Source: Desulforapulum autotrophicum
Lineage (GTDB): Bacteria; Desulfobacterota; Desulfobacteria; Desulfobacterales; Desulfolunaceae
Direction: 5' to 3'
Assembly: GCA_020723285.1 (NCBI GenBank)
Contig: DYJE01000014.1
Span: forward strand, 1-64,000
DNA: 64,000 bases
Shown here: piece by piece, positions 1 to 64,000 of the stretch
Position numbering within the stretch: the first letter of the stretch is position 1
How the letters are laid out: each line of letters starts with the position of its first letter
The notes under the pieces: generated by a model
What the model was told of the DNA's origin: nothing
Seen by the model: only the letters and a program-made list of their open reading frames with translations
Databases searched by the model: none
Program-made: the position numbers and the translations under genes

Positions 1-190
1 TATTTATATATTAAATTATCGCGGGTTTGAAATTCATAGTGCGGAAAGTGAGTTCCTGATTGGGCAACCCATAATTAGACGCGTGTCTCGCTACGTCTCT
101 TTAATATAACCCGAATGGAAGGCCGAGCCTTGAATCCAACCTTCAAAGTCCTGAGTCCCGCAGCGTCCCGATCAAACAGCGCCCTCCGCT

Positions 191-443
191 CTGTCATTCC
201 GGGCGGCCAGCATAGGGAATACACCCTGTGAATGGATGATGCTGTACGAATCACTGCAGGCGTCTATCATCGAAACCGACCCGGAATCCATCTTCGCATA
301 ATCCAAAAAAGGTCGAAATTATAAACGCCTCATTGTCTAAGGGCATGGATTCCGGGTCGGCTTCGGCCTTGGCGGATGGAGTTTTGCAAAGGGAACGGTT
401 CAAACCGGGTCACTCTATACGCGCAGGCCGCCCGGAATGACAG
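191..443. repeat. Nested inverted-repeat element A
   Basis: An 18-base outer arm at 191-208 (starting CTGTCATTCCGGG) is repeated perfectly as its reverse complement at 426-443. An inner 21-base arm at 271-291 (ending CCCGGAATCCAT) recurs inverted at 345-365 with one mismatch. Each half (191-291 and 345-443) also carries ATTCCGGG against CCCGGAAT, so it can fold alone. The whole is two hairpin units facing each other, as in dispersed REP/MITE-like intergenic repeats. Mobility is inference; no transposase is nearby. Confidence 0.7.
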
Positions 444-592
444 GATGTGGAGCTGGTTATAAAAAGTTTCTCCCGGATGTCAGAAGATTGGAAGAATCAT
501 ACGGATACCGGCCATGGGCCGACCGCCTGACGGGTGTACCTATAAAGAACAATACAATATGACGCGCGTCTTGCCCCTGCACGTTCATAATT

Positions 593-741
593 GATGGACT
601 CGTAAAAAGTCGCCCGATGGCTATGGAAAAGGACCAGAGGCAAGTTATAGTGTTTGGCCAGTCGCGAAGGCATACATATAGTATGTCGAGTGTCTGGCCA
701 AACACTATAACGCCGCATATGGGACTTTTTACGACGCCATC
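593..741. repeat. Nested inverted-repeat element B
   Basis: Outer arms at 593-611 (GATGGACTCGTAAAAAGTC) and 723-741 are inverted copies with two mismatches. Inner 16-base arms at 645-660 and 695-710 (TTATAGTGTTTGGCCA and its complement) are perfect. The 34-base centre contains a further small dyad (CATAC/GTATG). The two-tier hairpin resembles non-autonomous dispersed repeats of deltaproteobacterial genomes. Its right end is about 130 bases before the helicase start, so it may lie in that gene's 5' region. Confidence 0.7.
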
Positions 742-869
742 ATAATTAAAAACTCCAAAAATGTTTCACACCCATACCCGCCTTTTTTTACCTTGCCACA
801 CCCCATATGATATCGTATGGTCGTGACCGTTTTGAACTCAACACAATCCAAAAACGAACAGGACATGTC

Positions 870-2717
870 ATGCAGTTGTCGGAACAGCAGAAAAACGCGG
901 TGCTGCACACGGGCACGCCCGCCCTTGTGGTGGCCGGAGCCGGGTCGGGAAAAACACGGACCCTCACGGCGAAAATCGCTTATCTCATCGAGAAGGGGTA
1001 CGACCCATCACGGATTCTCGCCATCACCTTCACCAACAAGGCGGCGGAGGAGATGAAAACACGGCTCGTGAAGCAGACGAGACTTTCCATCGACCGGTTT
1101 CCCTGGGTCAGGACCTACCACAGCGCCTGCTACACCATTTTAAAACTGCATGCCGAAATCCTGGGGTTCAAACATCCGCTCCAGATCCTTTCCGCGTATC
1201 ACCAGCAGAAACTTTACAAGGATATCGCGGCCAGCCTGAACATCGAAAAATCCAGCATTCCGGGCCTCATCAGCGACATCTCCAAAGCCAAGAACTTCGC
1301 AGACCCTCTGAAATACATCGAGCACCTGCCGAAAATCAAGAAAGCCATGACTCTTGCCGTTTTCGGACGATACGAGCAGGAGCTGCGCCAGCGGAACTCC
1401 CTGGATTTCGACAACATCCTTCTTTTCACCCGGGACCTGCTCCGAAACAACGAGGCCGTCAGACAAAAATACAGGGCTCTTTTCCAGTACATTCTTGTGG
1501 ATGAATACCAGGACACCAACAACCTCCAGGAAGAAATCACCGGTCTTTTCCTGGGCCATAAAAACCTGTTCTGCGTGGGCGATGACTGGCAGGCCGTTTA
1601 CGGCTTTCGCGGAAGCAACGTCAACCATTTCCTGTCCTTTCCGGAAAAATACCCCGAAGCTTCAATATTCAAGCTGGAACAAAATTACAGATCCGCCAGT
1701 GAAATCGTTAAACTGGCCAACAGCCTGATCGGCAACAACGAACGCCGCATGGACAAGACCTGCTTTTCAAGCAAGACCGGCGGCATGGTGTCCACCCACG
1801 ATTTTCCCAACGAGTTTGAAGAAGCCATTTGGGTTGCGAAAAAAATCCGATCCTTGAAAAGCATGGGTATCCCCTATTCAGCCATGGCCGTCATGTACCG
1901 CACCAAATCCCTGTCCCTCTGGTTTGAAAAAGAATTCCGCCGGGCCAACATTCCCTACCGGATGATGGGATCCAAAGGCTTCTTCGAGCGGATGGAGGTA
2001 CTGGACATCAACTGCTACCTCCTGGCCGCCGTTTTTCCCGACGACGACGTGGCCTTTGACCGCATTGTGAACACGCCCAAACGCGGCATCGGGCCGGCCA
2101 TGATGAAAAAAATCGCCCAGGCGCGACTGGACGGCGCAAGTCTCCAGACCACCGCCCGTTCGATGATGAAAGAACGGATTTTCTCACCGAAAATCCACGG
2201 GGGCTTGACCCGGCTTTTCGAAGGTCTTGACCGGATGAAAACCATGAAACCCGATGACGCCATCCGGTTTGTGCTCTATGAATTCGGGTACACGGACCAC
2301 ATCGCTGAAACATGCAAGACCCGTGAAGAGCTGGACTCTAGAAAAGAAAACATCGACGAACTCGTTTTCAACGCTTCGTTGAAAACCAGCCTCACGGATT
2401 ACCTCGAAGAGATCGTTCTTGTGAACGAGGACAAGGATGATGACAAAGACGATAAAAACGGGGTCAGCCTCTCCACCATCCATGCCAGCAAAGGGCTTGA
2501 ATACGGAGCGGCGTTCATCGTGGGTGTCGAGGAAGAACTGTTTCCCCACTGGCGCTCGCTGACGTCGGAAGCGGAAATCGAGGAAGAGCGGCGTTTGATG
2601 TACGTGGCGGTCACCCGGGCTGAACGTTATCTTTTCATCACATCGGCCCGTGAGCGTCGAAACAAGAGAAGCAGAAAGAGCCGCTTTCTGTGGGAACTGA
2701 AAGCGGCTCTTGAGTGA
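870..2717 (+). CDS. UvrD/Rep-family 3'-5' DNA helicase
   Basis: Superfamily 1A ATP-dependent DNA helicase, expected to unwind DNA 3' to 5' in repair or replication restart. Visible motifs, in order: Walker A AGAGSGKT near residue 22, VDEYQDTN (motif II) near 210, QNYRS (motif IV) near 270, TIHASKGLEY (motif V) near 535 and YVAVTRAE (motif VI) near 578. At 615 residues it is shorter than PcrA or UvrD (about 720) and nearer to Rep, and it ends soon after motif VI, so it lacks the long C-terminal tail used by UvrD for partner contacts. I chose the ATG at 870, with AGGA just upstream, over an in-frame ATG at 807 that would add 21 residues unlike the family. It is convergent with degP, and a shared hairpin separates them. 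Whether it is called Rep, PcrA or UvrD cannot be settled by eye. Confidence 0.93.
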   Translation: MQLSEQQKNAVLHTGTPALVVAGAGSGKTRTLTAKIAYLIEKGYDPSRILAITFTNKAAEEMKTRLVKQTRLSIDRFPWVRTYHSACYTILKLHAEILGFKHPLQILSAYHQQKLYKDIAASLNIEKSSIPGLISDISKAKNFADPLKYIEHLPKIKKAMTLAVFGRYEQELRQRNSLDFDNILLFTRDLLRNNEAVRQKYRALFQYILVDEYQDTNNLQEEITGLFLGHKNLFCVGDDWQAVYGFRGSNVNHFLSFPEKYPEASIFKLEQNYRSASEIVKLANSLIGNNERRMDKTCFSSKTGGMVSTHDFPNEFEEAIWVAKKIRSLKSMGIPYSAMAVMYRTKSLSLWFEKEFRRANIPYRMMGSKGFFERMEVLDINCYLLAAVFPDDDVAFDRIVNTPKRGIGPAMMKKIAQARLDGASLQTTARSMMKERIFSPKIHGGLTRLFEGLDRMKTMKPDDAIRFVLYEFGYTDHIAETCKTREELDSRKENIDELVFNASLKTSLTDYLEEIVLVNEDKDDDKDDKNGVSLSTIHASKGLEYGAAFIVGVEEELFPHWRSLTSEAEIEEERRLMYVAVTRAERYLFITSARERRNKRSRKSRFLWELKAALE

Positions 2718-2726
2718 CAGCAATCC

Positions 2727-2768
2727 GATGAAAACCGGCATGAATTTCAAAGCCTGCCGGTTTTCATC
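2727..2768. terminator. Shared hairpin between convergent helicase and degP
   Basis: A perfect 14-base inverted repeat (GATGAAAACCGGCA at 2727-2740, complement at 2755-2768) sits between the two stop codons. The A-rich left arm and T-rich right arm give U-tracts in both directions, so it can terminate both transcripts. Confidence 0.7.
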
Positions 2769-2776
2769 CGTCTGAA

Positions 2777-4267
2777 TTATTTTTCCATCTTGACGATTCT
2801 GAAACCGGTCTGCTGGCCAATAACGGCCATGGTGATGGTTCCGCCTTTTTTCACTTCTTTGACACGGTTTTCGAAATCCGCCACGGTTCGAACGGGTTTT
2901 CTGTTGACCTCGTCGATAAGGTCGCCACGATTGATTCCCGCCTTGGCCGCCTTGCTTCCGGCAGTCACCTGGGTCACCAGCAGACCCTGAAGGCTTTTCA
3001 AATTGAAGCGCTTCTGAATTTCAGGTGTCAGTTCCGTCAGGACCATGCCCAGATCAAGACCTTTTTCAGCAGCTCCGCCAGCGGCCACATCTTTGTCGTC
3101 ACGTTTGGCGACAATCACATCCACCATGATTTCCTTGCCGTCACGGACCACCTTGACCTTCACTTTCCGGTTCACATCGATGTCGGCCACGATAGCGGTA
3201 AGATCCCGGCTGTCTTCCACACGTTTGCCGTCCACTTCAACGATCACGTCCTTGGCTTTGATTCCGGCTTTATCCGCCGGATCGCCGGGGAAAACTTCCA
3301 TGACCAGAGCGCCTTTTTTATCTTTCAGGCCGTAGTATGTCGCGATTTCATCGGTGATGGGCTGGATGGATACGCCGAGCCAGCCGCGTGTGACGTTGCC
3401 ATGTTCTTTGAGCTGCTTGATGATTCCACGGGCCATGTTCGAGGGAATGGCAAAACCGATGCCCTGTCCGTTCTGGATGATGGCCGTGTTGATACCCACC
3501 ACTCGACCCTGAAGATCGATAAGGGGGCCTCCGCTGTTACCGGGATTGATGGATGTATCGGTCTGGATAAAATCATCGTAGGGTCCTGATCCGATGACAC
3601 GGCCTTTGGCACTGACGATGCCTGCGGTCACCGTATGGCCCAGCCCGAAGGGGTTGCCGATGGCCACAACCCACTGACCGACTTTAAGACCATCCGAATC
3701 CCCCATGTCGAGCACCGTCAGTTTTTCATCGGCTTCGATCTTGATCAGGGCGAGATCCGTATTCTTGTCCGTTCCGATGATCTTGGCCTCGTACTCCTTG
3801 TCATCTTTCAGAATGACCTTGATCTGGTCGGTGTTTTCAACCACATGGTTGTTGGTGACGATATAGCCTTCCTTGTCGATGATGAAACCGGACCCCAAAC
3901 TCCGCTGTTTGAATTCCTTCTGGGGCTGATTCCCGAAAAACCGCTCCAGAAGTTCGTTCATGGAATCATCGTTCCCGAAGGGATTCTGGGAAAAATGCTT
4001 GTACACCCGCCCCCCGCCGTTCACTGTCTTTTCCGTGCTGATGTTGACCACCGCCGGGCTGACATTTTCAGCAAGACCGCTGAAGTCTCCGGGAATCATG
4101 GGAACGCGGACATCCACGGTACTCTTTGCGTCACGATCCCCTTTATCCGCCCGTTCAGCTGTGCAGAATGTTACAATGCCCACAGTGCAGACAAGGAAAA
4201 ACACAAGAAGAAACACATAATGTTTAACCGTTCCAAGTCTGACTCTGTCTTTTTTCTGAGATGTCAT
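2777..4267 (-). CDS. degP: DegP/HtrA-family periplasmic serine protease
   Basis: Do-family periplasmic protease-chaperone for misfolded envelope proteins. An N-terminal membrane segment (about residues 16-36) acts as signal or anchor. The trypsin-like domain shows the full triad: His in TNNHVVE near 140, Asp in TDLALIK near 170 and Ser in GNSGGP near 244. Two PDZ domains follow (about 285-370 and 395-490), the DegP/DegQ layout; 496 residues is normal length. A GAGGAG site 6-7 bases before the ATG supports the start. It is monocistronic. About 1.1 kb of non-coding DNA upstream includes a GTGATAA-GCG-TTATCAC dyad at 4373-4389 that could be an operator. DegP versus DegQ/MucD cannot be separated from sequence alone. 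Confidence 0.95.
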   Translation of the reverse strand: MTSQKKDRVRLGTVKHYVFLLVFFLVCTVGIVTFCTAERADKGDRDAKSTVDVRVPMIPGDFSGLAENVSPAVVNISTEKTVNGGGRVYKHFSQNPFGNDDSMNELLERFFGNQPQKEFKQRSLGSGFIIDKEGYIVTNNHVVENTDQIKVILKDDKEYEAKIIGTDKNTDLALIKIEADEKLTVLDMGDSDGLKVGQWVVAIGNPFGLGHTVTAGIVSAKGRVIGSGPYDDFIQTDTSINPGNSGGPLIDLQGRVVGINTAIIQNGQGIGFAIPSNMARGIIKQLKEHGNVTRGWLGVSIQPITDEIATYYGLKDKKGALVMEVFPGDPADKAGIKAKDVIVEVDGKRVEDSRDLTAIVADIDVNRKVKVKVVRDGKEIMVDVIVAKRDDKDVAAGGAAEKGLDLGMVLTELTPEIQKRFNLKSLQGLLVTQVTAGSKAAKAGINRGDLIDEVNRKPVRTVADFENRVKEVKKGGTITMAVIGQQTGFRIVKMEK

Positions 4268-4372
4268 AGATGCTCCTCAATTGTATGAATGATTGTTTGA
4301 CCGAATCTTTTTTTCAAAGCCTGATAGCAAAGCCTGTGCCATAGAAAGTCAATCCACCGCAAGATGCGCGGG

Positions 4373-4389
4373 GTGATAAGCGTTATCAC
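4373..4389. promoter_or_regulatory. Dyad upstream of degP
   Basis: Perfect 7-base arms, GTGATAA and TTATCAC, around GCG, about 105 bases upstream of the degP start. The form suits a homodimeric repressor or activator; the protein is unknown. Confidence 0.4.
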
Positions 4390-4673
4390 GATTTATCTTT
4401 GCTGTAACCTAAAGGGTTGAGCGCCAAAATGCAAACCCGAAATAATCATTGATTCCAAGAATGAGTATTTTTTATCCATACCCAAAAGAACAAACGATAC
4501 ACATGGATACAAAAGAACCACCAAGGTTCCAAACACCATTAAGAATGGGTGATGACCCCACTATGTAACCGTTTTCCCCATGAAAGCAAGAAAAAAAACC
4601 GCCCGCTGTCCGCAAAGCCCACATCACTGAATTCAATTGATATTTAAGAATAAAATCAGATTTTCGTGTGAGA

Positions 4674-4782
4674 CAGGCGGGTTAAGCCGGGACGGCTTAA
4701 GGTTTTAAGCACAAAGGTTTCCCGGCTTAGAGTGCCCGTTTGAAAGGAGAGGATGAAAAAATGCCTGTTATGCAATCGCTGA
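4674..4782 (+). promoter_or_regulatory. Candidate switching RNA leader with competing hairpins
   Basis: TTAAGCCG (4682-4689) pairs perfectly with CGGCTTAA (4693-4700) around a GGA loop. The overlapping TAAGCCGGGA (4683-4692) pairs equally well with TCCCGGCTTA (4720-4729), so the two helices exclude each other. ACAGGC (4674-4679) can also pair with GCCTGT (4763-4768), enclosing a strong AAGGAGAGG ribosome site and two overlapping starts (4753 and 4761). This is the layout of a riboswitch or attenuator. I could not match it to c-di-GMP, cobalamin or another class I know. It lies about 600 bases before the sensor kinase. Confidence 0.4.
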
Positions 4783-4862
4783 CGTCTGGTCAAGGACTGT
4801 TCCGCCGGCGTTTTTTCCGCTGCGATCCGTCCAGGGCATGCCGGAGTGGGCCTGCCGTTTAA
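4761..4862 (+). CDS. Possible 33-residue leader ORF, first of two
   Basis: ATG at 4761 follows GGAGAGG by 8 bases and opens 33 codons (MPVMQSLTSG...) to TAA. An alternative ATG at 4753, out of frame, gives only 9 codons (MKKCLLCNR). The peptide is Arg- and Cys-rich, and I recognise no family. It sits directly behind the competing hairpins and 42 bases before a second 33-codon ORF with a similar ribosome site. The context suggests a translated leader, but the reading may be chance. Confidence 0.25.
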   Translation: MPVMQSLTSGQGLFRRRFFRCDPSRACRSGPAV

Positions 4863-4904
4863 ATGCCCGCCCCGGCATGTTCCCCAGTTGGAGGAGAGGA
4901 GACT

Positions 4905-5006
4905 TTGAAAAAATTACCGTTTCATGCTTTTTTCGCTTCACTTAAAAGATCGTTCGTTGTGCCGTTGAACATTAGCCATTGCAATGCAAATGCCAAAACA
5001 CAATAA
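4905..5006 (+). CDS. Possible 33-residue small ORF, second of two
   Basis: TTG at 4905 lies just after an unusually purine-rich GGAGGAGAGGAG and opens 33 codons (MKKLPFHAFF...) to TAA at 5004. The start region repeats that of the preceding small ORF (GGAGAGGA, then TGAAAAAAT). The peptide is basic and hydrophobic, with no known domain. Its presence depends only on the strong ribosome site; it needs expression evidence. Confidence 0.25.
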   Translation: MKKLPFHAFFASLKRSFVVPLNISHCNANAKTQ

Positions 5007-5370
5007 AACAAACTGATATTTATCATATACCTGAATTTATATCGTATATATTTATTCAATCATAATCCTCAACGATTATCCCTATCCACACTTTTCAGAA
5101 ACGATGCAATCCGTGGATATTATGTAACCACCCAAAACAGTTTCACGTATCCAGATGGATCGAAACTATCCATCCCAGACATTACAAATCTGTTCATATC
5201 CTCCTGTTTCATATAAAAACGGTCATCCGGCCATTCATTCACCCTCCAATGGTGCATGTTCGATATTCGATATTCACAAAATCACGTCACATAAAGATAT
5301 TAAGATACATGTGTCATTAATAAAGGCATCCGTCTTGCATTCGTTCGCACAATCACTTATGAAAGGAAAC

Positions 5371-7173
5371 ATGATCAAACGATTGAAACTAACAGCACGA
5401 TTCTGGAATGAATTCCCGGCCCTCATTTTTATTGGAACGCTTCTGATCCTTACGCCGATCTTCGCGTTTATCACGGTAAACAACATCAGAAGCCAGGAGA
5501 CACACACAGAAACGCTTTTAAGTGAAAAAGGCGAAGCCCTGATCCGCTCCTTTGAGGCCAGCACCCGCTCAGGCCTTCTGGACGGTCCGGGCGAAACACG
5601 CCAGCTTCAGAAACTCCTGTACGAAACGGCACAGCAACCTGACATAGAATACCTTCTTGTGGCCGACACCAACGGAACCATCATCGCCCACAGCAACTAC
5701 ATGTACACCGGCGTCATGCTAAATCTGTTCAGCAAAAGCAAAAAGCTGGATCTTGGGCGAATCGCCGATTCCAACGCCCTTTTCAAACAGATCGTCGTAT
5801 CACCTGAGGGAGAACGGACCTTCGTCGTTTTCCGGAAGTTCTCCCCCACAGGCCCCCCGCAGTTCGGCTCCGTCCTTTCGTTGTTCAATCACACCTTCAC
5901 TAAAAAGCGTCTGTTCAACCTCACGGCACCGGATAAAATCATCGTGGTGGGCCTTGACATGAAATCCGTGGACGAAGTCCGGAAAATCTATTTCAAAAAC
6001 GCCATCATCACCGGCCTCGTCCTCCTTTTGACCGGAATCAGCGGTATCATTTTCCTGTTCATGTTTCAGGGATACAGGATCACCCGGAACGCATTGTCCA
6101 AAATAAAGGTTTTTTCTAACGCCGTTGTTGAAAACATGCCAGTGGGCCTAGTGGCCATGGACAACACCCACACCATTGTCAGCATGAATCACGTTGCAAA
6201 ATCCATTCTGACCCTGGACCAGAGCATTAACGGGGATCACCCCATGACCCTTCTACCTCCGGAAATGAGAGAAGGATTAAAGGACCTCGGATCAGATCAG
6301 GATATTATGGAAAAAGAGATGGAATGCACGCTATCAGACGGACGCATCATTCCCCTTGAAATCAGCGCCGCGGTGTTAAGAGACCAGGAAAACGGGCTCT
6401 CGGGGACCATCTGCCTTTTTAAAGACCTGAGCGATGAAAAAGCGCTTAAAAACGAAGTGGAACGAAGCCACCGCCTGGCCACCGTAGGACAGCTTGCCGC
6501 CGGAGTTGCTCATGAAATCAGAAACCCTTTGAGCTCCATCAAGGGTTTTGCCACCTACTTCAAGGAACGCTATAAAGATATTCCCGAAGACCAGCAGATC
6601 TCCGACATCATGATCAGGGAAGTGGACCGGCTGAACCGCGTGGTGAGCCAGCTCCTCGAATTTGCAAGACCCGTGTGTTTAAGCCGGCGTCACATCCTCC
6701 TCAGACCCTTCATTGAAGATTCCGTCCGTCTTGTGGAGCGTAAAGCCAATGACTGCGGAATCACCATCACAACACTCATAGAAGAAAACCCGGAATCCTG
6801 GACCATAGATCCGGACCGAATGAATCAGGTGCTTCTCAATCTTTACCTCAACGCCATTGAAGCCATGACCCACGGAGGAAAACTGACCGTTTCAGTGTCA
6901 AAACACACTTGTAAAGACGGGCTTACGATCAAAGTTGAAGACACGGGTTCTGGCATCGACCCGCATAACCTGACCCATATTTTCGACCCCTATTTTACGA
7001 CCAAATCATCGGGAACGGGCCTTGGCCTTGCCATTTCCCACAATATCATCCAGGCCCATAAAGGTGAAATAGTCATCGACAGCCGAACCGATCACGGCAC
7101 CACCATCACACTCACACTGCCCCCTGAAAAGGACCACGATGAACCAGAAAATCCATTCCCTGCTTGTCGTTGA
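5371..7173 (+). CDS. Membrane sensor histidine kinase with PAS (NtrB/ZraS-like)
   Basis: Sensor kinase of a two-component pair with the next gene. TM1 is near residues 14-36, an extracytoplasmic sensor region of about 170 residues follows, TM2 is near 211-235, a PAS-like domain near 255-365, the HisKA phospho-acceptor AHEIRNPLSS near 380, then the HATPase N box (NLYLNAIEAM), G1 (DTGSGID) and G2 (GTGLGLA, near 548). I chose the ATG at 5371, preceded by AAAGGAAAC, because TM1 then falls at the N terminus. An in-frame start at 5155 would add 72 unconvincing residues. It overlaps the regulator start at 7139 by 35 bases, implying translational coupling. The class usually senses envelope metal or stress signals; the ligand here is unknown. 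Confidence 0.93.
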   Translation: MIKRLKLTARFWNEFPALIFIGTLLILTPIFAFITVNNIRSQETHTETLLSEKGEALIRSFEASTRSGLLDGPGETRQLQKLLYETAQQPDIEYLLVADTNGTIIAHSNYMYTGVMLNLFSKSKKLDLGRIADSNALFKQIVVSPEGERTFVVFRKFSPTGPPQFGSVLSLFNHTFTKKRLFNLTAPDKIIVVGLDMKSVDEVRKIYFKNAIITGLVLLLTGISGIIFLFMFQGYRITRNALSKIKVFSNAVVENMPVGLVAMDNTHTIVSMNHVAKSILTLDQSINGDHPMTLLPPEMREGLKDLGSDQDIMEKEMECTLSDGRIIPLEISAAVLRDQENGLSGTICLFKDLSDEKALKNEVERSHRLATVGQLAAGVAHEIRNPLSSIKGFATYFKERYKDIPEDQQISDIMIREVDRLNRVVSQLLEFARPVCLSRRHILLRPFIEDSVRLVERKANDCGITITTLIEENPESWTIDPDRMNQVLLNLYLNAIEAMTHGGKLTVSVSKHTCKDGLTIKVEDTGSGIDPHNLTHIFDPYFTTKSSGTGLGLAISHNIIQAHKGEIVIDSRTDHGTTITLTLPPEKDHDEPENPFPACR

Positions 7174-8506
7174 CGACGATCACGCCCACCGGACCATGCT
7201 CATGACCCTCTTGAAAGGCTGGGGTTACGACATGCATGAGGCTGATGACGGCCAGATTGCCATCGACCTCGTTCAGGAACGTGTTTTTGATCTCATACTC
7301 ATGGATGTCCGCATGATCAAAGTGTCCGGCATCGAAGCCCTTGAAAAGATCAAGGTGTTCAACCCGGCCATTCCCGTGGTGATCATGACCGCCTATTCCT
7401 CGGTGGAAACGGCTGTTTCAGCCCTCAAGGCCGGGGCTTACGATTACCTGACAAAACCCCTTGATTTTGAAAAACTGAAAATCACCATTCAGCGGGCCAC
7501 TGAACACATTGATCTGAAAGAAGAAAATTTACGTTTAAAAAACAGCCTGGAAGACAGGTTCGACCGACAGAACATCATCGGCAGAAGCCCCTCCATGGTC
7601 AGACTCCTTGAAACCGTGGCCCAGGTGGCCCAGAGCGAAGCCACTGTCCTTATCACCGGCGAATCGGGAACGGGAAAAGAGCTGATCGCCGGTGCCACCC
7701 ATTTCAACAGCGCCAGACGTGAGGCCCCCTTTATCAAGCTGAACTGCGCGGCCATCACGGAAACACTCCTTGAGTCCGAGTTGTTCGGACATGAAAAAGG
7801 GTCGTTCACAGGGGCTCACAAACGAAAAGAGGGCAAATTCCTCCAGGCCAACGGCGGCAGCCTTTTTCTCGATGAAGTGAGCGAAATGCCCTTGTCCATG
7901 CAGGTCAAACTGCTTCGTGTTCTTCAGGAACGCGAGCTGACCCGCGTGGGTGGAGACGAATCCATCAAGGTGGATGTCCGGGTCATCGCAGCCACCAACA
8001 AAAAACTCACAGACCTCGTGGCCAGCGGCGATTTCCGTGAAGACCTCTACTACCGCCTCAATGTGGTGGACCTTTATCTCCCCCCCTTACGTGAACGAAA
8101 AGACGACATCCCCCTCATCGCCCAGCGATGCCTTTCCATGTTCACCGAAAAAAACAGAAAAAACATCAAAGGTTTCACGCCCCAGGCCATGGACATCCTT
8201 GTCCGGTATCATTGGCCCGGCAATGTCCGTGAACTGATGAACGCCGTGGAAAGGGCCGTCGTTCTCTGTCAGGGCGAATACCTGGATGAAAACGGCTTCA
8301 CGTCCATACGACCCGAACCTGCCCAGCCTGAAGCCGAATCTCCGACTCTTAATCTGGACGGTGAAATGACCCTTGAAGATGTGGAGAAATCCGTGATACT
8401 TTCAACTCTGGAAAACATGCAGGGCAATAAAAGTGAAACAGCCCGGCGTCTGGGGATCACCCGGAAAACGCTTCACAAGAAACTCAAACAATACGGAAAA
8501 ATGTAA
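7139..8506 (+). CDS. Sigma-54-dependent NtrC-family response regulator
   Basis: Receiver, AAA+ and Fis-type DNA-binding domains. The acceptor Asp lies in DLILMDVRM near residue 54 and the switch Lys in LTKPLD near 104. The AAA+ domain has Walker A GESGTGKE near 175, and GSFTGA, a slight variant of the sigma-54-contacting GAFTGA loop, near 222. The C terminus (about 415-455) ends in the NKSETARRLGITRKTLHKKL helix-turn-helix. At 455 residues it matches ZraR/AtoC. Its start lies inside the kinase gene, and the stop is followed at once by the GTG of the MBL gene, so the three are probably one transcript. I did not find a clear -24/-12 sigma-54 promoter nearby, so targets are unknown. Confidence 0.95.
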   Translation: MNQKIHSLLVVDDDHAHRTMLMTLLKGWGYDMHEADDGQIAIDLVQERVFDLILMDVRMIKVSGIEALEKIKVFNPAIPVVIMTAYSSVETAVSALKAGAYDYLTKPLDFEKLKITIQRATEHIDLKEENLRLKNSLEDRFDRQNIIGRSPSMVRLLETVAQVAQSEATVLITGESGTGKELIAGATHFNSARREAPFIKLNCAAITETLLESELFGHEKGSFTGAHKRKEGKFLQANGGSLFLDEVSEMPLSMQVKLLRVLQERELTRVGGDESIKVDVRVIAATNKKLTDLVASGDFREDLYYRLNVVDLYLPPLRERKDDIPLIAQRCLSMFTEKNRKNIKGFTPQAMDILVRYHWPGNVRELMNAVERAVVLCQGEYLDENGFTSIRPEPAQPEAESPTLNLDGEMTLEDVEKSVILSTLENMQGNKSETARRLGITRKTLHKKLKQYGKM

Positions 8507-9427
8507 GTGGATCATCCAAGTGTCAAACAGCTGAGCGACCATGTGTATTTCATCGAAGCGCCGATGAACGGCCGATTCCCTTTCTGCAACAGTTTCCTGT
8601 TCACAGGACGTGAAACGGTTCTCATCGATGCCGGAATCGGCAAAGAACTGATGCTTGCACTGGACGACATTTTTAACATCGACACCCTTTTGATTTCCCA
8701 TTCCCATCCCGACCATATCCGGAGCTGGAAGACGTTCAATCACAAACGCCTGCTTCTGCCGGAGGAAACCCCGGACTCGGTGATGGACCTTGATCAACTG
8801 GGCATCAGATACACCGGGTCGGCGGAATGCGGTCGTCACTGGGTCCGGACCATCGGCATCCCTCTGGGAATCGAACCGTTCAGGGAACCGGACGGACGTT
8901 TCAAAAACGGCGACAAGATTGATACAGGAGAGGCCTGCATCGAGGCTGTCCACGCTCCGGGGCATCTGGATGACCATTACTGTTTCTTTGATCATGTATC
9001 CGGAACACTGATCACCACGGACATCGATTTCACATCCTTCGGTCCCTGGTACGGAAATCCCGAAGGCCGGATCAGGCCCTTCAAAGCAAGCATCGAAAAA
9101 ATCATGAATCTTCCATACCGGCGTGCCTGTTCATCCCACAAACCGCCTATGGAAGGCGACACAACCCACCATTTCACGTCATTCCTAAACAGCTTCGACC
9201 GCCAGAAAGAGGATGTGTTCAAAGCTCTTGGACAAGGCAAAACCCTTGATGAACTGGTTCTTTCGTCACCTTTCTACAACAACAAGTTCATGGAACTGAA
9301 AATCCAGAACGCTTTTGAAACCCGGATGTGCATGGAAAACCTCACTATTCTCATAGAGGAAGGTCGGGTGGAAAAGATCAGCGACCACTATATGCCGATG
9401 ACTCCGCAGACAGCCATCGGATATTGA
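8507..9427 (+). CDS. MBL-fold metallohydrolase
   Basis: Metallo-beta-lactamase-fold hydrolase of 306 residues. The metal-binding signature SHSHPDH is near residues 63-69, a further His (APGHLDDH) near 150, and Asp in TTDIDF near 170 completes the expected di-metal site. The GTG at 8507 touches the stop of the response regulator with no gap, so co-transcription and coupled translation are likely. The substrate is unknown: the family covers glyoxalase II-like thioesterases, lactonases and phosphodiesterases. The following ridA gene makes a small-metabolite clean-up role possible, but that is a guess. Confidence 0.85.
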   Translation: MDHPSVKQLSDHVYFIEAPMNGRFPFCNSFLFTGRETVLIDAGIGKELMLALDDIFNIDTLLISHSHPDHIRSWKTFNHKRLLLPEETPDSVMDLDQLGIRYTGSAECGRHWVRTIGIPLGIEPFREPDGRFKNGDKIDTGEACIEAVHAPGHLDDHYCFFDHVSGTLITTDIDFTSFGPWYGNPEGRIRPFKASIEKIMNLPYRRACSSHKPPMEGDTTHHFTSFLNSFDRQKEDVFKALGQGKTLDELVLSSPFYNNKFMELKIQNAFETRMCMENLTILIEEGRVEKISDHYMPMTPQTAIGY

Positions 9428-9440
9428 TTCAGGAGGACCC

Positions 9441-9824
9441 TTGACACGGACCATCATTCATTCACAAAACGCCCCTGCCGCAATCGGCCCCTATTCCCAG
9501 GCTGTTTCCACAGGCAACCTGTTGTTTGTCTCCGGGCAGATCGGCATCGATCCGGAAACAGGAACTCTGGTCAAAGGTGGCATTGCGGAAGAAACCCATC
9601 GCATTCTTCAAAATCTCGAAGCCCTGTGCGACGACGCCGGTTCCAGCCTTGCCCAGGTGATCAAGACCACCCTTTTCCTCACGGACATGTCCCATTTCAA
9701 AGTTGTCAATGAGATCTACGCCGGTTATTTCAAGAAACATCCTCCTGCCCGGTCCACTGTGGCTGTGGTGGCCCTTCCCCTCAACGCCCTGATTGAAATC
9801 GAAGCCATTGTCGGGTTGCCCTGA
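9441..9824 (+). CDS. ridA: RidA-family enamine/imine deaminase
   Basis: A 127-residue YjgF/YER057c/UK114 protein. RidA hydrolyses reactive 2-aminoacrylate and related imines made by PLP enzymes. Family hallmarks: AIGPYSQAV near the N terminus, LFVSGQIGIDP, and the C-terminal PARSTVAVVALP carrying the substrate-binding Arg, then a Glu in IEIEAIV. The TTG start at 9441 is supported by AGGAGG five bases upstream. It lies 13 bases after the MBL gene and probably closes the kinase-regulator-MBL-ridA operon. Confidence 0.93.
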   Translation: MTRTIIHSQNAPAAIGPYSQAVSTGNLLFVSGQIGIDPETGTLVKGGIAEETHRILQNLEALCDDAGSSLAQVIKTTLFLTDMSHFKVVNEIYAGYFKKHPPARSTVAVVALPLNALIEIEAIVGLP

Positions 9825-10056
9825 GACCTCTCACACCGTTCCATATTGCCGATCATAACAACACCCTTTCATTAAATTTCAGATCCCCCTAAACTCATCT
9901 TTTTGATCAAATAAACAAAATAAAAAACACCGTTCAATCCCTGATTTTCACAATTATTTGTTGACACAAGGGGTACAATATGAAAAACCTTGGCTGTTTT
10001 TATCGTCATATCATCCTTGTTCATTCATCTTTTCATCCAACAAAAGGAGTTCGTCC

Positions 10057-10380
10057 ATGAAGAAGCATCGCTTTAATCGTATTTTTGTTACCTTTATTTT
10101 CATATCGTTTATCATGACCGTGACATCCTCATTATCGGCGTCACCCACAAAAACAACGGCAAAGCCTGCTGCAAAAGCACCGACACAACTCATCAACATC
10201 AACACCGCCGACATTACACAGCTGACCAAACTCCCCGGCATCGGCCCTTCTCTTGCCGAACGGATCGTGAAATACAGAAAAGAGTCCGGCGCATTCAAAA
10301 CACCCCAGGATCTTGGCAAAGTCAAAGGCATCGGTGAAAAGAAACTAGCAAAGGTCCTCAATCGAATCACCGTGAAATAG
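10057..10380 (+). CDS. ComEA-like helix-hairpin-helix secreted protein
   Basis: A 107-residue protein with a signal peptide or N-terminal anchor (residues 1-30, basic start then hydrophobic, ending SASP), an Ala/Lys/Thr linker, and a ComEA-type double helix-hairpin-helix domain: ININTADITQLTKLPGIGP, then LGKVKGIGEKKLAKV. Such proteins bind DNA non-specifically, and in transformable bacteria they act in DNA uptake at the cell surface. AAAGGAG upstream supports the ATG at 10057. No other competence gene is nearby, so a DNA-uptake role is not shown. Confidence 0.85.
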   Translation: MKKHRFNRIFVTFIFISFIMTVTSSLSASPTKTTAKPAAKAPTQLININTADITQLTKLPGIGPSLAERIVKYRKESGAFKTPQDLGKVKGIGEKKLAKVLNRITVK

Positions 10381-10391
10381 TGACCCACATC

Positions 10392-10425
10392 ATCACTGGG
10401 GTCGTCACGAAACGGCCCCGGTGAT
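10392..10425 (+). terminator. GC-rich hairpin after comEA-like gene
   Basis: Arms at 10392-10405 and 10412-10425 pair over 14 positions, allowing G-U pairs, around a 6-base loop, just after the stop. No U-run follows, so termination may be factor-dependent. Confidence 0.4.
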
Positions 10426-10469
10426 CACGATAAACCATCCCCGAAGCCCCCCGCCCTTTGCATTCTCCA

Positions 10470-10497
10470 TTGACAACCCCCGGTTAAATCCATAAAT
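10470..10497 (+). promoter_or_regulatory. Possible sigma-70 promoter for fetAB
   Basis: TTGACA at 10470-10475 and ATAAAT at 10492-10497 are separated by 16 bases, about 30 bases upstream of the fetA-like ATG. The -35 is consensus, the -10 weak. Confidence 0.4.
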
Positions 10498-10525
10498 TGA
10501 CTGCCATCACAACAAAGGGAGAAAC

Positions 10526-11200
10526 ATGAACAACGTAGCCATCCTCCGTTTTGAAAACGTCCGGTTCACCTATCCCGATGGGCATCCGCTTTTCGACAAA
10601 CTTTGTTTTGAATTGAACCAAGGAGGATTTTATGGGGTCCGAGGGCCTTCTGGAAGCGGGAAATCCACCCTTCTCCGGTTGATGAACCGGCTGGAGAACC
10701 CGTGCGTCGGAGAAATTTTTTTTAATGAAAAACCTTTTTCAGCGATACCGACACCGGAACTTCGACGCCAGATTCTCTACATCCAGCAGACACCCGTGGT
10801 CACCGACGGATCAGTGAAAGACAACCTGGTTCTTCCTTTTTCGTTTAAAAACAACAGGACACTTCCTGTGCCCGACGATGACCAGCTCAAAAAAATGCTC
10901 AAGGATTTCAGCCTGGAGCAGATCCCGCTTGACCGGGCGGCGAGAAACCTCTCCGTTGGGCAGCAGCAGCGGCTTTGCCTGATCCGAGGACTCCTTCTCG
11001 CGCCGTCGGTCATCCTGCTGGACGAACCCACCAGCGCCCTGGACCACGAAAGCAGCCGAATCGTGGAGGGCATGGCCGAAACACTCTGTCATGACATGAA
11101 GAAAACCATCGTCATGGTCAGTCACCGGGAATTCAACCCCAAACACGTCAAACCCGTCATCATCGACGTCAGGGAGGGCGGACTCAGCGTCCTGCCATAA
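10526..11200 (+). CDS. fetA: ABC transporter ATPase, FetA/YbbL-like
   Basis: A 224-residue ABC ATPase with Walker A GPSGSGKS near residue 41, signature LSVGQQQR near 142 and Walker B VILLDEP near 163, followed by a switch His in MVSHRE. It pairs with the next gene, a UPF0014 membrane protein. In E. coli the YbbL-YbbM (FetA-FetB) pair exports iron and protects from peroxide stress. GGGAGAAAC precedes the ATG. Five bases separate it from fetB. The iron-export function is by homology. No DtxR-like box was seen upstream, unlike the metal island at 22-27 kb. Confidence 0.88.
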   Translation: MNNVAILRFENVRFTYPDGHPLFDKLCFELNQGGFYGVRGPSGSGKSTLLRLMNRLENPCVGEIFFNEKPFSAIPTPELRRQILYIQQTPVVTDGSVKDNLVLPFSFKNNRTLPVPDDDQLKKMLKDFSLEQIPLDRAARNLSVGQQQRLCLIRGLLLAPSVILLDEPTSALDHESSRIVEGMAETLCHDMKKTIVMVSHREFNPKHVKPVIIDVREGGLSVLP

Positions 11201-11205
11201 AAACC

Positions 11206-11994
11206 ATGGAACACCAGATCGCGGAAATCGGCCCTTTGCAGCTGGCATTCGGCCTTGTTTTTATCCTCATCTCCGGCCTCGCGTCCTTCGCCTATTCCCT
11301 CAAGCTGGAAAAGGACCTTCTCATCGGAACTGTTCGGACCTTTGTCCAGCTGTTCATCATGGGCTACATCCTTCGGTTCGTCTTTGACCTGTCCCATATG
11401 GCGGTGGTCATCGGCGTTTTTTCATTCATGATTTTCTTTGCCGCCTGGACCATATACGGCCGGGTCAAAGACAAGCAGATTCCTTTTTTCATGCCCGTGT
11501 TCCTGTCGATGATCTTCAGCTATTTTCTTGTTTCGTACCTTGTCACCGCCGTGGTGGTGAACGTAAAACCCTGGTGGGAGCCGCGGTACTTCATCCCTCT
11601 GGGGGGCATGGTCATCGGAAATTCCATGAACGCCATCGCCATCTCACTTGAACGTCTTATCGGCGAACTGAAAAGCAGACGTTCTGAAATCGAAATGAAA
11701 CTCTGCCTGGGAGCCACAAGCCGGGAAGCCTCCCAACCCATTCTCCGGAACGCCATGCAGGCCGGCATGATCCCGTCCATCAACAGCATGATGGCCGTGG
11801 GCATGGTGTTTATTCCCGGCATGATGACCGGCCAGATCCTTGCAGGCTCCGACCCGCTCACCGCCATCAAATACCAGATCGTGGTCATGGTGATGCTCAG
11901 CGGGTCCACGGCTCTTGGAACGCTTCTCACCGTTCTCCTTGTCAGGAAACGCTGCTTCAACGCCTGTGATCAGCTTGTGCTCAGACCCGACTGA
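11206..11994 (+). CDS. fetB: ABC transporter permease, FetB/YbbM (UPF0014)
   Basis: A 262-residue polytopic inner-membrane protein with about seven hydrophobic spans (near 9-28, 38-57, 63-83, 92-117, 126-147, 193-213 and 226-247). The conserved UPF0014 loop is visible: GNSMNAIAISLERL, then EMKLCLGATSREA and GMMTGQILAGSDP. It is the membrane partner of the preceding ATPase, likely for iron export. It converges on bpt with no gap between the stop codons, so the two transcripts must overlap. Confidence 0.9.
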   Translation: MEHQIAEIGPLQLAFGLVFILISGLASFAYSLKLEKDLLIGTVRTFVQLFIMGYILRFVFDLSHMAVVIGVFSFMIFFAAWTIYGRVKDKQIPFFMPVFLSMIFSYFLVSYLVTAVVVNVKPWWEPRYFIPLGGMVIGNSMNAIAISLERLIGELKSRRSEIEMKLCLGATSREASQPILRNAMQAGMIPSINSMMAVGMVFIPGMMTGQILAGSDPLTAIKYQIVVMVMLSGSTALGTLLTVLLVRKRCFNACDQLVLRPD

Positions 11995-12681
11995 TCAGGC
12001 TGTCCAGGTTTCCGTATTCCAGTTCATGGTTTCGTAGGGTTTGAACCTGTTTTTATAGGCCATCCTGGTGCATTCGGAGATGTAATACCCAAGATAATAG
12101 TAGGACAGGCCGAGGGCCTTTGCATGATCGATTTCGCGGAGCACACTGTAAGTCCCCAGGCTGTAAGTACTGAATGCCGTGTCATACACGAAATAGACAC
12201 TGCTGAGTCCCTGGGATGAATGGTCCAGGAATCCCACACCGGCCAGGGTGTCACCCACATAGTATTCCGATTGAATGGCCGGGCAGGATTCAGTATAGAA
12301 ACTGGATATGAATTCCTTCAAATCCGTGGTCTGTTTTTCGAAACGGGTGGAATGGTCCTTGTAAAGATCGTAAACCCTGTGTGAAAAACAGAGAGGGCCA
12401 AAACACTCGCGGATTCCTGAATTTTTCCGGCTCAACCTTTTCTGGCTGCCCGTCAGGTAAAAATCGCGAACACGGACACGAATCGGCTGGCACTTCCGGC
12501 ACGTCGGGCAGGCGGGTCTGAAATAATACAGCCCAAATTTTCTCCACCCCCGTGACAAAAACCACTCCAGTTCGTCATGATTCAACCCTTTGGCGAAAAA
12601 ATACTCGAAACGCCACGTTTCGTGAGACAGGTAATGGCAGGGGGATGAAGGACTTGTTTTAACGTCCTGGAGGAGAATCAT
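11995..12681 (-). CDS. bpt: Aspartate/glutamate leucyl/arginyl-tRNA-protein transferase
   Basis: Bpt/ATE-family aminoacyl-tRNA:protein transferase, which adds Leu (or Arg) to N-terminal Asp/Glu of proteins, marking them for the N-degron pathway. Family marks: SPCHYL near residue 12, the Cys pair CPTCRKCQPIRVRV near 53-58, and the C-terminal YYLGYYISEC near 200 followed by YKNRFKP. I chose the ATG at 12681 so the N terminus matches the family. An in-frame TTG at 12735 behind AGGAGG is possible and would add 18 residues. It is last in the long minus-strand run after lysC (127-base gap). Leucyl versus arginyl specificity is not decided by sequence. Confidence 0.87.
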   Translation of the reverse strand: MILLQDVKTSPSSPCHYLSHETWRFEYFFAKGLNHDELEWFLSRGWRKFGLYYFRPACPTCRKCQPIRVRVRDFYLTGSQKRLSRKNSGIRECFGPLCFSHRVYDLYKDHSTRFEKQTTDLKEFISSFYTESCPAIQSEYYVGDTLAGVGFLDHSSQGLSSVYFVYDTAFSTYSLGTYSVLREIDHAKALGLSYYYLGYYISECTRMAYKNRFKPYETMNWNTETWTA

Positions 12682-12808
12682 TGATATCCATGACCGTTTG
12701 ATCGAATCAAAGGAAGGCGTTTCCCGTAAAAACAAGAACGAGAAACAGCCCTCCTGTCACAGCTGCAAAGATAAGCTGGCCGGAATTGAACGCTCTCACA
12801 TCAGAACC

Positions 12809-14026
12809 TTAAATCTTGTCCAGGTTGAAGGCCTGATGGAGCACCCGAACCGCCAGCTCGGCGTAACGGTCGTCAATCACGCATGAAATGCGGATTTCAG
12901 AAGTGCTGATCAGACGGATGTTGATGTTTTCCGCCGCCAGAGCTGAAAACATGGTGGCGGCCACACCGGCATGATTTTTCATGCCCACGCCGATGACGGA
13001 CACCTTGGCGATGTCGTCGGCCACGAGCACTTCTTCGGCCTCGATTTCTTTCGCCACTTTTTCAGCGATGACCATGGCCTGCTTGGCGTCGGTCTTGTTC
13101 ACCGTGAATGTCAGGTCTGTCTGGCCGCCGGAGCGGGTGTTCTGGATGATCATGTCCACCTGGATACCCGCTTCGGCGAGAGGAACGAACACTTTGGAGG
13201 CGATTCCCGGCTGATCAGGTACTTTTTTCAGAGTCAGCCGTGCTTCGTTCTTGTCAAGGGTGATACCGGATACCACCAGTTCTTCCATGCCGGAATCTTC
13301 GCCAACAACCATTGTGCCTTCCTCCTCGTTAAAAGATGATCTCACATGAATCGGTACATTGTATTTCTTTGCAAAACCCACAGAACGGATCTGGAGAACT
13401 TTGGCCCCAAGGCTGGCCATCTCAAGCATCTCATCGTAAGAAATGGTCTTAAGCTTTCTGGCCTTGTCACAGATGCGGGGGTCGGTGGTATAGACTCCGT
13501 CCACATCCGTATAAATTTCGCAGGAATCGGCCTTCACGGCTGCGGCAATGGCCACGGCGGAGGTGTCGGACCCGCCACGTCCCAGGGTGGTGATGTTTCC
13601 CTCAGGGTCGATGCCCTGGAAACCGGCGATGATCACGATTTTCTTTTCGGCGAGCATGGTTTTGATGCGTTCCGCTCCGATGCTCATGATTCGGGCTTTG
13701 GTGGACATGCTGTCGGTGATGATGTCAGCCTGAAAACCCAGAAGTGACGCCGCAGGGTATCCCATGTCCTGGAGGGTCATGGCCATGAGGGCGATGGTGG
13801 TTTGTTCGCCGGTGGACATAAGCACGTCCAGCTCACGCTTATCCGGCATCTTGCTCGCCTGATGGGCCAGAGCGATGAGGTTGTCGGTAACCCCGGACAT
13901 GGCCGAAAGGACAACCACCACGTCGTGTCCCTGATCATATGTTTTGACGATGCGATGGGCGACATTCCGAATCCGCTCGATGTTACCCACCGAGGTGCCG
14001 CCGTATTTTTGAACGATAAGTGCCAT
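12809..14026 (-). CDS. lysC: Aspartate kinase
   Basis: First step of the aspartate pathway (Lys, Thr, Met, diaminopimelate): ATP-dependent phosphorylation of aspartate. The kinase domain starts with KYGGTSVGN, contains FQGIDPEGNITTLGRGGSDT near 135-154, and the C-terminal third holds two ACT domains (about 265-405) for feedback control. At 405 residues it is the monofunctional type. An AGGGAG site supports the start. No lysine riboswitch or leader peptide is evident in the 153 bases before it. Which end product inhibits it cannot be read. Confidence 0.96.
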   Translation of the reverse strand: MALIVQKYGGTSVGNIERIRNVAHRIVKTYDQGHDVVVVLSAMSGVTDNLIALAHQASKMPDKRELDVLMSTGEQTTIALMAMTLQDMGYPAASLLGFQADIITDSMSTKARIMSIGAERIKTMLAEKKIVIIAGFQGIDPEGNITTLGRGGSDTSAVAIAAAVKADSCEIYTDVDGVYTTDPRICDKARKLKTISYDEMLEMASLGAKVLQIRSVGFAKKYNVPIHVRSSFNEEEGTMVVGEDSGMEELVVSGITLDKNEARLTLKKVPDQPGIASKVFVPLAEAGIQVDMIIQNTRSGGQTDLTFTVNKTDAKQAMVIAEKVAKEIEAEEVLVADDIAKVSVIGVGMKNHAGVAATMFSALAAENINIRLISTSEIRISCVIDDRYAELAVRVLHQAFNLDKI

Positions 14027-14179
14027 GCTGTCTCCCTGTCAACACGTAAATGACAACGTTATTGAATAATATAGGATCATTACGAGAGCGGATGTCTCAT
14101 CCTCAAACCCTCATCGGTTTTTGAAACAGAATGGTTTTGCGGGTTTTCAGACGTCATCTTGATAATTCGGATTTTCCTA

Positions 14180-14641
14180 TCAGATTTGAAATTTCAAGTC
14201 CATATCAGAAATGAGCAGGATAATATTTCTTGAATCGTCGGAAAGAACTTCAATACAGATCCGGATATCCGGCGCAACAAAATCATCAGGAAGCCTGTCC
14301 GGCCACTCGATCACCATGACACCTCCGGATTCTGCCATTTCCTCGATTCCCAGATCGAATATCTCCGAGCTGTCTCCGATTCTGTAGAGGTCCAGGTGAT
14401 ACAAAGGGCATTTTCCCTGATATTCATTGATGAGGGTATAGGTCGGACTTGTCACGTAGCAGGTGTCAGGGACCCCCAGCCCCAGGGCAAGACCCTTTAC
14501 AAACATTGTTTTACCGCTGCCAAGATCCCCTGTGAGATACAGCACGGCTCCGGGTGAAAGCACCTCACCCAGTTTCCTGCCAAGAGCATGGGTTTCTTCC
14601 GGGCTTCGTGAAATAAGGGTCTTTGAGCTGACTGTTTTCAT
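14180..14641 (-). CDS. tsaE: tRNA t6A-modification ATPase TsaE
   Basis: P-loop ATPase that works with TsaB/TsaD to make N6-threonylcarbamoyladenosine in ANN-decoding tRNAs. Walker A GDLGSGKT near residues 39-46, then TSPTYTLINEY and the conserved HLDLYRI, followed by the VIEWPDRLP motif. I chose the ATG at 14641 (153 residues), preceded by GGATGG. Starts at 14647 or 14668 are possible, and the latter would overlap nnr by 8 bases. The tight link to nnr recalls the yjeF-yjeE (nnr-tsaE) pair of E. coli and many other bacteria. Confidence 0.93.
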   Translation of the reverse strand: MKTVSSKTLISRSPEETHALGRKLGEVLSPGAVLYLTGDLGSGKTMFVKGLALGLGVPDTCYVTSPTYTLINEYQGKCPLYHLDLYRIGDSSEIFDLGIEEMAESGGVMVIEWPDRLPDDFVAPDIRICIEVLSDDSRNIILLISDMDLKFQI

Positions 14642-14660
14642 AACCATCCAATCGTTTCTG

Positions 14661-16250
14661 TCAGACATCCTTATGGATAAACACGACTGGATCAAGCTTT
14701 CCATATGCGGCGTCTTTCATGATCCAGGGAAGTTCATGAACGATATCCGAGGCAAGGACGCCCACCGGCCCGCGGCTTTCCGCCAGCCTGTCGGCGGCAG
14801 CCCCGTGAAGGTAAACCGCCATATGGACCGCTTCTTTTACGCTGTAACCCTGGGTCAAAAGTCCGGCGATCATTCCGGTGAGCACGTCGCCGGTTCCACC
14901 GCTTGCAAGGCAGGGATTGCCCGTTGGATTGATGTAAACCGAACCGTCCGGATGAGCCATGACGGTCCGTGCCCCTTTCAGGACCACATGCACCCTGTAT
15001 TTCACAGCAAAGGATTCGGCTGCTGAAACCCTGTCCTTCTGGATATCCTCCACACTTTTTCCTGAAAGACGGGCCATCTCTTTGGGATGGGGGGTGATCA
15101 CCACGTCTTTCCGCGCTTCGCGCAAAATGGCCGTCTGGCCCTCAAGGCTGTTCAGCGCGTCCGCGTCCAGAACAAGGGGGACCTGTGCCTCCCTGATCAC
15201 GGCATGGACCGCCTGAAAACTCTGAACTTCAGACCCCAGGCCCGGCCCCATGGCCAGACATTGTTTGCCTTTCAGAGCCTTGATAATATCCGGCGGGGAA
15301 TCCTTGGACAATGAACCGTCCTTGATATCCGGCAGCGTCAGCGTCATGGCTTCCTTGACCAGGGTTTCCATGATCGCATGGACGCTCTGCGGGACCGCAA
15401 CGGTCACCAGCCCGGCACCCATGCGCATGGCCGCCTCGGCACACAGGGCTCCTGCGCCGGTTTTTCCACGGGAACCCGCCACCACCAGAAGATGTCCCCC
15501 GCCGCCTTTGTGGGTGTCCGGCCGTCTCTGCCGATAATAACCTGAAATCAGTTCCGGTGTAAGCAGGAGACACGACACCAGACATTCGGAAGCCATATGG
15601 GGTGGAATCCCGATATCCACCACTCCGATTGTACCGGCGCATTCCGCTCCGGGGTACTGAATGAGACCCGGCTTGAGGCAACCGAAAGTGGCCGTGGCCG
15701 CGGCCTTGATGCATACACCCAGAGGCTGACCGGTGTCCGGATGGAGCCCCGATGGAATATCCACGGAAAACACCGGTTTCCCCAGATCGTTGATCAATTC
15801 GATCACGGTTCTGTGGAACCCTGCGACCTCGTTTGAAAGGCCTGTTCCGAATATCGCGTCGATCCAGATATCCCGCAATCCCATGGCTGTTTTGTGAGTG
15901 AGGAGGTCTTTCTGGTCTTTCACCTCGTAAACCGGAACATTGAGCCGGACCATGATTTCAAGGTGGGCTTTGGCGTCACCGTTCACATCTTCCATCGGAC
16001 ACAGCAGATACACCGCCACCTGGACGCCCCGGCCAGCGAGAATCCTGGCCATGACAAAGCCATCGCCGCCGTTGTTGCCTTTGCCGCACATCACGCCGAT
16101 TTTTTTAGTCTCAAGATCCGAAAATGTGGACAGAAAAAACCGAACGGCACCCCTTCCGGCGTTTTCCATCAGGGTGAAACCCGGAATTCCGAATTCCTCG
16201 ATGGTTTTCTGATCCATCTTTCTCATCTGAAAAGCATTGGCTACGTGCAT
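14661..16250 (-). CDS. nnr: Bifunctional NAD(P)H-hydrate epimerase/dehydratase
   Basis: Repairs hydrated NAD(P)H. The N-terminal YjeF_N epimerase (about 1-215) has CGKGNNGGDGFVMARIL. The C-terminal ADP-dependent dehydratase (about 230-505), a ribokinase-like fold, has GSRGKTGAGALCAEAA, a VLDADALNSL stretch and GGTGDVLTGMIAGLL. At 529 residues it is a complete fusion. AAGGA precedes the ATG. It sits 12 bases after pdxJ and is followed closely by tsaE in the same operon. Confidence 0.96.
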   Translation of the reverse strand: MHVANAFQMRKMDQKTIEEFGIPGFTLMENAGRGAVRFFLSTFSDLETKKIGVMCGKGNNGGDGFVMARILAGRGVQVAVYLLCPMEDVNGDAKAHLEIMVRLNVPVYEVKDQKDLLTHKTAMGLRDIWIDAIFGTGLSNEVAGFHRTVIELINDLGKPVFSVDIPSGLHPDTGQPLGVCIKAAATATFGCLKPGLIQYPGAECAGTIGVVDIGIPPHMASECLVSCLLLTPELISGYYRQRRPDTHKGGGGHLLVVAGSRGKTGAGALCAEAAMRMGAGLVTVAVPQSVHAIMETLVKEAMTLTLPDIKDGSLSKDSPPDIIKALKGKQCLAMGPGLGSEVQSFQAVHAVIREAQVPLVLDADALNSLEGQTAILREARKDVVITPHPKEMARLSGKSVEDIQKDRVSAAESFAVKYRVHVVLKGARTVMAHPDGSVYINPTGNPCLASGGTGDVLTGMIAGLLTQGYSVKEAVHMAVYLHGAAADRLAESRGPVGVLASDIVHELPWIMKDAAYGKLDPVVFIHKDV

Positions 16251-16262
16251 GTCGTTTCGTCC

Positions 16263-16982
16263 TTACAATGCGGCGATCAGATCCACCATCTCCTTCACGG
16301 CCCGTTCCATGCCCACCATGGCGGCCCTTGCCACAATACTGTGGCCGATGCTGAACTCATCGATTTCATTCAGACCCGCAAAGGCTTTGATGGATGTATA
16401 GCAGATGCCGTGACCGGCGTTGACCCCCAGTTTCAACTTACTGGCCAGTTTGGCTGCATTCACGATGTCCGTATAGATTTTCTGTTTTCCGGCCAAGGAA
16501 CGTTCGTCACAAAAATGACCGGTGTGGATCTCAATCATATCGGCATCGATGCGATGGGCCAGCTTCACCTGTTCGATGTCCGGGTCAATGAAGATGCTCA
16601 CGGGAATGCCGGCGCTTTTCAGATTGTCCACCACTTCCGAGACCGGCTCATGATGAGAGATCAGGTCCAGGCCACCTTCGGTGGTGAGCTCTTCTCTCTT
16701 TTCCGGCACCAGGGTCACCAGATCGGGCTTCACATCAAGGGCGATGCCCAGCATCTCAGGAGTGGCACCCATTTCAAGGATCAGCCGGGTCTGGACCACC
16801 TGCCTGAGAATCCGGATATCCCGGTCCTGGATGTGCCTCCGGTCTTCACGAAGATGGGCCACGATGCCGTCGGCCCCCGCCAGTTCGGCGATCAGTGCAG
16901 CGGCCACAGGATCGGGATAGGTTGTGCCACGGGCCTGGCGCAGCGTGGCGATGTGATCGATATTCACAGCAAGTCCTGCCAT
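16263..16982 (-). CDS. pdxJ: Pyridoxine 5'-phosphate synthase
   Basis: Final condensing enzyme of DXP-dependent vitamin B6 synthesis: it joins 1-deoxyxylulose 5-phosphate and 3-amino-2-oxopropyl phosphate. A TIM barrel of 239 residues, normal length. It begins VNIDHIATLRQARGTTYPDP and carries HLREDRRHIQDRDI, ELTTEGGLD and VNAGHGICY. GAGGAG supports the start. Many bacteria have acpS between pdxJ and nnr; here it is absent. Confidence 0.97.
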   Translation of the reverse strand: MAGLAVNIDHIATLRQARGTTYPDPVAAALIAELAGADGIVAHLREDRRHIQDRDIRILRQVVQTRLILEMGATPEMLGIALDVKPDLVTLVPEKREELTTEGGLDLISHHEPVSEVVDNLKSAGIPVSIFIDPDIEQVKLAHRIDADMIEIHTGHFCDERSLAGKQKIYTDIVNAAKLASKLKLGVNAGHGICYTSIKAFAGLNEIDEFSIGHSIVARAAMVGMERAVKEMVDLIAAL

Positions 16983-17026
16983 AGGTATCTCCTCAATGAT
17001 TTGGTACGGTTATGATCGGTCTGCCG

Positions 17027-17482
17027 TCAGAATGCGGCCAGATGCGGGTTTTTCTCAATCAGTTTCAGAAGTTCAAGACTCTTTTTTTCCATGATGTCCG
17101 CCTCGTCGTCGGAACGTTCATGGTCGTAATCCGCCAGATGGAGAATGCCGTGAACCAGAAGCTGACTCAATCGTTCCTCGACAGTCACTCCGGCTTCGGC
17201 CGCCTCTTTTGCGGCGGTTTCCACGGAAATCACCACATCCCCCAGCAACGGCGTCACGTCGCCATATTCCCCTTCGCGCATGGAAAAGGACAGCACATTG
17301 GTGGGTCCTGTTTTTCCCCGGTACTGTTCGTTCAGACCGGCCATTTCCGTATCGTCCACAATCACCACGGAAAGTTCGTCGTCATTGAATCCCAAGGCGT
17401 TTAAGATGGCCGCCGCCTTCGACTCGATCATCATCAGATCCACGGGATGCCTTGTCTGCCGGTTGTCTGTCAGAATCTCCAT
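17027..17482 (-). CDS. ybeY: Endoribonuclease YbeY
   Basis: Metal-dependent single-strand RNase needed for 16S rRNA 3' maturation and ribosome quality control. The zinc motif HGILHLADYDH (H-x3-H-x5-H) is near residues 110-120, preceded by the conserved YRGKTGPTNVLSF. I chose the ATG at 17482, with AAAGG 7 bases upstream (151 residues). It starts about 100 bases inside the 3' end of the upstream HD gene, an unusually long overlap. phoH-pgpH-ybeY is a widely conserved order. Confidence 0.94.
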   Translation of the reverse strand: MEILTDNRQTRHPVDLMMIESKAAAILNALGFNDDELSVVIVDDTEMAGLNEQYRGKTGPTNVLSFSMREGEYGDVTPLLGDVVISVETAAKEAAEAGVTVEERLSQLLVHGILHLADYDHERSDDEADIMEKKSLELLKLIEKNPHLAAF

Positions 17483-19802
17483 TTTTTGCCTTTCCATTGG
17501 TTACCGATGCGGTTCTTTCGGGATATTTGATCCGGTGATGATGGATACCGCTCAGAATCTGGTTGAACCGTTTGGCGATGTTGTGCAGGTCCTTGAGCGT
17601 GATTTCGCAGTTATCAAGCTGGCCGTCGGAAAAAATCTTGTTGATCAGCCGCTGGACAAGTCCCTGAATCCGAGCCGGGGTGGGATCGTCAAGGGTCCGT
17701 GACGCAGCTTCCACCATATCGGCGATCATGACGATTCCGGCCTCCACCGTCTGGGGTTTGGGGCCGGGATACCTAAAATCAGCGGGATTGATGGTGGCGT
17801 CCATGTCCATTTTCTGGGATTTGGCTTTTTCGAAAAAAAACTCGATCAGACTTGTTCCGTGATGCTGGCGGATGGTGTCCATGATGGGTTTGCCAAGCCG
17901 GTATTTCTTGGCCATTTCCACACCGTTTTTCACATGGCCGATGAGAATCAGGGCGGACATGGACGGTGCGAGCTTGTCGTGCTTGTTCTTCCCGTGCTGC
18001 TGATTTTCGATGAAATACTGGGCTTTGTCGATTTTCCCGATGTCGTGATAATAACCGCAGACCCTTGCAAGCAGAGGATTCGCCCCGATCTCCGACGCCA
18101 CAGCATCTGCCATGGTGCCGACGATCACGCTGTGGTTGTACGTTCCCGGCGCTTCGATCATCAGGCGTCTTAAAATGGGCTGCTCCAGATTGGCCAGTTC
18201 CAGCAGCTTGATGTCCGTGGTGTAATCAAAGATAATTTCGACAAGGGGGGCGAGACCTGCCGTGACGATGCCTGCTGAAAGCCCGCCTGAAAACGCGAAA
18301 ATCCATCCCCAGAGCAGGTCGTATACATCAAAATCCCCGAAATAGGTGACGGCCGCCGTGGCGAACAGGGCATTAACAAGCCCCAGTTTTGTTCCCGCTT
18401 TGATAAACACTTTGCGTTCACAGCAGTCCCGGGTCCAGTAGCTGGCCATGGAGCAGCTCAGCAGATAGAACACGAAGATGTCAAACTGGTTATCAAACAG
18501 AATGGCCACAAGGGCGGCGAAAACAATGGAAAAAGGCAGTGCCGCCTCAAGTCCCATAAACAGACACACGGTCATGGAAGCCGCAGCGATAGGCATCCCG
18601 AAATAAACGGATGACTCTTTCACATCAAAAGCCATGGCGGCTTCAAGGACACCGGGAACGGACAGAGACACCTTGGCGATAAAAAGAAAAACCGTCAGTA
18701 TACTGGCCAGAAACAGCATGTTTTTGTTGTGGTCCGGGCTTAAATCGTTTTTGGGCCTGAGGTTCAAGGTGTAAAGGGTAAAAATGAACAGTATGATGAC
18801 CAGGGCAACCCCCAGACTCCTGACGAAAACATGTTCGTCACGGGTTTGAGATCCAAGGGCCCTGAGCTTGAGAAGCTGGGTCGGACTGACCCTCTCGCCT
18901 TCTCTCAAAAGCATCTCACCGGCCTTGATCTTGAACATGCTGGGCCCGACCTCATCGGCCTCCCGATCCTCCCGGCTTTCCGTTTCCTCCCTGTTAAAGG
19001 TGATGTTGGGTTGTAGGAGATGCTGAGCCACATCCACGATCACCTGCCGAACCGGATAAGACACCCGGCTGAAACGGGCCTCCGAAACAACCCGAAGGAC
19101 CCTGGCCTGGGCCTGTTCCAACCCATAGAAACGTTCAAGATCAAGCTCCACATTCTCCGATCCTGCATCCACGTTCCGAAGGCTGACCCCCTTGTCCTTC
19201 TGACGAAGCAGGATTTCCTTGTTGGCCACGATCCCGTTGTCCATGAGGCGCGTCAAAACCTGACAGATCAGATTTTCGATCTCAAGGGAGAACTTGTTCT
19301 TTTCAAGAAGCAGATAATCTTCGTCGTTGATGATGATGCCCAGTTTCTGTTCGAATTCCTCTTTTTTCGACCAGATCACCGTGTGGACCGTTTTGTCGAT
19401 TCCACCGACCCTGGGAATACCCGGAACATTTTTCCCTTTAATCCGGCTCAGAGACTTGTCGGCCATGACCGACCGGAACTCGCCAAAAACCCTGCGGACC
19501 CGGTCGTTCAGTTTCTGTGCCAGTCGTGTGTCGTGATCGTAGACATTGAGGACGGCCCTTACAGCCTGAAGACGGTTCATCTCCGTGGCGTCGGGGTCCT
19601 CCACAAAAAAATCCCGTGGGGCTTTGACGTCCCTTTTGGCAATATCCCCCAGATTGTATGCGTATGTGTGGACTTTAAGGGTGGGATAGAGAAAAAGAGT
19701 GAAAATGATTGTAAAACCGATCAATATGCCCCAGAGCACATTGTTGCTGCCCACGAAATACACGGCCAGCTTCTTTTTAAGTGATGCGATGCCATCGACC
19801 AT
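17382..19802 (-). CDS. pgpH: 7TM HD-domain phosphodiesterase, PgpH-like
   Basis: An 806-residue membrane receptor: TM1 near 20-40, an extracytoplasmic 7TMR-HDED region (about 50-330), a block of about seven membrane spans (340-500), then a cytoplasmic HD domain with HSVIVG near 558 and YYHDIGKI near 585. PgpH homologues hydrolyse cyclic di-AMP. The last 40 or so residues are polar and low in complexity and overlap ybeY, so the end may be set by drift of the stop codon rather than function. It sits between phoH and ybeY, as in many bacteria. No diadenylate cyclase (disA/cdaA) is in the window, so the c-di-AMP link is by homology only. Confidence 0.92.
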   Translation of the reverse strand: MVDGIASLKKKLAVYFVGSNNVLWGILIGFTIIFTLFLYPTLKVHTYAYNLGDIAKRDVKAPRDFFVEDPDATEMNRLQAVRAVLNVYDHDTRLAQKLNDRVRRVFGEFRSVMADKSLSRIKGKNVPGIPRVGGIDKTVHTVIWSKKEEFEQKLGIIINDEDYLLLEKNKFSLEIENLICQVLTRLMDNGIVANKEILLRQKDKGVSLRNVDAGSENVELDLERFYGLEQAQARVLRVVSEARFSRVSYPVRQVIVDVAQHLLQPNITFNREETESREDREADEVGPSMFKIKAGEMLLREGERVSPTQLLKLRALGSQTRDEHVFVRSLGVALVIILFIFTLYTLNLRPKNDLSPDHNKNMLFLASILTVFLFIAKVSLSVPGVLEAAMAFDVKESSVYFGMPIAAASMTVCLFMGLEAALPFSIVFAALVAILFDNQFDIFVFYLLSCSMASYWTRDCCERKVFIKAGTKLGLVNALFATAAVTYFGDFDVYDLLWGWIFAFSGGLSAGIVTAGLAPLVEIIFDYTTDIKLLELANLEQPILRRLMIEAPGTYNHSVIVGTMADAVASEIGANPLLARVCGYYHDIGKIDKAQYFIENQQHGKNKHDKLAPSMSALILIGHVKNGVEMAKKYRLGKPIMDTIRQHHGTSLIEFFFEKAKSQKMDMDATINPADFRYPGPKPQTVEAGIVMIADMVEAASRTLDDPTPARIQGLVQRLINKIFSDGQLDNCEITLKDLHNIAKRFNQILSGIHHHRIKYPERTASVTNGKAKNGDSDRQPADKASRGSDDDRVEGGGHLKRLGIQ

Positions 19803-19900
19803 AATTTTTTTTCCGTTTCCGGGTGAAAACCCTTAAGGGTCCGTCACCACAGACGTCCGGCAGGACGTTCCTTCGGAGAAGCCCGCACTTCCCCGGTCAT

Positions 19901-20884
19901 TCATTCGGCTTTTTTCTTGTGCTCGTTTTTCTCGTAAGCCGATATGATTTTCATGACAAGTCTGTGCCTGACAACATCATCCTTTGAAAATCTAATAAAG
20001 CGGATTCCTTCAATATTGTCAAGGATTGAGAGGGTTTCCACCAGGCCGGAAGGCTTTCCCTTCGGAAGGTCCACCTGGGTGATGTCCCCCGTGATCACAG
20101 CTTTGGAATTAAATCCGATACGGGTTAAAAACATCTTCATCTGCTCGGACGTGGTGTTTTGAGCCTCGTCGAGGATAATAAACGCGTTGTTGAGGGTCCG
20201 ACCCCTCATAAAAGCGAGAGGCGCCACTTCAATGGCCCCCCTTTCTGTCAGAGATGCCACTTTTTCAAAATGCATCATGTCGTGCAGGGCGTCATAAAGA
20301 GGCCGGAGGTACGGATCCACCTTCTGAGCCAGGTCCCCGGGCAGAAAGCCAAGGGATTCTCCGGCTTCCACAGCAGGCCGTGTCAGGATGATCCGGTTCA
20401 CCTCACCCGCGGACAATGACGCCACCGCCATGGCCATGGCCAGATAGGTTTTCCCCGTTCCTGCAGGACCGATGCCGAACACGATGTCATGGGATCTGAT
20501 GGCGTCGATGTACTCTTTCTGAATGGGGCTCTTGGGCGTGATGGGACGTTTGGTGGACGTGACGTAAACCGTGTCCATGAACAGGTCTTTCAATTTCACC
20601 CGGTCATCGGAACTCAGGGTTTTCACGGCATGATCGATATCCCTGGGATAAACGGGATACCCTTCCCTGATCAGACCGTAAAGCTGGTTGAGTGTGTTTT
20701 TCGCCAGGTCTGCGGCTATGGCGTCGCCTTTGATATATACGGTATTTCCCCGGACGTTAAGGGAAATGGCCAGGGCGTCGGCGATCCGGCCCAGATTTTT
20801 ATTGTGCTCGCCGAAAAGCTGGCGAGCCAGATTCACATCCTGGAAGGAGACTTCCAACTGTGAATCCCGATTTTTTTCGTCCAT
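19901..20884 (-). CDS. phoH: PhoH-family ATPase
   Basis: PhoH-like P-loop ATPase of 327 residues with Walker A GPAGTGKTYLA near 140, FIILDEAQNTT (Walker B) and TGDITQVDLP. The N-terminal 100 residues include a KH-like RNA-binding stretch (LAISLNVRGNTVYIKGD). The family is tied to RNA metabolism and often to YbeY. It leads the phoH-pgpH-ybeY-pdxJ-nnr-tsaE run; AAAGGTG precedes the start. The symbol follows the family; phosphate control is not shown. Confidence 0.94.
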   Translation of the reverse strand: MDEKNRDSQLEVSFQDVNLARQLFGEHNKNLGRIADALAISLNVRGNTVYIKGDAIAADLAKNTLNQLYGLIREGYPVYPRDIDHAVKTLSSDDRVKLKDLFMDTVYVTSTKRPITPKSPIQKEYIDAIRSHDIVFGIGPAGTGKTYLAMAMAVASLSAGEVNRIILTRPAVEAGESLGFLPGDLAQKVDPYLRPLYDALHDMMHFEKVASLTERGAIEVAPLAFMRGRTLNNAFIILDEAQNTTSEQMKMFLTRIGFNSKAVITGDITQVDLPKGKPSGLVETLSILDNIEGIRFIRFSKDDVVRHRLVMKIISAYEKNEHKKKAE

Positions 20885-21234
20885 AGATTATGGCACCTTT
20901 GATGACCCGTGTTTCAAAACATCCCCTCCGGGCTGGCAGAAATCACAACCTCGTCGGGTTCATGCCTGAAAAACAACATGATACGCAAAAATCACCGGGT
21001 TCATCGGTATTGTTCATCGTTCGCTGCGGGCACTGTGACCGCCGGGTTGCGAAGGCAAAAAATCCGGATATTGTTCCGGATCCATGTCCACTCCTCGGAA
21101 AGTCAAGCATGTGTCATCAGGAGCCCCCCGCTCCCCATCCATTTAACAAACAGCCACGGTTTTAAAAACCATGTTGATTTTCTTTATATAAAAGAAAACA
21201 AAAAAACAATTGTTAACTTCGTTCATCGGTATAA
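20885..21234. other. Gene-free gap upstream of phoH
   Basis: No coding region or clear hairpin seen. It should hold the promoter of the phoH run on the minus strand. The AT-rich part near 21165-21230 shows no recognisable operator. Confidence 0.4.
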
Positions 21235-21511
21235 TCAATCATGCCCAAGAAAAATTTTATATTGGCAGTCTTTCTCGCCTTCCATCATAGATGGATAGTC
21301 GTCTCTGTCCAGATAATCTTTGAAATAACCTTTGATTCGTTTAATTCCGACAACCTCCTTTGCGTGGGCTTCCCTGTCTCCAAGAATCTTATTCAGAGAT
21401 GCAGGCCTGGATATCGGAATAAAATTGGACCACACTCCAATATCCCGGCTTTTTCAAAAAAATTTCATACCATTCAGGAGCAGTCCATACCTGAGACCCC
21501 GTTCATAAGCC
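21235..21511 (-). pseudogene. Possible decayed small gene behind the porin
   Basis: Just downstream of the porin stop, two minus-strand frames read like protein. One runs from about 21511 to 21389 and includes APEWYEIFLKKPGYWSVVQF. The other runs from a GTG at 21435 to 21235 and includes GIKRIKGYFKDYLDRDDYP. They overlap and are offset by one frame, and neither has a good ribosome site. A single frameshifted gene, or a remnant of a larger protein, would explain this. I recognise no family. Only the second frame (66 residues) is an intact open frame with a start. Confidence 0.3.
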
Positions 21512-21540
21512 GGTTCATCGTCTTCATGTCACAAGACCGT

Positions 21541-22704
21541 TTAAAATGCGACCGCGACTTTCGCCGTGACCACGTCCACGGTCTGGAAGTCACCTTTATA
21601 ACTGCTGTTCAGATATTCCAGTGCAAAGCTCGTGTTTTCAAAAGGTTCGACGTTCAGCACAGCACCGATCTGGGTTTCCGCGAGGAATTCCCCGCTTCCG
21701 GCGTCGCCGTCATCAGAGCCAGCATAGCGAAGGGCCGCATTGATTTTGTCAGTCAACGTGCATCTCAGCTCGATGTTCCAGGCTTTGGGCGAGCGTTTTT
21801 CCGTGTCTGCGGCATCGTAAAGTTCACCGGCGTTGAAATCGTCTAAGGCGGCGGTGTATTCGCCAGAGATCTTCACCAGCTCAAGCAGGACTGCCGTAAG
21901 GTAAGCGCTGACACCACTAACTTTTTCCGCCGGGTCAATCAAATCCGAACTGACCGGATCGATGCCACGGGCATCGGCCAGACCGTCAGCGGCGGCCAGA
22001 TTCGATGTCCATGATACGCCGAATGAAAGCCCTTCCATCGGCGCGACGGTGACGCGGGCCGTCATGTCTGAAAGGGTGTCGTCATCACCGGCTTCATCGG
22101 TTTTACCGTTGAAAAGGGATACGGCTGTTTCCACCTTGCCTTCCAGGCAGCGGTAACCCAGGACAAGGGCACCTTCACTTGTTTCGCCCAATTCCAGAGT
22201 CATGGGGTCGGTGATGAAACTTGTTTCAAACATCCCGAATGGCACCACCATGCGTCCTGCGGTCACGAATATCGGAAAATTTTCGGGTCCTTCATATGAG
22301 ATGAAGCCCTCATCGAGGAAAACATCATCGTCTTCGTATTTAAAAAGGGCATGGGCGCTGATCCCGTCGGCGATCTTGGCGTCCACGGCCAGTTCCACCG
22401 CCGAAAGATCGGCGTCGGACGTTTTTTCATCGGCGGTTGCCGGATCATCATCATCCACATGGGCGTATCCGGCTTCAAATTCCACAACGCCGCTGAGGGC
22501 CACGCGGTCGGCCCAGGCTTTGTCTTTTCCGACCATGGATTTCTCCAGATCACTCAGCCTCTGCTCCACGGTTTTGACTTCCGATCCGGTAGTGGCGGCA
22601 AGGATTTCCTCTGCCGAAACGGCCCCCGCCGTTGAAAAGCAGAATGCCAGACCGATCAAAGACAGTGTTGCCGCAGGTTTCATAACGTGTTTCATCATGT
22701 TCAT
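21541..22704 (-). CDS. LbtU-like outer-membrane porin
   Basis: A 387-residue protein with a signal peptide (about 1-32, ending AVSAEE), a short coiled segment VKTVEQRLSDLEKSM typical of this family's N terminus, then alternating strands rich in Asp, aromatic residues and Ala, ending in VAF, the C-terminal Phe expected of a beta-barrel. It resembles LbtU-family siderophore porins common in Desulfobacterota. AAGGAGA precedes the ATG. Upstream are a strong terminator-like hairpin (22787-22836) and a DtxR-like dyad (22889-22902), which suggest metal-controlled expression and possible attenuation. The substrate is inferred to be an iron chelate or metal but is not shown. Confidence 0.82.
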   Translation of the reverse strand: MNMMKHVMKPAATLSLIGLAFCFSTAGAVSAEEILAATTGSEVKTVEQRLSDLEKSMVGKDKAWADRVALSGVVEFEAGYAHVDDDDPATADEKTSDADLSAVELAVDAKIADGISAHALFKYEDDDVFLDEGFISYEGPENFPIFVTAGRMVVPFGMFETSFITDPMTLELGETSEGALVLGYRCLEGKVETAVSLFNGKTDEAGDDDTLSDMTARVTVAPMEGLSFGVSWTSNLAAADGLADARGIDPVSSDLIDPAEKVSGVSAYLTAVLLELVKISGEYTAALDDFNAGELYDAADTEKRSPKAWNIELRCTLTDKINAALRYAGSDDGDAGSGEFLAETQIGAVLNVEPFENTSFALEYLNSSYKGDFQTVDVVTAKVAVAF

Positions 22705-22786
22705 CGTTACAGTTTTCTCCTTGATAGTTGATTGAGTCCTTATACAAATTCGGGCTTGAAAAGCCTAATCCACAAAAAAACCTCAT

Positions 22787-22836
22787 AAAAAAAGGCGCAA
22801 CACGACACGTTCTTCATGAACGTTTCACGTCACGCC
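22787..22836 (-). terminator. Strong intrinsic terminator in the porin leader
   Basis: GGCG...GTTC (22818-22836 read on the minus strand) pairs with 22794-22812 over 19 positions with one mismatch, then U7. It is one of the best intrinsic terminators in the window, yet lies 83 bases upstream of a gene on the same strand rather than after one. Confidence 0.75.
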
Positions 22837-22890
22837 TTCACTTTCTCCGCGCCCATGTGCCGAAGACCGTAAGACATTCCCTACTTGATT
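22787..22890 (-). ncRNA. Candidate metal-regulated small RNA or attenuated porin leader
   Basis: Read on the minus strand, a TAGAAT -10-like element lies within the DtxR-like dyad at 22889-22902, with TTGAGG upstream. About 100 bases later a 19-base-pair hairpin (22818-22836 with 22794-22812, one mismatch, four G-U pairs, TTCAT/ATGAA loop) is followed by seven U residues (22793-22787). This would end a transcript of about 95-100 nt before the porin start at 22704. It may be a stand-alone RNA, like a RyhB analogue, or a leader in which read-through feeds the porin. Function is inference. Confidence 0.45.
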
Positions 22891-22902
22891 AGATCATTCT
22901 AA
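22889..22902. promoter_or_regulatory. DtxR-like box upstream of the porin
   Basis: TTAGATCATTCTAA, arms TTAGA and TCTAA. It matches the dyads at 26414-26427 and 27154-27167 and recalls the TTAGGnTAGnCTAA core of DtxR/IdeR boxes. It overlaps a possible -10 on the minus strand, the right place for repression. Confidence 0.6.
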
Positions 22903-23074
22903 TTTTGAATGAAACACCTCAATATATCGAGTCATCATGTTTGTCAACAGTTTTAAGGTATTGCTGGTCACGATAAAGCCATGGAATGATAGTATCCATA
23001 CCAAGCCCCGACAACAATCATGATTATCAAGTGGCCCATCTATTTGAAATATTTATTGTTTGATATTTAACAGA

Positions 23075-23830
23075 TCACACCGCTATCTTTCTTGCCACAT
23101 AGACACCATAACTGAAGTAATCCTTATATTTTTCATACAGTGCGATCTCCCGAAGCTCAGCTTCAACGATGGCGGCGGCTTCCCCGCTGTTTTTGTTCCG
23201 TTCAAGGAAATCCTTGAACCGGCCCTGCATGGGCCGATAATAGTTATCCAGCCAGCAATGCTCAGGCAGGACAAAATAGCCCATGGGGGAATAACCGCAG
23301 CGTTCCAGAATGCTGATTTTTGAGGATGCCACATCGATTTCGGGGTATTCGTTCACCCAGTGATTCTGAACCTCTGCGGGTCGGGAACGTGTTTTCCAGG
23401 TGATTTCCGAAACAACGAGAATCCCGCCCACGTTCAGATAACGACTCCATTCTCTGACGCCTTTTTCAAAGCCGATGTTGTATATCGCGCCTTCGGCCCA
23501 GATGACATCGAATTCCCCGTCCTCAAACGGCAGATTGTCCATTGAGCACGATAGAGCGGTGATTCTATCGGAAAGCCCCATTTTTTCGGCCCTTTCTTCA
23601 AGCACATCGAGAAAGTCCTGAAGGAAGTCCACCGCCGTGATCCGGGCATTCAACAGGCGGGCGAGCACCAGGGTGGAAGCTCCGGTTCCGCATCCTATAT
23701 CGGCGATTTTAAGTGGTTCGGAACGGTCGATCATCGCGAGCTCAAGAGCTTTTTCAGTTTCGTTTTCCCCTCCGGGTCCCTGCCTGTCGGCATGTTGATG
23801 AAGGTCTATCAACAGGTGAAAATCGTCCAT
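23075..23830 (-). CDS. Class I SAM-dependent methyltransferase
   Basis: A small-molecule-type methyltransferase of 251 residues. SAM motif I ADIGCGTGASTL is near 43-54, the acidic end of beta-2 TAVDF near 67, and FDVIWAEGAIYNI (motif post-II) near 112. A C-terminal segment with FVLPEHCWLDNYYRPM may shape the substrate pocket. I chose the ATG at 23830, with AGAGGA 7 bases upstream, over the in-frame ATG at 23866. The substrate is unknown. It stands between the porin promoter and a divergent thioesterase, so it could share neither operon. Confidence 0.85.
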   Translation of the reverse strand: MDDFHLLIDLHQHADRQGPGGENETEKALELAMIDRSEPLKIADIGCGTGASTLVLARLLNARITAVDFLQDFLDVLEERAEKMGLSDRITALSCSMDNLPFEDGEFDVIWAEGAIYNIGFEKGVREWSRYLNVGGILVVSEITWKTRSRPAEVQNHWVNEYPEIDVASSKISILERCGYSPMGYFVLPEHCWLDNYYRPMQGRFKDFLERNKNSGEAAAIVEAELREIALYEKYKDYFSYGVYVARKIAV

Positions 23831-23995
23831 GGGTCTGTCCTCTGCTGTTTGCCATGACATTGTCATGGTATGGTTCAGGGTCTGTGATGCCTGTGGTTTT
23901 TATACAGGCTGATCATTGCCATATCAAACCTGTTTTCCCAACATGTGTTATCTGTTATACCGATAATGAATCATAATGAAAGGAAATAGAAAAAG

Positions 23996-24424
23996 ATGTT
24001 CGATTATCCGTCGTATCTGAAAAAACTGTCGGCCGGGGAAGCGGTGAGCAACCCGTTTTTGGCGTTCATGGGAATGAAACTGGAAGAGTTGCGGGAAGGT
24101 TACGCCCGGTTCAGCATGGACATCCGACCGGAATTCATTCAGGGGGCCGGAATCATGCAGGGCGGTCTTGGTATCGCGTTTTCAAGTGAAACCGTGGCCC
24201 ATGCGGTGATGACCACCCTTAGCCCCGGCGAAAACATCACCACCATCGAGTTGAAAAACAACTTTCTGTCCCAGGTCGCCAAGGGACGGCTGACCGCCGA
24301 GGCCACGGTTTTCAAGCGGGGGCGAAGGATCATCATTGTGGACTGCATCGTCACCGATGACAGGGGAAAGGTTGTATCCCGAAGTTCGTCCAGCCTGATG
24401 GTGCTGCGGGAATCGGAAACCTGA
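23996..24424 (+). CDS. PaaI-type hotdog thioesterase
   Basis: A 142-residue acyl-CoA thioesterase-like protein with a single hotdog fold. FIQGAGIMQGGLGIAFSSET is the helix region where HGG-type thioesterases have their catalytic site; here GAGIMQGG takes the place of the usual HGG, so the customary His is missing. Strand motifs TTIELKNNFLSQVAKGRLTA and GRRIIIVDCIVTDDRGKVVS follow. AAAGGAAATAG precedes the ATG. It is monocistronic and converges with the peroxiredoxin remnant. The substrate is unknown. Confidence 0.85.
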   Translation: MFDYPSYLKKLSAGEAVSNPFLAFMGMKLEELREGYARFSMDIRPEFIQGAGIMQGGLGIAFSSETVAHAVMTTLSPGENITTIELKNNFLSQVAKGRLTAEATVFKRGRRIIIVDCIVTDDRGKVVSRSSSSLMVLRESET

Positions 24425-24467
24425 TACCCGGCAGAGCCCGGAAGCGGGACCTGCCGGGTTTACGCCA

Positions 24468-24755
24468 TCAATCAAAGGCCATGGACGTTTTCCATTCTTT
24501 CCAGACATTGCCCACCAGGGCCGGGCCAGGAGACAGTGTCATCTTGCCCGGTTTCCAGCCGGACGGAGTGGCCTGGGCCCCCTTGGATTCCAGGACAAGC
24601 TGGAATGCCTGGATCTGACGCATGGTCTCAAGGATGTTCCGGCCCACGGGAGGTGTCAGGACTTCGTAGCCCTGAATCACGCCGTCGGGGTCGATGATGA
24701 AACGCCCCCGGTTTTCAACACCGGCATCTTCATCATACACAACGTAGACCTTAGG
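24468..24755 (-). pseudogene. Peroxiredoxin (AhpC/TSA) C-terminal remnant
   Basis: About 95 residues match the C-terminal half of a 2-Cys/1-Cys peroxiredoxin: VYDEDAGV-like start, GRFIIDPDGVIQGYEVLTPP, VGRN and a C-terminal WKPGKMTLSPGP. The N-terminal half, with the peroxidatic Cys in the usual PVCPTE-type motif, is absent. The match begins within a few bases of the stop codon of the DUF2325 gene at 24751, so the two coding regions abut as if joined by a deletion or insertion. A start at 24740 (MYDEDAG) is open but cannot give an active peroxidase. Confidence 0.82.
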
Positions 24756-26070
24756 CCACCTGTTCCAAAGCGCAGGTCTTTATCACCTGCGATACCGTGC
24801 TCAGACTGAAACTCGAAAGCATGTGCACGGGTTTGTTGTGTTTTTTGCAGAGATTTTTGACCAGTGCGCAGGCACCATGGCTGTTGCAGTTTACCGGACA
24901 CAGAACGATATCCGAGCGTTTCAGACGGTTTTCAAGATGTTTTCCTCCGCCCTTCATATGCCCGGCGTGGTATTCAAGAACGCCTCCTTTGCTTTCGATC
25001 ATCTGTCTGTAAAGGGATTCCATGCGTTCGATGCCGCCCACGATGAGAACACGTTTCCTGCAGAGATCAAAGGACGGGCAGTCCTTGTCACAGTGATCAA
25101 GGTCAGCGATCTGCTTCATGGTCATCTCGGCTTCTTTTCTCAGGCAGCTTTCCGCTTTTCTCCTTTCCTCGCGTTCGGCTTCCATTTTTTCTATCTGATC
25201 GGACAACGCTGCAATCTTACGGTCCTTATCGGACAGACGGGCCTCCATTTCCGTAAGAGATTGAAGAATTCGCCGATTCTCCATTGTAAGATCCTCAATT
25301 TGCCTGGAATCCGCTTCCGAGAACCTGCATTTCCCTCCACCTGTTACCCCCTCCTGTGCCTCCGGACGGTTCTTGCATCTGCTGGCGTCGATCATTTTTT
25401 TAAAAAGCTGGTTTTCCTTGAAAACCGAACGACGGGATGCTACCAGTTCATTCATTTTCACAGCATTGGCTTTCAATTGTTCTTCCGACTTCGACAGGTT
25501 TTTCCTCATGAGGGCATAAGATTCGCCATGGGTATGCATGGCCATGTGAATGTCTCCAAATATTTTTTTCCGCATGGATTCCGGGAAATCTCTGCGTGTC
25601 ACAACGGCCCAGATTTCTCCGGGGTAATCGCCGGATTGGAAGGCCTTTTCCCATTCCCTCATGATCTGATTATCGTTCAACAGGTTGTATTCGTGTGCCT
25701 TGGATCCGAATTTCCGTTTGAGCAGCCGGTCAATCCTCTGGGACAGACGGTTTTCAGAGTCTGCTGAAGAGACAAGAATCTCATGAATTTCATAAAGGGT
25801 TTTATCCTTGAATGAATAACCCGTTTTTTTAAGAAGCTGTTTCTGCTCTGCAGTGTCAAGACACATGCCCATAACCGGGCAGCGGAATGCCGGGTCGATT
25901 TCCCATAAGCTCAACGAAGCTGCGACCTGGGTGTCGCCGGAAACCGCCTGTAGAACCTGACCGGCCATGCCCTTTCCGGGGAAGTCCAGCAGTGAGCGAA
26001 ACCCTGGAGCACCGGCACTATGAATGGTCTCAAAATGATGGGTCTGAGTATTGTTGTGTATCATGCACAT
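24751..26070 (-). CDS. DUF2325 protein with coiled coil and Cys-rich segment
   Basis: A 439-residue protein. The first 200 residues are of unknown fold and include CPVMGMC near 65. The middle (about 200-330) is strongly coiled-coil (MENRRILQSLTEMEARLSD and similar). A Cys cluster HCDKDCPSFDLC near 345 leads into a DUF2325 domain: RVLIVGGIERMESLYRQ, then GGVLEYHAGH and DIVLCPVNCNSHGACALVK. DUF2325 proteins are small Rossmann-like proteins of unknown function. AAGGAG before the ATG supports the start. It follows a 98-codon gene by 26 bases, under a DtxR-like box, so a link to iron or manganese status is likely. The Cys/His clusters would suit metal binding; that is inference. Confidence 0.78.
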   Translation of the reverse strand: MCMIHNNTQTHHFETIHSAGAPGFRSLLDFPGKGMAGQVLQAVSGDTQVAASLSLWEIDPAFRCPVMGMCLDTAEQKQLLKKTGYSFKDKTLYEIHEILVSSADSENRLSQRIDRLLKRKFGSKAHEYNLLNDNQIMREWEKAFQSGDYPGEIWAVVTRRDFPESMRKKIFGDIHMAMHTHGESYALMRKNLSKSEEQLKANAVKMNELVASRRSVFKENQLFKKMIDASRCKNRPEAQEGVTGGGKCRFSEADSRQIEDLTMENRRILQSLTEMEARLSDKDRKIAALSDQIEKMEAEREERRKAESCLRKEAEMTMKQIADLDHCDKDCPSFDLCRKRVLIVGGIERMESLYRQMIESKGGVLEYHAGHMKGGGKHLENRLKRSDIVLCPVNCNSHGACALVKNLCKKHNKPVHMLSSFSLSTVSQVIKTCALEQVA

Positions 26071-26096
26071 GCTTTCACTCCTTTTCCTTTAAGGGG

Positions 26097-26390
26097 TTAT
26101 TCCAGGTTCATCATCACCTGGATCAGCCGTTTACGTAACACTTCAAGCTGCTTGGACTTGAAGGCCTTCCGGGTTTCTTCCAGGGTTTCGATGGTCTCCC
26201 TGACCGCGTCCCGCAACATGGTTTCACGGGTACGCATCGGACAGTTCCCCAATAATGGGCTGAGATTCCGTGTATCGACCTCGTGACCGAGTATGGAAGC
26301 GATGAGGCAGGTATGCATGTCAATCCCCTGTTGCAGATCCTTGACACTTTTATTCAACGCCGCGATCATTTCATTTTTGATTGAACTCAT
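26097..26390 (-). CDS. Small helical protein of unknown function
   Basis: A 97-residue, almost wholly helical protein (MSSIKNEMIAALNK...) with the motif TRNLSPLLGNCPMRTRETML in the middle and amphipathic helices either side. It has no signal peptide. I do not recognise the family. I chose the ATG at 26390; a TTG at 26393 adds one residue. GAAAGA is a weak ribosome site. It leads an apparent operon with the DUF2325 gene and has a DtxR-like dyad 24 bases upstream of its start. Confidence 0.65.
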   Translation of the reverse strand: MSSIKNEMIAALNKSVKDLQQGIDMHTCLIASILGHEVDTRNLSPLLGNCPMRTRETMLRDAVRETIETLEETRKAFKSKQLEVLRKRLIQVMMNLE

Positions 26391-26413
26391 CAAATATTTC
26401 TTTCAATATTTAA

Positions 26414-26427
26414 TTATATTATTCTAA
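26414..26427. promoter_or_regulatory. DtxR-like box upstream of the DUF2325 operon
   Basis: TTATATTATTCTAA matches the porin box at 12 of 14 positions. It is the weakest of the three as a palindrome, but lies in the equivalent place, 24 bases before a start codon on the minus strand. Confidence 0.5.
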
Positions 26428-26440
26428 CTTTAATGCCCAA

Positions 26441-26476
26441 AAACAGCCGCCACGACTCCTGGCCGGGCGGCCTTTT
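26441..26476. terminator. Terminator after the dtxR-like gene
   Basis: GCCGCC (26446-26451) pairs with GGCGGC (26466-26471) and is flanked by an A-run on the left and T5 on the right, so it can act in both directions. On the minus strand it would end the dtxR-like transcript. Confidence 0.6.
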
Positions 26477-26577
26477 TAACAACCCAGATTGATTACTTCA
26501 CAAACAGCAAAGCCTTTTCCCTGGCATTCCGCTTTCAGAAAACCAGCGTTTTGAACTGGATAGAAAAGGCCGGGATA

Positions 26578-27111
26578 TCATTTATCAGTGTTTTCCCTGT
26601 TACTGCAAAGATGGCCATCAAGGCACGCATTGCATTTATCAGGGCTGTATTCCGATTTTCTGAATTCTTCAAAAGAATTGAGCCAGTGATCACCATTTTT
26701 CGGGCAGGTCTGAATAAATTCCATGAAATCCGTCAAACGTTCAAAGGTGGTCTCACTCAAGGCATGCTCCATCCTGCACGCCTCCCCGTCGGCCACAGGA
26801 GCATCAATCCGCAGAATATCCTTGAGGAACCGGAAAAGAACACCATGCCGCCTCCGCATTTCCTTGCCCACACCGGCCCCTTCATCCGTCAGACGCACAT
26901 ATTCGTGTTTTTCATAATTCACGAGTCGTCTGTCATTCAATGCCCTCAGCATGCTTGTAACGGTGGGCATCTTCACATCCATGCGGCTGGCGATATCTTT
27001 GACCCTGACCACTTTCTTTTCCATGTCAAGATCGTAAATCACTTCAAGATAGTCTTCCATGGTGGACGTCAGAGGTTTTTCCTCGGTTTGTTTCTTAGCC
27101 GTCATGCTCAT
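26578..27111 (-). CDS. DtxR/MntR-family metal-dependent repressor
   Basis: A 177-residue regulator: winged helix-turn-helix (TSTMEDYLEVIYDL, then VRVKDIASRMDVKMPTVTSM, recognition helix) followed by the dimerisation and metal-binding region with EACRMEHALSETTFERL, whose Cys, Glu and His residues match the DtxR/MntR metal ligands. No SH3-like third domain is seen. The C-terminal tail has clustered Cys (CPKNGDHW, then CNACLDGHLC), as in other deltaproteobacterial members. AGGAGATCT supports the start. A perfect DtxR-like dyad lies 43 bases upstream, so it probably regulates itself. Fe versus Mn specificity is not decided, though the box resembles iron-type DtxR/IdeR sites more than MntR sites. 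Confidence 0.92.
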   Translation of the reverse strand: MSMTAKKQTEEKPLTSTMEDYLEVIYDLDMEKKVVRVKDIASRMDVKMPTVTSMLRALNDRRLVNYEKHEYVRLTDEGAGVGKEMRRRHGVLFRFLKDILRIDAPVADGEACRMEHALSETTFERLTDFMEFIQTCPKNGDHWLNSFEEFRKSEYSPDKCNACLDGHLCSNRENTDK

Positions 27112-27153
27112 TGGAGATCTCCTGAAACCCTGAATAATGAATGGATAATTTTG

Positions 27154-27167
27154 TTAGATAAATCTAA
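27154..27167. promoter_or_regulatory. DtxR-like box upstream of the repressor gene
   Basis: TTAGATAAATCTAA is a perfect dyad (TTAGAT-AA-ATCTAA) 43 bases before the repressor ATG. It shares TTAGAT.A..CTAA with the porin box. Confidence 0.65.
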
Positions 27168-27213
27168 TATAAAAAGCGGCTGGGTTTGTCAATCAAAAAA
27201 ACGATCACGGGGC

Positions 27214-27241
27214 GTAGGGGCAATTCATGAATTGCCCCTAC
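27214..27241. repeat. 28-base perfect palindrome
   Basis: GTAGGGGCAATTCA followed directly by its reverse complement, without spacer. Two degraded half copies (ATGAATTGGCCCTG and ATGAATTGCCCTAC) follow up to about 27272. GTAGGGGCAATTCATGAATT-type units are a dispersed repeat in several bacterial groups. It sits between the dtxR and fabH genes, and its U-free ends make it a poor terminator. Confidence 0.7.
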
Positions 27242-27298
27242 ATGAATTGGCCCTGCATGAATTGCCCTACAATGAATACCCGATATCAGTGATTTACA

Positions 27299-28312
27299 TC
27301 ATTCGCCAAAACGATAGATGGATGCGGCCCAGGTAAGCCCTGCACCCAGCGCGACAAACAGCAATGTGCTTTTCGTGGTGTCAATCATGCCCATTTCAAT
27401 AACCTCATCCAAGGCAAGGGGAATGGTCGCGGCCGTGGTGTTTCCGTATTTCTGGATGTTGTTGTAAATCCGGTTGTCCGGGATGTTCATGGTTTTCTGG
27501 TACGCTTCGTTGATTCGCAAGTTGGCCTGATGAGGAATGATCAGGTCAATGTCATCAAGGGACATCCCGGCTTTTTCAAGGACTTCCAATGTCACTTCCG
27601 GAAGACGTCGCAACGCCAGCTTGAAGATTTTTGAACCGTTCATGGTGGGGTAAAGCCGGGCCACGTCCTCGCAGTCGAGCAGGCCTCTTTCTGGCAGTCT
27701 CGAAGCGGGCAGTTCAAGCATCAGACTTTCGGCAAACTCCCCTGCAGTATGAAGCACCGAAGCGATGACGCCGGTTTCCTTATCGGTTTCCACCCCTTCA
27801 AAACAGACGGCTGCGGCACCGTCACCAAAAATCACCGCCACATCACGGCCGCGTGTTGATTTATCAAGACCGGTGCTGTGAACTTCCGACCCCACAAAAA
27901 GCACTTTCCTGGCGAGTCCGCTCCGGATGTAAGCATCGGCGATGGACTGGCCGTAAAGAAACCCGGTGCATTGCTGCCGGATATCAATGGTCGGTGTGGA
28001 CGAAAGGCCCAGTTTGTGCTGAAGGAGACAACCGGGACCCGGAAAGAAAATATCCGGGCTGAGGGTTGCAAAAATGATCAGGTCAAGTTCCTCGGCTTTC
28101 CATCCGGCTTTGTCAAGGGCTATTTTAGTGGCTTCGAGACCAAGATCAGAAGCTCCGACGATTTCCCCTTCAGGGATCCAGTATCTCTGTTCGATGCCGG
28201 TGCGTTCCCTGATCCAAGCATCGCTGGTATCCATCATACTTGCCAGATCATCGTTGGTCACAAGCCGAGATGGGATATACCGGCCTGTACTTTTTATAAC
28301 GGTCCGTTTCAT
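27299..28312 (-). CDS. fabH: 3-oxoacyl-ACP synthase III family protein
   Basis: Ketoacyl-ACP synthase III, which starts fatty-acid synthesis by condensing acyl-CoA with malonyl-ACP. The Cys-His-Asn triad is complete: Cys in QQCTGFLYG near 113, His in PHQANLRI near 253 and Asn in KYGNTTAATIP near 283. I chose the ATG at 28312 (337 residues), since AAGGAGG lies 9 bases upstream; a GTG at 28321 touches that site and is unlikely. It is isolated from other fab genes and lies next to a parvulin isomerase gene (18-base gap). A role outside bulk lipid synthesis, such as starter supply for other acyl chains, is possible. Confidence 0.9.
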   Translation of the reverse strand: MKRTVIKSTGRYIPSRLVTNDDLASMMDTSDAWIRERTGIEQRYWIPEGEIVGASDLGLEATKIALDKAGWKAEELDLIIFATLSPDIFFPGPGCLLQHKLGLSSTPTIDIRQQCTGFLYGQSIADAYIRSGLARKVLFVGSEVHSTGLDKSTRGRDVAVIFGDGAAAVCFEGVETDKETGVIASVLHTAGEFAESLMLELPASRLPERGLLDCEDVARLYPTMNGSKIFKLALRRLPEVTLEVLEKAGMSLDDIDLIIPHQANLRINEAYQKTMNIPDNRIYNNIQKYGNTTAATIPLALDEVIEMGMIDTTKSTLLFVALGAGLTWAASIYRFGE

Positions 28313-28330
28313 AAAACCCACCCTCCTTAT

Positions 28331-29287
28331 TTATTTATCCCGTTTGTCCAGATTGATTTTGATGTTTGATTTTTCCACAAGAACATCCACATATTTTTTC
28401 ATCTCATTGTTGTTTTTCTGTTCAAGAAGCCTGAATTTCAGGGAGTCCTTGATTTCATTGAATGCCGTCTTTTCAGCCGGTTTTTTTTCAAGAAGCTGAA
28501 TCAAATGAAAACCCATCACAGACTTGACCACATCACTCACTTCCTCTCTTGTCAGGGCAAAAGCCGCATCGATAAATGGTTTTGGAAGCGGGCTGCTCCG
28601 CGTGATTTCGCTTTTCAGTTCCCCGCCCTCGTCAGCGCTTGCTTTATCTTCGGAATATTTTTTTGCAAGGTCTGAAAAACTCCCTTCTTTACGTTTGTGT
28701 TTTTCCTTGATCTCGTAAATTTTCTTTTTTGCGGCTTCAGACTTTTCCTTGTCATTCTGATCACATTTGATGAGTATATGCCGGATATGGACCCGTTCCG
28801 GTTTTTTGAATGTATCCGGATTCTCGTTGTAGAAGGTTTTTACCTCCTCGTCGGACACCGTGATATTGAGTTCTTTTGAACGTTTTTTTAAAAACCGTTC
28901 GACCATCAGCTGCTTCATGATCTCGGATTTCATGAGGTCTTCGGTCAGATTCATCCGTTTCATTTCTTTTTTGACAACTTCATCGCTGAGATTCAGCTTT
29001 TTCATGTACTCTTTGAAGCCTTTGTCCACCTCGCTTTTTTCTACCTTGATTCCAGCCTTGACACTTTCCTGGTATATCAGCGTCTTGACGATCATGTCCT
29101 CAAGCATTTCAAGCTGAAGTTTCTGATATTGGGGTAGAACCTGAACCGCTCTGTTAATTTCAGAAATCGTTATCTTCTGACCGTTCACTGTGGCTGCAAT
29201 GTCTTTGTCATCAGCCGCAAAAGCGGACCGGATGCACAGGATTGAAACGAATAGAATCACGCCAAGTGATAAAAGGTGTTTCCGCAT
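28331..29287 (-). CDS. Periplasmic parvulin-type peptidyl-prolyl isomerase
   Basis: A SurA/PpiC-like folding factor of 318 residues. Signal peptide at about 1-24 (ends AFAAD). N-terminal SurA_N-like helices include TISEINRAVQVLPQYQKLQ. The rotamase domain runs about 160-260, with VHIRHILIK, FSDLAKKYSEDKAS, GGELKSEITR and FHLIQLLEKK. AGGAGAT supports the start. It lies 18 bases upstream of fabH and likely shares its transcript. One parvulin domain rather than SurA's two makes it more like PrsA/PpiC-type foldases. Confidence 0.9.
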   Translation of the reverse strand: MRKHLLSLGVILFVSILCIRSAFAADDKDIAATVNGQKITISEINRAVQVLPQYQKLQLEMLEDMIVKTLIYQESVKAGIKVEKSEVDKGFKEYMKKLNLSDEVVKKEMKRMNLTEDLMKSEIMKQLMVERFLKKRSKELNITVSDEEVKTFYNENPDTFKKPERVHIRHILIKCDQNDKEKSEAAKKKIYEIKEKHKRKEGSFSDLAKKYSEDKASADEGGELKSEITRSSPLPKPFIDAAFALTREEVSDVVKSVMGFHLIQLLEKKPAEKTAFNEIKDSLKFRLLEQKNNNEMKKYVDVLVEKSNIKINLDKRDK

Positions 29288-29431
29288 GAAGATCTCCTGT
29301 TAAACCAATTGAATATGGTTGATTTTAAGGTGTGGAGTGTGAAAATGGCTTTTAGAAACAATATCATTCATCATTGTCTTATCTGTTGAAAACGTAAAAC
29401 CTATATCATGGCATTTTTCAGTTTGCAAATA

Positions 29432-29668
29432 TCAATATGGTCGTGACCATTTCCGTCCGTCATGACCGAAGACATTGTTCACTTCATCACCTATGGTTTT
29501 TATCCCTTTAAAAATCACGCCCCCCTCAGTGTCAGCTTTTTTTACGATCTGTACATGAATGATTACAGTTATGGGGGTGTCATGCCGAAATACATTCATG
29601 TAAATATTTTCAACGACCTGTTGGATGGCTGAATCAATAGTATGTAATAATGAAGAGTTAGGGGGCAT
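29432..29668 (-). CDS. Possible 78-residue hypothetical protein
   Basis: An open frame in an AT-rich gap (MPPNSSLLHTIDSAIQ..., later TEGGVIFKGIKTIGDEVNN). Composition and predicted strand-helix pattern look protein-like, but the ribosome site is weak (AAAGA directly before ATG) and I recognise no family. It may be chance. Confidence 0.25.
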   Translation of the reverse strand: MPPNSSLLHTIDSAIQQVVENIYMNVFRHDTPITVIIHVQIVKKADTEGGVIFKGIKTIGDEVNNVFGHDGRKWSRPY

Positions 29669-29704
29669 TCTTTACAACTGGATAATATCATTATTAAAAC
29701 GCTT

Positions 29705-29738
29705 CCCAAAACCTGCTGGTTGCCCAGCGGTTTTTTTA
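29705..29738. terminator. Terminator-like hairpin in the pta upstream gap
   Basis: AAAACCTGCTGG pairs with CCAGCGGTTTT around TTGC, allowing a bulge, followed by a T-run on the plus strand. On the minus strand it also ends in U residues. No annotated gene ends here, so it may end an untracked RNA in 29288-29700 or be structural. I see nothing else in that gap beyond the weak ORF at 29432-29668. Confidence 0.4.
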
Positions 29739-29923
29739 AAAGCAGAAACGGCATGCACCATGCAACATCATGCAAACAGCTGAACATGAAAAATTTGGAA
29801 AAATGTTGATTGTTTATTCGTCTTGAAGTAAGAGTCACCTTTCTTAAAAATCAGATTTTAAAGGCTGTTTGCCTTGTAGAGTTTAAACATTGTAACACAT
29901 TAGATTTGTAGAGGAATTAAAAA

Positions 29924-32035
29924 ATGGCAACAAGTTTATACATCACCACAACGAAGTCACGAAGCGGGAAATCGTCTATTGTTCTGGGGATCATGCAACT
30001 CCTCCTTAGGAATCTGCACAAGGTGGGGTTCTTTCGTCCCGTCATCAACCCGACCAAACCGGGTCAGAAAGACCACGACATCGATCTTGTTCTTTCCCAT
30101 TTTTATCTGGGCCTGACGTATGAAGATACATACGCCTACACCCTGGATGAAGCCAAAGCCCTGATCCAGGCGGGAAAACAGAATGAGCTTCTTGAAAACA
30201 TTCTCATCAAATTCAAGAATCTCGAAGAAAAATGCGACTTCGTTCTCATCGAAGGCACCGACTACATTGCCGGAAACGAAGCGTTCACCTTCGATATCAA
30301 CTCTGCAATCGCAGCATACCTCAATGCACCGACCCTGATCATCACCAACGCACGGAAAACTCCGACCAACGAACTTCTGGCCCTGACCGAACTGGCGGTC
30401 GAAGGGTTGTCGGATAAAGGTGTGGATGTCATCGGCACCATCGTGAACCGCGTGGATGAAGAACAGAAAGAAAGTATTCTCAGTGCCTTGAAAGACAACT
30501 CATCCCTTAAAGGCGGACTTGTCTATGTCATTCCTGAAAACGAAAACCTGGTCAAACCCACCATATCCGACCTTCAGAAATTTTTAGGTGCCGAAATCCT
30601 TTACGGGAAAAAAGCCACCAACAAAAAAATCGACGGTTATGTGGTTGCCGCCATGCAGATCTCCAATTTCCTGAATTACATCCAGAAAGACAGCCTCGTG
30701 GTCACATCCGGTGACAGGGAAGACATCATCCTCAGCGCCATGGCCACTAAAATTTCAACCGCTTATCCGGACATCTCTGGTATTCTTCTCACCGGAGGTA
30801 TCTATCCGTCGGCGAACATCCAGAGACTGGTCCAGGGCTGGGAAGGCATTCCTGTTCCCATTCTTCTGGTCCGTGACTCCACATACCCCGTGATCAAAGC
30901 CCTGAATCATATGCACGGCCGTATTGATCCGGACAACCCGACCAAAATCGCAGCGGCTCTGGGAATCTTCGAAGCCAACGTCAACACGTCGGAGCTGAGG
31001 GACAAGCTGATCAAACGCAAATCCACCAAAGTCACGCCCCAGATGTTTGAATACAACCTCATCCAGAAGGCGAGGAAGAACAAACAGCATATCGTTCTTC
31101 CCGAAGGTGTGGGTGAACGGATTCTGAACGCCAGTGACATTCTTCTGAAACGTAACGTCTGCGACCTGACACTGCTCGGCAAGGAAAGTGAAATCAGAGC
31201 CAAAATCTCCAAACTGGGTCTTGATCTTTCCGGAGCGAACATTGTCGAACCTGAAAAAAGCCCCTTATTCCAGGAATATGTAGAAACGTACTATGAAATG
31301 AGAAAGAAAAAAGGCCTGACCGAAGAACTGGCCCGTGATGCCATGGCTGATGTCACATACTTCGGGACCATGATGGTTTACAAAGGCCACGCGGACGGTA
31401 TGGTTTCAGGGTCTATCAACACCACGGCACACACGATCCGTCCGGCGTTTCAGATCATCAAAACCATTCCGGGGTCATCCATCGTGTCTTCCGTCTTTCT
31501 GATGTGCATCAAGGACAGGGTTCTGGCTTTCGGCGACTGCGCTGTGAACCCCAACCCAACTGCCGCAGAACTATCTGAAATCGCACTTGTTTCAGCAGAA
31601 ACAGCAAAAATTTTCGGAATTGAACCTCGCGTCGCCCTTCTTTCCTATTCAACGGGATCTTCCGGAAAAGGTGTGGAGGTCGAAAAAGTCATTGAAGCCA
31701 CACGTCTGGCCAAAGAGAAAAACCCGGCCTTCCCCATCGAAGGTCCCATCCAGTACGATGCTGCCATCGATCCCATGGTCGCACAGACCAAACTTCCGGA
31801 CAGCGAAGTGGCGGGCCGAGCAACGGTTTTCATCTTCCCGGACCTCAATACAGGCAACAACACATACAAAGCTGTCCAGCGCGCGTCCAACAATGTTATA
31901 GCGATCGGCCCCATTCTCCAGGGATTGAACAAGCCGGTCAATGATTTAAGCAGGGGCTGCACAGTTCCTGATATCGTCAACACAGTCGCCATCACGGCCA
32001 TTCAGGCTCAGGCAGGGAAAGGAATCAAATCATGA
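29924..32035 (+). CDS. pta: Phosphate acetyltransferase, long form
   Basis: Interconverts acetyl-CoA and acetyl phosphate. At 703 residues it is the long type: an N-terminal P-loop DethioB-synthetase-like domain (TTTKSRSGKSSIVLGIMQLL near 6-26), a DRTGG region (about 215-325) and the catalytic PTA_PTB domain (about 370-700) with HIVLPEGVGERIL and YSTGSSGKG. GAGGAATTAAAAA precedes the ATG. Its stop overlaps the ackA start (ATGA), so they are coupled. In sulfate reducers this pair handles acetate activation or substrate-level phosphorylation. Confidence 0.97.
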   Translation: MATSLYITTTKSRSGKSSIVLGIMQLLLRNLHKVGFFRPVINPTKPGQKDHDIDLVLSHFYLGLTYEDTYAYTLDEAKALIQAGKQNELLENILIKFKNLEEKCDFVLIEGTDYIAGNEAFTFDINSAIAAYLNAPTLIITNARKTPTNELLALTELAVEGLSDKGVDVIGTIVNRVDEEQKESILSALKDNSSLKGGLVYVIPENENLVKPTISDLQKFLGAEILYGKKATNKKIDGYVVAAMQISNFLNYIQKDSLVVTSGDREDIILSAMATKISTAYPDISGILLTGGIYPSANIQRLVQGWEGIPVPILLVRDSTYPVIKALNHMHGRIDPDNPTKIAAALGIFEANVNTSELRDKLIKRKSTKVTPQMFEYNLIQKARKNKQHIVLPEGVGERILNASDILLKRNVCDLTLLGKESEIRAKISKLGLDLSGANIVEPEKSPLFQEYVETYYEMRKKKGLTEELARDAMADVTYFGTMMVYKGHADGMVSGSINTTAHTIRPAFQIIKTIPGSSIVSSVFLMCIKDRVLAFGDCAVNPNPTAAELSEIALVSAETAKIFGIEPRVALLSYSTGSSGKGVEVEKVIEATRLAKEKNPAFPIEGPIQYDAAIDPMVAQTKLPDSEVAGRATVFIFPDLNTGNNTYKAVQRASNNVIAIGPILQGLNKPVNDLSRGCTVPDIVNTVAITAIQAQAGKGIKS

Positions 32036-33234
32036 ACGTACTGGTCATCAACGCAGGCAGCTCATCGCTCAAATATCAGCTTCTGAACATGGAAAACGAA
32101 TCGGTCATGGCTTCAGGGCTCGTGGAACGAATCGGCGATGCCAAAGGTGTGCTCACCCATAAAAAAATGAACGGCGCGGACGAGGAAAAAACCGTCATCG
32201 AACGGGCCATCCCCAACCACAAAGAAGGCCTTCATCTGGTGGTGGATCTGATCACCGACCCGGAAAAAGGTGTGATCAAAGACAAAAAAGAAATTTACGC
32301 CATCGGTCACCGTGTGGTTCAGGGCGGTGAGCAGTTCAACACCTCCATCCGCATTGACGAATCCATCAAACAGGCCATCAGGGACAACAACCCCCTTGCC
32401 CCCCTTCACAATCCTGCAAACCTTGTGGGCATTGAAGTGGCCGAAGAGCTTTTCCCAGGCACTCCCAACGTGGCGGTATTCGATACGGAATTCCATCAGA
32501 CCATGCCGCCCAAAGCGTTTCTGTATGGACTTCCCTATGAATATTACAAAGAACTTCGTATCCGGCGTTACGGTTTTCACGGAACATCCCACAAATACGT
32601 GGCCAAAAAAGCGGCCTCAGTCATTGGAAAGAAGCTTGAAGACGTCAACGTCATTACCGTGCATCTCGGAAACGGCTGTTCCATGGCCGCGGTCAAAAAA
32701 GGGAAATGCATTGACACCTCCATGGGCATGACCCCCCTTGCCGGTGTCATGATGGGCACACGGTCCGGTGACTTTGATCCCGCGATCATCCCGTATCTGG
32801 TCAAACACAAAGGGATGAATGTCCATGATCTCGATGACGTTTTCAACAAAAAGAGCGGGCTTAAAGGCATCTGCGGCCTGAACGACATGCGCGACATCCA
32901 TGCCAAAGTCGAACAGGGTGACGAAATGGCCAGACTGGCCCTCGACATGTTTGTGTACCGTGTAAAAAAATACATCGGCGCTTACACTGCTGCCCTTGGA
33001 ACTCTGGACATCGTAGCGTTCACGGCCGGTATCGGAGAAAACGATGATATCGCCCGCAAAGAAATCTGCGAAGACATGGAAGGCCTTGGCATCCTGTTTG
33101 ACGCCGACAAGAATAAAGGACGTTTCGCCAGTCCCCAGGCCATTCACAAAGATGGCAGCAAGGTTCAGGTCTGGGTCATCCCCACCAATGAAGAACTTCA
33201 GATCGCACAGGATACCGTAAGCACGCTGTCCTGA
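32032..33234 (+). CDS. ackA: Acetate kinase
   Basis: Transfers phosphate between acetyl phosphate and ADP, making ATP from acetyl-CoA together with Pta. A 400-residue ASKHA-fold enzyme with VINAGSSSLKYQL at the N terminus, FHGTSHKYVA near 181, TVHLGNGCSMAAVKKG near 205 and DTSMGMTPLAGVMMGTRSGD near 225, carrying the catalytic Arg. Its start overlaps pta by 4 bases. A strong intrinsic terminator follows. Confidence 0.97.
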   Translation: MNVLVINAGSSSLKYQLLNMENESVMASGLVERIGDAKGVLTHKKMNGADEEKTVIERAIPNHKEGLHLVVDLITDPEKGVIKDKKEIYAIGHRVVQGGEQFNTSIRIDESIKQAIRDNNPLAPLHNPANLVGIEVAEELFPGTPNVAVFDTEFHQTMPPKAFLYGLPYEYYKELRIRRYGFHGTSHKYVAKKAASVIGKKLEDVNVITVHLGNGCSMAAVKKGKCIDTSMGMTPLAGVMMGTRSGDFDPAIIPYLVKHKGMNVHDLDDVFNKKSGLKGICGLNDMRDIHAKVEQGDEMARLALDMFVYRVKKYIGAYTAALGTLDIVAFTAGIGENDDIARKEICEDMEGLGILFDADKNKGRFASPQAIHKDGSKVQVWVIPTNEELQIAQDTVSTLS

Positions 33235-33263
33235 TCGTTCTTGTAACAGTGTAAAATTAAAAA

Positions 33264-33293
33264 AGCCCGGTAAGCGTACCGGGCTTTTTTTTT
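33264..33293 (+). terminator. Intrinsic terminator of pta-ackA
   Basis: AGCCCGGTA (33264-33272), loop AGCG, TACCGGGCT (33277-33285), then a run of nine T. A run of A before the stem lets it also act on the minus strand for the desulfoferrodoxin gene, which ends 24 bases later. Confidence 0.92.
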
Positions 33294-33316
33294 AACGTGT
33301 TCAAACTTTTTCCTGA

Positions 33317-33697
33317 TTAAGCTTCGGCTTTCCAGTGGCCGTGGAGATTGCAGTATTCACGGGCGACGATTTTTGATCCCTTCACCGTAAAAAACGCCTC
33401 GGGAGCGTCTCCGGGTTTCAGCCATGCACGATAAACCTTTTCATCGACGATCAGCTCGATCCACTGAATATAATGCTCTTCAGTCATGGGATGGGCGACT
33501 TTACCCACTTTGACTTTGATTCCATCGGCCATGACTTCGATCTCCGGAACATGTTTTTCAAGAGCGGCATCCTGAGTGTTCTCGCTCAAAAACGTCATGT
33601 TCTGCCCGCAGCAGACCAGAGTCCCCTGGCCTTTGTTGATGACTTCCACAATGTGACCGCAAAGATCACAACGGTAAACATCCAGACGGTTTGCCAT
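33317..33697 (-). CDS. dfx: Desulfoferrodoxin (superoxide reductase)
   Basis: A 126-residue two-iron protein that reduces superoxide to peroxide without making oxygen, typical of anaerobes. The N-terminal desulforedoxin-like centre is [12 protein letters not shown] with a later VCCGQNM (four Cys). The catalytic Fe(His)4Cys centre is seen in [21 protein letters not shown] and CNLHGHW. GGAGG supports the start. It is a single-gene unit. With a broken peroxiredoxin at 24.5 kb, disposal of the peroxide product must rest with genes outside the window. Confidence 0.97.
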
Positions 33698-33857
33698 ATT
33701 ATCCTCCTTTTCTTATGAAAACGACATTCGTTGATTGACATGAAGCATGAAGCCATTTCGTCCCCATGCTTAAAACAGATCGTGAGTGAAAGGCATGAAC
33801 GTTACAGACTTCGCTATTTATAGTCGAAGGGCATTCATTTTTCAAGGTTATACACAA

Positions 33858-35312
33858 TCAGACAAGATATTCTGCAGGCTGAATCCCGAAACGCCCCGGA
33901 TGAAAACTTGCGACAATGTTCCGGATATAATCCATGGTCGTTGAATCCCGTTCTTCAAGACTGATGACCGGTCCTTTCTTGAAAACCGTCTCACGGGCAG
34001 ACTTGATGACCATCACATCGGGTCGGCTTCCGTTGGCACCCCTCCCTTTACCCGAGACAATCCCCAGCTCACCCGTATCCAGCTGGAGAAGGGTGCCCAC
34101 AGGATAAATACCCACCATATTGACGAAGGCTTTCAGCAGCAATGGATCAAATGCAGAACCTGACCCCTCGATCATTCGTCCCAGAGCCTCGTCCGGGCTC
34201 ATGGCCACAGGACGGTAAGCCCTGGGTGATGTGATGGCATCGAACACATCGGCAATGGTCAGAATTCGCCCGTACAGACTCACCGGTCTGTTCGGATTGA
34301 AACGGGGGTACCCTGAATGGTCGAACTTGATGTGATGTTCAAATGGTGCACGAATGATCTTCGACTTGATGTCCCTGGGGGCGTTCAGTTTCAGGATCTT
34401 CGTCACACTGTACATGGAGTGTTTTTCCACAATCCGTTTTTCTTCAGGGGTCAGTTTACCGGGCTTCCGAATGATTTCCGAAGGGATATCCACTTTACCC
34501 AGATCGTGGAAAAGGCCGCATATTCCAAGGATCTCCACAGACTTGCGAGACAGTCCGATTTTAAGACCCAGACACATGGCCAGAATGGACACATTCACGG
34601 AATGGCAATAGGTGTAGTCATCGTAGTCCCTGATGGTGCTCATGCCCATGAGAATGGAATCATCCTCGATGATCAGATCCACCATTTTCTGAACCATCCT
34701 CTGGGTCTTTCGAATGCCGGCGAAACTTTGACCCGATACTTTTTCCGCCACATTTTTTATGGACTGAAGGGCATTGGCATACGTGAGCTGACCTTTTTCC
34801 TTGCGCGAGTCCTTGGCCGGAGAAACAGTATAGATTTTCTGGTTCTGCGTGACCGGCCGCTCATCGTCTCTTTTTTCCGGGGTTTCTTCACATTCGAGCC
34901 AGAGAACCTTTTCTATTTCCAGCTTCTTTTTCAACCAGAGCAGCGGATCAGCGGCTTTCACGGAATGATTCAGAAAGAACGCGGCTTTATGGATGTCGGC
35001 ATGGGTTATGGATTCATGGTATATCAACCGGACTTCACCAATGCCCCTTTCCGAAAAATAGTCCCTGGCTTTGCCCATCAGACCCAGGGTCTCCCGTCGA
35101 TGAGCGAGTTTCTCCTCCTGAAAGTAAAAACGGCTTTCGGAAATTTTAATGGTTATCACCGGTTCATATTTTGAAAACGCTTTCAAAGCAGACAAAAATA
35201 CGTCGGAGATGTCTTTGACGGTCCTGTTGTTTTCCCCGTGGACCTTGACTGACATCACGAGCTTGTAGAAAACAGCGATGATCTGCTCTCCTATGGCTCC
35301 GTAATTCCCCAT
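33858..35312 (-). CDS. HD-GYP domain phosphodiesterase-like protein
   Basis: A 484-residue cytoplasmic signalling protein. The N-terminal 190 residues are of unknown fold. The HD-GYP domain (about 215-400) has YCHSVNVS, CGLFHDLGKVDIP, EHHIKFDHSGYPR (the GYP triplet) and ADVFDAITSPRAYRP. HD-GYP enzymes split cyclic di-GMP. A short C-terminal beta region, VGTLLQLDTGELGIV, is often seen after such domains. It follows the HEAT-repeat gene by 27 bases and is probably co-transcribed with it. Confidence 0.92.
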   Translation of the reverse strand: MGNYGAIGEQIIAVFYKLVMSVKVHGENNRTVKDISDVFLSALKAFSKYEPVITIKISESRFYFQEEKLAHRRETLGLMGKARDYFSERGIGEVRLIYHESITHADIHKAAFFLNHSVKAADPLLWLKKKLEIEKVLWLECEETPEKRDDERPVTQNQKIYTVSPAKDSRKEKGQLTYANALQSIKNVAEKVSGQSFAGIRKTQRMVQKMVDLIIEDDSILMGMSTIRDYDDYTYCHSVNVSILAMCLGLKIGLSRKSVEILGICGLFHDLGKVDIPSEIIRKPGKLTPEEKRIVEKHSMYSVTKILKLNAPRDIKSKIIRAPFEHHIKFDHSGYPRFNPNRPVSLYGRILTIADVFDAITSPRAYRPVAMSPDEALGRMIEGSGSAFDPLLLKAFVNMVGIYPVGTLLQLDTGELGIVSGKGRGANGSRPDVMVIKSARETVFKKGPVISLEERDSTTMDYIRNIVASFHPGRFGIQPAEYLV

Positions 35313-35339
35313 AGCCTTGTCGACATCCCCTTCTTATGG

Positions 35340-37097
35340 TTACTGCATGAACAGTGAATAGGCCTTCCGTATCAGGGGAGACCTGCTTTTTGACGCTTTT
35401 TTCAAAATACGTAACGATTCAGCGCTGCCCAGCTCGGAAAGAGCGAGAAGCGCGCCTTCTCTGTGACTGTTTTTTTTTGCCCCGATCAGTCCTGACCAGG
35501 CACCATTGAATACCTTTTTTCTTAAAAATGGAATGGAACGTTCAGAGCCACATTTGCCAAGCATTCTGTAGCATGTCAACACATGATTTCGTTCTGCCGA
35601 TGACTCATCGCAGCGGTCCAGATATTCCAGCATCAGGGTTTCAGTGGTCACCGCACGTTTTGAACCTATAAACTTCAAGAGCTTAATGCGGACATCCATA
35701 CTCGGATCGTCTAAAAGAAAAAAGATACTGTTTAAAACCGTCACGGGTTTTTCGGTAAAATAATCAAGAGCACTGGATCTGACCTGCTCCACAGAATGCT
35801 TCAGCGCTTTGAAAAGCAGGTAATCACTGTTGGAATCCTTGATTTTTTTCAGAAGGGATATGGCAATGAGAACCACCGTCTTGTCCGGATTGGCCATCAT
35901 GCGTTCAATCAGTTCTCCATCTTCACGGGCCTTGTTCTTGACAATATCAAGAACAAGATCCCTTGAGGACTGGGATTCGAGAAGGGCGAGCACGTCGCAT
36001 AACGTGATCACCGCGGATGACTCAAGCGCCATGCAGACTTTCCGAAGAAAAAAAATATCGCCGGGATTGTTCATGTTGAGCACGGGAATCAGGCCGGGTC
36101 GGGCTTCTTCAAACACAGGGCCGGAAATGCTTTTCATGAACTCATCCACACGCTGGGCGACAAAGGGTTTGAGCCAGGCGTGTCTGGAGTGGTAATCGGC
36201 TATCTTTTCAATAATGGAATAGGCTTTATAGACTTCACCCTGCTGGAGAACCCGACCGAACTCACCCGCAAGGCTGGCAAGAACGTTGCTGAGATCATCG
36301 GACTGAGCGACCTCCTCAAGCACAAAAAGTAGAAGATCAAGAACATCGTCATCGTTTTGTATTGTTTCATGTTCTTTGACGATGCTTTCCAGACGGATCA
36401 GCTCATCGGGGTTGAATGAAAGATCCATCCCCGCAAACAAAGGGCCGTCAAGGTTGGCAGGCTTGTAAAACGAAGGTTCGTAATCCAGCCACGAACTGTT
36501 CTGAATCTGTCCCTTTTCTTTGCGGATCTCCTTTGGGGGGGCCAGCTCCTCTTCGATGGATGAAAAAGCCACCAGCCCTTTTGAAGGCTTTGGGAATGAA
36601 AACACCGTGTCGGAATCCCAAAAGAATTCAGCACTCTGGAAACGGATATGAACGAGGTCAGATTCCCAGAGGTCAGTGACTGTATCACATTCCGCCTCAT
36701 CGGAAATCATCCTGTTTTTCTTTATGATTCTGAATAATTCGGCAATTTCTTTGCCGCCGATTCCCTTGATGAATTCGATCTTGACGATACCGTCTCTGGT
36801 CAGGGGGACTAAAAATGGATCGTCGTCACCCGCTCCGGAATAAACGGGCTGGCCGCCGGTGTATATGCCATCCTTTTCGATCACAAGAACCAGACTATCG
36901 TAAGTATCCGTGTATTTTATTAATTCTTTCGAAATATGTTTCAAGCCATTGCGCGTGAGGGCGTGATCTTCCGGATACAATGAATAAGTCCGGAATGCGG
37001 ATACGACATTTTTGACAATGCCCGCTGTTCCTGATGCGGATTTCACGAGACCGGTCCGTATTGTTTGATTCTCTTTGGCGTATTGTATCTCATGCAT
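35340..37097 (-). CDS. HEAT-repeat protein of unknown function
   Basis: A 585-residue soluble helical protein. The C-terminal half (about 370-585) is made of HEAT-like repeats (VVLIAISLLKKIKDSNSDYL, VRSSALDYFTEKPVTVLNSI, MDVRIKLLKFIGSKRAV). The N-terminal half includes a stretch (LVLVIEKDGIYTGGQPVYSG) resembling the N terminus of the HD-GYP partner (TIKISESRFYFQEEKLAHR), so the two may share a domain. There is no signal peptide or catalytic motif. HEAT arrays are protein-binding scaffolds. Gene order suggests it works with the HD-GYP protein, perhaps as partner or regulator. The start has a poor ribosome site. Confidence 0.75.
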   Translation of the reverse strand: MHEIQYAKENQTIRTGLVKSASGTAGIVKNVVSAFRTYSLYPEDHALTRNGLKHISKELIKYTDTYDSLVLVIEKDGIYTGGQPVYSGAGDDDPFLVPLTRDGIVKIEFIKGIGGKEIAELFRIIKKNRMISDEAECDTVTDLWESDLVHIRFQSAEFFWDSDTVFSFPKPSKGLVAFSSIEEELAPPKEIRKEKGQIQNSSWLDYEPSFYKPANLDGPLFAGMDLSFNPDELIRLESIVKEHETIQNDDDVLDLLLFVLEEVAQSDDLSNVLASLAGEFGRVLQQGEVYKAYSIIEKIADYHSRHAWLKPFVAQRVDEFMKSISGPVFEEARPGLIPVLNMNNPGDIFFLRKVCMALESSAVITLCDVLALLESQSSRDLVLDIVKNKAREDGELIERMMANPDKTVVLIAISLLKKIKDSNSDYLLFKALKHSVEQVRSSALDYFTEKPVTVLNSIFFLLDDPSMDVRIKLLKFIGSKRAVTTETLMLEYLDRCDESSAERNHVLTCYRMLGKCGSERSIPFLRKKVFNGAWSGLIGAKKNSHREGALLALSELGSAESLRILKKASKSRSPLIRKAYSLFMQ

Positions 37098-37183
37098 GAT
37101 GACATCAGAATTGCATTAAAGACATTATAAATCAATAAAAAAAGCATGATGGAGTTAGTATGATCAAACAATGTTTATGGTTT

Positions 37184-37825
37184 TTACCTTTGTAAAAAAC
37201 ATCTGGCATTCTCTTGCATGACTTCGAAATCCTGGCCGGAAAGACCGGCCCCCAAAACCACGTTCCGTGCAAAGACACTGTCCACAAGATCACCAGGAGC
37301 GTGTGAGTCGGTATTGATGACCAACTTTGTCCCATGTTTTTTAGCAAGAGCCGCAACATGGCCGTTTGAAAGGGAATGACCCTTTCGTGCGGTAATCTCT
37401 AATAACACCCCCCTTTCACGGGCGAGAATGACGTCCGGCTCTTCGATAAGGCCGGGGTGAGCCAGAATATCGATGTCGGACATGATCGCTGCATGATTCG
37501 TTCCCGGTGCCACAGGTTCCACAAGGGTTTCGCCGTGAACGATGATGATCCGTGCGCCCAGGTCACGGGCCTGCCGCGCGGCAAGGGCAATATGAGCCGG
37601 AGGAACGTGGGTCAGCTCGATGCCCGGAATGACTTTTATCGCAAGAACCTGGTTCAGCTGCTCAGCCACGGCGACGATCCTCGGAATGATGAAATCGATG
37701 TTTGAAAGATCGCCGTGGTCAGTGATGCCTATGGCTGTAAGGCCTTTGTGCTCGGCCCTCCTCACAAGTTCCGACGGAACGAGCACGCCATCGCTGAAAA
37801 ATGAATGGGTATGCAGATCGATCAT
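37184..37825 (-). CDS. PHP-domain metal-dependent phosphoesterase
   Basis: A 213-residue PHP protein. Metal ligands appear in order: DLHTHSFFSDG at the N terminus, ITDHGDLSN near 37, PGIELTHVPP near 67, HGETL near 102, HPGL near 127 and NTDSHAPGD near 178. It resembles the histidinol-phosphatase/YcdX-like class. AAGGAACCC supports the start. The substrate is unknown. Confidence 0.88.
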   Translation of the reverse strand: MIDLHTHSFFSDGVLVPSELVRRAEHKGLTAIGITDHGDLSNIDFIIPRIVAVAEQLNQVLAIKVIPGIELTHVPPAHIALAARQARDLGARIIIVHGETLVEPVAPGTNHAAIMSDIDILAHPGLIEEPDVILARERGVLLEITARKGHSLSNGHVAALAKKHGTKLVINTDSHAPGDLVDSVFARNVVLGAGLSGQDFEVMQENARCFLQR

Positions 37826-37840
37826 AGGGTTCCTTTGAGA

Positions 37841-38338
37841 TTAAATTTTGTATTTTCCAAAATCATCGTTATCCAGTGTTTCAAGGTACTCCGCCCATTT
37901 TTTACCTTCTTCGCTCTGATCGGCAGCCTCGGTTTTTTCAGTTCCGGATTTCGATTTCAGAATCACACTTTCCTCGGCGTAAATCGGGGCGTTGAAACGA
38001 ACCGCAAGGGCCATGGCATCACTGGGCCTTGAATCGAGAACAAATTCCGTGTCACCGGACTCAAAATACAGCCTGGCAAAAAACGTGTTGTTCTCCAGAT
38101 CGCAGATTTCCACTTTCTTGACTGTGAATGCCGTTCGTTCAAGAAAATTCTTGAAAAGGTCGTGAGTCAGAGGCCGCTCGAAGGCCATTCCCTGGAGCGC
38201 ATAAACAATGGAACCCGCTTCAAGAGCGCCAATCCAGATGAAAAGATTCTGCCCGTTCTTAAGAGATTTCAGAACGATGACCGGCGACTGGCTTTCAGGG
38301 TCAAGAGATACGGATGCAATGGTCATTTCATGAAGCAT
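37841..38338 (-). CDS. Bifunctional nuclease family (DUF151) protein
   Basis: A 165-residue DUF151 protein. Conserved segments: PVIVLKSLKNGQNLFIWIG, AGSIVYALQGMAFERPLTHD and LDSRPSDAMALAVRFNAPIY. Family members have been described as nucleases on DNA and RNA. I chose the ATG at 38338, since AAGGAGG lies 8 bases upstream; the ATG at 38356 precedes that site. The C-terminal 30 residues are acidic. It lies between the PHP gene and miaB on the same strand. Confidence 0.9.
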   Translation of the reverse strand: MLHEMTIASVSLDPESQSPVIVLKSLKNGQNLFIWIGALEAGSIVYALQGMAFERPLTHDLFKNFLERTAFTVKKVEICDLENNTFFARLYFESGDTEFVLDSRPSDAMALAVRFNAPIYAEESVILKSKSGTEKTEAADQSEEGKKWAEYLETLDNDDFGKYKI

Positions 38339-38471
38339 GGTGTACCTCCTTTTCATTCACAGTGTGTTCGGAATTTTTCACTATTTTTGCAGAACCGGTT
38401 CAATCCTGTCAACGGAAGATGGGCCATTATGGCATGCCAGATGCCGGTTCCGCAACGTTTAATGCGTTTTT

Positions 38472-39818
38472 TTACCGCTCCTTCCCCCAGAGCGAATGTG
38501 GAAATGCTTTTTCAATGGATACCTGAACAATTTTTCCCACCTTGCCTTTATAACTTTCAGCACCTGTTCCCATAAAATTCACGACCTTATTGCTGGACGT
38601 CCGTCCGCTGTATTGAATTTCATCTTCTTTCACGTTTTTTTTGCTCAGGCCCTCCACGAGAACCTGCTCCACACGGCCGATATACCGGTCGTTGTTCTTG
38701 CGTGAATACGTTTTTTCAAGAGCGAGAAGTGCTTCAAGCCTCTGGCTTTTCACCAGATCAGGTACTTTATCTGAAAAACCCACGGCGGGTGCAGGGGGTC
38801 TGTCCGAATACTTGAATGCGAAAAGACCGTCGAATTTCACAGTGTCCACAAGATCGAGCGTCATTTTGAAATCCTCGTCCGTTTCACCGGGGAACCCCAC
38901 GATCATGTCGGAGCTGACGGAAATATCCGGCCGCACCTGTCTCAGACGTTCAATGCGGCTGATATAGACTTCCCGGGTGTATCTTCTGTTCATCAGTGAA
39001 AGAATACGATCGGAACCGCTCTGCACTGGGAGATGGATGTGGTCGCACAGCTTGTCCAGTTCACCGTAGGCCCTGATCAGATCATCGGACAGATCCTTGG
39101 GATGGGATGTGGCGAAACGGATGCGGAAAAGTCCGTCAATCTGTGCAACTTTCCGAAGCAGATCGGGAAACGAGCATATCTTCTCTTTCAGGCCGTAACT
39201 GTTGACATTCTGCCCCAGAAGCGTCACTTCACGCGCGCCGTTTGCAACCAGCTTTTCGATTTCCCGGATGATGTTTTCCGGTGTTCTGCTGGTCTCCCTG
39301 CCCCTGACATGGGGCACAATGCAGTAACTGCAAAAGTTGTCGCAACCGCGCATGATGGTCACAAACCGCGAGACATCCGGCGTCCGGTCATGGTCGTGAT
39401 CTGGAAGGGCTTCAATCAGACCGGTGTCCATGGTCACGTCCACCACCCGGGTTTTCAGCTCTTCGAAACGACGAAGCAGTTCCGGCAGACGACCCACGGC
39501 ACGTGTTCCGAAAACGATGTCAACCCAGGGGAAACGGCTGACGAGGGCCGCCCCTTCCTGCTGGGCCACACACCCCCCCACAGCCACCACAAGTTCCGGA
39601 TTTTTCCGTTTCAGTTTATTGAGCCTTCCGATAAAACTGAAAGCCTTTTCTTCGGCTTTCTTTCGAACGGAACACGTGTTCACGATGACAAGATCGGCGT
39701 CTTCAAACGTTTCTGCCGGGACGTAACCCATGGGTCTTAAAACCCGTCCGAACATTTCGGAATCATAGACGTTCATCTGACATCCGATGGTATATACAAA
39801 AAGAGATCTGATATTCAT
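38472..39818 (-). CDS. miaB: tRNA methylthiotransferase MiaB
   Basis: Radical-SAM enzyme that converts i6A to ms2i6A at position 37 of tRNAs reading UNN codons. The N-terminal UPF0004 domain has YTIGCQMN plus later cluster Cys (VNTCSVR and GGCVAQQ). The radical-SAM motif GCDNFCSYCIVPHVRGRE is near 150-165 (C-x3-C-x2-C), and a C-terminal TRAM domain spans about 375-440. At 448 residues the length is normal. Its ATG overlaps the DUF4911 stop by 4 bases. Confidence 0.97.
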   Translation of the reverse strand: MNIRSLFVYTIGCQMNVYDSEMFGRVLRPMGYVPAETFEDADLVIVNTCSVRKKAEEKAFSFIGRLNKLKRKNPELVVAVGGCVAQQEGAALVSRFPWVDIVFGTRAVGRLPELLRRFEELKTRVVDVTMDTGLIEALPDHDHDRTPDVSRFVTIMRGCDNFCSYCIVPHVRGRETSRTPENIIREIEKLVANGAREVTLLGQNVNSYGLKEKICSFPDLLRKVAQIDGLFRIRFATSHPKDLSDDLIRAYGELDKLCDHIHLPVQSGSDRILSLMNRRYTREVYISRIERLRQVRPDISVSSDMIVGFPGETDEDFKMTLDLVDTVKFDGLFAFKYSDRPPAPAVGFSDKVPDLVKSQRLEALLALEKTYSRKNNDRYIGRVEQVLVEGLSKKNVKEDEIQYSGRTSSNKVVNFMGTGAESYKGKVGKIVQVSIEKAFPHSLWGKER

Positions 39819-40075
39819 AAGTTAGGGATTTCCATTCCTCCAACGCCGTTTTCCGCGTCTGTCTCATCCATTTCAAGTTCCTGTTTCAACCCCTCGACCA
39901 CGGCCATGACCTCGTCCATGCAACCCGGAGCGATTCGAAGGACGATGATATCTTTCGAACCCGGAGGTGTGCTGACCACCGCCAGTCCGTCGTGGGCTTC
40001 AAACGTGTAGCGGATGAAGCAAATGTCCCTGGGGTTCACGCGGTAATACCGTCTCTGAATGTTCATCGGATTCAT
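39815..40075 (-). CDS. DUF4911 protein
   Basis: An 86-residue protein beginning NIQRRYYRVNPRDICFIRYT, with strand-rich AVVSTPPGSKDIIVLRIAPG and an acidic C terminus. DUF4911 proteins are often found beside miaB in Desulfobacterota; function unknown. ATGA overlaps join it to both neighbours, so expression is coupled to miaB and to the permease. Confidence 0.8.
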   Translation of the reverse strand: MNPMNIQRRYYRVNPRDICFIRYTFEAHDGLAVVSTPPGSKDIIVLRIAPGCMDEVMAVVEGLKQELEMDETDAENGVGGMEIPNL

Positions 40076-41334
40076 GGATTTTCAACCGTAAACCCGGCAA
40101 ATGTTATGGCTGATTTCACTTTTTCCATGAGAGACAGTTCCTTAAGATCGAAAATCACTTTCTTTTCTGAAAGATCCACGGTGACATTGGATGTTCCCTC
40201 TATCCCCTCCACAGCCTTTTTCACAGAATTCTGGCAGTGCATGCAATTCATTCCGCCGACATTCAGTGTGACATTCCGACTCATATCAGACGCTCCCTTC
40301 CCTGTTTTGCTGTTGAAATATTTTTTAACAATATACATATCCCCATAATACCATAAAAGCATCAAAGCGAGAATCACCGATCCTGTCACTTTTAACCCCA
40401 TGGGAATCATTTCTCCATGCTGATGGGTGAACAGCATGGACAACCCCATGTTTTTGACCATGATATTGAGGATATACCCGAAAACCAGCGAAGAAACGGC
40501 GATGACCGCAAGAAAGATCAGGGTCGATCGCCTACCCACAACTTTCATGATGGCCGATATGCCAATGGCGTTGGTGGCAGGGCCCGTCAGAAGAAACACA
40601 AGGGCCGCTCCGGGGGACATCCCCTTCATGATCAGCGACGCGGCGATGGGCGTTGAAGCCGAAGCACAGACATACATGGGAATTCCGATGACCAGCATGA
40701 TGAGCATGGAAACAAAGTCGCTGCCCATGTACATTTCAAAAAAGCCATCAGGCACCATCACGGTGATCAGGCCGGCAATGAGAAAGCCCACCATCAGCGA
40801 ATTGGCAATGGAACCGAGAAGCTCGTATTCCACATACCCGACAATATGCCGTGCCCGGTCCTTCAGAGTCTCGTCTGTCCTGTTGGCGGCCATGGGAAGC
40901 AGAGTCCCCTGGTCCTTGCCGCCAAAGACATTCACCATCAGCCCTGCAAGAATTCCGGTGATAAACGATGCGATGATACGAAAAACCCCGAACACCCAGC
41001 CCAGCAGGGAGAACGTGATCATAAAACTGTCGGCCCCCACCTGAGGCGTGGTGATGAGAAACGATACCGTCGCCCCTTTTGAAGCCCCGCTGTGTTTGAG
41101 TGACGTGGCCACTGGGATCACGGCGCAGGAGCAAATGGGAATCGGGATCCCGAACAGCGTGGCTTTGAATACGGATGAAACGGTATTCTTCCCAAGATGT
41201 TTCCGGATAAGAGACTCGGGGAAAAAGATATGGAGCACCGCCGCAACCACAAACCCAAGAATCAGATAAATCGCCACTTCGTTGTAGAACAAGGCAATTT
41301 CCTTGAAATAATTCAGTATATGTTCATATGTCAT
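40072..41334 (-). CDS. Permease with C-terminal HMA domain (Cu/Zn efflux, SO_0444 type)
   Basis: A 420-residue inner-membrane protein of the YraQ/UPF0718 (ArsP-like) permease family, with about eight to nine spans, the conserved PICSCAVIPVATSLKHSGAS near 60-80 and GIPMYVCASASTPIAASLI near 215-233 (CSC and CAS metal-thiol motifs). A heavy-metal-associated domain with GMNCMHC near 355 is fused at the C terminus. This layout fits SO_0444-type copper/zinc efflux transporters. It is coupled by ATGA overlap to the CsoR-type repressor upstream, so metal derepression is likely. The exact metal is not shown. Confidence 0.88.
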   Translation of the reverse strand: MTYEHILNYFKEIALFYNEVAIYLILGFVVAAVLHIFFPESLIRKHLGKNTVSSVFKATLFGIPIPICSCAVIPVATSLKHSGASKGATVSFLITTPQVGADSFMITFSLLGWVFGVFRIIASFITGILAGLMVNVFGGKDQGTLLPMAANRTDETLKDRARHIVGYVEYELLGSIANSLMVGFLIAGLITVMVPDGFFEMYMGSDFVSMLIMLVIGIPMYVCASASTPIAASLIMKGMSPGAALVFLLTGPATNAIGISAIMKVVGRRSTLIFLAVIAVSSLVFGYILNIMVKNMGLSMLFTHQHGEMIPMGLKVTGSVILALMLLWYYGDMYIVKKYFNSKTGKGASDMSRNVTLNVGGMNCMHCQNSVKKAVEGIEGTSNVTVDLSEKKVIFDLKELSLMEKVKSAITFAGFTVENP

Positions 41335-41603
41335 ACTTTACCCACTTTATAGATTGTGTCCACCAGCTCATCGATGGCGTCCTTGCCTTTTCCAAGGCTG
41401 ATGGCCGTGGCCACACAGCTTTCGACATGACGTTTCATGATGATCTTGGATACCCCCTGAAGGGCTTTTTCCGCCGCCGTGATCTGGTTGATGATGTCAA
41501 TGCAGTACTTTTCATTTTCAACCATTTTCATGATACCCCTGATCTGCCCTTCGATTCTCTTCAGGCGAGACAAGGAATCCTGCTTGATTTCTTCGTTGAT
41601 CAT
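41331..41603 (-). CDS. CsoR/FrmR-family metal-sensing repressor
   Basis: A 90-residue all-helical repressor. LSRLKRIEGQIRGIMKMVE is the family N terminus. A Cys in NEKYCIDI near 34, a His in KRHVESC near 59 and a Cys at 63 match the C-H-C Cu(I) ligands of CsoR. I chose the ATG at 41603, with AAAGGAGGAGGG immediately upstream. A perfect dyad lies 18 bases further upstream. It controls itself and the downstream efflux permease, and probably DUF4911 and miaB by coupling. Confidence 0.92.
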   Translation of the reverse strand: MINEEIKQDSLSRLKRIEGQIRGIMKMVENEKYCIDIINQITAAEKALQGVSKIIMKRHVESCVATAISLGKGKDAIDELVDTIYKVGKV

Positions 41604-41621
41604 CCCTCCTCCTTTACCGTT

Positions 41622-41643
41622 ATACCCTACCCTGGTAGGGTAT
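41622..41643. promoter_or_regulatory. CsoR-type operator
   Basis: ATACCCTACC and its complement GGTAGGGTAT around CT, a perfect 22-base dyad. It has the TACCC...GGGTA form of CsoR/RcnR-family operators and lies just upstream of the CsoR-like start. Confidence 0.85.
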
Positions 41644-41725
41644 TCACAAGTTAACAATCAAAAAAAAGGCTGTCAAGCTGAAAAATTTGAAGCCCATGAC
41701 TCGGGGATCAGGCAAACTTCAGGTT

Positions 41726-42220
41726 TCAGTCCTGGTCTTTTTTATCTTTTTCATTATCTTTTTCAGAGGGTGCCCCAGGGTACGAAAACATGTTCATGAA
41801 TGTTTTGAATGGCGACATTTCGGCCATGGTTTTCTGGGCCACGCCGGACAGTTCGGTGCTGAATTCCAGCATTTTGCGAAAATGCTCGTCAAAAGCGGAT
41901 TTCTGATTGATATAGTTTTCAATGGTTTTCTGAAGGTGTTTTTCGAAAAATTCACTGAGAATATTGTCACCGTAACGGATCAGCATATGAAGCAAAGGAA
42001 CGGGAAGAAGGGCTTTTTTACTTTTCGCCTCTTCAAGAACGATCTGCGTGAGGATATAAGCGGTGACGTCCTCTTCGGAATCCGCATCAATCACCTTGAC
42101 TTCCTTCATGTCTTTGATCATTTCGGAAACTTGGTTGATGGTGATGTATTTGCTGCTTTGAGTGTCGTACAACCGTCGATTATTGTACTTCTTTATAATA
42201 ATCCTGTCAGACAAGGCCAT
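41726..42220 (-). CDS. PHA/PHB accumulation regulator, PhaR-type
   Basis: A 164-residue regulator with the diagnostic N-terminal PHB_acc_N domain: IIIKKYNNRRLYDTQSSKYI, then TINQVSEMI. A PHB_acc region follows (RYGDNILSEFFEKHLQKTI). The acidic-basic tail ends EKDNEKDKKDQD. Such proteins bind polyhydroxyalkanoate granules and repress phasin genes. No PHA synthase or phasin is in the window. Confidence 0.92.
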   Translation of the reverse strand: MALSDRIIIKKYNNRRLYDTQSSKYITINQVSEMIKDMKEVKVIDADSEEDVTAYILTQIVLEEAKSKKALLPVPLLHMLIRYGDNILSEFFEKHLQKTIENYINQKSAFDEHFRKMLEFSTELSGVAQKTMAEMSPFKTFMNMFSYPGAPSEKDNEKDKKDQD

Positions 42221-42309
42221 TCTCCGTTTTGTTTCAATATACTGATTTCATTATCCTGATATGAACAATTTCAGGCAAATAGGTTTGCATTGTAAATAAA
42301 TCCGCATGG

Positions 42310-43131
42310 CTATGCAACAGGTTTTTCTGAAACAATCATTGAATCTAGTATAAGCCCGGCGGCTTCAGCGAATCCCTCCCCGCCTTCGCCTTCGGTGATG
42401 AAAGCAGGATGGAACGTCATGCGGTCAAGAAATGAAAGAACATTGCGGACCCCCACGGACAAAGGAAAAAACTCGAACATGGGCTCGTCGTTGGGTGAAT
42501 CGCCCAAGTATATGAACCGGTTTTTTTCCTTGTCCAGATCCATGGCCCACAGCTCCCTTGCAAGCTGTTTCGTCATCTGGAGCTTGCTGTAATCACCGAA
42601 CCAGCCGTTCACATGAATGGATGAGACTTTGCAGGTGGCCCCATGTTTTTTGAAAACAGCGCAGATCCGGTCCACATCGTCCCATGAAAGCCTGGGCACA
42701 TCTTCGCAGAAATCAATGGCAAGATCCGCTTCACGGTAATTCTGGTCGGAAGCCAGCGCCGTTCCCCGCACAGAACCCAGCACCTCGGCTGCGATGATTT
42801 TCAGCCGTTCACGTTTCTGCAAACGGGTAGGATCGTCGTCCACATAGCGTTTGATGAACGTTTGACTCTTCTCGTCAACCCTGAAGTAAAACGCGCCGTT
42901 TTCGCCCACAACAGCGTCCACGGGCCACATTCTGGCAATATGATCGCACCAGCCCGCAGGTCTTCCCGTGATAGGCACCACATGCAACCCCGACTGTTTC
43001 AAGTTCCACAGTGCGGTATACGCCGATGCCGGAATTTTTCCGTGAAGTGAAAACGTATCGTCGATATCAAAAAACACCCCTTTGATATCTTTCAGATCTT
43101 CAGTGGGCAGGTTTTCAAGGGGAAATGGCAT
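42310..43131 (-). CDS. HAD-family phosphatase (Cof/SPP type)
   Basis: A 273-residue HAD-IIB hydrolase. Motif I FFDIDDTFS near 20, motif II PITGRPAGW near 53, motif III Lys in YSKLQMTKQL near 185, and motif IV GDSPNDEPMF near 208. The subfamily includes sugar-phosphate and mannosyl-3-phosphoglycerate phosphatases. It precedes a CDP-alcohol phosphatidyltransferase gene on the other side, 73 bases apart on the same strand, but a shared pathway is not evident. The substrate is unknown. Confidence 0.87.
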   Translation of the reverse strand: MPFPLENLPTEDLKDIKGVFFDIDDTFSLHGKIPASAYTALWNLKQSGLHVVPITGRPAGWCDHIARMWPVDAVVGENGAFYFRVDEKSQTFIKRYVDDDPTRLQKRERLKIIAAEVLGSVRGTALASDQNYREADLAIDFCEDVPRLSWDDVDRICAVFKKHGATCKVSSIHVNGWFGDYSKLQMTKQLARELWAMDLDKEKNRFIYLGDSPNDEPMFEFFPLSVGVRNVLSFLDRMTFHPAFITEGEGGEGFAEAAGLILDSMIVSEKPVA

Positions 43132-43204
43132 CGTTACACACGGCCTGGTTACGGGGAGCTAAAAGCGGAGCAGCCGTCGCCCTATGGCTCTATGGAAAGA
43201 ACGG

Positions 43205-43795
43205 CTACTGTTTCTGTTTAAGGTTTTCTTCCATGGATACGCTGATGGCCGATGCGGCGTATTCCACCACGGAAGCCGCCGTTGCGATGATGATGATCCA
43301 GGAAAAGAGGTATCGTGTCCAGTCGCCGATATAAGGCCAGTAAACAGGACCCAGAAGGATGAAAAATGCTCCGACACCCTGGACGATGGCCTTGATTTTT
43401 CCGCTTCGTTTGGCAGCCACGGAACGGTTGTGTTTGGTCAGGATGATCCGTGAATAGGCCACAGTCACGTCACGAAGCGCCATGACCAGTGGAACAAGAA
43501 AAAGGATGTAATGAACGGAATGGTACTGAGCCGATGCCATGGACCAGAAAACAATAAGACGGCTGACGCTGTCGGCATAGGGATCGAGCATGGCCCCATG
43601 CTCGCTGACAAGGTTAAGCCGTCTGGCGCTGAATCCGTCAAGAAGATCGGACAGCTCGATAAGCCCCAGGAGAATGAGGCAGAAGAGAAGCATCCCGTAG
43701 GACCAGTCGCACACATTGAGTGTGATACCGAAGATCATGGCCATGGGAATCCGGGACAGGGTGATGAGCTGAACGATTATAAAATTGGATTTCAC
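43205..43795 (-). CDS. CDP-alcohol phosphatidyltransferase
   Basis: An integral membrane enzyme of 196 residues with about five spans. The family signature D-G-x2-A-R-x8-G-x3-D-x3-D is seen as DGFSARRLNLVSEHGAMLDPYAD, beginning at Asp near residue 53; the preceding Asp (DLLD) is also present. It would join a CDP-activated lipid to an alcohol (PgsA or similar). GTG start at 43795 with AGGGGATT upstream. The acceptor alcohol is unknown. Confidence 0.9.
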   Translation of the reverse strand: MKSNFIIVQLITLSRIPMAMIFGITLNVCDWSYGMLLFCLILLGLIELSDLLDGFSARRLNLVSEHGAMLDPYADSVSRLIVFWSMASAQYHSVHYILFLVPLVMALRDVTVAYSRIILTKHNRSVAAKRSGKIKAIVQGVGAFFILLGPVYWPYIGDWTRYLFSWIIIIATAASVVEYAASAISVSMEENLKQKQ

Positions 43796-43992
43796 GATTC
43801 AATCCCCTGATATTTATGCGTAAGTCTTGAAGACATCCGTTTGCCAGAATAAGCTGTCAGTAAACCCTTGTTGTAATTAAAAAATTCAAACACTCTTTAT
43901 CCAATTTACCGAACATTTGTCAACAGGAAACACGGCGTCAAAACGTCATGGATGAAGATCGGAGAAGCCTCAGGATGATTACAGGAATCGCG

Positions 43993-44796
43993 TCACGCCG
44001 CTTTTTTTTGTCTTCTGTCTTTTCTGATTTCCGGAGAAAAGGATGCAAGGATCCTGATTTTTTCAAGTTTCGGTGGAAGCGATCGGGTCATCTGGATTTT
44101 GAGATCATCCGTGATGGATTTGAGGCCGTTCAGGTGTTTCACCCCGCCATGGGCGAGAACCATGGTTTCAACATCAAGATTTGCCAGAATGTCAAGACTT
44201 TGCGCCATTCTTCTTTCCATGGGAACAGGAAAAGGAAGGACATACTTGCCGTTGATGCAGAGGATGACATCGGCGGCGTACAGGAGCTTTTCCTTTTTAT
44301 TGTAAAACACCATGTCATGGTGTGTGTGCCCCGGTGTGCTGATCACCGCCCAGTCTTCGAATCCCGGAAGAACGGAGCCGCTGTCCAGCGGGTGATCGAT
44401 ACGGATTTTTCTGTCGTAAAACAGGTTTGACATGGGTTTTCTTGTGGTTCTCACCACATGATAGCCCAGAGAAATATCCACCTTGTGCTGGATAAAGCCC
44501 ATGATCCCGCGGTACCATTCATTGATGCCTCTCGGCGCGGCAAGGGGCAACCCGTGTTTGCGGCAGAAGAAAGGAGCCCCTCCCCCGTGGTCCGGATGCG
44601 CATGGGACGCCACGACAAGCTTGACCGAGCTCAAACTTCTTTTCAGCTTTTTTTCGATATACGTTTCGACCCGAGTGATGTCACAGCGGCAACCGCAATC
44701 CAGAAGGAGGATTTTATCAGGGTAGACCGCAAGGTAAATGGTTGAAATGATGCCGTCGATGGTGTGGAGGGAAAAATCCTGAAACACTTGATTCAT
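43993..44796 (-). CDS. MBL-fold metallohydrolase
   Basis: A 267-residue metallo-beta-lactamase-fold hydrolase with SHAHPDHGGG near 65, STPGHTHHDM near 155 and ADVIL near 177. Its C-terminal 40 residues are basic. The start has only a distant GGAG. A TTAAAG-TTTA-CTTTAA dyad lies 25 bases upstream. It has no relation in sequence to the MBL protein at 8507 beyond the fold. The substrate is unknown. Confidence 0.85.
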   Translation of the reverse strand: MNQVFQDFSLHTIDGIISTIYLAVYPDKILLLDCGCRCDITRVETYIEKKLKRSLSSVKLVVASHAHPDHGGGAPFFCRKHGLPLAAPRGINEWYRGIMGFIQHKVDISLGYHVVRTTRKPMSNLFYDRKIRIDHPLDSGSVLPGFEDWAVISTPGHTHHDMVFYNKKEKLLYAADVILCINGKYVLPFPVPMERRMAQSLDILANLDVETMVLAHGGVKHLNGLKSITDDLKIQMTRSLPPKLEKIRILASFSPEIRKDRRQKKAA

Positions 44797-44820
44797 GACT
44801 CAATAAAACTCCGTTCATAA

Positions 44821-44836
44821 TTAAAGTTTACTTTAA
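44821..44836. promoter_or_regulatory. Dyad upstream of the MBL gene
   Basis: TTAAAG and CTTTAA around TTTA, a 16-base perfect dyad in the promoter region of the gene starting at 44796. It would fit a homodimeric repressor such as a TetR or MarR protein; no such gene adjoins. Confidence 0.5.
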
Positions 44837-44939
44837 CATTAGGTTTTATCACGGATCTTGTCAATGAAGAAGTGAAACCCGCCGCCAATTTTAACATCCG
44901 GTCAATGACACAAACCACCGAGAGTTGTCAAGACTCTTG

Positions 44940-45902
44940 TCAGGCGTGGTTCCGCAGCTTCAACTCCAGAGGATGTGGATTCAGATAAATCTGTCGACCA
45001 AGATAGGGTTCGCCTGTTTTCCGGACATAATGGTTGATCAGGGTCACCGGCACGATCAACGGCAGGGAACCGGCCCTGTAATATTCAATCACCTCATTCA
45101 GTTCCGCTTTCTCATCCGTCGACATATGCCGTTTGAAATAACCGGCCATGTGATGAAGAACGTTCACATGTTTGGGTACGGTGGCTTTGAGCTGCATGGC
45201 CTCGGTCAGCAGGGTTTCATACTGTCTCATATCCTCTTCAAGGGTTTCTTTTTTAAGGCCCGCCACCAGCTTACCCATCATCGAATAATGCTTGGGGCTG
45301 TGGGACATGATCAGGTATTTGTGAATGGTATGAAAATCCATCATGTGCCGGACATGTTTTTCATGTTTCAGAAGATCGCGCCAGCGTTTGAAGACAAAAA
45401 TCCGTTCGATGAAATTTTCCCGGATGGCGTCGTCACACAGCCTGCCGTCCTCCTCCACAGGCACAAGGGGAAAGGCATTCACAAAAGCCCGTGCAAACAG
45501 GCCGGTGCCCTGATTCACCGGATAACCTTTGTCATTATAAACCTTGACCTTGTAAAGTCCGCTGCTGGGGGATTTCCCTTTGAAAATGAACCCGCAAAGA
45601 TCTTGGGCCCCAAGTTCTCCAACCCTCTTTTCAGCCCAGGCCGTCATCATATCTGTGATATCCTGCCGTGACCTGTGGGTCATGAGCCGGGGATCTGCGG
45701 GGTCACCCACAAGGCGAAGCGGTTCCCGTGGCACGCCCAGTCCGGATTCCCATTCAGGACAGACAGGCACAAACTGAAAGAACCTCCCCAGAATATCCTT
45801 GATGAAATGATTCAACTGGTGACCCCCGTTCCACCTGACCCTTTCACCGATCAAACAGGCACTGACACCCACGGGTATAACCGTTTCCGGTGTTTTTTCC
45901 AT
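44940..45902 (-). CDS. DUF523-DUF1722 fusion protein
   Basis: A 320-residue protein: N-terminal DUF523 (GVSACLIGERVRWNGGHQLN, then VPVCPEWESGLGVPREPLRL and SRQDIT) and C-terminal DUF1722 (YbgA-like; KYLIMSHSPKHYSMMGKLVA). The pair is widespread in proteobacteria; function unknown. E. coli ybgA lies next to phr photolyase. Here uvsE, another UV-repair gene, is just 2 kb away, an interesting parallel. I chose the ATG at 45902, preceded by GAGAGAGG. Confidence 0.9.
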   Translation of the reverse strand: MEKTPETVIPVGVSACLIGERVRWNGGHQLNHFIKDILGRFFQFVPVCPEWESGLGVPREPLRLVGDPADPRLMTHRSRQDITDMMTAWAEKRVGELGAQDLCGFIFKGKSPSSGLYKVKVYNDKGYPVNQGTGLFARAFVNAFPLVPVEEDGRLCDDAIRENFIERIFVFKRWRDLLKHEKHVRHMMDFHTIHKYLIMSHSPKHYSMMGKLVAGLKKETLEEDMRQYETLLTEAMQLKATVPKHVNVLHHMAGYFKRHMSTDEKAELNEVIEYYRAGSLPLIVPVTLINHYVRKTGEPYLGRQIYLNPHPLELKLRNHA

Positions 45903-46073
45903 TGAAAGACCTCTCTCTTTTGAAATTCTTGAACAAAATTCAGGAAACGCCCACAACTTGAAAACATCTATAGATACCTTATGTTGTTATAAAAACCAAT
46001 CATTGAAACGGTCGTCGGCATGACGTCCATGTCAGGCTGTTCAATGAAAGACCTGGGGACAAAAGGAGAAATC

Positions 46074-47282
46074 ATGGTTTTGACCAACATTGATTCACTG
46101 GCTGATCTGTGCTTTAAGCTGACCTGGGAAAAGGACGGTGTTAAACATGAGGAGCATTATTTCGGCGACGAAGTGAACCTTTACAGAGATTTTTTCCCTG
46201 GCGACATATCGCAGAAGCTTCTGAACCGGCCCGTCGGAGATGTTATGTCCTGGTCCTTCGAACCGGGAAGCCTGATTCCCGGCCACAGCGAGAAAAACCT
46301 CCACATCGTCCCTCACTCTCACTGCGATCTGAAAAACCTTCGGGGACAGGAATACCGGCTCCGTCAAGGCCGTTTCTATCCCAAGGGAATACTTAAAGGG
46401 ATTGCGGGTGTTTTCAGTGAAAACATCACCCCGTTCCGTGTGCTTGAATGCAACGGGAGGCATATCACAGCGGATTTCAATCATCCTCTTGCAGGGCTTA
46501 CCTTAAACGTCACTGTCGAGATCCTTGACATCCGCCCCAAGAAAAAAGAGCGGGGCGGCATGTGTTATGACTGGCTCGAACAGCTCACCGACGGGCCGGG
46601 CATCCAGGCCCGGATGAAAAACCAGGTGAGCGATTTTTTTTCTGACAGACCTTTTGCTCGGGACGACGAAAATCCCGATGCCTTGTTCTATAAAAAAGAC
46701 AGACTTGTCAGCCATATTGACGAACGCGCCCGGCTGACCCTTTCGGAGGTTTATGGCAAAACCCTTGAAAATGGATGTTCCGTCCTCGATCTGATGAGCA
46801 GCTGGCAATCCCATATTCCGGAACCCCTCGAATTCAAAGAGCTTCACGGAATCGGGATGAATCCCCATGAGCTTCAGGCAAACGGCCGCCTGACGTCATA
46901 CCAGGTCCACGATCTGAATGTGAATCCCATGATACCCTGTTCTGACAGAACATTCGACCATGTCATCTGTTCACTGTCCGTTGAATACCTCACCCGTCCC
47001 TTTGATGTCTTCAAGGATGTGGCAAGGGTTCTTAAACCGGGGGGATCTTTCATCGTCACGTTTTCAAACCGATGGTTTGACGGAAAATCCATCACGATCT
47101 GGAAAGAGCTGCATGAATTCGAGCGTGTCGGACTTGTTGCGGAATACTTTCATGCATCCGGGTTGTTTGACCGGCTGGAGACCCTGTCAGTCCGGGGTTA
47201 CCCAAGGCCATACACAGACGACTATTTCCCGAAACTGAAACTGTCAGACCCCATTTATATGATCCGGGGTTTTAAAAAGTGA
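46074..47282 (+). CDS. FKBP(SlyD)-like domain fused to a SAM methyltransferase
   Basis: A 402-residue protein in two parts. The N-terminal 160 residues look like a SlyD-type FKBP prolyl isomerase: an early strand LCFKLTWEKDG, and late ADFNHPLAGLTLNVTVEILD, which is the hallmark of SlyD/FKBP strands. The C-terminal part (about 220-390) is a class I methyltransferase with VLDLMSSWQSHIPEP (motif I), a GIGMNPHEL second strand, FDHVICSLSVEYL, and VLKPGGSFIVTFSN. I chose the ATG at 46074 with AAAAGGAG upstream. Its end overlaps uvsE on the other strand by 28 bases. Substrate unknown; a protein target seems possible given the isomerase-like part. Confidence 0.82.
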   Translation: MVLTNIDSLADLCFKLTWEKDGVKHEEHYFGDEVNLYRDFFPGDISQKLLNRPVGDVMSWSFEPGSLIPGHSEKNLHIVPHSHCDLKNLRGQEYRLRQGRFYPKGILKGIAGVFSENITPFRVLECNGRHITADFNHPLAGLTLNVTVEILDIRPKKKERGGMCYDWLEQLTDGPGIQARMKNQVSDFFSDRPFARDDENPDALFYKKDRLVSHIDERARLTLSEVYGKTLENGCSVLDLMSSWQSHIPEPLEFKELHGIGMNPHELQANGRLTSYQVHDLNVNPMIPCSDRTFDHVICSLSVEYLTRPFDVFKDVARVLKPGGSFIVTFSNRWFDGKSITIWKELHEFERVGLVAEYFHASGLFDRLETLSVRGYPRPYTDDYFPKLKLSDPIYMIRGFKK

Positions 47283-48160
47283 GACATCACGTCTTTCACG
47301 GCCAGTTCCTTGGCCTTGGCCTCCACTTCCACCGTGATGGTAAGGTGAATCCAGCATTCGGGGAAATCCGGCAGATCGATGTAATCCGCATGGTTTCTCG
47401 GATTTTTCCCGTGCCATGAGGCAAGAGGACTTGAAACATGGAACAGGGGTTCCCGGTTCCATGTTTTCATGGCAAGCTCCGTCGTTTCTTCAATGCCCAC
47501 CCCGTCAGGCAGACAGCGGTGATGATGGACATCGTAAACAAAGGGAATACCGGTTTCAAGACACACGGGCAGAAGATCGCCCGGCGAGTAAACCCTGTCA
47601 TCGTTTTCAAGGGTCAGACGTGACCGGATGGCATCCGGCAGATTTTCGATGTTTCTCAGAAGGCGTTCCAGCGCGGACGCCTTGTCCCCGTATGCCCCTC
47701 CCCCGTGGATATTGATCACGTCGGCGTTGACCAGATCCGCCAGCTCCGCCTGATATGCAAGCTCGTCGATGGATTTGGCGGTGACGTCGGCACGCGGCGA
47801 GGACAGCAAGGTGAACTGATCGGGATGAAAGCCGGTTCGGACATCATGGTCACGGCTGTAAGTTCCGCACATCCTGAATTTTTCTTCAACCAGTTGCCCA
47901 TCGGGGAGATCACCGATGGCGTAACCCAGCTCCGGGTGTGTTTTAAGGGGCAGGATCTGGCTGTTGATCCTGAAATCCCCTATTCCGTTGTCCTTGCAGA
48001 AGCAAAGGGCTGCATAAAGGGCTTCGGCATTGTGCAGAACAAGCCCGTTCAGGTATCGGAGCTGTTCGGACCGGTTCTTTTTTGAGAGAAAAGCCGCCGT
48101 AGCCCTTCGGAACGTGATCGGCTGTTCTTTGAAAATGCAGCAGAGACCCCATCGGATCAT
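47255..48160 (-). CDS. uvsE: UV damage endonuclease UvsE
   Basis: A 301-residue UVDE TIM-barrel endonuclease that nicks 5' of UV photoproducts and starts an alternative excision repair pathway. Family features: IRWGLCCIF at the N terminus, DFRINSQILPL near 84, HPDQFTLLSSP near 113, NIHGGGAYGDK near 150, TLENDDRVYSP near 181 and VYDVHHHRC near 208. AAGGA supports the start. Its 3' end overlaps the convergent methyltransferase gene. Confidence 0.93.
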   Translation of the reverse strand: MIRWGLCCIFKEQPITFRRATAAFLSKKNRSEQLRYLNGLVLHNAEALYAALCFCKDNGIGDFRINSQILPLKTHPELGYAIGDLPDGQLVEEKFRMCGTYSRDHDVRTGFHPDQFTLLSSPRADVTAKSIDELAYQAELADLVNADVINIHGGGAYGDKASALERLLRNIENLPDAIRSRLTLENDDRVYSPGDLLPVCLETGIPFVYDVHHHRCLPDGVGIEETTELAMKTWNREPLFHVSSPLASWHGKNPRNHADYIDLPDFPECWIHLTITVEVEAKAKELAVKDVMSHFLKPRII

Positions 48161-48273
48161 ATCTGGTCATTCCTTCATGATTTTGATTTTGTCATCTTTG
48201 CCACCTGCGGCACGAAGATTCATGGAATGAATATACATGACAACGTCAAAGGAGTCACTTTCCAATCATTTTT

Positions 48274-48308
48274 GGAGTGCAGCCTCCCTGATCGGAAGGC
48301 TGCACTCC
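48274..48308. terminator. 12-bp stem after the megasynthase
   Basis: GGAGTGCAGCCT (48274-48285) and its perfect complement (48297-48308), loop of 11 bases. It lies 28 bases beyond the megasynthase stop. On the minus strand no U-run follows, so it may be a factor-dependent terminator or an mRNA 3' stabiliser. Confidence 0.5.
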
Positions 48309-48335
48309 ACCGTTACAGAGCATCCTTTCCGGTTG

Positions 48336-51300
48336 TCATGAGGCCACGGCTTCGGCATGGGTCCTGATGAAACCTTCGGAGCGCATGTATTCGGTGTATC
48401 TCAGGAAAACATCGCGGTGAAGCGGTTCCATGGCAAGGCCGTTGACCGCAAGGAACTCCACGAGATTGGAGCAGGAATACCGCTGCCTCCTTACGGTCTG
48501 CATCTGGAAAAACGTTCGGCCTCCCGTTCCGGCAAGCACGTCGTCCACAAGGGGAAGAAACGCCGAAAGAGCCGGATCGTCCACAGCAGAACGCCTGAGC
48601 ATGTTCACCCACTCATCCACGGAAAGCCGGTCCGGCGCATACCCGGCCCGGTCCAGTCCGTCAAGGAGATCGTTCAGGTTCAGAGGGAAAGGACTGACGA
48701 TGTTGTAATTCCGGCCCAGGGTTTCCGAAGACAGGGCCATGTCCACAATGATCCGGCTGACATGATCCACGGGAAGCCCGTCCAGCTCCACACCAAGATC
48801 CGGAACAGCGTTGAACCGGGCACATGCGCTGATCATCCGGCAGAAAAAATCCTCGACGTTCAGAACGCCGCTCCGGCTGTCTCCGTATATGGGGCCGGGG
48901 CGCACGATGGTCACCGGTCTTCCAAGTTCCCTGTAGGCCCTGACCATTTTTTCCGCCACCCATTTGCTCTGGGAATAGCCGTAGTACAATTCGGCTGCAC
49001 CCGGCAGTTCGCTGTCTTCGCCAACAGGATGGAAAACGTCGGGGTCCTTCCGTTCAAAAACCCCGATGGTGGACACATAGCACAGGGGTTTCACCCGTCC
49101 TTTTGCGGCAAAGGCCAGAATCTCCCGTGTCCCGGTGACATTGGCCTTTTTCAGAAGTCCGTAAGGATAGGAAAAATTCACCATGGCCCCGTTATGGATA
49201 ACGGCGTCGGATCGTATCGCGGCTTCGGCGTACACCTCCTCATCAAGGCCGAAACGAGTCTTTGCCAGATCCCCCGGAAGAGCCGTGATCCGCTGCGCAT
49301 AGGCGTTTTTCCAAATGCCGTAATGTTCAAGGTTGGATGCGATCCGCGCCATGGCCGTTTCGACGTTTCCGGCCCGGACAAGGCAGAACACCCGGGCGTT
49401 TGTCTTTTCAAGAAGATCCCTGAGGAGATAGGCCCCGAGGTACCCGGTTGCCCCGGTAAGGAAAACCTGGGAAAATTCCCGTCCATCCTCTGCTTGAACT
49501 CTGTCTTCCGTTTCGAACCCGTCCGATGCAAAAACGGCGTCGGCCAGCATCGTCTCCACAGTATCGCTTTCACGGTCGGCTTCCCCGTTCATCATCCGCT
49601 CAAGGGTTTCCGAAAGTTTCCGGACGGTCATGTTTTCGAACAGCCGCTGGACCGTGAGGGACACGCCGAATCGTTCATTGATTTCCACCAGCAGTTTCAT
49701 GGCTTTCAGGGAATCTCCGCCCCATTCGATAAAATCGTCATCAATTCCAAGGAGCGGGATGCCCAGGTTCTGTTCCCACAACGCCGTCAGGATCTTTTCC
49801 GTGTCACTGACCGGCTGGGATTTCACCTGAACGCCGGTGTTTTTCCTGGGATCGGGCAGCCGGTTTCTGTCGATTTTTCCATTGCTGTTAAGGGGCATGG
49901 CATCAAGAAAAACCATATGGGTGGGCACCATCCATGGCGGGAGGGTTTTTGCCACATGATCCCGAATCATCCGGTCACCGGGAGACTGGGATTCCGGCAG
50001 ATCCGCGACCAGCCAGGCCGCAAGGGATTTGTCGCCCGCATCATCTGTCACGACCTGAACCACGGCTTCACGAACTCCCGTGACCCCAAGGATCGCCTGT
50101 TCGATTTCCTGGAGCTCAATTCTGTACCCTCTCACCTTCACCTGATGATCCAGCCGTTCAATGTATTCCAGAGCCATGTCCTTCCGCAGGCGCACAAGAT
50201 CCCCGGTCCGGTACATCCTGGCGTTTTCCTCGCCGCTAAACGAATCGGGAAGAAACCGGCTCCGGGTCAGTTCCGGCTGACCGTGGTATCCCCTTGTCAC
50301 CCCATGGCCTCCGATAAAAAGTTCGCCGGGGATCCCTTTGGGCACAGGCTGAAGATCAGGACCGAGAACATAGAGCTTTGTATTGCCCAGAGCCCGTCCG
50401 ATATGCACGCCCGATTCTGCCGTGATCTCAGCCGCCGTGGACCAGACTGTGGTTTCCGTGGGCCCGTAACAATTGAGCAGTTTTTTGCCTTTGGTCGCAA
50501 GAACCCCGGCCAGATCGGGTGAAAGGGGTTCGCCGCCGGTGATCAGCGTCATGTCCGGATGTCCCTCCCATCCCGCGTAGAGAAGGAGACGCCATGACGA
50601 CGGAGTGGCCTGCATCAGGTTGACGGGATGGTTCTCCAGAAAATCCTTCAGAAGGTAACCGTCCCTGCCGATGTCCGGCGGGAGGATGTGCATGGTTCCA
50701 CCCAGAAGCAGGGGGATAAACAGTTCGGGTTTCACCATGTCGAAACTCAGCCGCGTCAGACAGAGCATGGTATGGTCCGGCCTGAAATCCACGAGACGGT
50801 TCATGGCATGGACAAGATTCACAATCCCCTGATGCGTGGCCACCACCCCCTTGGGTTTCCCCGTGCTTCCGCTGGTGTAGATGATATAGGCCGGGTCCGT
50901 ATGTGATACGCCGGTATCCGGAATAGCCGGGCTGTCAGACGTGCGGATATCCCTCAGGCATTCCCCGTCCCCGTCGAACGCCAGTGTTTTCACCCCGGCC
51001 CAGGCCCCATGGCCCTCGCGGCCCGGATCGGTGATGATTAGCCGGAGCCCGGCGTCAGACACCATATGCTTCAAACGGTCTTCCGGGTAGTCCAGATCCA
51101 GGGGCAGATAGGCCGCCCCGCTTTTCAGAATGCCCATCAGGGCGACCATCAGGGTCATGGATTTTTCCATGGCGAGTCCCACCACATGCCCCCGGCCCAG
51201 TCCCGATGCCTGGATCAGGGAGGACGCAAGACCGGAAAGCCGGTCCAGCTCGCCAAATGTCAAGGATTTGCCCTGAAACCGAAGGGCTGTTTTTAAGGGA

Positions 51301-54300
51301 TACTTTTTCGCGTTTTCAGAAAAGATGCCATGAATGAGCCTGCCTTCCGGGTAATCCATGGCACTGTCGCAATTCAGGCCCATCAGCTCAAGCCGCTCAT
51401 CGTCGGAAAGCATGGGAAGCGAAGAAAGGGGCTGACCCAGATGACCTGCAAAGTTCCGGACAAGCTGTGATAGATGGCCTGCCATATTGACCGCCAGGGC
51501 GTCATCGTACCGTTCGCTGTCGTACACGATCACGCCATAAAGACGGCCACGGCCTGTGTCATCGGGCGAAAAAACGAGCCGGACCGGAGCCTTCATATCC
51601 ATCCCCCCTGCCGCATCCGGAAGAACGGTCCAGACGCACTGCACCGGATACGTATCGCGGGTCAGCCCGAGATAACGTTCCAGCATATCCACCGATATGT
51701 CTCCGTTGGATTTTGCCTCGGAAGCCAGCTGTTTCACAGTCAAGGCCAGCAGACCCAGGTTTTCGCCGGAATCCACGCCTGTCCTTATAAAAAACCGGTG
51801 CAGAGACATGTCCCGGTCCCCATGACCGATCTCGGCAAAATCCATCAGGATGTCGTTCTGCCGTCCGTACCGGGACAGAAGAATGGCCACGGCGCTTAAA
51901 ACCATGTCTTTTTCCGTGAGGCCCAGCTCCGCAATCGCCTGTTTCCCGGTTTCGGGAAAATCCATGGAAAAGGCATGGGTTTTGAGACTGTTTCGCTTTT
52001 CCTGATCATCCGGAGCGCGATGGTTTGCGGGGAGCGGAATTCCCAGTGGCGCGTCGGCCAACTGTTTTTCCCAGTACGCCATCTGCCTGACGGCCACGGG
52101 TCCGAACATGCCCCGTGGAATGGCGTTACGTTTTTCCAGGTAATCCATCACGGATTTCAGAATGTCCGCCGGATCGGGAATAAAACGGATCATGTCCGGA
52201 TCTGCGGCAAAAAGAGCCTTCATCGTGTTGGTGTTGTCCACAGTCCAGAAGCTGTAACTCTCAAACGTGTCTTTGTCATACCCGTTGATGAAGGGGTAAA
52301 GGGGGTAAAGGGCGTTGTCCTTATCTTTTCGGGTCTGCTTTTTCCAGGTCTCAAAGGGAATCCGTGTGAGCTTGTACCCTCTCTCCCTGATGAGCCTTGC
52401 GAAATCCGAGGTTGAATAAGGCCGCTTGTTGATCAGGTGGTAGATCCGGCCGGGAGTATCGCCGGATCTTGCGATGGCCGTAAGCATTCTGCACAGGTGG
52501 TCCACCGGTATGATGTCGAAATTCGTTTCTTCCTGGGGCACGGTTCCCATGCGGATACACCCCTTGATCAGCCGTGCGATGAAATCGCTTTCCTTCATGA
52601 CTCCGCGTCCCGGCGTGCCCGCCACATAATCGAAGCGGTACACGTGAACCGGGATGCGCCAGCGTCTCGCCTTCAGGCACAGCTGCTCAGCGACCCACTT
52701 GCTCTGACCGTATCCGGTGGTGATGCCCCGAGGATCGTTGACCTCCTCTTCAAACCACCTGTTTTTCCCGTGAACCAGGGGGAGCACCGCCAGGGAGGAA
52801 ATGAAATGCAGGGTTTTGATCTGAGAGGTTCCGGCCATGCGGATCACTTCCCGGGTCCCTTCGACGTTTGTTTTTTTAAGGGCGTCAAAGGGTTTCATCC
52901 AGTCCACCGTGGCACCGCAATGCCAGATGGTGTCGATCACCTGACACAACCGGGTGAACTCGTTCCGGTCAAGTCCGAGCCGCCATTCTCCCAGATCTCC
53001 CACCACGGCATGAATCCGGTTCAATGGAATGTCGTCCGCAGCGCCGAACCTTTTGACCGCGTCACAGATCCTCTCCATTCCCTTTTCCCGGCTCTCCGCC
53101 CTCACAAGGCAATGAATATCCGCATCGGTTTTTAAAAGGAGTTCCACCAGAAGGTACGATCCCAGATAACCGGTGCAGCCGGTAAGAAACAGGTTTTTGC
53201 CTGACGGGGAAGCCATGGGTGTTTCATGCCTGAACAGAAATTCATCCAGCTCCGTTTCCGACACAAGATCAAGGTGTGTTTCGGGAATCGTAAGCCCTTC
53301 GGCCACATACCGCGCAAGCCCCCGAATGGTCCTGTGGTCCTTGAACACCGTTGAAGGAATCTCCATACCGGCCCATTCTTCCAGACGGTTGATCACGCTG
53401 ATCACGGCCACGCTGTCCATGCCCCATTCATCAAAGGTGCTGTCCGTGTCCACATCGGCCGCTTCGAAGCCCAGCATATCGGCGACCCTTTGTTTCAGAA
53501 AACCCGTGACGTCCTCAAAACTTCGTCTCACCGCCACGACAGCTTCCGGAGATTGAGCTCCCTGATCCCGGACCGAGCCATCCCCAAGGGCGAAATAACT
53601 GCGTGTTTCAAACACATAGCCCGGAAGAGGAAGTTTTTTAAACCGCGTCCGGACGGATTCGTCAAAGCATCCGCCGCTGACCCATTTCGCCGCTTTCTCA
53701 CGCAACGAGCCCGAAACCGGAGTTTCAGCGGCATTCTCTTTCACGGCAACCCCTTCAAAAGCATCGGGGCTGTCCGTTTCTCCCGAAACAAAGCGCTGAA
53801 GAGCCGAGACGAGGGAATCTCTTCCACCCGCCACCACGGCAAGCCGATGCCGGTCATGATCCCTTCCATACATCAGTGTGTGTGCGTAATGGAAAAGGCC
53901 TTCCCCGGTCATCCAGCTGTTATTCCTGTCTTCCAGCCAGGCAAGGTGTGACGCGGCCATGCGAACCAGACCTTCCCGTGTCCTCGCTGAATAAACAGCG
54001 AGTTGCTCGGCGGAATTCTCAGCGGTCATGTCCGGTGCCGGATACTCCTCAAGGATCAGATGGGCGTAGGACCCGCCGAATCCGAACGAACTGATTCCGG
54101 CACGCCTTGGAAGGTCACGGCCATCCAAGTCATGGGGTTTCTTCCACGCCATCTTCTCCCTGTTGATGAAAAACGGTGACCCGCTCAGGGCTATCAGGGA
54201 ATTGACCTCCTCAAGGTGGTTGTTGGGCGTGATGACCTGACGTTTCAGCATTTCCACAACCTTGATCAGCCCGGCAATGCCAGCTGCCGATTCAAGATGC

Positions 54301-57300
54301 CCGATCCGGCTTTTCACAGAGCCAAGGGCGCAGGCCCCGGTTTTTACACTTCGCCCCATATCCTTGTAAATGTCCCGAAATGCCATGGACAAACCGCTGA
54401 TTTCGATGGGATCTCCGATAAAAGTCCCTGTTCCGTGGGTTTCCACATACCCGATGCTCTCCGGTTCAATGCCGGCCTTGAGAACGGCCTTGGTCACCAG
54501 ACGGGCCTGGGACGGTGCGCAGGGCGCGGTCAAAGATTCTGTCCGGCCTCCATGACTCACCGCCGAACCCTTGATGACAGCATGGATAAAGTCCCCATCC
54601 CTTTGGGCATCGGCAAGGGGCTTCAGAAGAACGGCCCCCACACCTTCCCCCCTCACGTAACCGTCCGCGTTACTGCCGAAGGTGCTGCATTGCCCCTGAC
54701 CGCTCAACAGCCCGGAACGCCCGAGGGACGTGAAATTTTCGCCTGAAATCAAAAGGTTCACACCGCCTGCGATGGCCATGGAGCAATCGCCCTGGCGCAT
54801 GGCCGAGATGGCCCTGTACACCGCCACAAGGGAACTGGAGCAGGCCGTGTCGATGGCCTCGCTGGGGCCGTGGAAATCAAGGATGTACGATATCCGGTTG
54901 GCGATCATGGTATGGGCGAGTCCTGTGGCCATGTATGCCTCCGGTTCCGCGCCGGATTTGCGGATGACATCGTGGTAATCAAATGAGGAAACGCCCGCAA
55001 AAATCCCGATATCCGCTCCGGCCAGCTTCTGCGGAGCATACCCGGCATTTTCGAACGTGTTCCATACCGTCTGGAGAAACAGCCGGTGCTGGGGGTCCAT
55101 CAACCGGGCCTCCATGGCGTTGATCCTGAAATACTCCGCGTCGAATCCGTCGATATCCTTGATAAAGCCCCCACAGCGCGCAAAATGCCCCCTGGCCGTG
55201 TCAAGGTAAAGCCCCCGGATATCGTCCGGGAAATCATGGACAGATGAAACCCCTTTTTCGAGATTATCCAGAAATTCCGAAGGGCTGTCCGCGCCGGGGA
55301 ATCTGCAGCTCATTCCGATGATGGCGATGTCGTCCCCGAAGTCGCGTTCCTTTGATACCCCGGAATTGAGGCCAGGCACTTGGGCATCGTCGGACCCGGT
55401 AAAAAAATGGATCAGTTTGTTCACGGTGGGATAGTCATAAAACAGGGTGGGGGAGCAGATCCGGCCGGTCATTTTTTCCAGTTCTTCCGTCAGTTCCACA
55501 GCCTCGGATGACGTCAGCCCGTAATTCCCGAAAGGCTGGTCCGGGTCCAGTTCCCCGGAGGGGATATTGAAAAACACCGCCAGCTTTTCCGTGAGAGTGT
55601 ACTGAAGGTCTTCGCGGTCAATCCCCGGCCTTTCCTGCCGGATCATCCGGCTCCCGGCATGAGCGGATAACCGGTCGATCATCTGAAATCCATGGTCAGC
55701 ATAGCGTTTGCGGGTTTCATTACGCCTGATTTTTCCGCTTGTGGTCACCGGCAGGCTTTTCGGTGGCACAAGAATCACGTCGGACACGTTCAGTTCGTGG
55801 TCTTTCTTGATGACAGCGGCGATTCGCTTCAACAGTTTTTCCGTTATCCCGGTATCCACAGGTCCTGTGTATTCGGCGGCCACATACAGATCGTCGTCGA
55901 CCTGAAACGATGCCACCCTGCCCGGCCGGATGCCTTCACCGGCCGTTTCAGTGCTGAGCTCAATATCCTGGGGGTAAAAGTTCCGCCCCTTGAAAATCAT
56001 CATATCCTTTCGCCGTCCGGCGATGTAAAGTTCCCCGTTCATCATGAAACCCAGGTCACCGGTCCGGAGATACGGCCCGTCACCGTCGCCGGTAAACGCC
56101 CGGAACGTTTCATCGCTCAGTTCGGGCCTGTTCCAGTAGCCCCTGGCCACGCTGGGACCTTTGACCCATATCTCGCCGACGTGCTGATCCGCGAGAATGT
56201 GACGATTGTCAGGGTCCACGATGCGGACAAGCTGTCCATCGGGCGTCTTTCCATGGGCGATCAGCCGGACAGAGTCGCTCGTTCCTTCATTGACCGGCAC
56301 CACAATCCCCCGGGAAAAATGGTCTTTATCCGCATGAACGTCATGGAATCGCGCGTTTTGAGGCGCACAACTGACAAACAATGTGTTTTCCGCCAGACCG
56401 TAGCAGGGCGTGAATGAACTCCGCCTGAATCCGTGGCGGCCGTACAGGGCGCAGAATCGGTCTATCGTATCACCGCGGACAGGTTCCGCTCCGGAAAAAG
56501 CGATGTTCCAGTGTGAAAGGTCCAGGTTTTCGCATCGCTTCGCATCGTATTTTCGCACACAGAGCTCGTATGCGAAATTCGGCCCCCCGCTGATCACGGC
56601 TTTCGTCCGTGACACGTTTTCAAGCCAGGACAAGGGATCCACCAGAAAATCCAAAGGAGACATGAGCACCGCCTTGTAACCGGAGTAAAACGCCTGAAGC
56701 ACGATGCCGATCAGCCCCATGTCATGATACAGCGGAAGCCAGCCGACCCCGGTGACTTCTTCCGGTGCCCCAAGCCCGAACCCTTCCCTGATGAGTCCTT
56801 CGTTATGAATGATATTGCCGTGGGACACCATGACCCCTTTGGGATGGTTCGTCGAACCCGACGTGTACTGGATGAAGGCAATGTCATCCGGGCTGACGGC
56901 CGGATCGGTCCAGTGTTCAGCCCATTCACCGGTAAACGACTCGAACAGAATTTCCTCAAGACGTGTGCAGGTCCAGCCCAGTTTTTCGCCGGCGTCTGAG
57001 ACGTCCCGTGTGGTGATCAGCCCCATAGGCTCCGCGTCGTCGATGACATGGTTGATTTTGCGGATAAACGAATGGGAAAAAGGCGGATAAAGCGGAATGG
57101 GTATCATTCCCGCGCACATGCATCCGAAAAAAGAAACCACAAAATCAAACCCCGGTTTCAACGCAAGAATCAGCCGGTCGCCTTTGTGAAACCGCTGCTG
57201 AAGATACCCCGCCGCTCTCAGTGAACAGTCATGCAGCATGCCGTAAGTGACGTCAAGGGATTCCGTGTTTGACAGAAATGAGTACAGAACGTGTTCGTTC

Positions 57301-57374
57301 AATGAAGCGTTGCGTACAAACATCCCGTCGACAAGTGTGGTCATTCTACCCGTTTTCATTTGATTTCCTTTCAT
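48336..57374 (-). CDS. FAAL-initiated hybrid PKS/NRPS megasynthase with two reductase domains
   Basis: A single 3,012-residue assembly line. Reading order: fatty acyl-AMP ligase (about 10-560), ACP (585-655), ketosynthase (680-1110), KS-AT-type linker with no AT (1110-1270), ACP (1285-1355), NAD(P)-binding thioester reductase (1390-1745), C-terminal half of a condensation domain (1760-1995), adenylation domain (2015-2505), PCP (2520-2595), terminal thioester reductase (2630-3000). Each is annotated below. Expected chemistry: a free fatty acid is adenylated and loaded, extended once, then reduced; an amino acid is activated on the last module and released reductively. There is no AT, so an AT in trans is required; no PPTase, AT, thioesterase, transporter or tailoring gene is in the window. 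The gene appears more GC-rich than its neighbours. No ribosome site is strong (GAAAGGAAATCAAATG region); an internal ATG at residue 6 or 12 is also possible. The product is unknown to me. Confidence 0.93.
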   Translation of the reverse strand: MKGNQMKTGRMTTLVDGMFVRNASLNEHVLYSFLSNTESLDVTYGMLHDCSLRAAGYLQQRFHKGDRLILALKPGFDFVVSFFGCMCAGMIPIPLYPPFSHSFIRKINHVIDDAEPMGLITTRDVSDAGEKLGWTCTRLEEILFESFTGEWAEHWTDPAVSPDDIAFIQYTSGSTNHPKGVMVSHGNIIHNEGLIREGFGLGAPEEVTGVGWLPLYHDMGLIGIVLQAFYSGYKAVLMSPLDFLVDPLSWLENVSRTKAVISGGPNFAYELCVRKYDAKRCENLDLSHWNIAFSGAEPVRGDTIDRFCALYGRHGFRRSSFTPCYGLAENTLFVSCAPQNARFHDVHADKDHFSRGIVVPVNEGTSDSVRLIAHGKTPDGQLVRIVDPDNRHILADQHVGEIWVKGPSVARGYWNRPELSDETFRAFTGDGDGPYLRTGDLGFMMNGELYIAGRRKDMMIFKGRNFYPQDIELSTETAGEGIRPGRVASFQVDDDLYVAAEYTGPVDTGITEKLLKRIAAVIKKDHELNVSDVILVPPKSLPVTTSGKIRRNETRKRYADHGFQMIDRLSAHAGSRMIRQERPGIDREDLQYTLTEKLAVFFNIPSGELDPDQPFGNYGLTSSEAVELTEELEKMTGRICSPTLFYDYPTVNKLIHFFTGSDDAQVPGLNSGVSKERDFGDDIAIIGMSCRFPGADSPSEFLDNLEKGVSSVHDFPDDIRGLYLDTARGHFARCGGFIKDIDGFDAEYFRINAMEARLMDPQHRLFLQTVWNTFENAGYAPQKLAGADIGIFAGVSSFDYHDVIRKSGAEPEAYMATGLAHTMIANRISYILDFHGPSEAIDTACSSSLVAVYRAISAMRQGDCSMAIAGGVNLLISGENFTSLGRSGLLSGQGQCSTFGSNADGYVRGEGVGAVLLKPLADAQRDGDFIHAVIKGSAVSHGGRTESLTAPCAPSQARLVTKAVLKAGIEPESIGYVETHGTGTFIGDPIEISGLSMAFRDIYKDMGRSVKTGACALGSVKSRIGHLESAAGIAGLIKVVEMLKRQVITPNNHLEEVNSLIALSGSPFFINREKMAWKKPHDLDGRDLPRRAGISSFGFGGSYAHLILEEYPAPDMTAENSAEQLAVYSARTREGLVRMAASHLAWLEDRNNSWMTGEGLFHYAHTLMYGRDHDRHRLAVVAGGRDSLVSALQRFVSGETDSPDAFEGVAVKENAAETPVSGSLREKAAKWVSGGCFDESVRTRFKKLPLPGYVFETRSYFALGDGSVRDQGAQSPEAVVAVRRSFEDVTGFLKQRVADMLGFEAADVDTDSTFDEWGMDSVAVISVINRLEEWAGMEIPSTVFKDHRTIRGLARYVAEGLTIPETHLDLVSETELDEFLFRHETPMASPSGKNLFLTGCTGYLGSYLLVELLLKTDADIHCLVRAESREKGMERICDAVKRFGAADDIPLNRIHAVVGDLGEWRLGLDRNEFTRLCQVIDTIWHCGATVDWMKPFDALKKTNVEGTREVIRMAGTSQIKTLHFISSLAVLPLVHGKNRWFEEEVNDPRGITTGYGQSKWVAEQLCLKARRWRIPVHVYRFDYVAGTPGRGVMKESDFIARLIKGCIRMGTVPQEETNFDIIPVDHLCRMLTAIARSGDTPGRIYHLINKRPYSTSDFARLIRERGYKLTRIPFETWKKQTRKDKDNALYPLYPFINGYDKDTFESYSFWTVDNTNTMKALFAADPDMIRFIPDPADILKSVMDYLEKRNAIPRGMFGPVAVRQMAYWEKQLADAPLGIPLPANHRAPDDQEKRNSLKTHAFSMDFPETGKQAIAELGLTEKDMVLSAVAILLSRYGRQNDILMDFAEIGHGDRDMSLHRFFIRTGVDSGENLGLLALTVKQLASEAKSNGDISVDMLERYLGLTRDTYPVQCVWTVLPDAAGGMDMKAPVRLVFSPDDTGRGRLYGVIVYDSERYDDALAVNMAGHLSQLVRNFAGHLGQPLSSLPMLSDDERLELMGLNCDSAMDYPEGRLIHGIFSENAKKYPLKTALRFQGKSLTFGELDRLSGLASSLIQASGLGRGHVVGLAMEKSMTLMVALMGILKSGAAYLPLDLDYPEDRLKHMVSDAGLRLIITDPGREGHGAWAGVKTLAFDGDGECLRDIRTSDSPAIPDTGVSHTDPAYIIYTSGSTGKPKGVVATHQGIVNLVHAMNRLVDFRPDHTMLCLTRLSFDMVKPELFIPLLLGGTMHILPPDIGRDGYLLKDFLENHPVNLMQATPSSWRLLLYAGWEGHPDMTLITGGEPLSPDLAGVLATKGKKLLNCYGPTETTVWSTAAEITAESGVHIGRALGNTKLYVLGPDLQPVPKGIPGELFIGGHGVTRGYHGQPELTRSRFLPDSFSGEENARMYRTGDLVRLRKDMALEYIERLDHQVKVRGYRIELQEIEQAILGVTGVREAVVQVVTDDAGDKSLAAWLVADLPESQSPGDRMIRDHVAKTLPPWMVPTHMVFLDAMPLNSNGKIDRNRLPDPRKNTGVQVKSQPVSDTEKILTALWEQNLGIPLLGIDDDFIEWGGDSLKAMKLLVEINERFGVSLTVQRLFENMTVRKLSETLERMMNGEADRESDTVETMLADAVFASDGFETEDRVQAEDGREFSQVFLTGATGYLGAYLLRDLLEKTNARVFCLVRAGNVETAMARIASNLEHYGIWKNAYAQRITALPGDLAKTRFGLDEEVYAEAAIRSDAVIHNGAMVNFSYPYGLLKKANVTGTREILAFAAKGRVKPLCYVSTIGVFERKDPDVFHPVGEDSELPGAAELYYGYSQSKWVAEKMVRAYRELGRPVTIVRPGPIYGDSRSGVLNVEDFFCRMISACARFNAVPDLGVELDGLPVDHVSRIIVDMALSSETLGRNYNIVSPFPLNLNDLLDGLDRAGYAPDRLSVDEWVNMLRRSAVDDPALSAFLPLVDDVLAGTGGRTFFQMQTVRRQRYSCSNLVEFLAVNGLAMEPLHRDVFLRYTEYMRSEGFIRTHAEAVAS
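48400..49475 (-). other. Domain: terminal thioester reductase (TR2)
   Basis: VFLTGATGYLGAYLLRDLLE is the extended-SDR nucleotide-binding start. Later come AMVNFSYPYGLLKKANVTGT, the YYGYSQSKWVAEKM motif with catalytic Tyr and Lys, and IVRPGPIYGD. Terminal TR domains release PCP-bound acyl thioesters as aldehydes or, after a second reduction, alcohols. Confidence 0.9.
49590..49820 (-). other. Domain: peptidyl carrier protein
   Basis: WGGDSLKAMKLLVEINERFG near residue 2553 holds the phosphopantetheine Ser in GGDS. The ends match a standard PCP between A and TR domains. Confidence 0.9.
49850..51330 (-). other. Domain: adenylation domain, possible glycine-like code
   Basis: Core motifs visible: TFGELDRLSG, YIIYTSGSTGKPKGV (A3), CYGPTETTVW (A5), YRTGDLVR (A7), LDHQVKVRGYRIE (A8), NSNGKIDRNRLP (A10, catalytic Lys). 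By eye against GrsA PheA, the ten code residues read D-M-P-Q-I-G-C-V-W-K. The Asp expected for alpha-amino acids is present. Known glycine code D-I-L-Q-L-G-L-I-W-K shares D, Q, G, W, K and similar residues at two more, so a small residue such as Gly is a guess. Confidence 0.75.
51385..52090 (-). other. Domain: C-terminal half of a condensation domain
   Basis: Starts MAYWEKQLADAPLGIPLPAN, equivalent to the mid-domain YW..L......LPTD motif of C domains, and continues through LSRYGRQNDILMDFAEIGHG to the SSLPMLSDDERLEL exit. About 235 residues instead of 450. The N-terminal lobe with HHxxxDG is absent; TR1 stands in its place. Amide bond formation would therefore not be expected here. Confidence 0.8.
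52140..53200 (-). other. Domain: internal thioester reductase (TR1)
   Basis: NLFLTGCTGYLGSYLLVELL begins the NAD(P) fold; IWHCGATVDWMKPFDALKKT, the catalytic GYGQSKWVAEQLC and YRFDYVAGTPGRG follow. TR domains usually end a synthase; this one is followed by 1,250 more residues. Confidence 0.88.
53310..53525 (-). other. Domain: second acyl carrier protein
   Basis: TFDEWGMDSVAVISVINRLE near residue 1318, phosphopantetheine Ser in GMDS, flanked by helices typical of PKS ACPs. It follows the KS without an AT. Confidence 0.88.
54045..55340 (-). other. Domain: ketosynthase, trans-AT-like
   Basis: DIAIIGMSCRFPGADSPSEF start; DTACSSSLVAVYRA with the active Cys near 843; ETHGTGTFIGDP and GHLESAAGIAGLIK with the two His. 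SHGGRTESLTAPCAPSQARL resembles trans-AT KSs. After it, about 150 residues resemble a KS-to-AT linker ending KLPLPGYVFETRSYF, the usual post-AT hinge motif; the AT itself is missing. Confidence 0.9.
55400..55620 (-). other. Domain: first acyl carrier protein
   Basis: FGNYGLTSSEAVELTEELEK near residue 618; Ser after GLT is the probable phosphopantetheine site. It directly follows the FAAL and would receive its acyl adenylate. Confidence 0.85.
55690..57344 (-). other. Domain: fatty acyl-AMP ligase (FAAL)
   Basis: AFIQYTSGSTNHPKGVMVSH near residue 170 (P-loop), GWLPLYHDMGLIG near 210 (typical of FAAL), SGAEPVRGDTIDRF near 290 and a C-terminal TSGKIRRNETRKRY. FAALs activate free fatty acids without CoA and pass them to the following ACP. 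Confidence 0.9.
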
Positions 57375-57982
57375 TTTCTTAGATTTGACATATGTTTATG
57401 ATTCGCGAAATATCGCGAACAGACCAGAATGATGTCATCATCCTGAATGCGACTCTAAAGGAAACAAACAATACCGGGACGTTATAACGATATGTGATAT
57501 GCGATGCGTTTCGCATCAAATTTTTCAGTCATCCAGCGGTATGAACAGTCGTTCAGAACCGGGGCTTTTTCCGGAATTTATAAGAGTATGATACTGATTA
57601 TATTTTGAATATTAATTATAGAAGTGTTTTAAAATAACCGCCTGCAATCCATGAAAGTAAAAAAGCTGGGATACCCATGAGGATATTCGATCATTATACG
57701 ATAAAACTGACAACGTCACAGAACGTAAAAAGTTGCAATTCACGGTATCAATAGAGCATGAATCAGCATTAAAAATCAATGAAAAAATGTTTATAACATT
57801 AAAAATAAATCTTTATTGATTAATTGAAATAATTGGATATAATATACGAATTATCGTCACGACATGGATGATCCAATAAATTCGGACAAATGGCCTGGAC
57901 AACCGGACCGACGACCATGTCCCGGACTCCCGCCCCATGACGTTTTCCCGTGAGGTTCTTTCACAAAAAACCGGAAGCCGCG
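57375..57982. promoter_or_regulatory. AT-rich megasynthase upstream region with four dyads
   Basis: A 608-base gap with no gene. Four perfect dyads cluster near the megasynthase side: TTCGCG-AAATAT-CGCGAA at 57402-57419, ATGATG-T-CATCAT at 57429-57441, CGTTATAACG at 57480-57489 and GATGCG-TTT-CGCATC at 57503-57517. The remaining AT-rich part (57540-57860) must carry the promoter, but I cannot place -35/-10 elements reliably. Binding proteins are unknown. Confidence 0.45.
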
Positions 57983-59557
57983 TTAAGTCACCGGCTTTGA
58001 TTTCCCTGGGGTTGGCATTGGCTTTTTTGCCGGGGGCCTGCTGAAAACCGCATTTTTCACATCAGATTCGGTAAAATCGACACGCTGGACTGAGCATTGG
58101 TCAAACATGGCACCGTTCATTTTCGCTTTGCGAAAATGTGACCCATCGAGAACAACCCTAAAAAACCGGACATTTCGAACATCCGAAGATTTCAGGGAAA
58201 CACCTTTCATCATTGAATTCTCGAACGTGCTGCCTTTCAAATTGGCCCCCGTCATGACAGCGCCGTCAAAAACGCATCCCGTAAACGAACCGTTCGACAA
58301 ATCACAACCCGACAGCTCAGAGCCAGAAAACCTGACATTGATCCACACACCGTTTTTCATGGACGCATTGGTTAGCGCCACCCCTCTCAATTGGACATTT
58401 TCAAATCGTACCCCGTTCATTGAAACCCGGCCCAGTCTCACCGCCGACATATCCGTATGTTTGACATCACTGCCTGTAAAATCAATCCCGTCCAGAACTG
58501 AAGCGTTCAGCACAACACCGTTCCACTGGGATTGTTTCATGGATATGGTTTTCATGGACGCGCCCAGAAGTTTCGTATGATCCAGGATCGTATCGTCAAA
58601 ATCGCAGCTCACGAAATCGGAATAGCTCAAATCTGCAGAACCCAGATTTGAACCCCTGAACTTCGATTCACGAACCTGTGTTTTCCGAAGATCCACATAC
58701 CTCAGATCTGACCCGTTAAAAGACGTCTCGACAAGAAAACAGTCGTCGAGTCTCGCGTTGCTGAGCATGGAACCTGAAAAGCTGCATTTTTCAGCTGTCA
58801 AACCCCTCATGTAGCTCCCGCTGATATCCGTTGATTCCATGTCCACTTTTTTCAAATATGAAAAACTGAGATTTGTTTCACGGAGCGTGGAATTCACCTT
58901 TTTCCGGGCTGCGAAAACAACATTCTCGCACTTGATTCCACTCAGATTCGCACCTGTAAAATCTGATGCATGAATTTCCGAATCATAAATATGAGAACCG
59001 TGGACATCGGCTCGCTTGAAATTGACGGCGTTAAACACCAGAGAAAGCACGGAGAAACTGACATCCGCCTGTGACAGATCCACCTGGGTAAAAGTTGTCT
59101 CACGAATATACGAGCCCTTCATTTTCGCGTTATTCAAACGGACGGCACTCATCTTCGAATCCGTCAGAACAACGTAATTCAGAACGGAATCCGCCATGGC
59201 CATGGAACTGAATTCCGATCTCTGGATTTTTGAACCGCTGAGATTGGAAGCGGACAGGGTCACTTTCCGGAAATTCGAATCCAGGATGATGGAATCCCTG
59301 AAATCCGCTTTGTCAAAGTTGGCCTGGTCGATGTCCACATGAAAAAACCTGACACGGTTCAGATTCTTCGATGGGCAGACAATGTTCTGAAAAGATTTGT
59401 TTTCAAAAATCGCGCCGCTGGACATATGAACCGTTTTTGGTGTTGCCGCCACCTTCACGCCACTTTTCGGAGGCCCGTCGGCGGAGCTGACGTCCAACGC
59501 TGAAAACCATGGACATAACGCGCAAAACAGTAATAATCGGATGAAAATAGGCTTCAA
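57983..59557 (-). CDS. Secreted pentapeptide-repeat protein
   Basis: A 524-residue protein with a signal peptide (about 1-26) and then almost entirely A(D/N)LXX-type pentapeptide repeats (SNLSGSKIQRSEFSSM, RGSNLGSADLSYSDFVSCDF, MTGANLKGSTFENSMMKGVS), forming an expected quadrilateral beta-helix of about 90 turns. The repeat is less strict than in MfpA or Qnr proteins. Starts with TTG at 59557 behind AGAGGA. It is followed by a LysM lipoprotein and a kinase on the same strand, upstream in transcript order. Function unknown; an envelope structural or binding role is plausible. Confidence 0.88.
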   Translation of the reverse strand: MKPIFIRLLLFCALCPWFSALDVSSADGPPKSGVKVAATPKTVHMSSGAIFENKSFQNIVCPSKNLNRVRFFHVDIDQANFDKADFRDSIILDSNFRKVTLSASNLSGSKIQRSEFSSMAMADSVLNYVVLTDSKMSAVRLNNAKMKGSYIRETTFTQVDLSQADVSFSVLSLVFNAVNFKRADVHGSHIYDSEIHASDFTGANLSGIKCENVVFAARKKVNSTLRETNLSFSYLKKVDMESTDISGSYMRGLTAEKCSFSGSMLSNARLDDCFLVETSFNGSDLRYVDLRKTQVRESKFRGSNLGSADLSYSDFVSCDFDDTILDHTKLLGASMKTISMKQSQWNGVVLNASVLDGIDFTGSDVKHTDMSAVRLGRVSMNGVRFENVQLRGVALTNASMKNGVWINVRFSGSELSGCDLSNGSFTGCVFDGAVMTGANLKGSTFENSMMKGVSLKSSDVRNVRFFRVVLDGSHFRKAKMNGAMFDQCSVQRVDFTESDVKNAVFSRPPAKKPMPTPGKSKPVT

Positions 59558-59579
59558 AAAGGTGTCCTCTTATAACGTT

Positions 59580-60020
59580 CTATCGAGGTCCAAAAAGCTG
59601 AAAATCGTCTTTTGCGGTTCCGGGGGACGGCTGTTTTTTTTCGCGATCCTTTCTGGCCGGCGAGGATTTATGAACCGTTTTCTTTTTTCGCGATTCATCC
59701 ACATGGGACCTCGGCATGGCCTGGGTGGTGATGAGGATGTCCTTGGGGATGAAAACCTGGGTTCCCACGATGATTTCCTCAGGGCCAAGGGTTGGGTTGG
59801 ATTCCATCAATCGTTCCGCATTCTCGGATTTCCCCGTATACCAGCGGGATATGATTTCAAGATTTTCATCCGCCCAGGTCACGGTATGAACGAATCCGGA
59901 CACAGCCGGTTTGAGAGGCTTCCACTTTTTTTCATCGGTTCCGAACAGAGAACAGCCGCTCACCATGACGACAGCCATGATCAAAAAAAGGCATCCTGAT
60001 TTTCTGAGTGATGAATTCAT
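59580..60020 (-). CDS. LysM-like lipoprotein
   Basis: A 146-residue protein. Lipoprotein signal peptide with lipobox VSGC at residues 20-23 and a Ser-Leu after the Cys. A LysM-like segment (about 44-95, TVTWADENLEIISRWYTGKS, then NPTLGPEEIIVGTQVFIP) should bind peptidoglycan. A basic low-complexity tail (RKKKTVHKSSPARKDREKKQ) follows. It lies 22 bases upstream of the pentapeptide gene. Confidence 0.85.
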   Translation of the reverse strand: MNSSLRKSGCLFLIMAVVMVSGCSLFGTDEKKWKPLKPAVSGFVHTVTWADENLEIISRWYTGKSENAERLMESNPTLGPEEIIVGTQVFIPKDILITTQAMPRSHVDESRKKKTVHKSSPARKDREKKQPSPGTAKDDFQLFGPR

Positions 60021-60133
60021 GGATATGTGACCCGGTTCCCAGCTCCTTACGACAACCCCATACTGGACTTATATACACTGGAATAGAGATATTCAAGATA
60101 AATGTTATGTGGTTGGTCAGGGAATATGAGTGG

Positions 60134-61936
60134 TCAGCGGCTTTTTTTTTCGAGAAAACGGGAGGCATTGACGTTCAGGGGATTGATGGCCAGGGCTTTT
60201 TTCATATGCTCGACGGCTTCGCCGTTCATTCCAAGCTTGTCTTCGATAACAGCAAGGTTGAAATAAGCCTGGTCCGTGTATGACGGGGAATATTCGATCA
60301 CCTTTTGATACATCTCACGGGCTTTACCGTATTCCGAACGGGCGGCGTAACTGTATCCCATGTTGAAATAGATATCGGGATTCGAAGGATCCAGTGCCGC
60401 AGCCTTTTCGTAATACTCGACGGCTTTTTCATTGTTCTTCATGACCGTGAACACCTTCCCGAGCAAAAAGCACGTATGGCTGTTTTTCCGATCCAGACTG
60501 TAGGAGGTTTCAAGGGTGGCTCTGGCCTGGTCCATGTCTGAAGCCATCAGGGTTTCCCCGAGTCCGGCCAGAGCTTTGGAATAATGGGGATCGATATACT
60601 CCTTCCATAACGGTTTTTCATTCCGTTTGATTTCGAAAAAATCTGCGGCCTCTTTGTATCTCTTCATATTCAGATCCATGATCCCCGGTTTGATCTTTTC
60701 ACCCACGATGGCGGATTCGGTCATAGCCGGTTCAGGGATAAATGATCTCAGAATTTTTTCAACACGGACTTTGCCGCGATCTCCGTATGAAACAGCAAAA
60801 AGTGCTATGACCGCAAAAAAACAAAGCCCATAAACCGCCTTCCTGAACGTCGATATGCGGCGGGGCCTCTTCGGAACATATTCACGGGTGAAGCCCGAGT
60901 CATCCTCCCTGATGGCCGTGCTCATGTCTTCGTCTTCGAACCTTCGCCCAGCAGAGACATTCAGATTTGTCTGGGTGAGACCTTCTCCACCTTCACTGCC
61001 GAACAGGTTTTTCATAAACTTCGCAAGGTCTTTCTGCGACAGGCGGATGGAACGTTCCTCCATAAACCGGTCAAGATCTTTCAGCATGCTGTCCGCTGTC
61101 TGGTATCTTTGGTCCGGGTTCTTTTCAAGGGCTTTGTTCAATATTTGGACAAGACCTTCGGGTATGCCGGGATTGTGCGTTTCAGCAGGCTCGAACACCG
61201 CGTTCCGTGCCTTGGCAAGAGCCTGAAACGTATCACCATCGTATATTTTTCGGAGAGTCAGAAGCTCGTACAGCACAATCCCCGTGGCAAAAATGTCCGA
61301 CCTGTGGTCTATCACATCCCCGCTGGCCTGTTCCGGAGACATGTACGACACTTTCCCCTTGATGGTGCCGATCATCGTATTGCTGTTCTGATTGGCCGCT
61401 TTCGCAATTCCGAAATCGATGATCTTTACCTGACCGTCATAGGTGATAAAGATGTTCTGAGGCCCGATGTCCCGGTGGATGATTTTCAGATGCCGCCCGT
61501 CCTCGTCATTCAGGCTGTGGGAGTAATCAAGCCCGGCGAGTATCTGGCTGATGATATTCAGAACGATGCTGTCATCGATAAACCTGTTTTTCTCAACCAA
61601 CCTCTTGAACGTGAAACGAAGATCCTTACCGGCCAGGTATTCCATGGATATGAAATAGCGGTCGTTGATGGCCCCGAAATCATAAAGCTGAACAATATTG
61701 GGATGATGAAGCCTTGCCGCCAGTTTCGCCTCGTCGATGAACGATTCGACAAGCTTCTCCTCGGAATTCAGATGATGAAGAATTCTCTTGATCACGATCA
61801 GCTTTTCGAACCCCTCTGCGCCTGTCAGCTTGGCCTTGAACAGTTCAGCCATTCCGCCGGTAGCAATGCGTTCCAGCAGAACGTACTTACCAAATTTGAC
61901 AGAACCCTGAGAGTTGGGATTCATCGACTCAATCAT
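60134..61936 (-). CDS. Membrane Ser/Thr protein kinase with TPR domain
   Basis: A 600-residue PknB-type kinase. Gly loop IATGGMAELF near 25, Lys in LIVIKRIL near 50, HRDIGPQNIF near 152, DFGIAKA near 172 and MSPEQA near 198. The loop Lys of HRDxKxxN is Gly here; Ser or Gly at this place is common in HRDVSPQN-type bacterial kinases. A membrane span (about 365-385) is followed by TPRs (about 425-590) such as AVEYYEKAAALDPSNPDIYF. The TPR region should be periplasmic. It probably forms an operon with the LysM and pentapeptide genes. Confidence 0.92.
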   Translation of the reverse strand: MIESMNPNSQGSVKFGKYVLLERIATGGMAELFKAKLTGAEGFEKLIVIKRILHHLNSEEKLVESFIDEAKLAARLHHPNIVQLYDFGAINDRYFISMEYLAGKDLRFTFKRLVEKNRFIDDSIVLNIISQILAGLDYSHSLNDEDGRHLKIIHRDIGPQNIFITYDGQVKIIDFGIAKAANQNSNTMIGTIKGKVSYMSPEQASGDVIDHRSDIFATGIVLYELLTLRKIYDGDTFQALAKARNAVFEPAETHNPGIPEGLVQILNKALEKNPDQRYQTADSMLKDLDRFMEERSIRLSQKDLAKFMKNLFGSEGGEGLTQTNLNVSAGRRFEDEDMSTAIREDDSGFTREYVPKRPRRISTFRKAVYGLCFFAVIALFAVSYGDRGKVRVEKILRSFIPEPAMTESAIVGEKIKPGIMDLNMKRYKEAADFFEIKRNEKPLWKEYIDPHYSKALAGLGETLMASDMDQARATLETSYSLDRKNSHTCFLLGKVFTVMKNNEKAVEYYEKAAALDPSNPDIYFNMGYSYAARSEYGKAREMYQKVIEYSPSYTDQAYFNLAVIEDKLGMNGEAVEHMKKALAINPLNVNASRFLEKKSR

Positions 61937-62320
61937 TTAAATTATCTCGAATTTTACCGCGACCGGCATTCCGTTGCCATGCCCGTCCCATGACAAGCAG
62001 CGCATATCCAAAAACAACCCTATAGCACAATCGACGAAGCTCCTCAACCTCTTGTCCAGCGCAATCATTCAGCATTCACAACAATGCCGTTCACTTATCG
62101 CAATGAGCATTGAATCTAAAGCATTGTATTATTTTCCTGCCCAGTTTATAATCCGGACTTCAATCAGTACGTAATCGGGCAACGTACGTATCTCATCACC
62201 CAAAAAACACTATTATTGGCATGAACAGGCCGTGCATACCTGTTCAGTCAGGATGCATGGAAGGACTGTTGTCGTGGCAAAGCGTCCATCCATGCAGCGA
62301 AATCCATCGGAGATACCATT
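61937..62320. other. Intergenic gap between divergent kinases
   Basis: 384 bases between the Ser/Thr kinase and the histidine kinase, so both promoters should be here. One dyad TGAACAGG-CCGTGCATA-CCTGTTCA (62222-62246) lies 75 bases before the histidine kinase start. I see no gene in it. Confidence 0.45.
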
Positions 62321-64000
62321 ATGGCCATGATGACCAGCATGTCCATCTATTTATTTACCATTGTCATAACCGCTGCGGTTTTCGGACTGGCTGTCTTCAT
62401 CATCACGACACGGTTCATCCGGCCCACCCGAATCGCGGAAGCCGAACTCCGGAAAGCACGAGACGAGCTGGAACAGAGGGTCAGGGAAAGAACCACGGAA
62501 CTGGTCCTTATCAACAACGAACTCAAGGAAAGCCGGGAAAAATACCGCCAGATTTTCATCCATGCTCCGGCCGGGATATATGAAATCGACTTCGCCACCG
62601 GAAAATTCGTGAGCGTCAATGACGTGATGTGCGAGTATACGGGTTACACCCGGGCGGAATTCCTGAACCTCAGCCCCTTTGCCTTTCTCACCGAACAGGG
62701 CAAACTCATGATCAAAGAACGCCTGAACACGGTGCTCAAAGGGGAAAGCATATCGAAAAACGTCGAACTGGACATCGTCAACAAGGATGGAAGCTCCTTT
62801 TCTGCGGTTCTCAACAACAATTTCGTCTTCAAGGATGGCCGGATCACAGGTTCCCGTGTGGTGATCCATGACATCACCGAGCGTAAATTCGCGGAAAGGG
62901 CCTTGAAAAAAAGCGAAGAACGCTTCCGCAATCTGGTGGAATCCACCCGTGACTGGATCTGGGACATCGACAGAAACGGATGTTTCATCTACAACAGCCC
63001 CAGCGTTTCAACCGTCACCGGATACACAGCCCAGGAACTCCATGGCACCCGTTTCATCAACCATTTCCCCCTTGACGAACGTGAAAAGCTCCACATGGCT
63101 TTGATGAGAAACATCAGGCCCGGCGAGCCATTATCCACCATCGAATGCACCCTCCAGCACAAAAACGGCGAACGAAGAACCATTGAAACACGAGGCGTCC
63201 ATTATTACGACGAATCGGGCAATGTCCTCGGAGCCAGGGGAATCAGCCGGGACATCACTGAAAAGAAACGAATCGAAGAGGAAAAAGCGGAACTGAAAAA
63301 AAACCTGGACCGCGCCAAAAAAATGGAGGCCCTGGGCCTTCTGGCCGGGGGCGTGGCCCATGACCTCAACAACATCCTTTCCGGCATCGTCAACTATCCT
63401 GAACTGATGCTTCTGGACCTGCCTCCGGACAGCCCCTTGCGTGATCACGTCAGAGCCATCTATTCATCCGGAAAAAAAGCCGCCGCCATCGTGGACGATC
63501 TGATCACCATGGCCCGGGGTGCCGCCCGGAAAAATGAAATCATGAACGTCAACACCGTCATCCGCGAATATCTTCAGTCTGCCGAATTCGCCGGTCTGAA
63601 AGCCTCCCGTCCCGAAGTCCGGATCGAAGTCTCCCTGGACATGGATCTTCTCAATATCCAAACCTCCCCTGTTCAGGTCAAAAAAGCGCTGCTCAACCTG
63701 GTGGTCAACGCCGTGGAGTCGATCCAGGGTCCAGGCCATGTCATTGTCTCATCCCAGAACATCACCCTCCAGGAACCGATTCGCGGATTCGATGAAATCC
63801 CTCCCGGTGAATACGTTCTCCTTTCAGTGGCCGACACAGGCGGCGGCATTTCGCCCGAAGACATGGAGCGGATTTTCGAACCCTTCTACTCCAGAAAAGT
63901 CATGGGCCGGAGTGGAACAGGCCTTGGCCTTTCCATTGTCTGGAACACCATCACCGAAAACAAAGGCCATATCAACGTGACCAGCGGAACAAACGGAACG
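62321..64000 (+). CDS. PAS-domain sensor histidine kinase, cut by window end
   Basis: The visible 560 residues, open to the end. A membrane segment near 8-28 (LFTIVITAAVFGLAVFIITT) is followed by a coiled coil (LEQRVRERTTELVLINNELK), PAS1 (about 70-190), PAS2 (about 200-320, RFRNLVESTRDWIWDIDRNG), HisKA with LLAGGVAHDLNNILSGIVNY (His near 347) and HATPase with NLVVNAVESI, DTGGGI and GTGLGLS near 535. GGAG precedes the ATG. A receiver domain may follow beyond the window. The ligand is unknown. Confidence 0.9.
   Translation, partial: MAMMTSMSIYLFTIVITAAVFGLAVFIITTRFIRPTRIAEAELRKARDELEQRVRERTTELVLINNELKESREKYRQIFIHAPAGIYEIDFATGKFVSVNDVMCEYTGYTRAEFLNLSPFAFLTEQGKLMIKERLNTVLKGESISKNVELDIVNKDGSSFSAVLNNNFVFKDGRITGSRVVIHDITERKFAERALKKSEERFRNLVESTRDWIWDIDRNGCFIYNSPSVSTVTGYTAQELHGTRFINHFPLDEREKLHMALMRNIRPGEPLSTIECTLQHKNGERRTIETRGVHYYDESGNVLGARGISRDITEKKRIEEEKAELKKNLDRAKKMEALGLLAGGVAHDLNNILSGIVNYPELMLLDLPPDSPLRDHVRAIYSSGKKAAAIVDDLITMARGAARKNEIMNVNTVIREYLQSAEFAGLKASRPEVRIEVSLDMDLLNIQTSPVQVKKALLNLVVNAVESIQGPGHVIVSSQNITLQEPIRGFDEIPPGEYVLLSVADTGGGISPEDMERIFEPFYSRKVMGRSGTGLGLSIVWNTITENKGHINVTSGTNGT

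Follow-up and report, generated by a model that had tools for sequence, protein, structure and literature searches.

A Nine-Domain Synthase in a Single Open Frame

The window analyzed here, a 64,000-nucleotide stretch of Desulforapulum autotrophicum DNA, carries on its minus strand a single open frame of 3,012 residues that begins with ATG. Pfam and NCBIfam searches place along it the domain order FAAL-ACP-KS-ACP-TR-halfC-A-PCP-TR (Table 1), which bears out the nine domains, their order, and the single frame described in an initial annotation of the DNA, which gave no strand. In the Pfam search, AMP-binding and NAD_binding_4 (thioester reductase) domains each occurred twice and carrier domains three times, alongside one ketosynthase with a RhiE-like linker and an incomplete Condensation domain; AT, KR, DH, ER, and TE families were absent from the 19 Pfam matches of the synthase. 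The NCBIfam Thioester-redct domain model matched two stretches above its cut-off. Among the best 25 of 140 NCBIfam models, only this model and the AA-adenyl-dom domain model passed their cut-offs, and no full-length equivalog did.

Table 1. Features of the synthase gene and of the genes upstream of it (window positions; residue numbers refer to the synthase)
Feature	Position	Strand	Basis
Nine-domain FAAL/PKS/NRPS protein, 3,012 aa	48336..57374	-	Pfam, NCBIfam, homologues
FAAL (fatty acyl-AMP ligase), Lys548	55635..57374	-	Pfam AMP-binding; solved relatives; Lys in 5/5
ACP1, Ser622	55395..55607	-	PP-binding; Ser in 5/5
Ketosynthase, Cys845-His980-His1026	54045..55334	-	Pfam; triad in 5/5; solved relatives
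Post-KS linker (RhiE-like), without AT domain	53565..54044	-	PF22336 at residues 1127-1199
ACP2, Ser1321	53295..53498	-	PP-binding; Ser in 5/5
TR1, internal thioester reductase, Ser1527-Tyr1555-Lys1559	52140..53204	-	Pfam, NCBIfam, solved relatives, separate clade
C-terminal lobe of a condensation domain (half-C), lacking HHxxxDG	51360..52112	-	Pfam, alignment, solved relatives
Adenylation domain, Asp2212 and Lys2500, pocket code DMPSIGCVWK	49860..51323	-	Pfam, alignment
PCP, Ser2555	49605..49790	-	Pfam; Ser in 5/5
TR2, terminal thioester reductase, Thr2769-Tyr2800-Lys2804	48366..49469	-	Pfam, NCBIfam, alignment
Pentapeptide-repeat protein, signal-peptide-like N terminus by eye	57983..59557	-	Pfam; 37% to G007 counterpart; 2/5 members
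Lipoprotein-like protein, 146 aa	59580..60020	-	42% to 142-aa G007 protein in same place; 2/5 members
Ser/Thr kinase with TPR repeats	60134..61936	-	Pfam; 56% to G007 counterpart; 2/5 members

On the plus strand, frame 1 is interrupted by stops across 48336–57374. A 721-residue antisense frame inside the gene (48357–50522, plus strand), in which Pfam recognized nothing, probably arises as a shadow of coding bias. G+C content is 56.4% in the synthase gene and 49.8% in the remainder of the window; gene and flanks are less than 4 points apart in the other four genomes that carry the gene.

The Synthase Is Shared by Five Genomes

Among eight genomes of the same family (the window's own included), full-length homologues 54% (genome G007) and 40% identical to the synthase were found with near-complete coverage. 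In all, co-linear frames of 3,013–3,023 residues, 38%–54% identical to that of the window, are present in four further genomes (G007, G004, G249, and G025). The G249 and G025 members lie in open frames of 3,029 and 3,019 residues, the N terminus of the latter being cut off by a contig end in a genome that is 79% complete. When 389 genomes of the order were searched with an alignment of the internal reductase TR1, 320 had a match at E ≤ 0.001; five matches, the window's own included, reached at least 470 bits, and the next scored 262 bits. A class sample (389 genomes) contained four of the five members at that level, and the matches listed came from genomes already found in the order search. 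In a phylum sample (395 genomes), the window's own was the sole match at E ≤ 1e-60. Genome searches for relatives were confined to this phylum. The five members are spread over five genera and three families, and two of them correspond to records JAHIRD010000147.1 and JAKSCC010000231.1.

A contig scan with two strict peptide patterns, built from three sequences, returned two loci only; since the G249 and G025 members would not fit these patterns, the scan gives weak support to absence elsewhere. Searching a plasmid collection with the DNA of the synthase gave no match. At the protein level, 157 plasmid records matched a 640-residue query, none of them with a single place covering 80% of it, and in the best 15 of the 157 the match stops no later than query residue 396, within the TR part of the query.

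We marked 15 positions that we take to be catalytic or carrier residues, the Ser/Thr-Tyr-Lys sets of the reductases included: FAAL Lys, two ACP Ser, KS Cys-His-His, TR1 Ser-Tyr-Lys, A-domain Asp and Lys, PCP Ser, and TR2 Thr-Tyr-Lys. All 15 are invariant in the five members. The co-linear frames in four other genomes exclude an assembly error joining two or more genes, which the initial annotation had named as one result that would overturn it, and we conclude from them that the synthase is real. That it is a decaying or misassembled fusion without function, as loss of the catalytic lobe of its condensation domain (see below) might suggest, is very improbable given that five assemblies keep an open frame of some 3,000 residues at this level of divergence, with invariant active sites.

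Genes Beside the Synthase

In both the window (57983–61936) and G007 (L043:1161-5138), genes for a kinase, a lipoprotein-like protein, and a pentapeptide-repeat protein lie upstream of the synthase in the same order and on one strand, the four products being 56%, 42%, 37%, and 54% identical. Spacing is loose, with 608 bases between the pentapeptide gene and the synthase. The lipoprotein-like protein matched no family above cut-off. Of ten genomes searched, only the window genome and G007 matched the kinase (E ≤ 1e-80) and the pentapeptide protein (E ≤ 1e-20). A flank comparison covered all of contig C7 and the first 36,000 bases of the G007 contig, which is 49,736 bases long. Apart from AMP-binding matches to the synthase itself and short antisense shadows within its gene, the remaining neighbor matches were of histidine-kinase/response-regulator type, 24%–30% identical and at different places; the other neighbors compared are not orthologous. 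A G249 kinase, considered as a counterpart of the window's kinase, was dismissed at 27% identity (78 candidates in G249).

In G004, G249, and G025 the synthase stands without the trio, and Pfam analysis of 14 neighboring proteins revealed no shared biosynthetic gene near it. The description of the gene as an orphan has to be amended for the window and its closest relative G007, where the trio is kept. The companion statement that the window holds no other biosynthetic gene is broadly right: no PKS or NRPS gene was found among the 40 Pfam-scanned of the other 68 window ORFs of at least 150 aa. The nearest to biosynthetic among those scanned were a FabH-type gene (27299–28321) and two methyltransferase genes (23075–23866 and 46020–47282). 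The second of these lies near the 3′ end of the synthase, and a tailoring role for it is unsupported because no counterpart of it turned up in the flank comparison with G007.

The kinase matched 34 PADLOC families, with PD-T4-6 best at 1.2e-77, and in at least 25 of the 34 the match lies over the kinase domain. These matches probably reflect shared kinase ancestry and are not proof of defense. The synthase, the pentapeptide protein, and the lipoprotein-like protein had no match in the defense-system scan.

Loading and Extension Domains

Among NCBIfam models, the FAAL region ranked the NRPS/PKS model PRK05691 first, followed by PRK05850, PRK09192, FadD21, PRK12476, and FadD32, all below their cut-offs. 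Among solved relatives of the region, 7r7e-g ("Polyketide synthase") and 3kxw rank first, followed by FadD23 and FadD32; FadD28 chains are also among them, and CoA ligases score far lower. By these comparisons, the closest relatives of the region are FAALs and not CoA ligases. A FAAL-specific insertion and rejection of CoA have been described as features of FAALs (PMC8460268).

The KS retains an intact Cys-His-His triad in all five members. Its module contains no AT, Pfam finding no Acyl_transf_1 domain anywhere in the synthase, and the post-KS linker ends in an LPxYxF-type motif in the five-member alignment. The top solved relatives of the KS include AT-less synthases and PksJ, which we take to be a trans-AT enzyme. 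With no AT in the protein, malonate would have to be supplied in trans. No dedicated trans-AT gene was found beside the synthase. Elsewhere in the window genome there is one free-standing AT-family frame of 329 aa, probably FabD-like as judged by reading, which is a candidate malonate supplier; one Sfp-like PPTase, likewise labeled by reading, is also present. The same genome (G000) contains frames of 3,870 residues on contig C48 and 2,859 residues on contig C80; both show KS-like as well as AT matches and probably encode further multidomain synthases.

Two Distinct Thioester Reductases

Both reductase domains carry the NADPH motif and the (Ser/Thr)-Tyr-Lys set of thioester reductases (TIGR01746). 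The nearest solved relatives of TR1 are 8v1x and the MxaA reductase 4u7w. TR1 carries FDYV or FDFV where TR2 of three members (f1) has PGPI, so a changed activity of TR1 is possible.

As comparators we chose, from among the higher-ranking hits of the order search, 15 TR matches that lie outside the family. In 14 of these, 3 to 126 residues separate the TR domain from the C-terminal end of its frame, and the C-terminal side of the fifteenth (L102) is cut by a contig end; TR1, by comparison, ends about 1,270 residues before the C terminus of the synthase. Neither a KS nor a second TR was found in the five comparators scanned. One frame, L099:8752-10086 (G132:C102), has 445 residues, most of them taken up by one thioester reductase domain; its nearest neighbor in the tree is the L098 frame.

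In a tree of 21 domains (five TR1, five TR2, and 11 of the 15 comparators), the five TR1 domains form one clade (100/100) and the five TR2 domains another (96/89). The pairings of the window with L013 and of L079 with L080 are present in both clades; the placement of L014 differs between them and is weakly supported in TR1. Because TR1 and TR2 each form a clade of their own, the array was present in the common ancestor of the five members, and TR1 is no recent duplicate of TR2. On these comparisons, the synthase is a vertically kept hybrid.

A Half Condensation Domain before a Variable Adenylation Domain

The Condensation match of the window's synthase covers only profile positions 193–274 of 456. 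In all five members the match begins at position 190–193; it spans about 85–90 positions in the window, G007, and G004 (in the last of these below the family cut-off, at 25.8 versus 30.6 bits) and reaches the profile end in two members (192–455 and 192–456). With a mean identity of 16%–34%, the segment is the least conserved of ten compared in the five-member alignment. No HHxxxD motif is present in any of the five proteins, and in the best solved relatives, Txo2 and Txo1, the alignment falls in the rear portion of the C domain. An AlphaFold model of TR1-halfC-A from a three-row alignment had a mean pLDDT of 38.9 and a pTM of 0.31, values too low for use. Judged by the sequence alignments, the segment is the C-terminal lobe of a condensation domain whose N-lobe, with HHxxxDG, is missing. 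The full C domain with HHxxxDG of a canonical NRPS elongation module (C-A-PCP) is thus not present, and the C-terminal lobe directly before the A domain is the layout of a starter module with a truncated C domain (*C), the G004 match being below cut-off.

Outside the synthase, G004, G249, and G025 (the last 79% complete, as stated) have no Condensation match at E ≤ 0.001. The only other match in the window genome is a free-standing PapA5-like acyltransferase, a 464-residue frame. This frame (L084:1387-2754) has an HHAIAD motif and adjoins an efflux-pump-like gene; it was rejected as a trans condensation partner, having no match in G004, G249, or G025. In G007 there are a 473-residue frame with 24% identity to the PapA5-like protein and one weak match below cut-off. 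With only a C-terminal lobe, no HHxxxD, and three of five genomes devoid of other Condensation matches, the usual amide-forming step appears to be missing, though a condensing partner may exist outside the Pfam Condensation family.

These results bear on the reading of the initial annotation, in which FAAL loading, one KS cycle, one amino acid, and reductive release make a single line to a lipo-amino aldehyde or alcohol. The intact active sites of all five members support the individual activities; the single line fares less well, with no amide-forming domain and with TR1 between the modules. In a continuous line, a trans partner or direct aminolysis would make a 3-oxoacyl amide, TR2 would release the lipo-amino aldehyde or alcohol, and TR1 would be a side activity or a spacer. 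The module order is indeed that of ordinary lipopeptide lines, and reductive release of a FAAL-started lipopeptide has been proposed for mutanoclumpins (PMC12403116). We nevertheless consider a continuous line unlikely, both because of the absent full C domain and the scarcity of partners just described and because a mere spacer would not be expected to keep Ser-Tyr-Lys and the NADPH motif in all five members, as TR1 does.

We mapped the pocket code of the A domain from what we take to be the PheA anchor positions, and used only the Asp235 and Lys517 equivalents as evidence. These two residues, which hold the α-amino acid, are kept, and the remaining pocket positions vary: the codes at these presumed positions are DMPSIGCVWK (window), DMPSIGLVWK, DIAFIGVIWK, DALTLGGVCK, and DAIHLGGLCK, all different, with two of them one position apart. 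The codes were compared among the members, with no assignment to any known code; their variability suggests that the amino acid probably differs between members.

A Possible Route through Two Reductive Lines

With slightly better than even confidence, we propose that two self-terminating reductive lines, FAAL-ACP-KS-ACP-TR1 and *C-A-PCP-TR2, are fused in one chain and coupled by aldehyde chemistry. We prefer this layout because a reductase, and no recognized amide-forming domain, stands between the polyketide and amino acid modules. In the first line, the FAAL would activate a fatty acid and load it onto ACP1, the KS would extend the fatty acyl chain once with malonyl-ACP2, and TR1 would reduce the 3-oxoacyl thioester by two electrons to a 3-oxoalkanal. 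In the second, the starter-type module would load an α-amino acid, and TR2 would reduce its thioester to an aldehyde. The amine and the carbonyls might then couple, either on the PCP, giving an enaminone before TR2 acts, or after release, possibly leading to a pyrrole. The internal TR could pass its aldehyde on instead of releasing it, or could reduce it to the alcohol.

Were TR1 to carry out a four-electron reduction, the first line would yield a 3-keto alcohol or diol-type lipid and the second an amino alcohol, and the two would remain uncoupled. Terminal R domains of NRPSs are described as reducing to the aldehyde or the alcohol (PMC12403116), and MxaA is among the nearest solved relatives of TR1. 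Such an outcome seems improbable to us, as it would leave the fusion of both lines in all five members unexplained.

Returning to the coupled lines, a more specific version, which we put forward tentatively and think doubtful, would make the protein a one-chain Knorr-type acylpyrrole synthase: the 3-oxoalkanal and the PCP-bound amine would form an enaminone, and the aldehyde made by TR2 would close a 3-acylpyrrole bearing the amino acid side chain. The second reductase would then replace condensation by a C domain, and members would differ only in fatty acid and amino acid. In flask chemistry, 1,3-dicarbonyls and α-amino aldehydes give pyrroles, as reported for a Zr-catalyzed reaction of N-acyl α-aminoaldehydes (PMC10337043). 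Ring closure via an aldehyde after reductive release is described for pyrazinones (PMC10979478) and has been proposed for mutanoclumpins (PMC12403116). Pyrrole, pyrazinone, or mutanoclumpin-type chemistry in the present synthase would be by analogy with these cases.

If the coupled lines operate, a hybrid assembly line would form a C–N bond through two reductases and aldehyde chemistry, with no condensation domain, and a chemical class would be added to anaerobic Desulfobacterales-type bacteria (five genomes, one layout, five pocket codes). As a single gene encodes the entire line, expressing one protein would be enough to test this reading.

Relation to Known Systems

The architecture was not described in the titles or abstract starts of the CC-licensed PMC literature sampled. 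All of its parts are known; the order, the internal TR, and the lost condensation lobe together make a new variant. The mutanoclumpin mcg cluster, a FAAL-started PKS-NRPS, resembles it in the FAAL, one malonate extension, amino acids, and a terminal R domain giving an aldehyde; mcg, however, comprises several genes and makes amide-linked residues, whereas here there are one gene, no full C domain, and an extra internal TR (PMC12403116). A truncated *C before a starter A domain has a precedent in ThdA, for which gatekeeping is among the functions considered (PMC7253712). The *C of ThdA stands at the start of the protein, while the N-terminally truncated C domain of our synthase follows a TR inside one chain. 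The C-A-T-C-A-T-R pyrazinone synthetases share the reductive release chemistry supposed here (PMC10979478).

With trans-AT (AT-less) PKSs the synthase shares a KS without AT and a RhiE-like linker, but its single module is fused to a FAAL and a TR. MxcG has the same A-PCP-TR end: the NCBIfam model MxcG (NF038078) scores 857.6 bits over the whole protein, with its best stretch at residues 2016–3002. The equivalog cut-off of this model is 2300, which places the synthase outside the MxcG family, and its A-PCP-TR2 end follows a half-C and a complete acyl-ketide-TR line.
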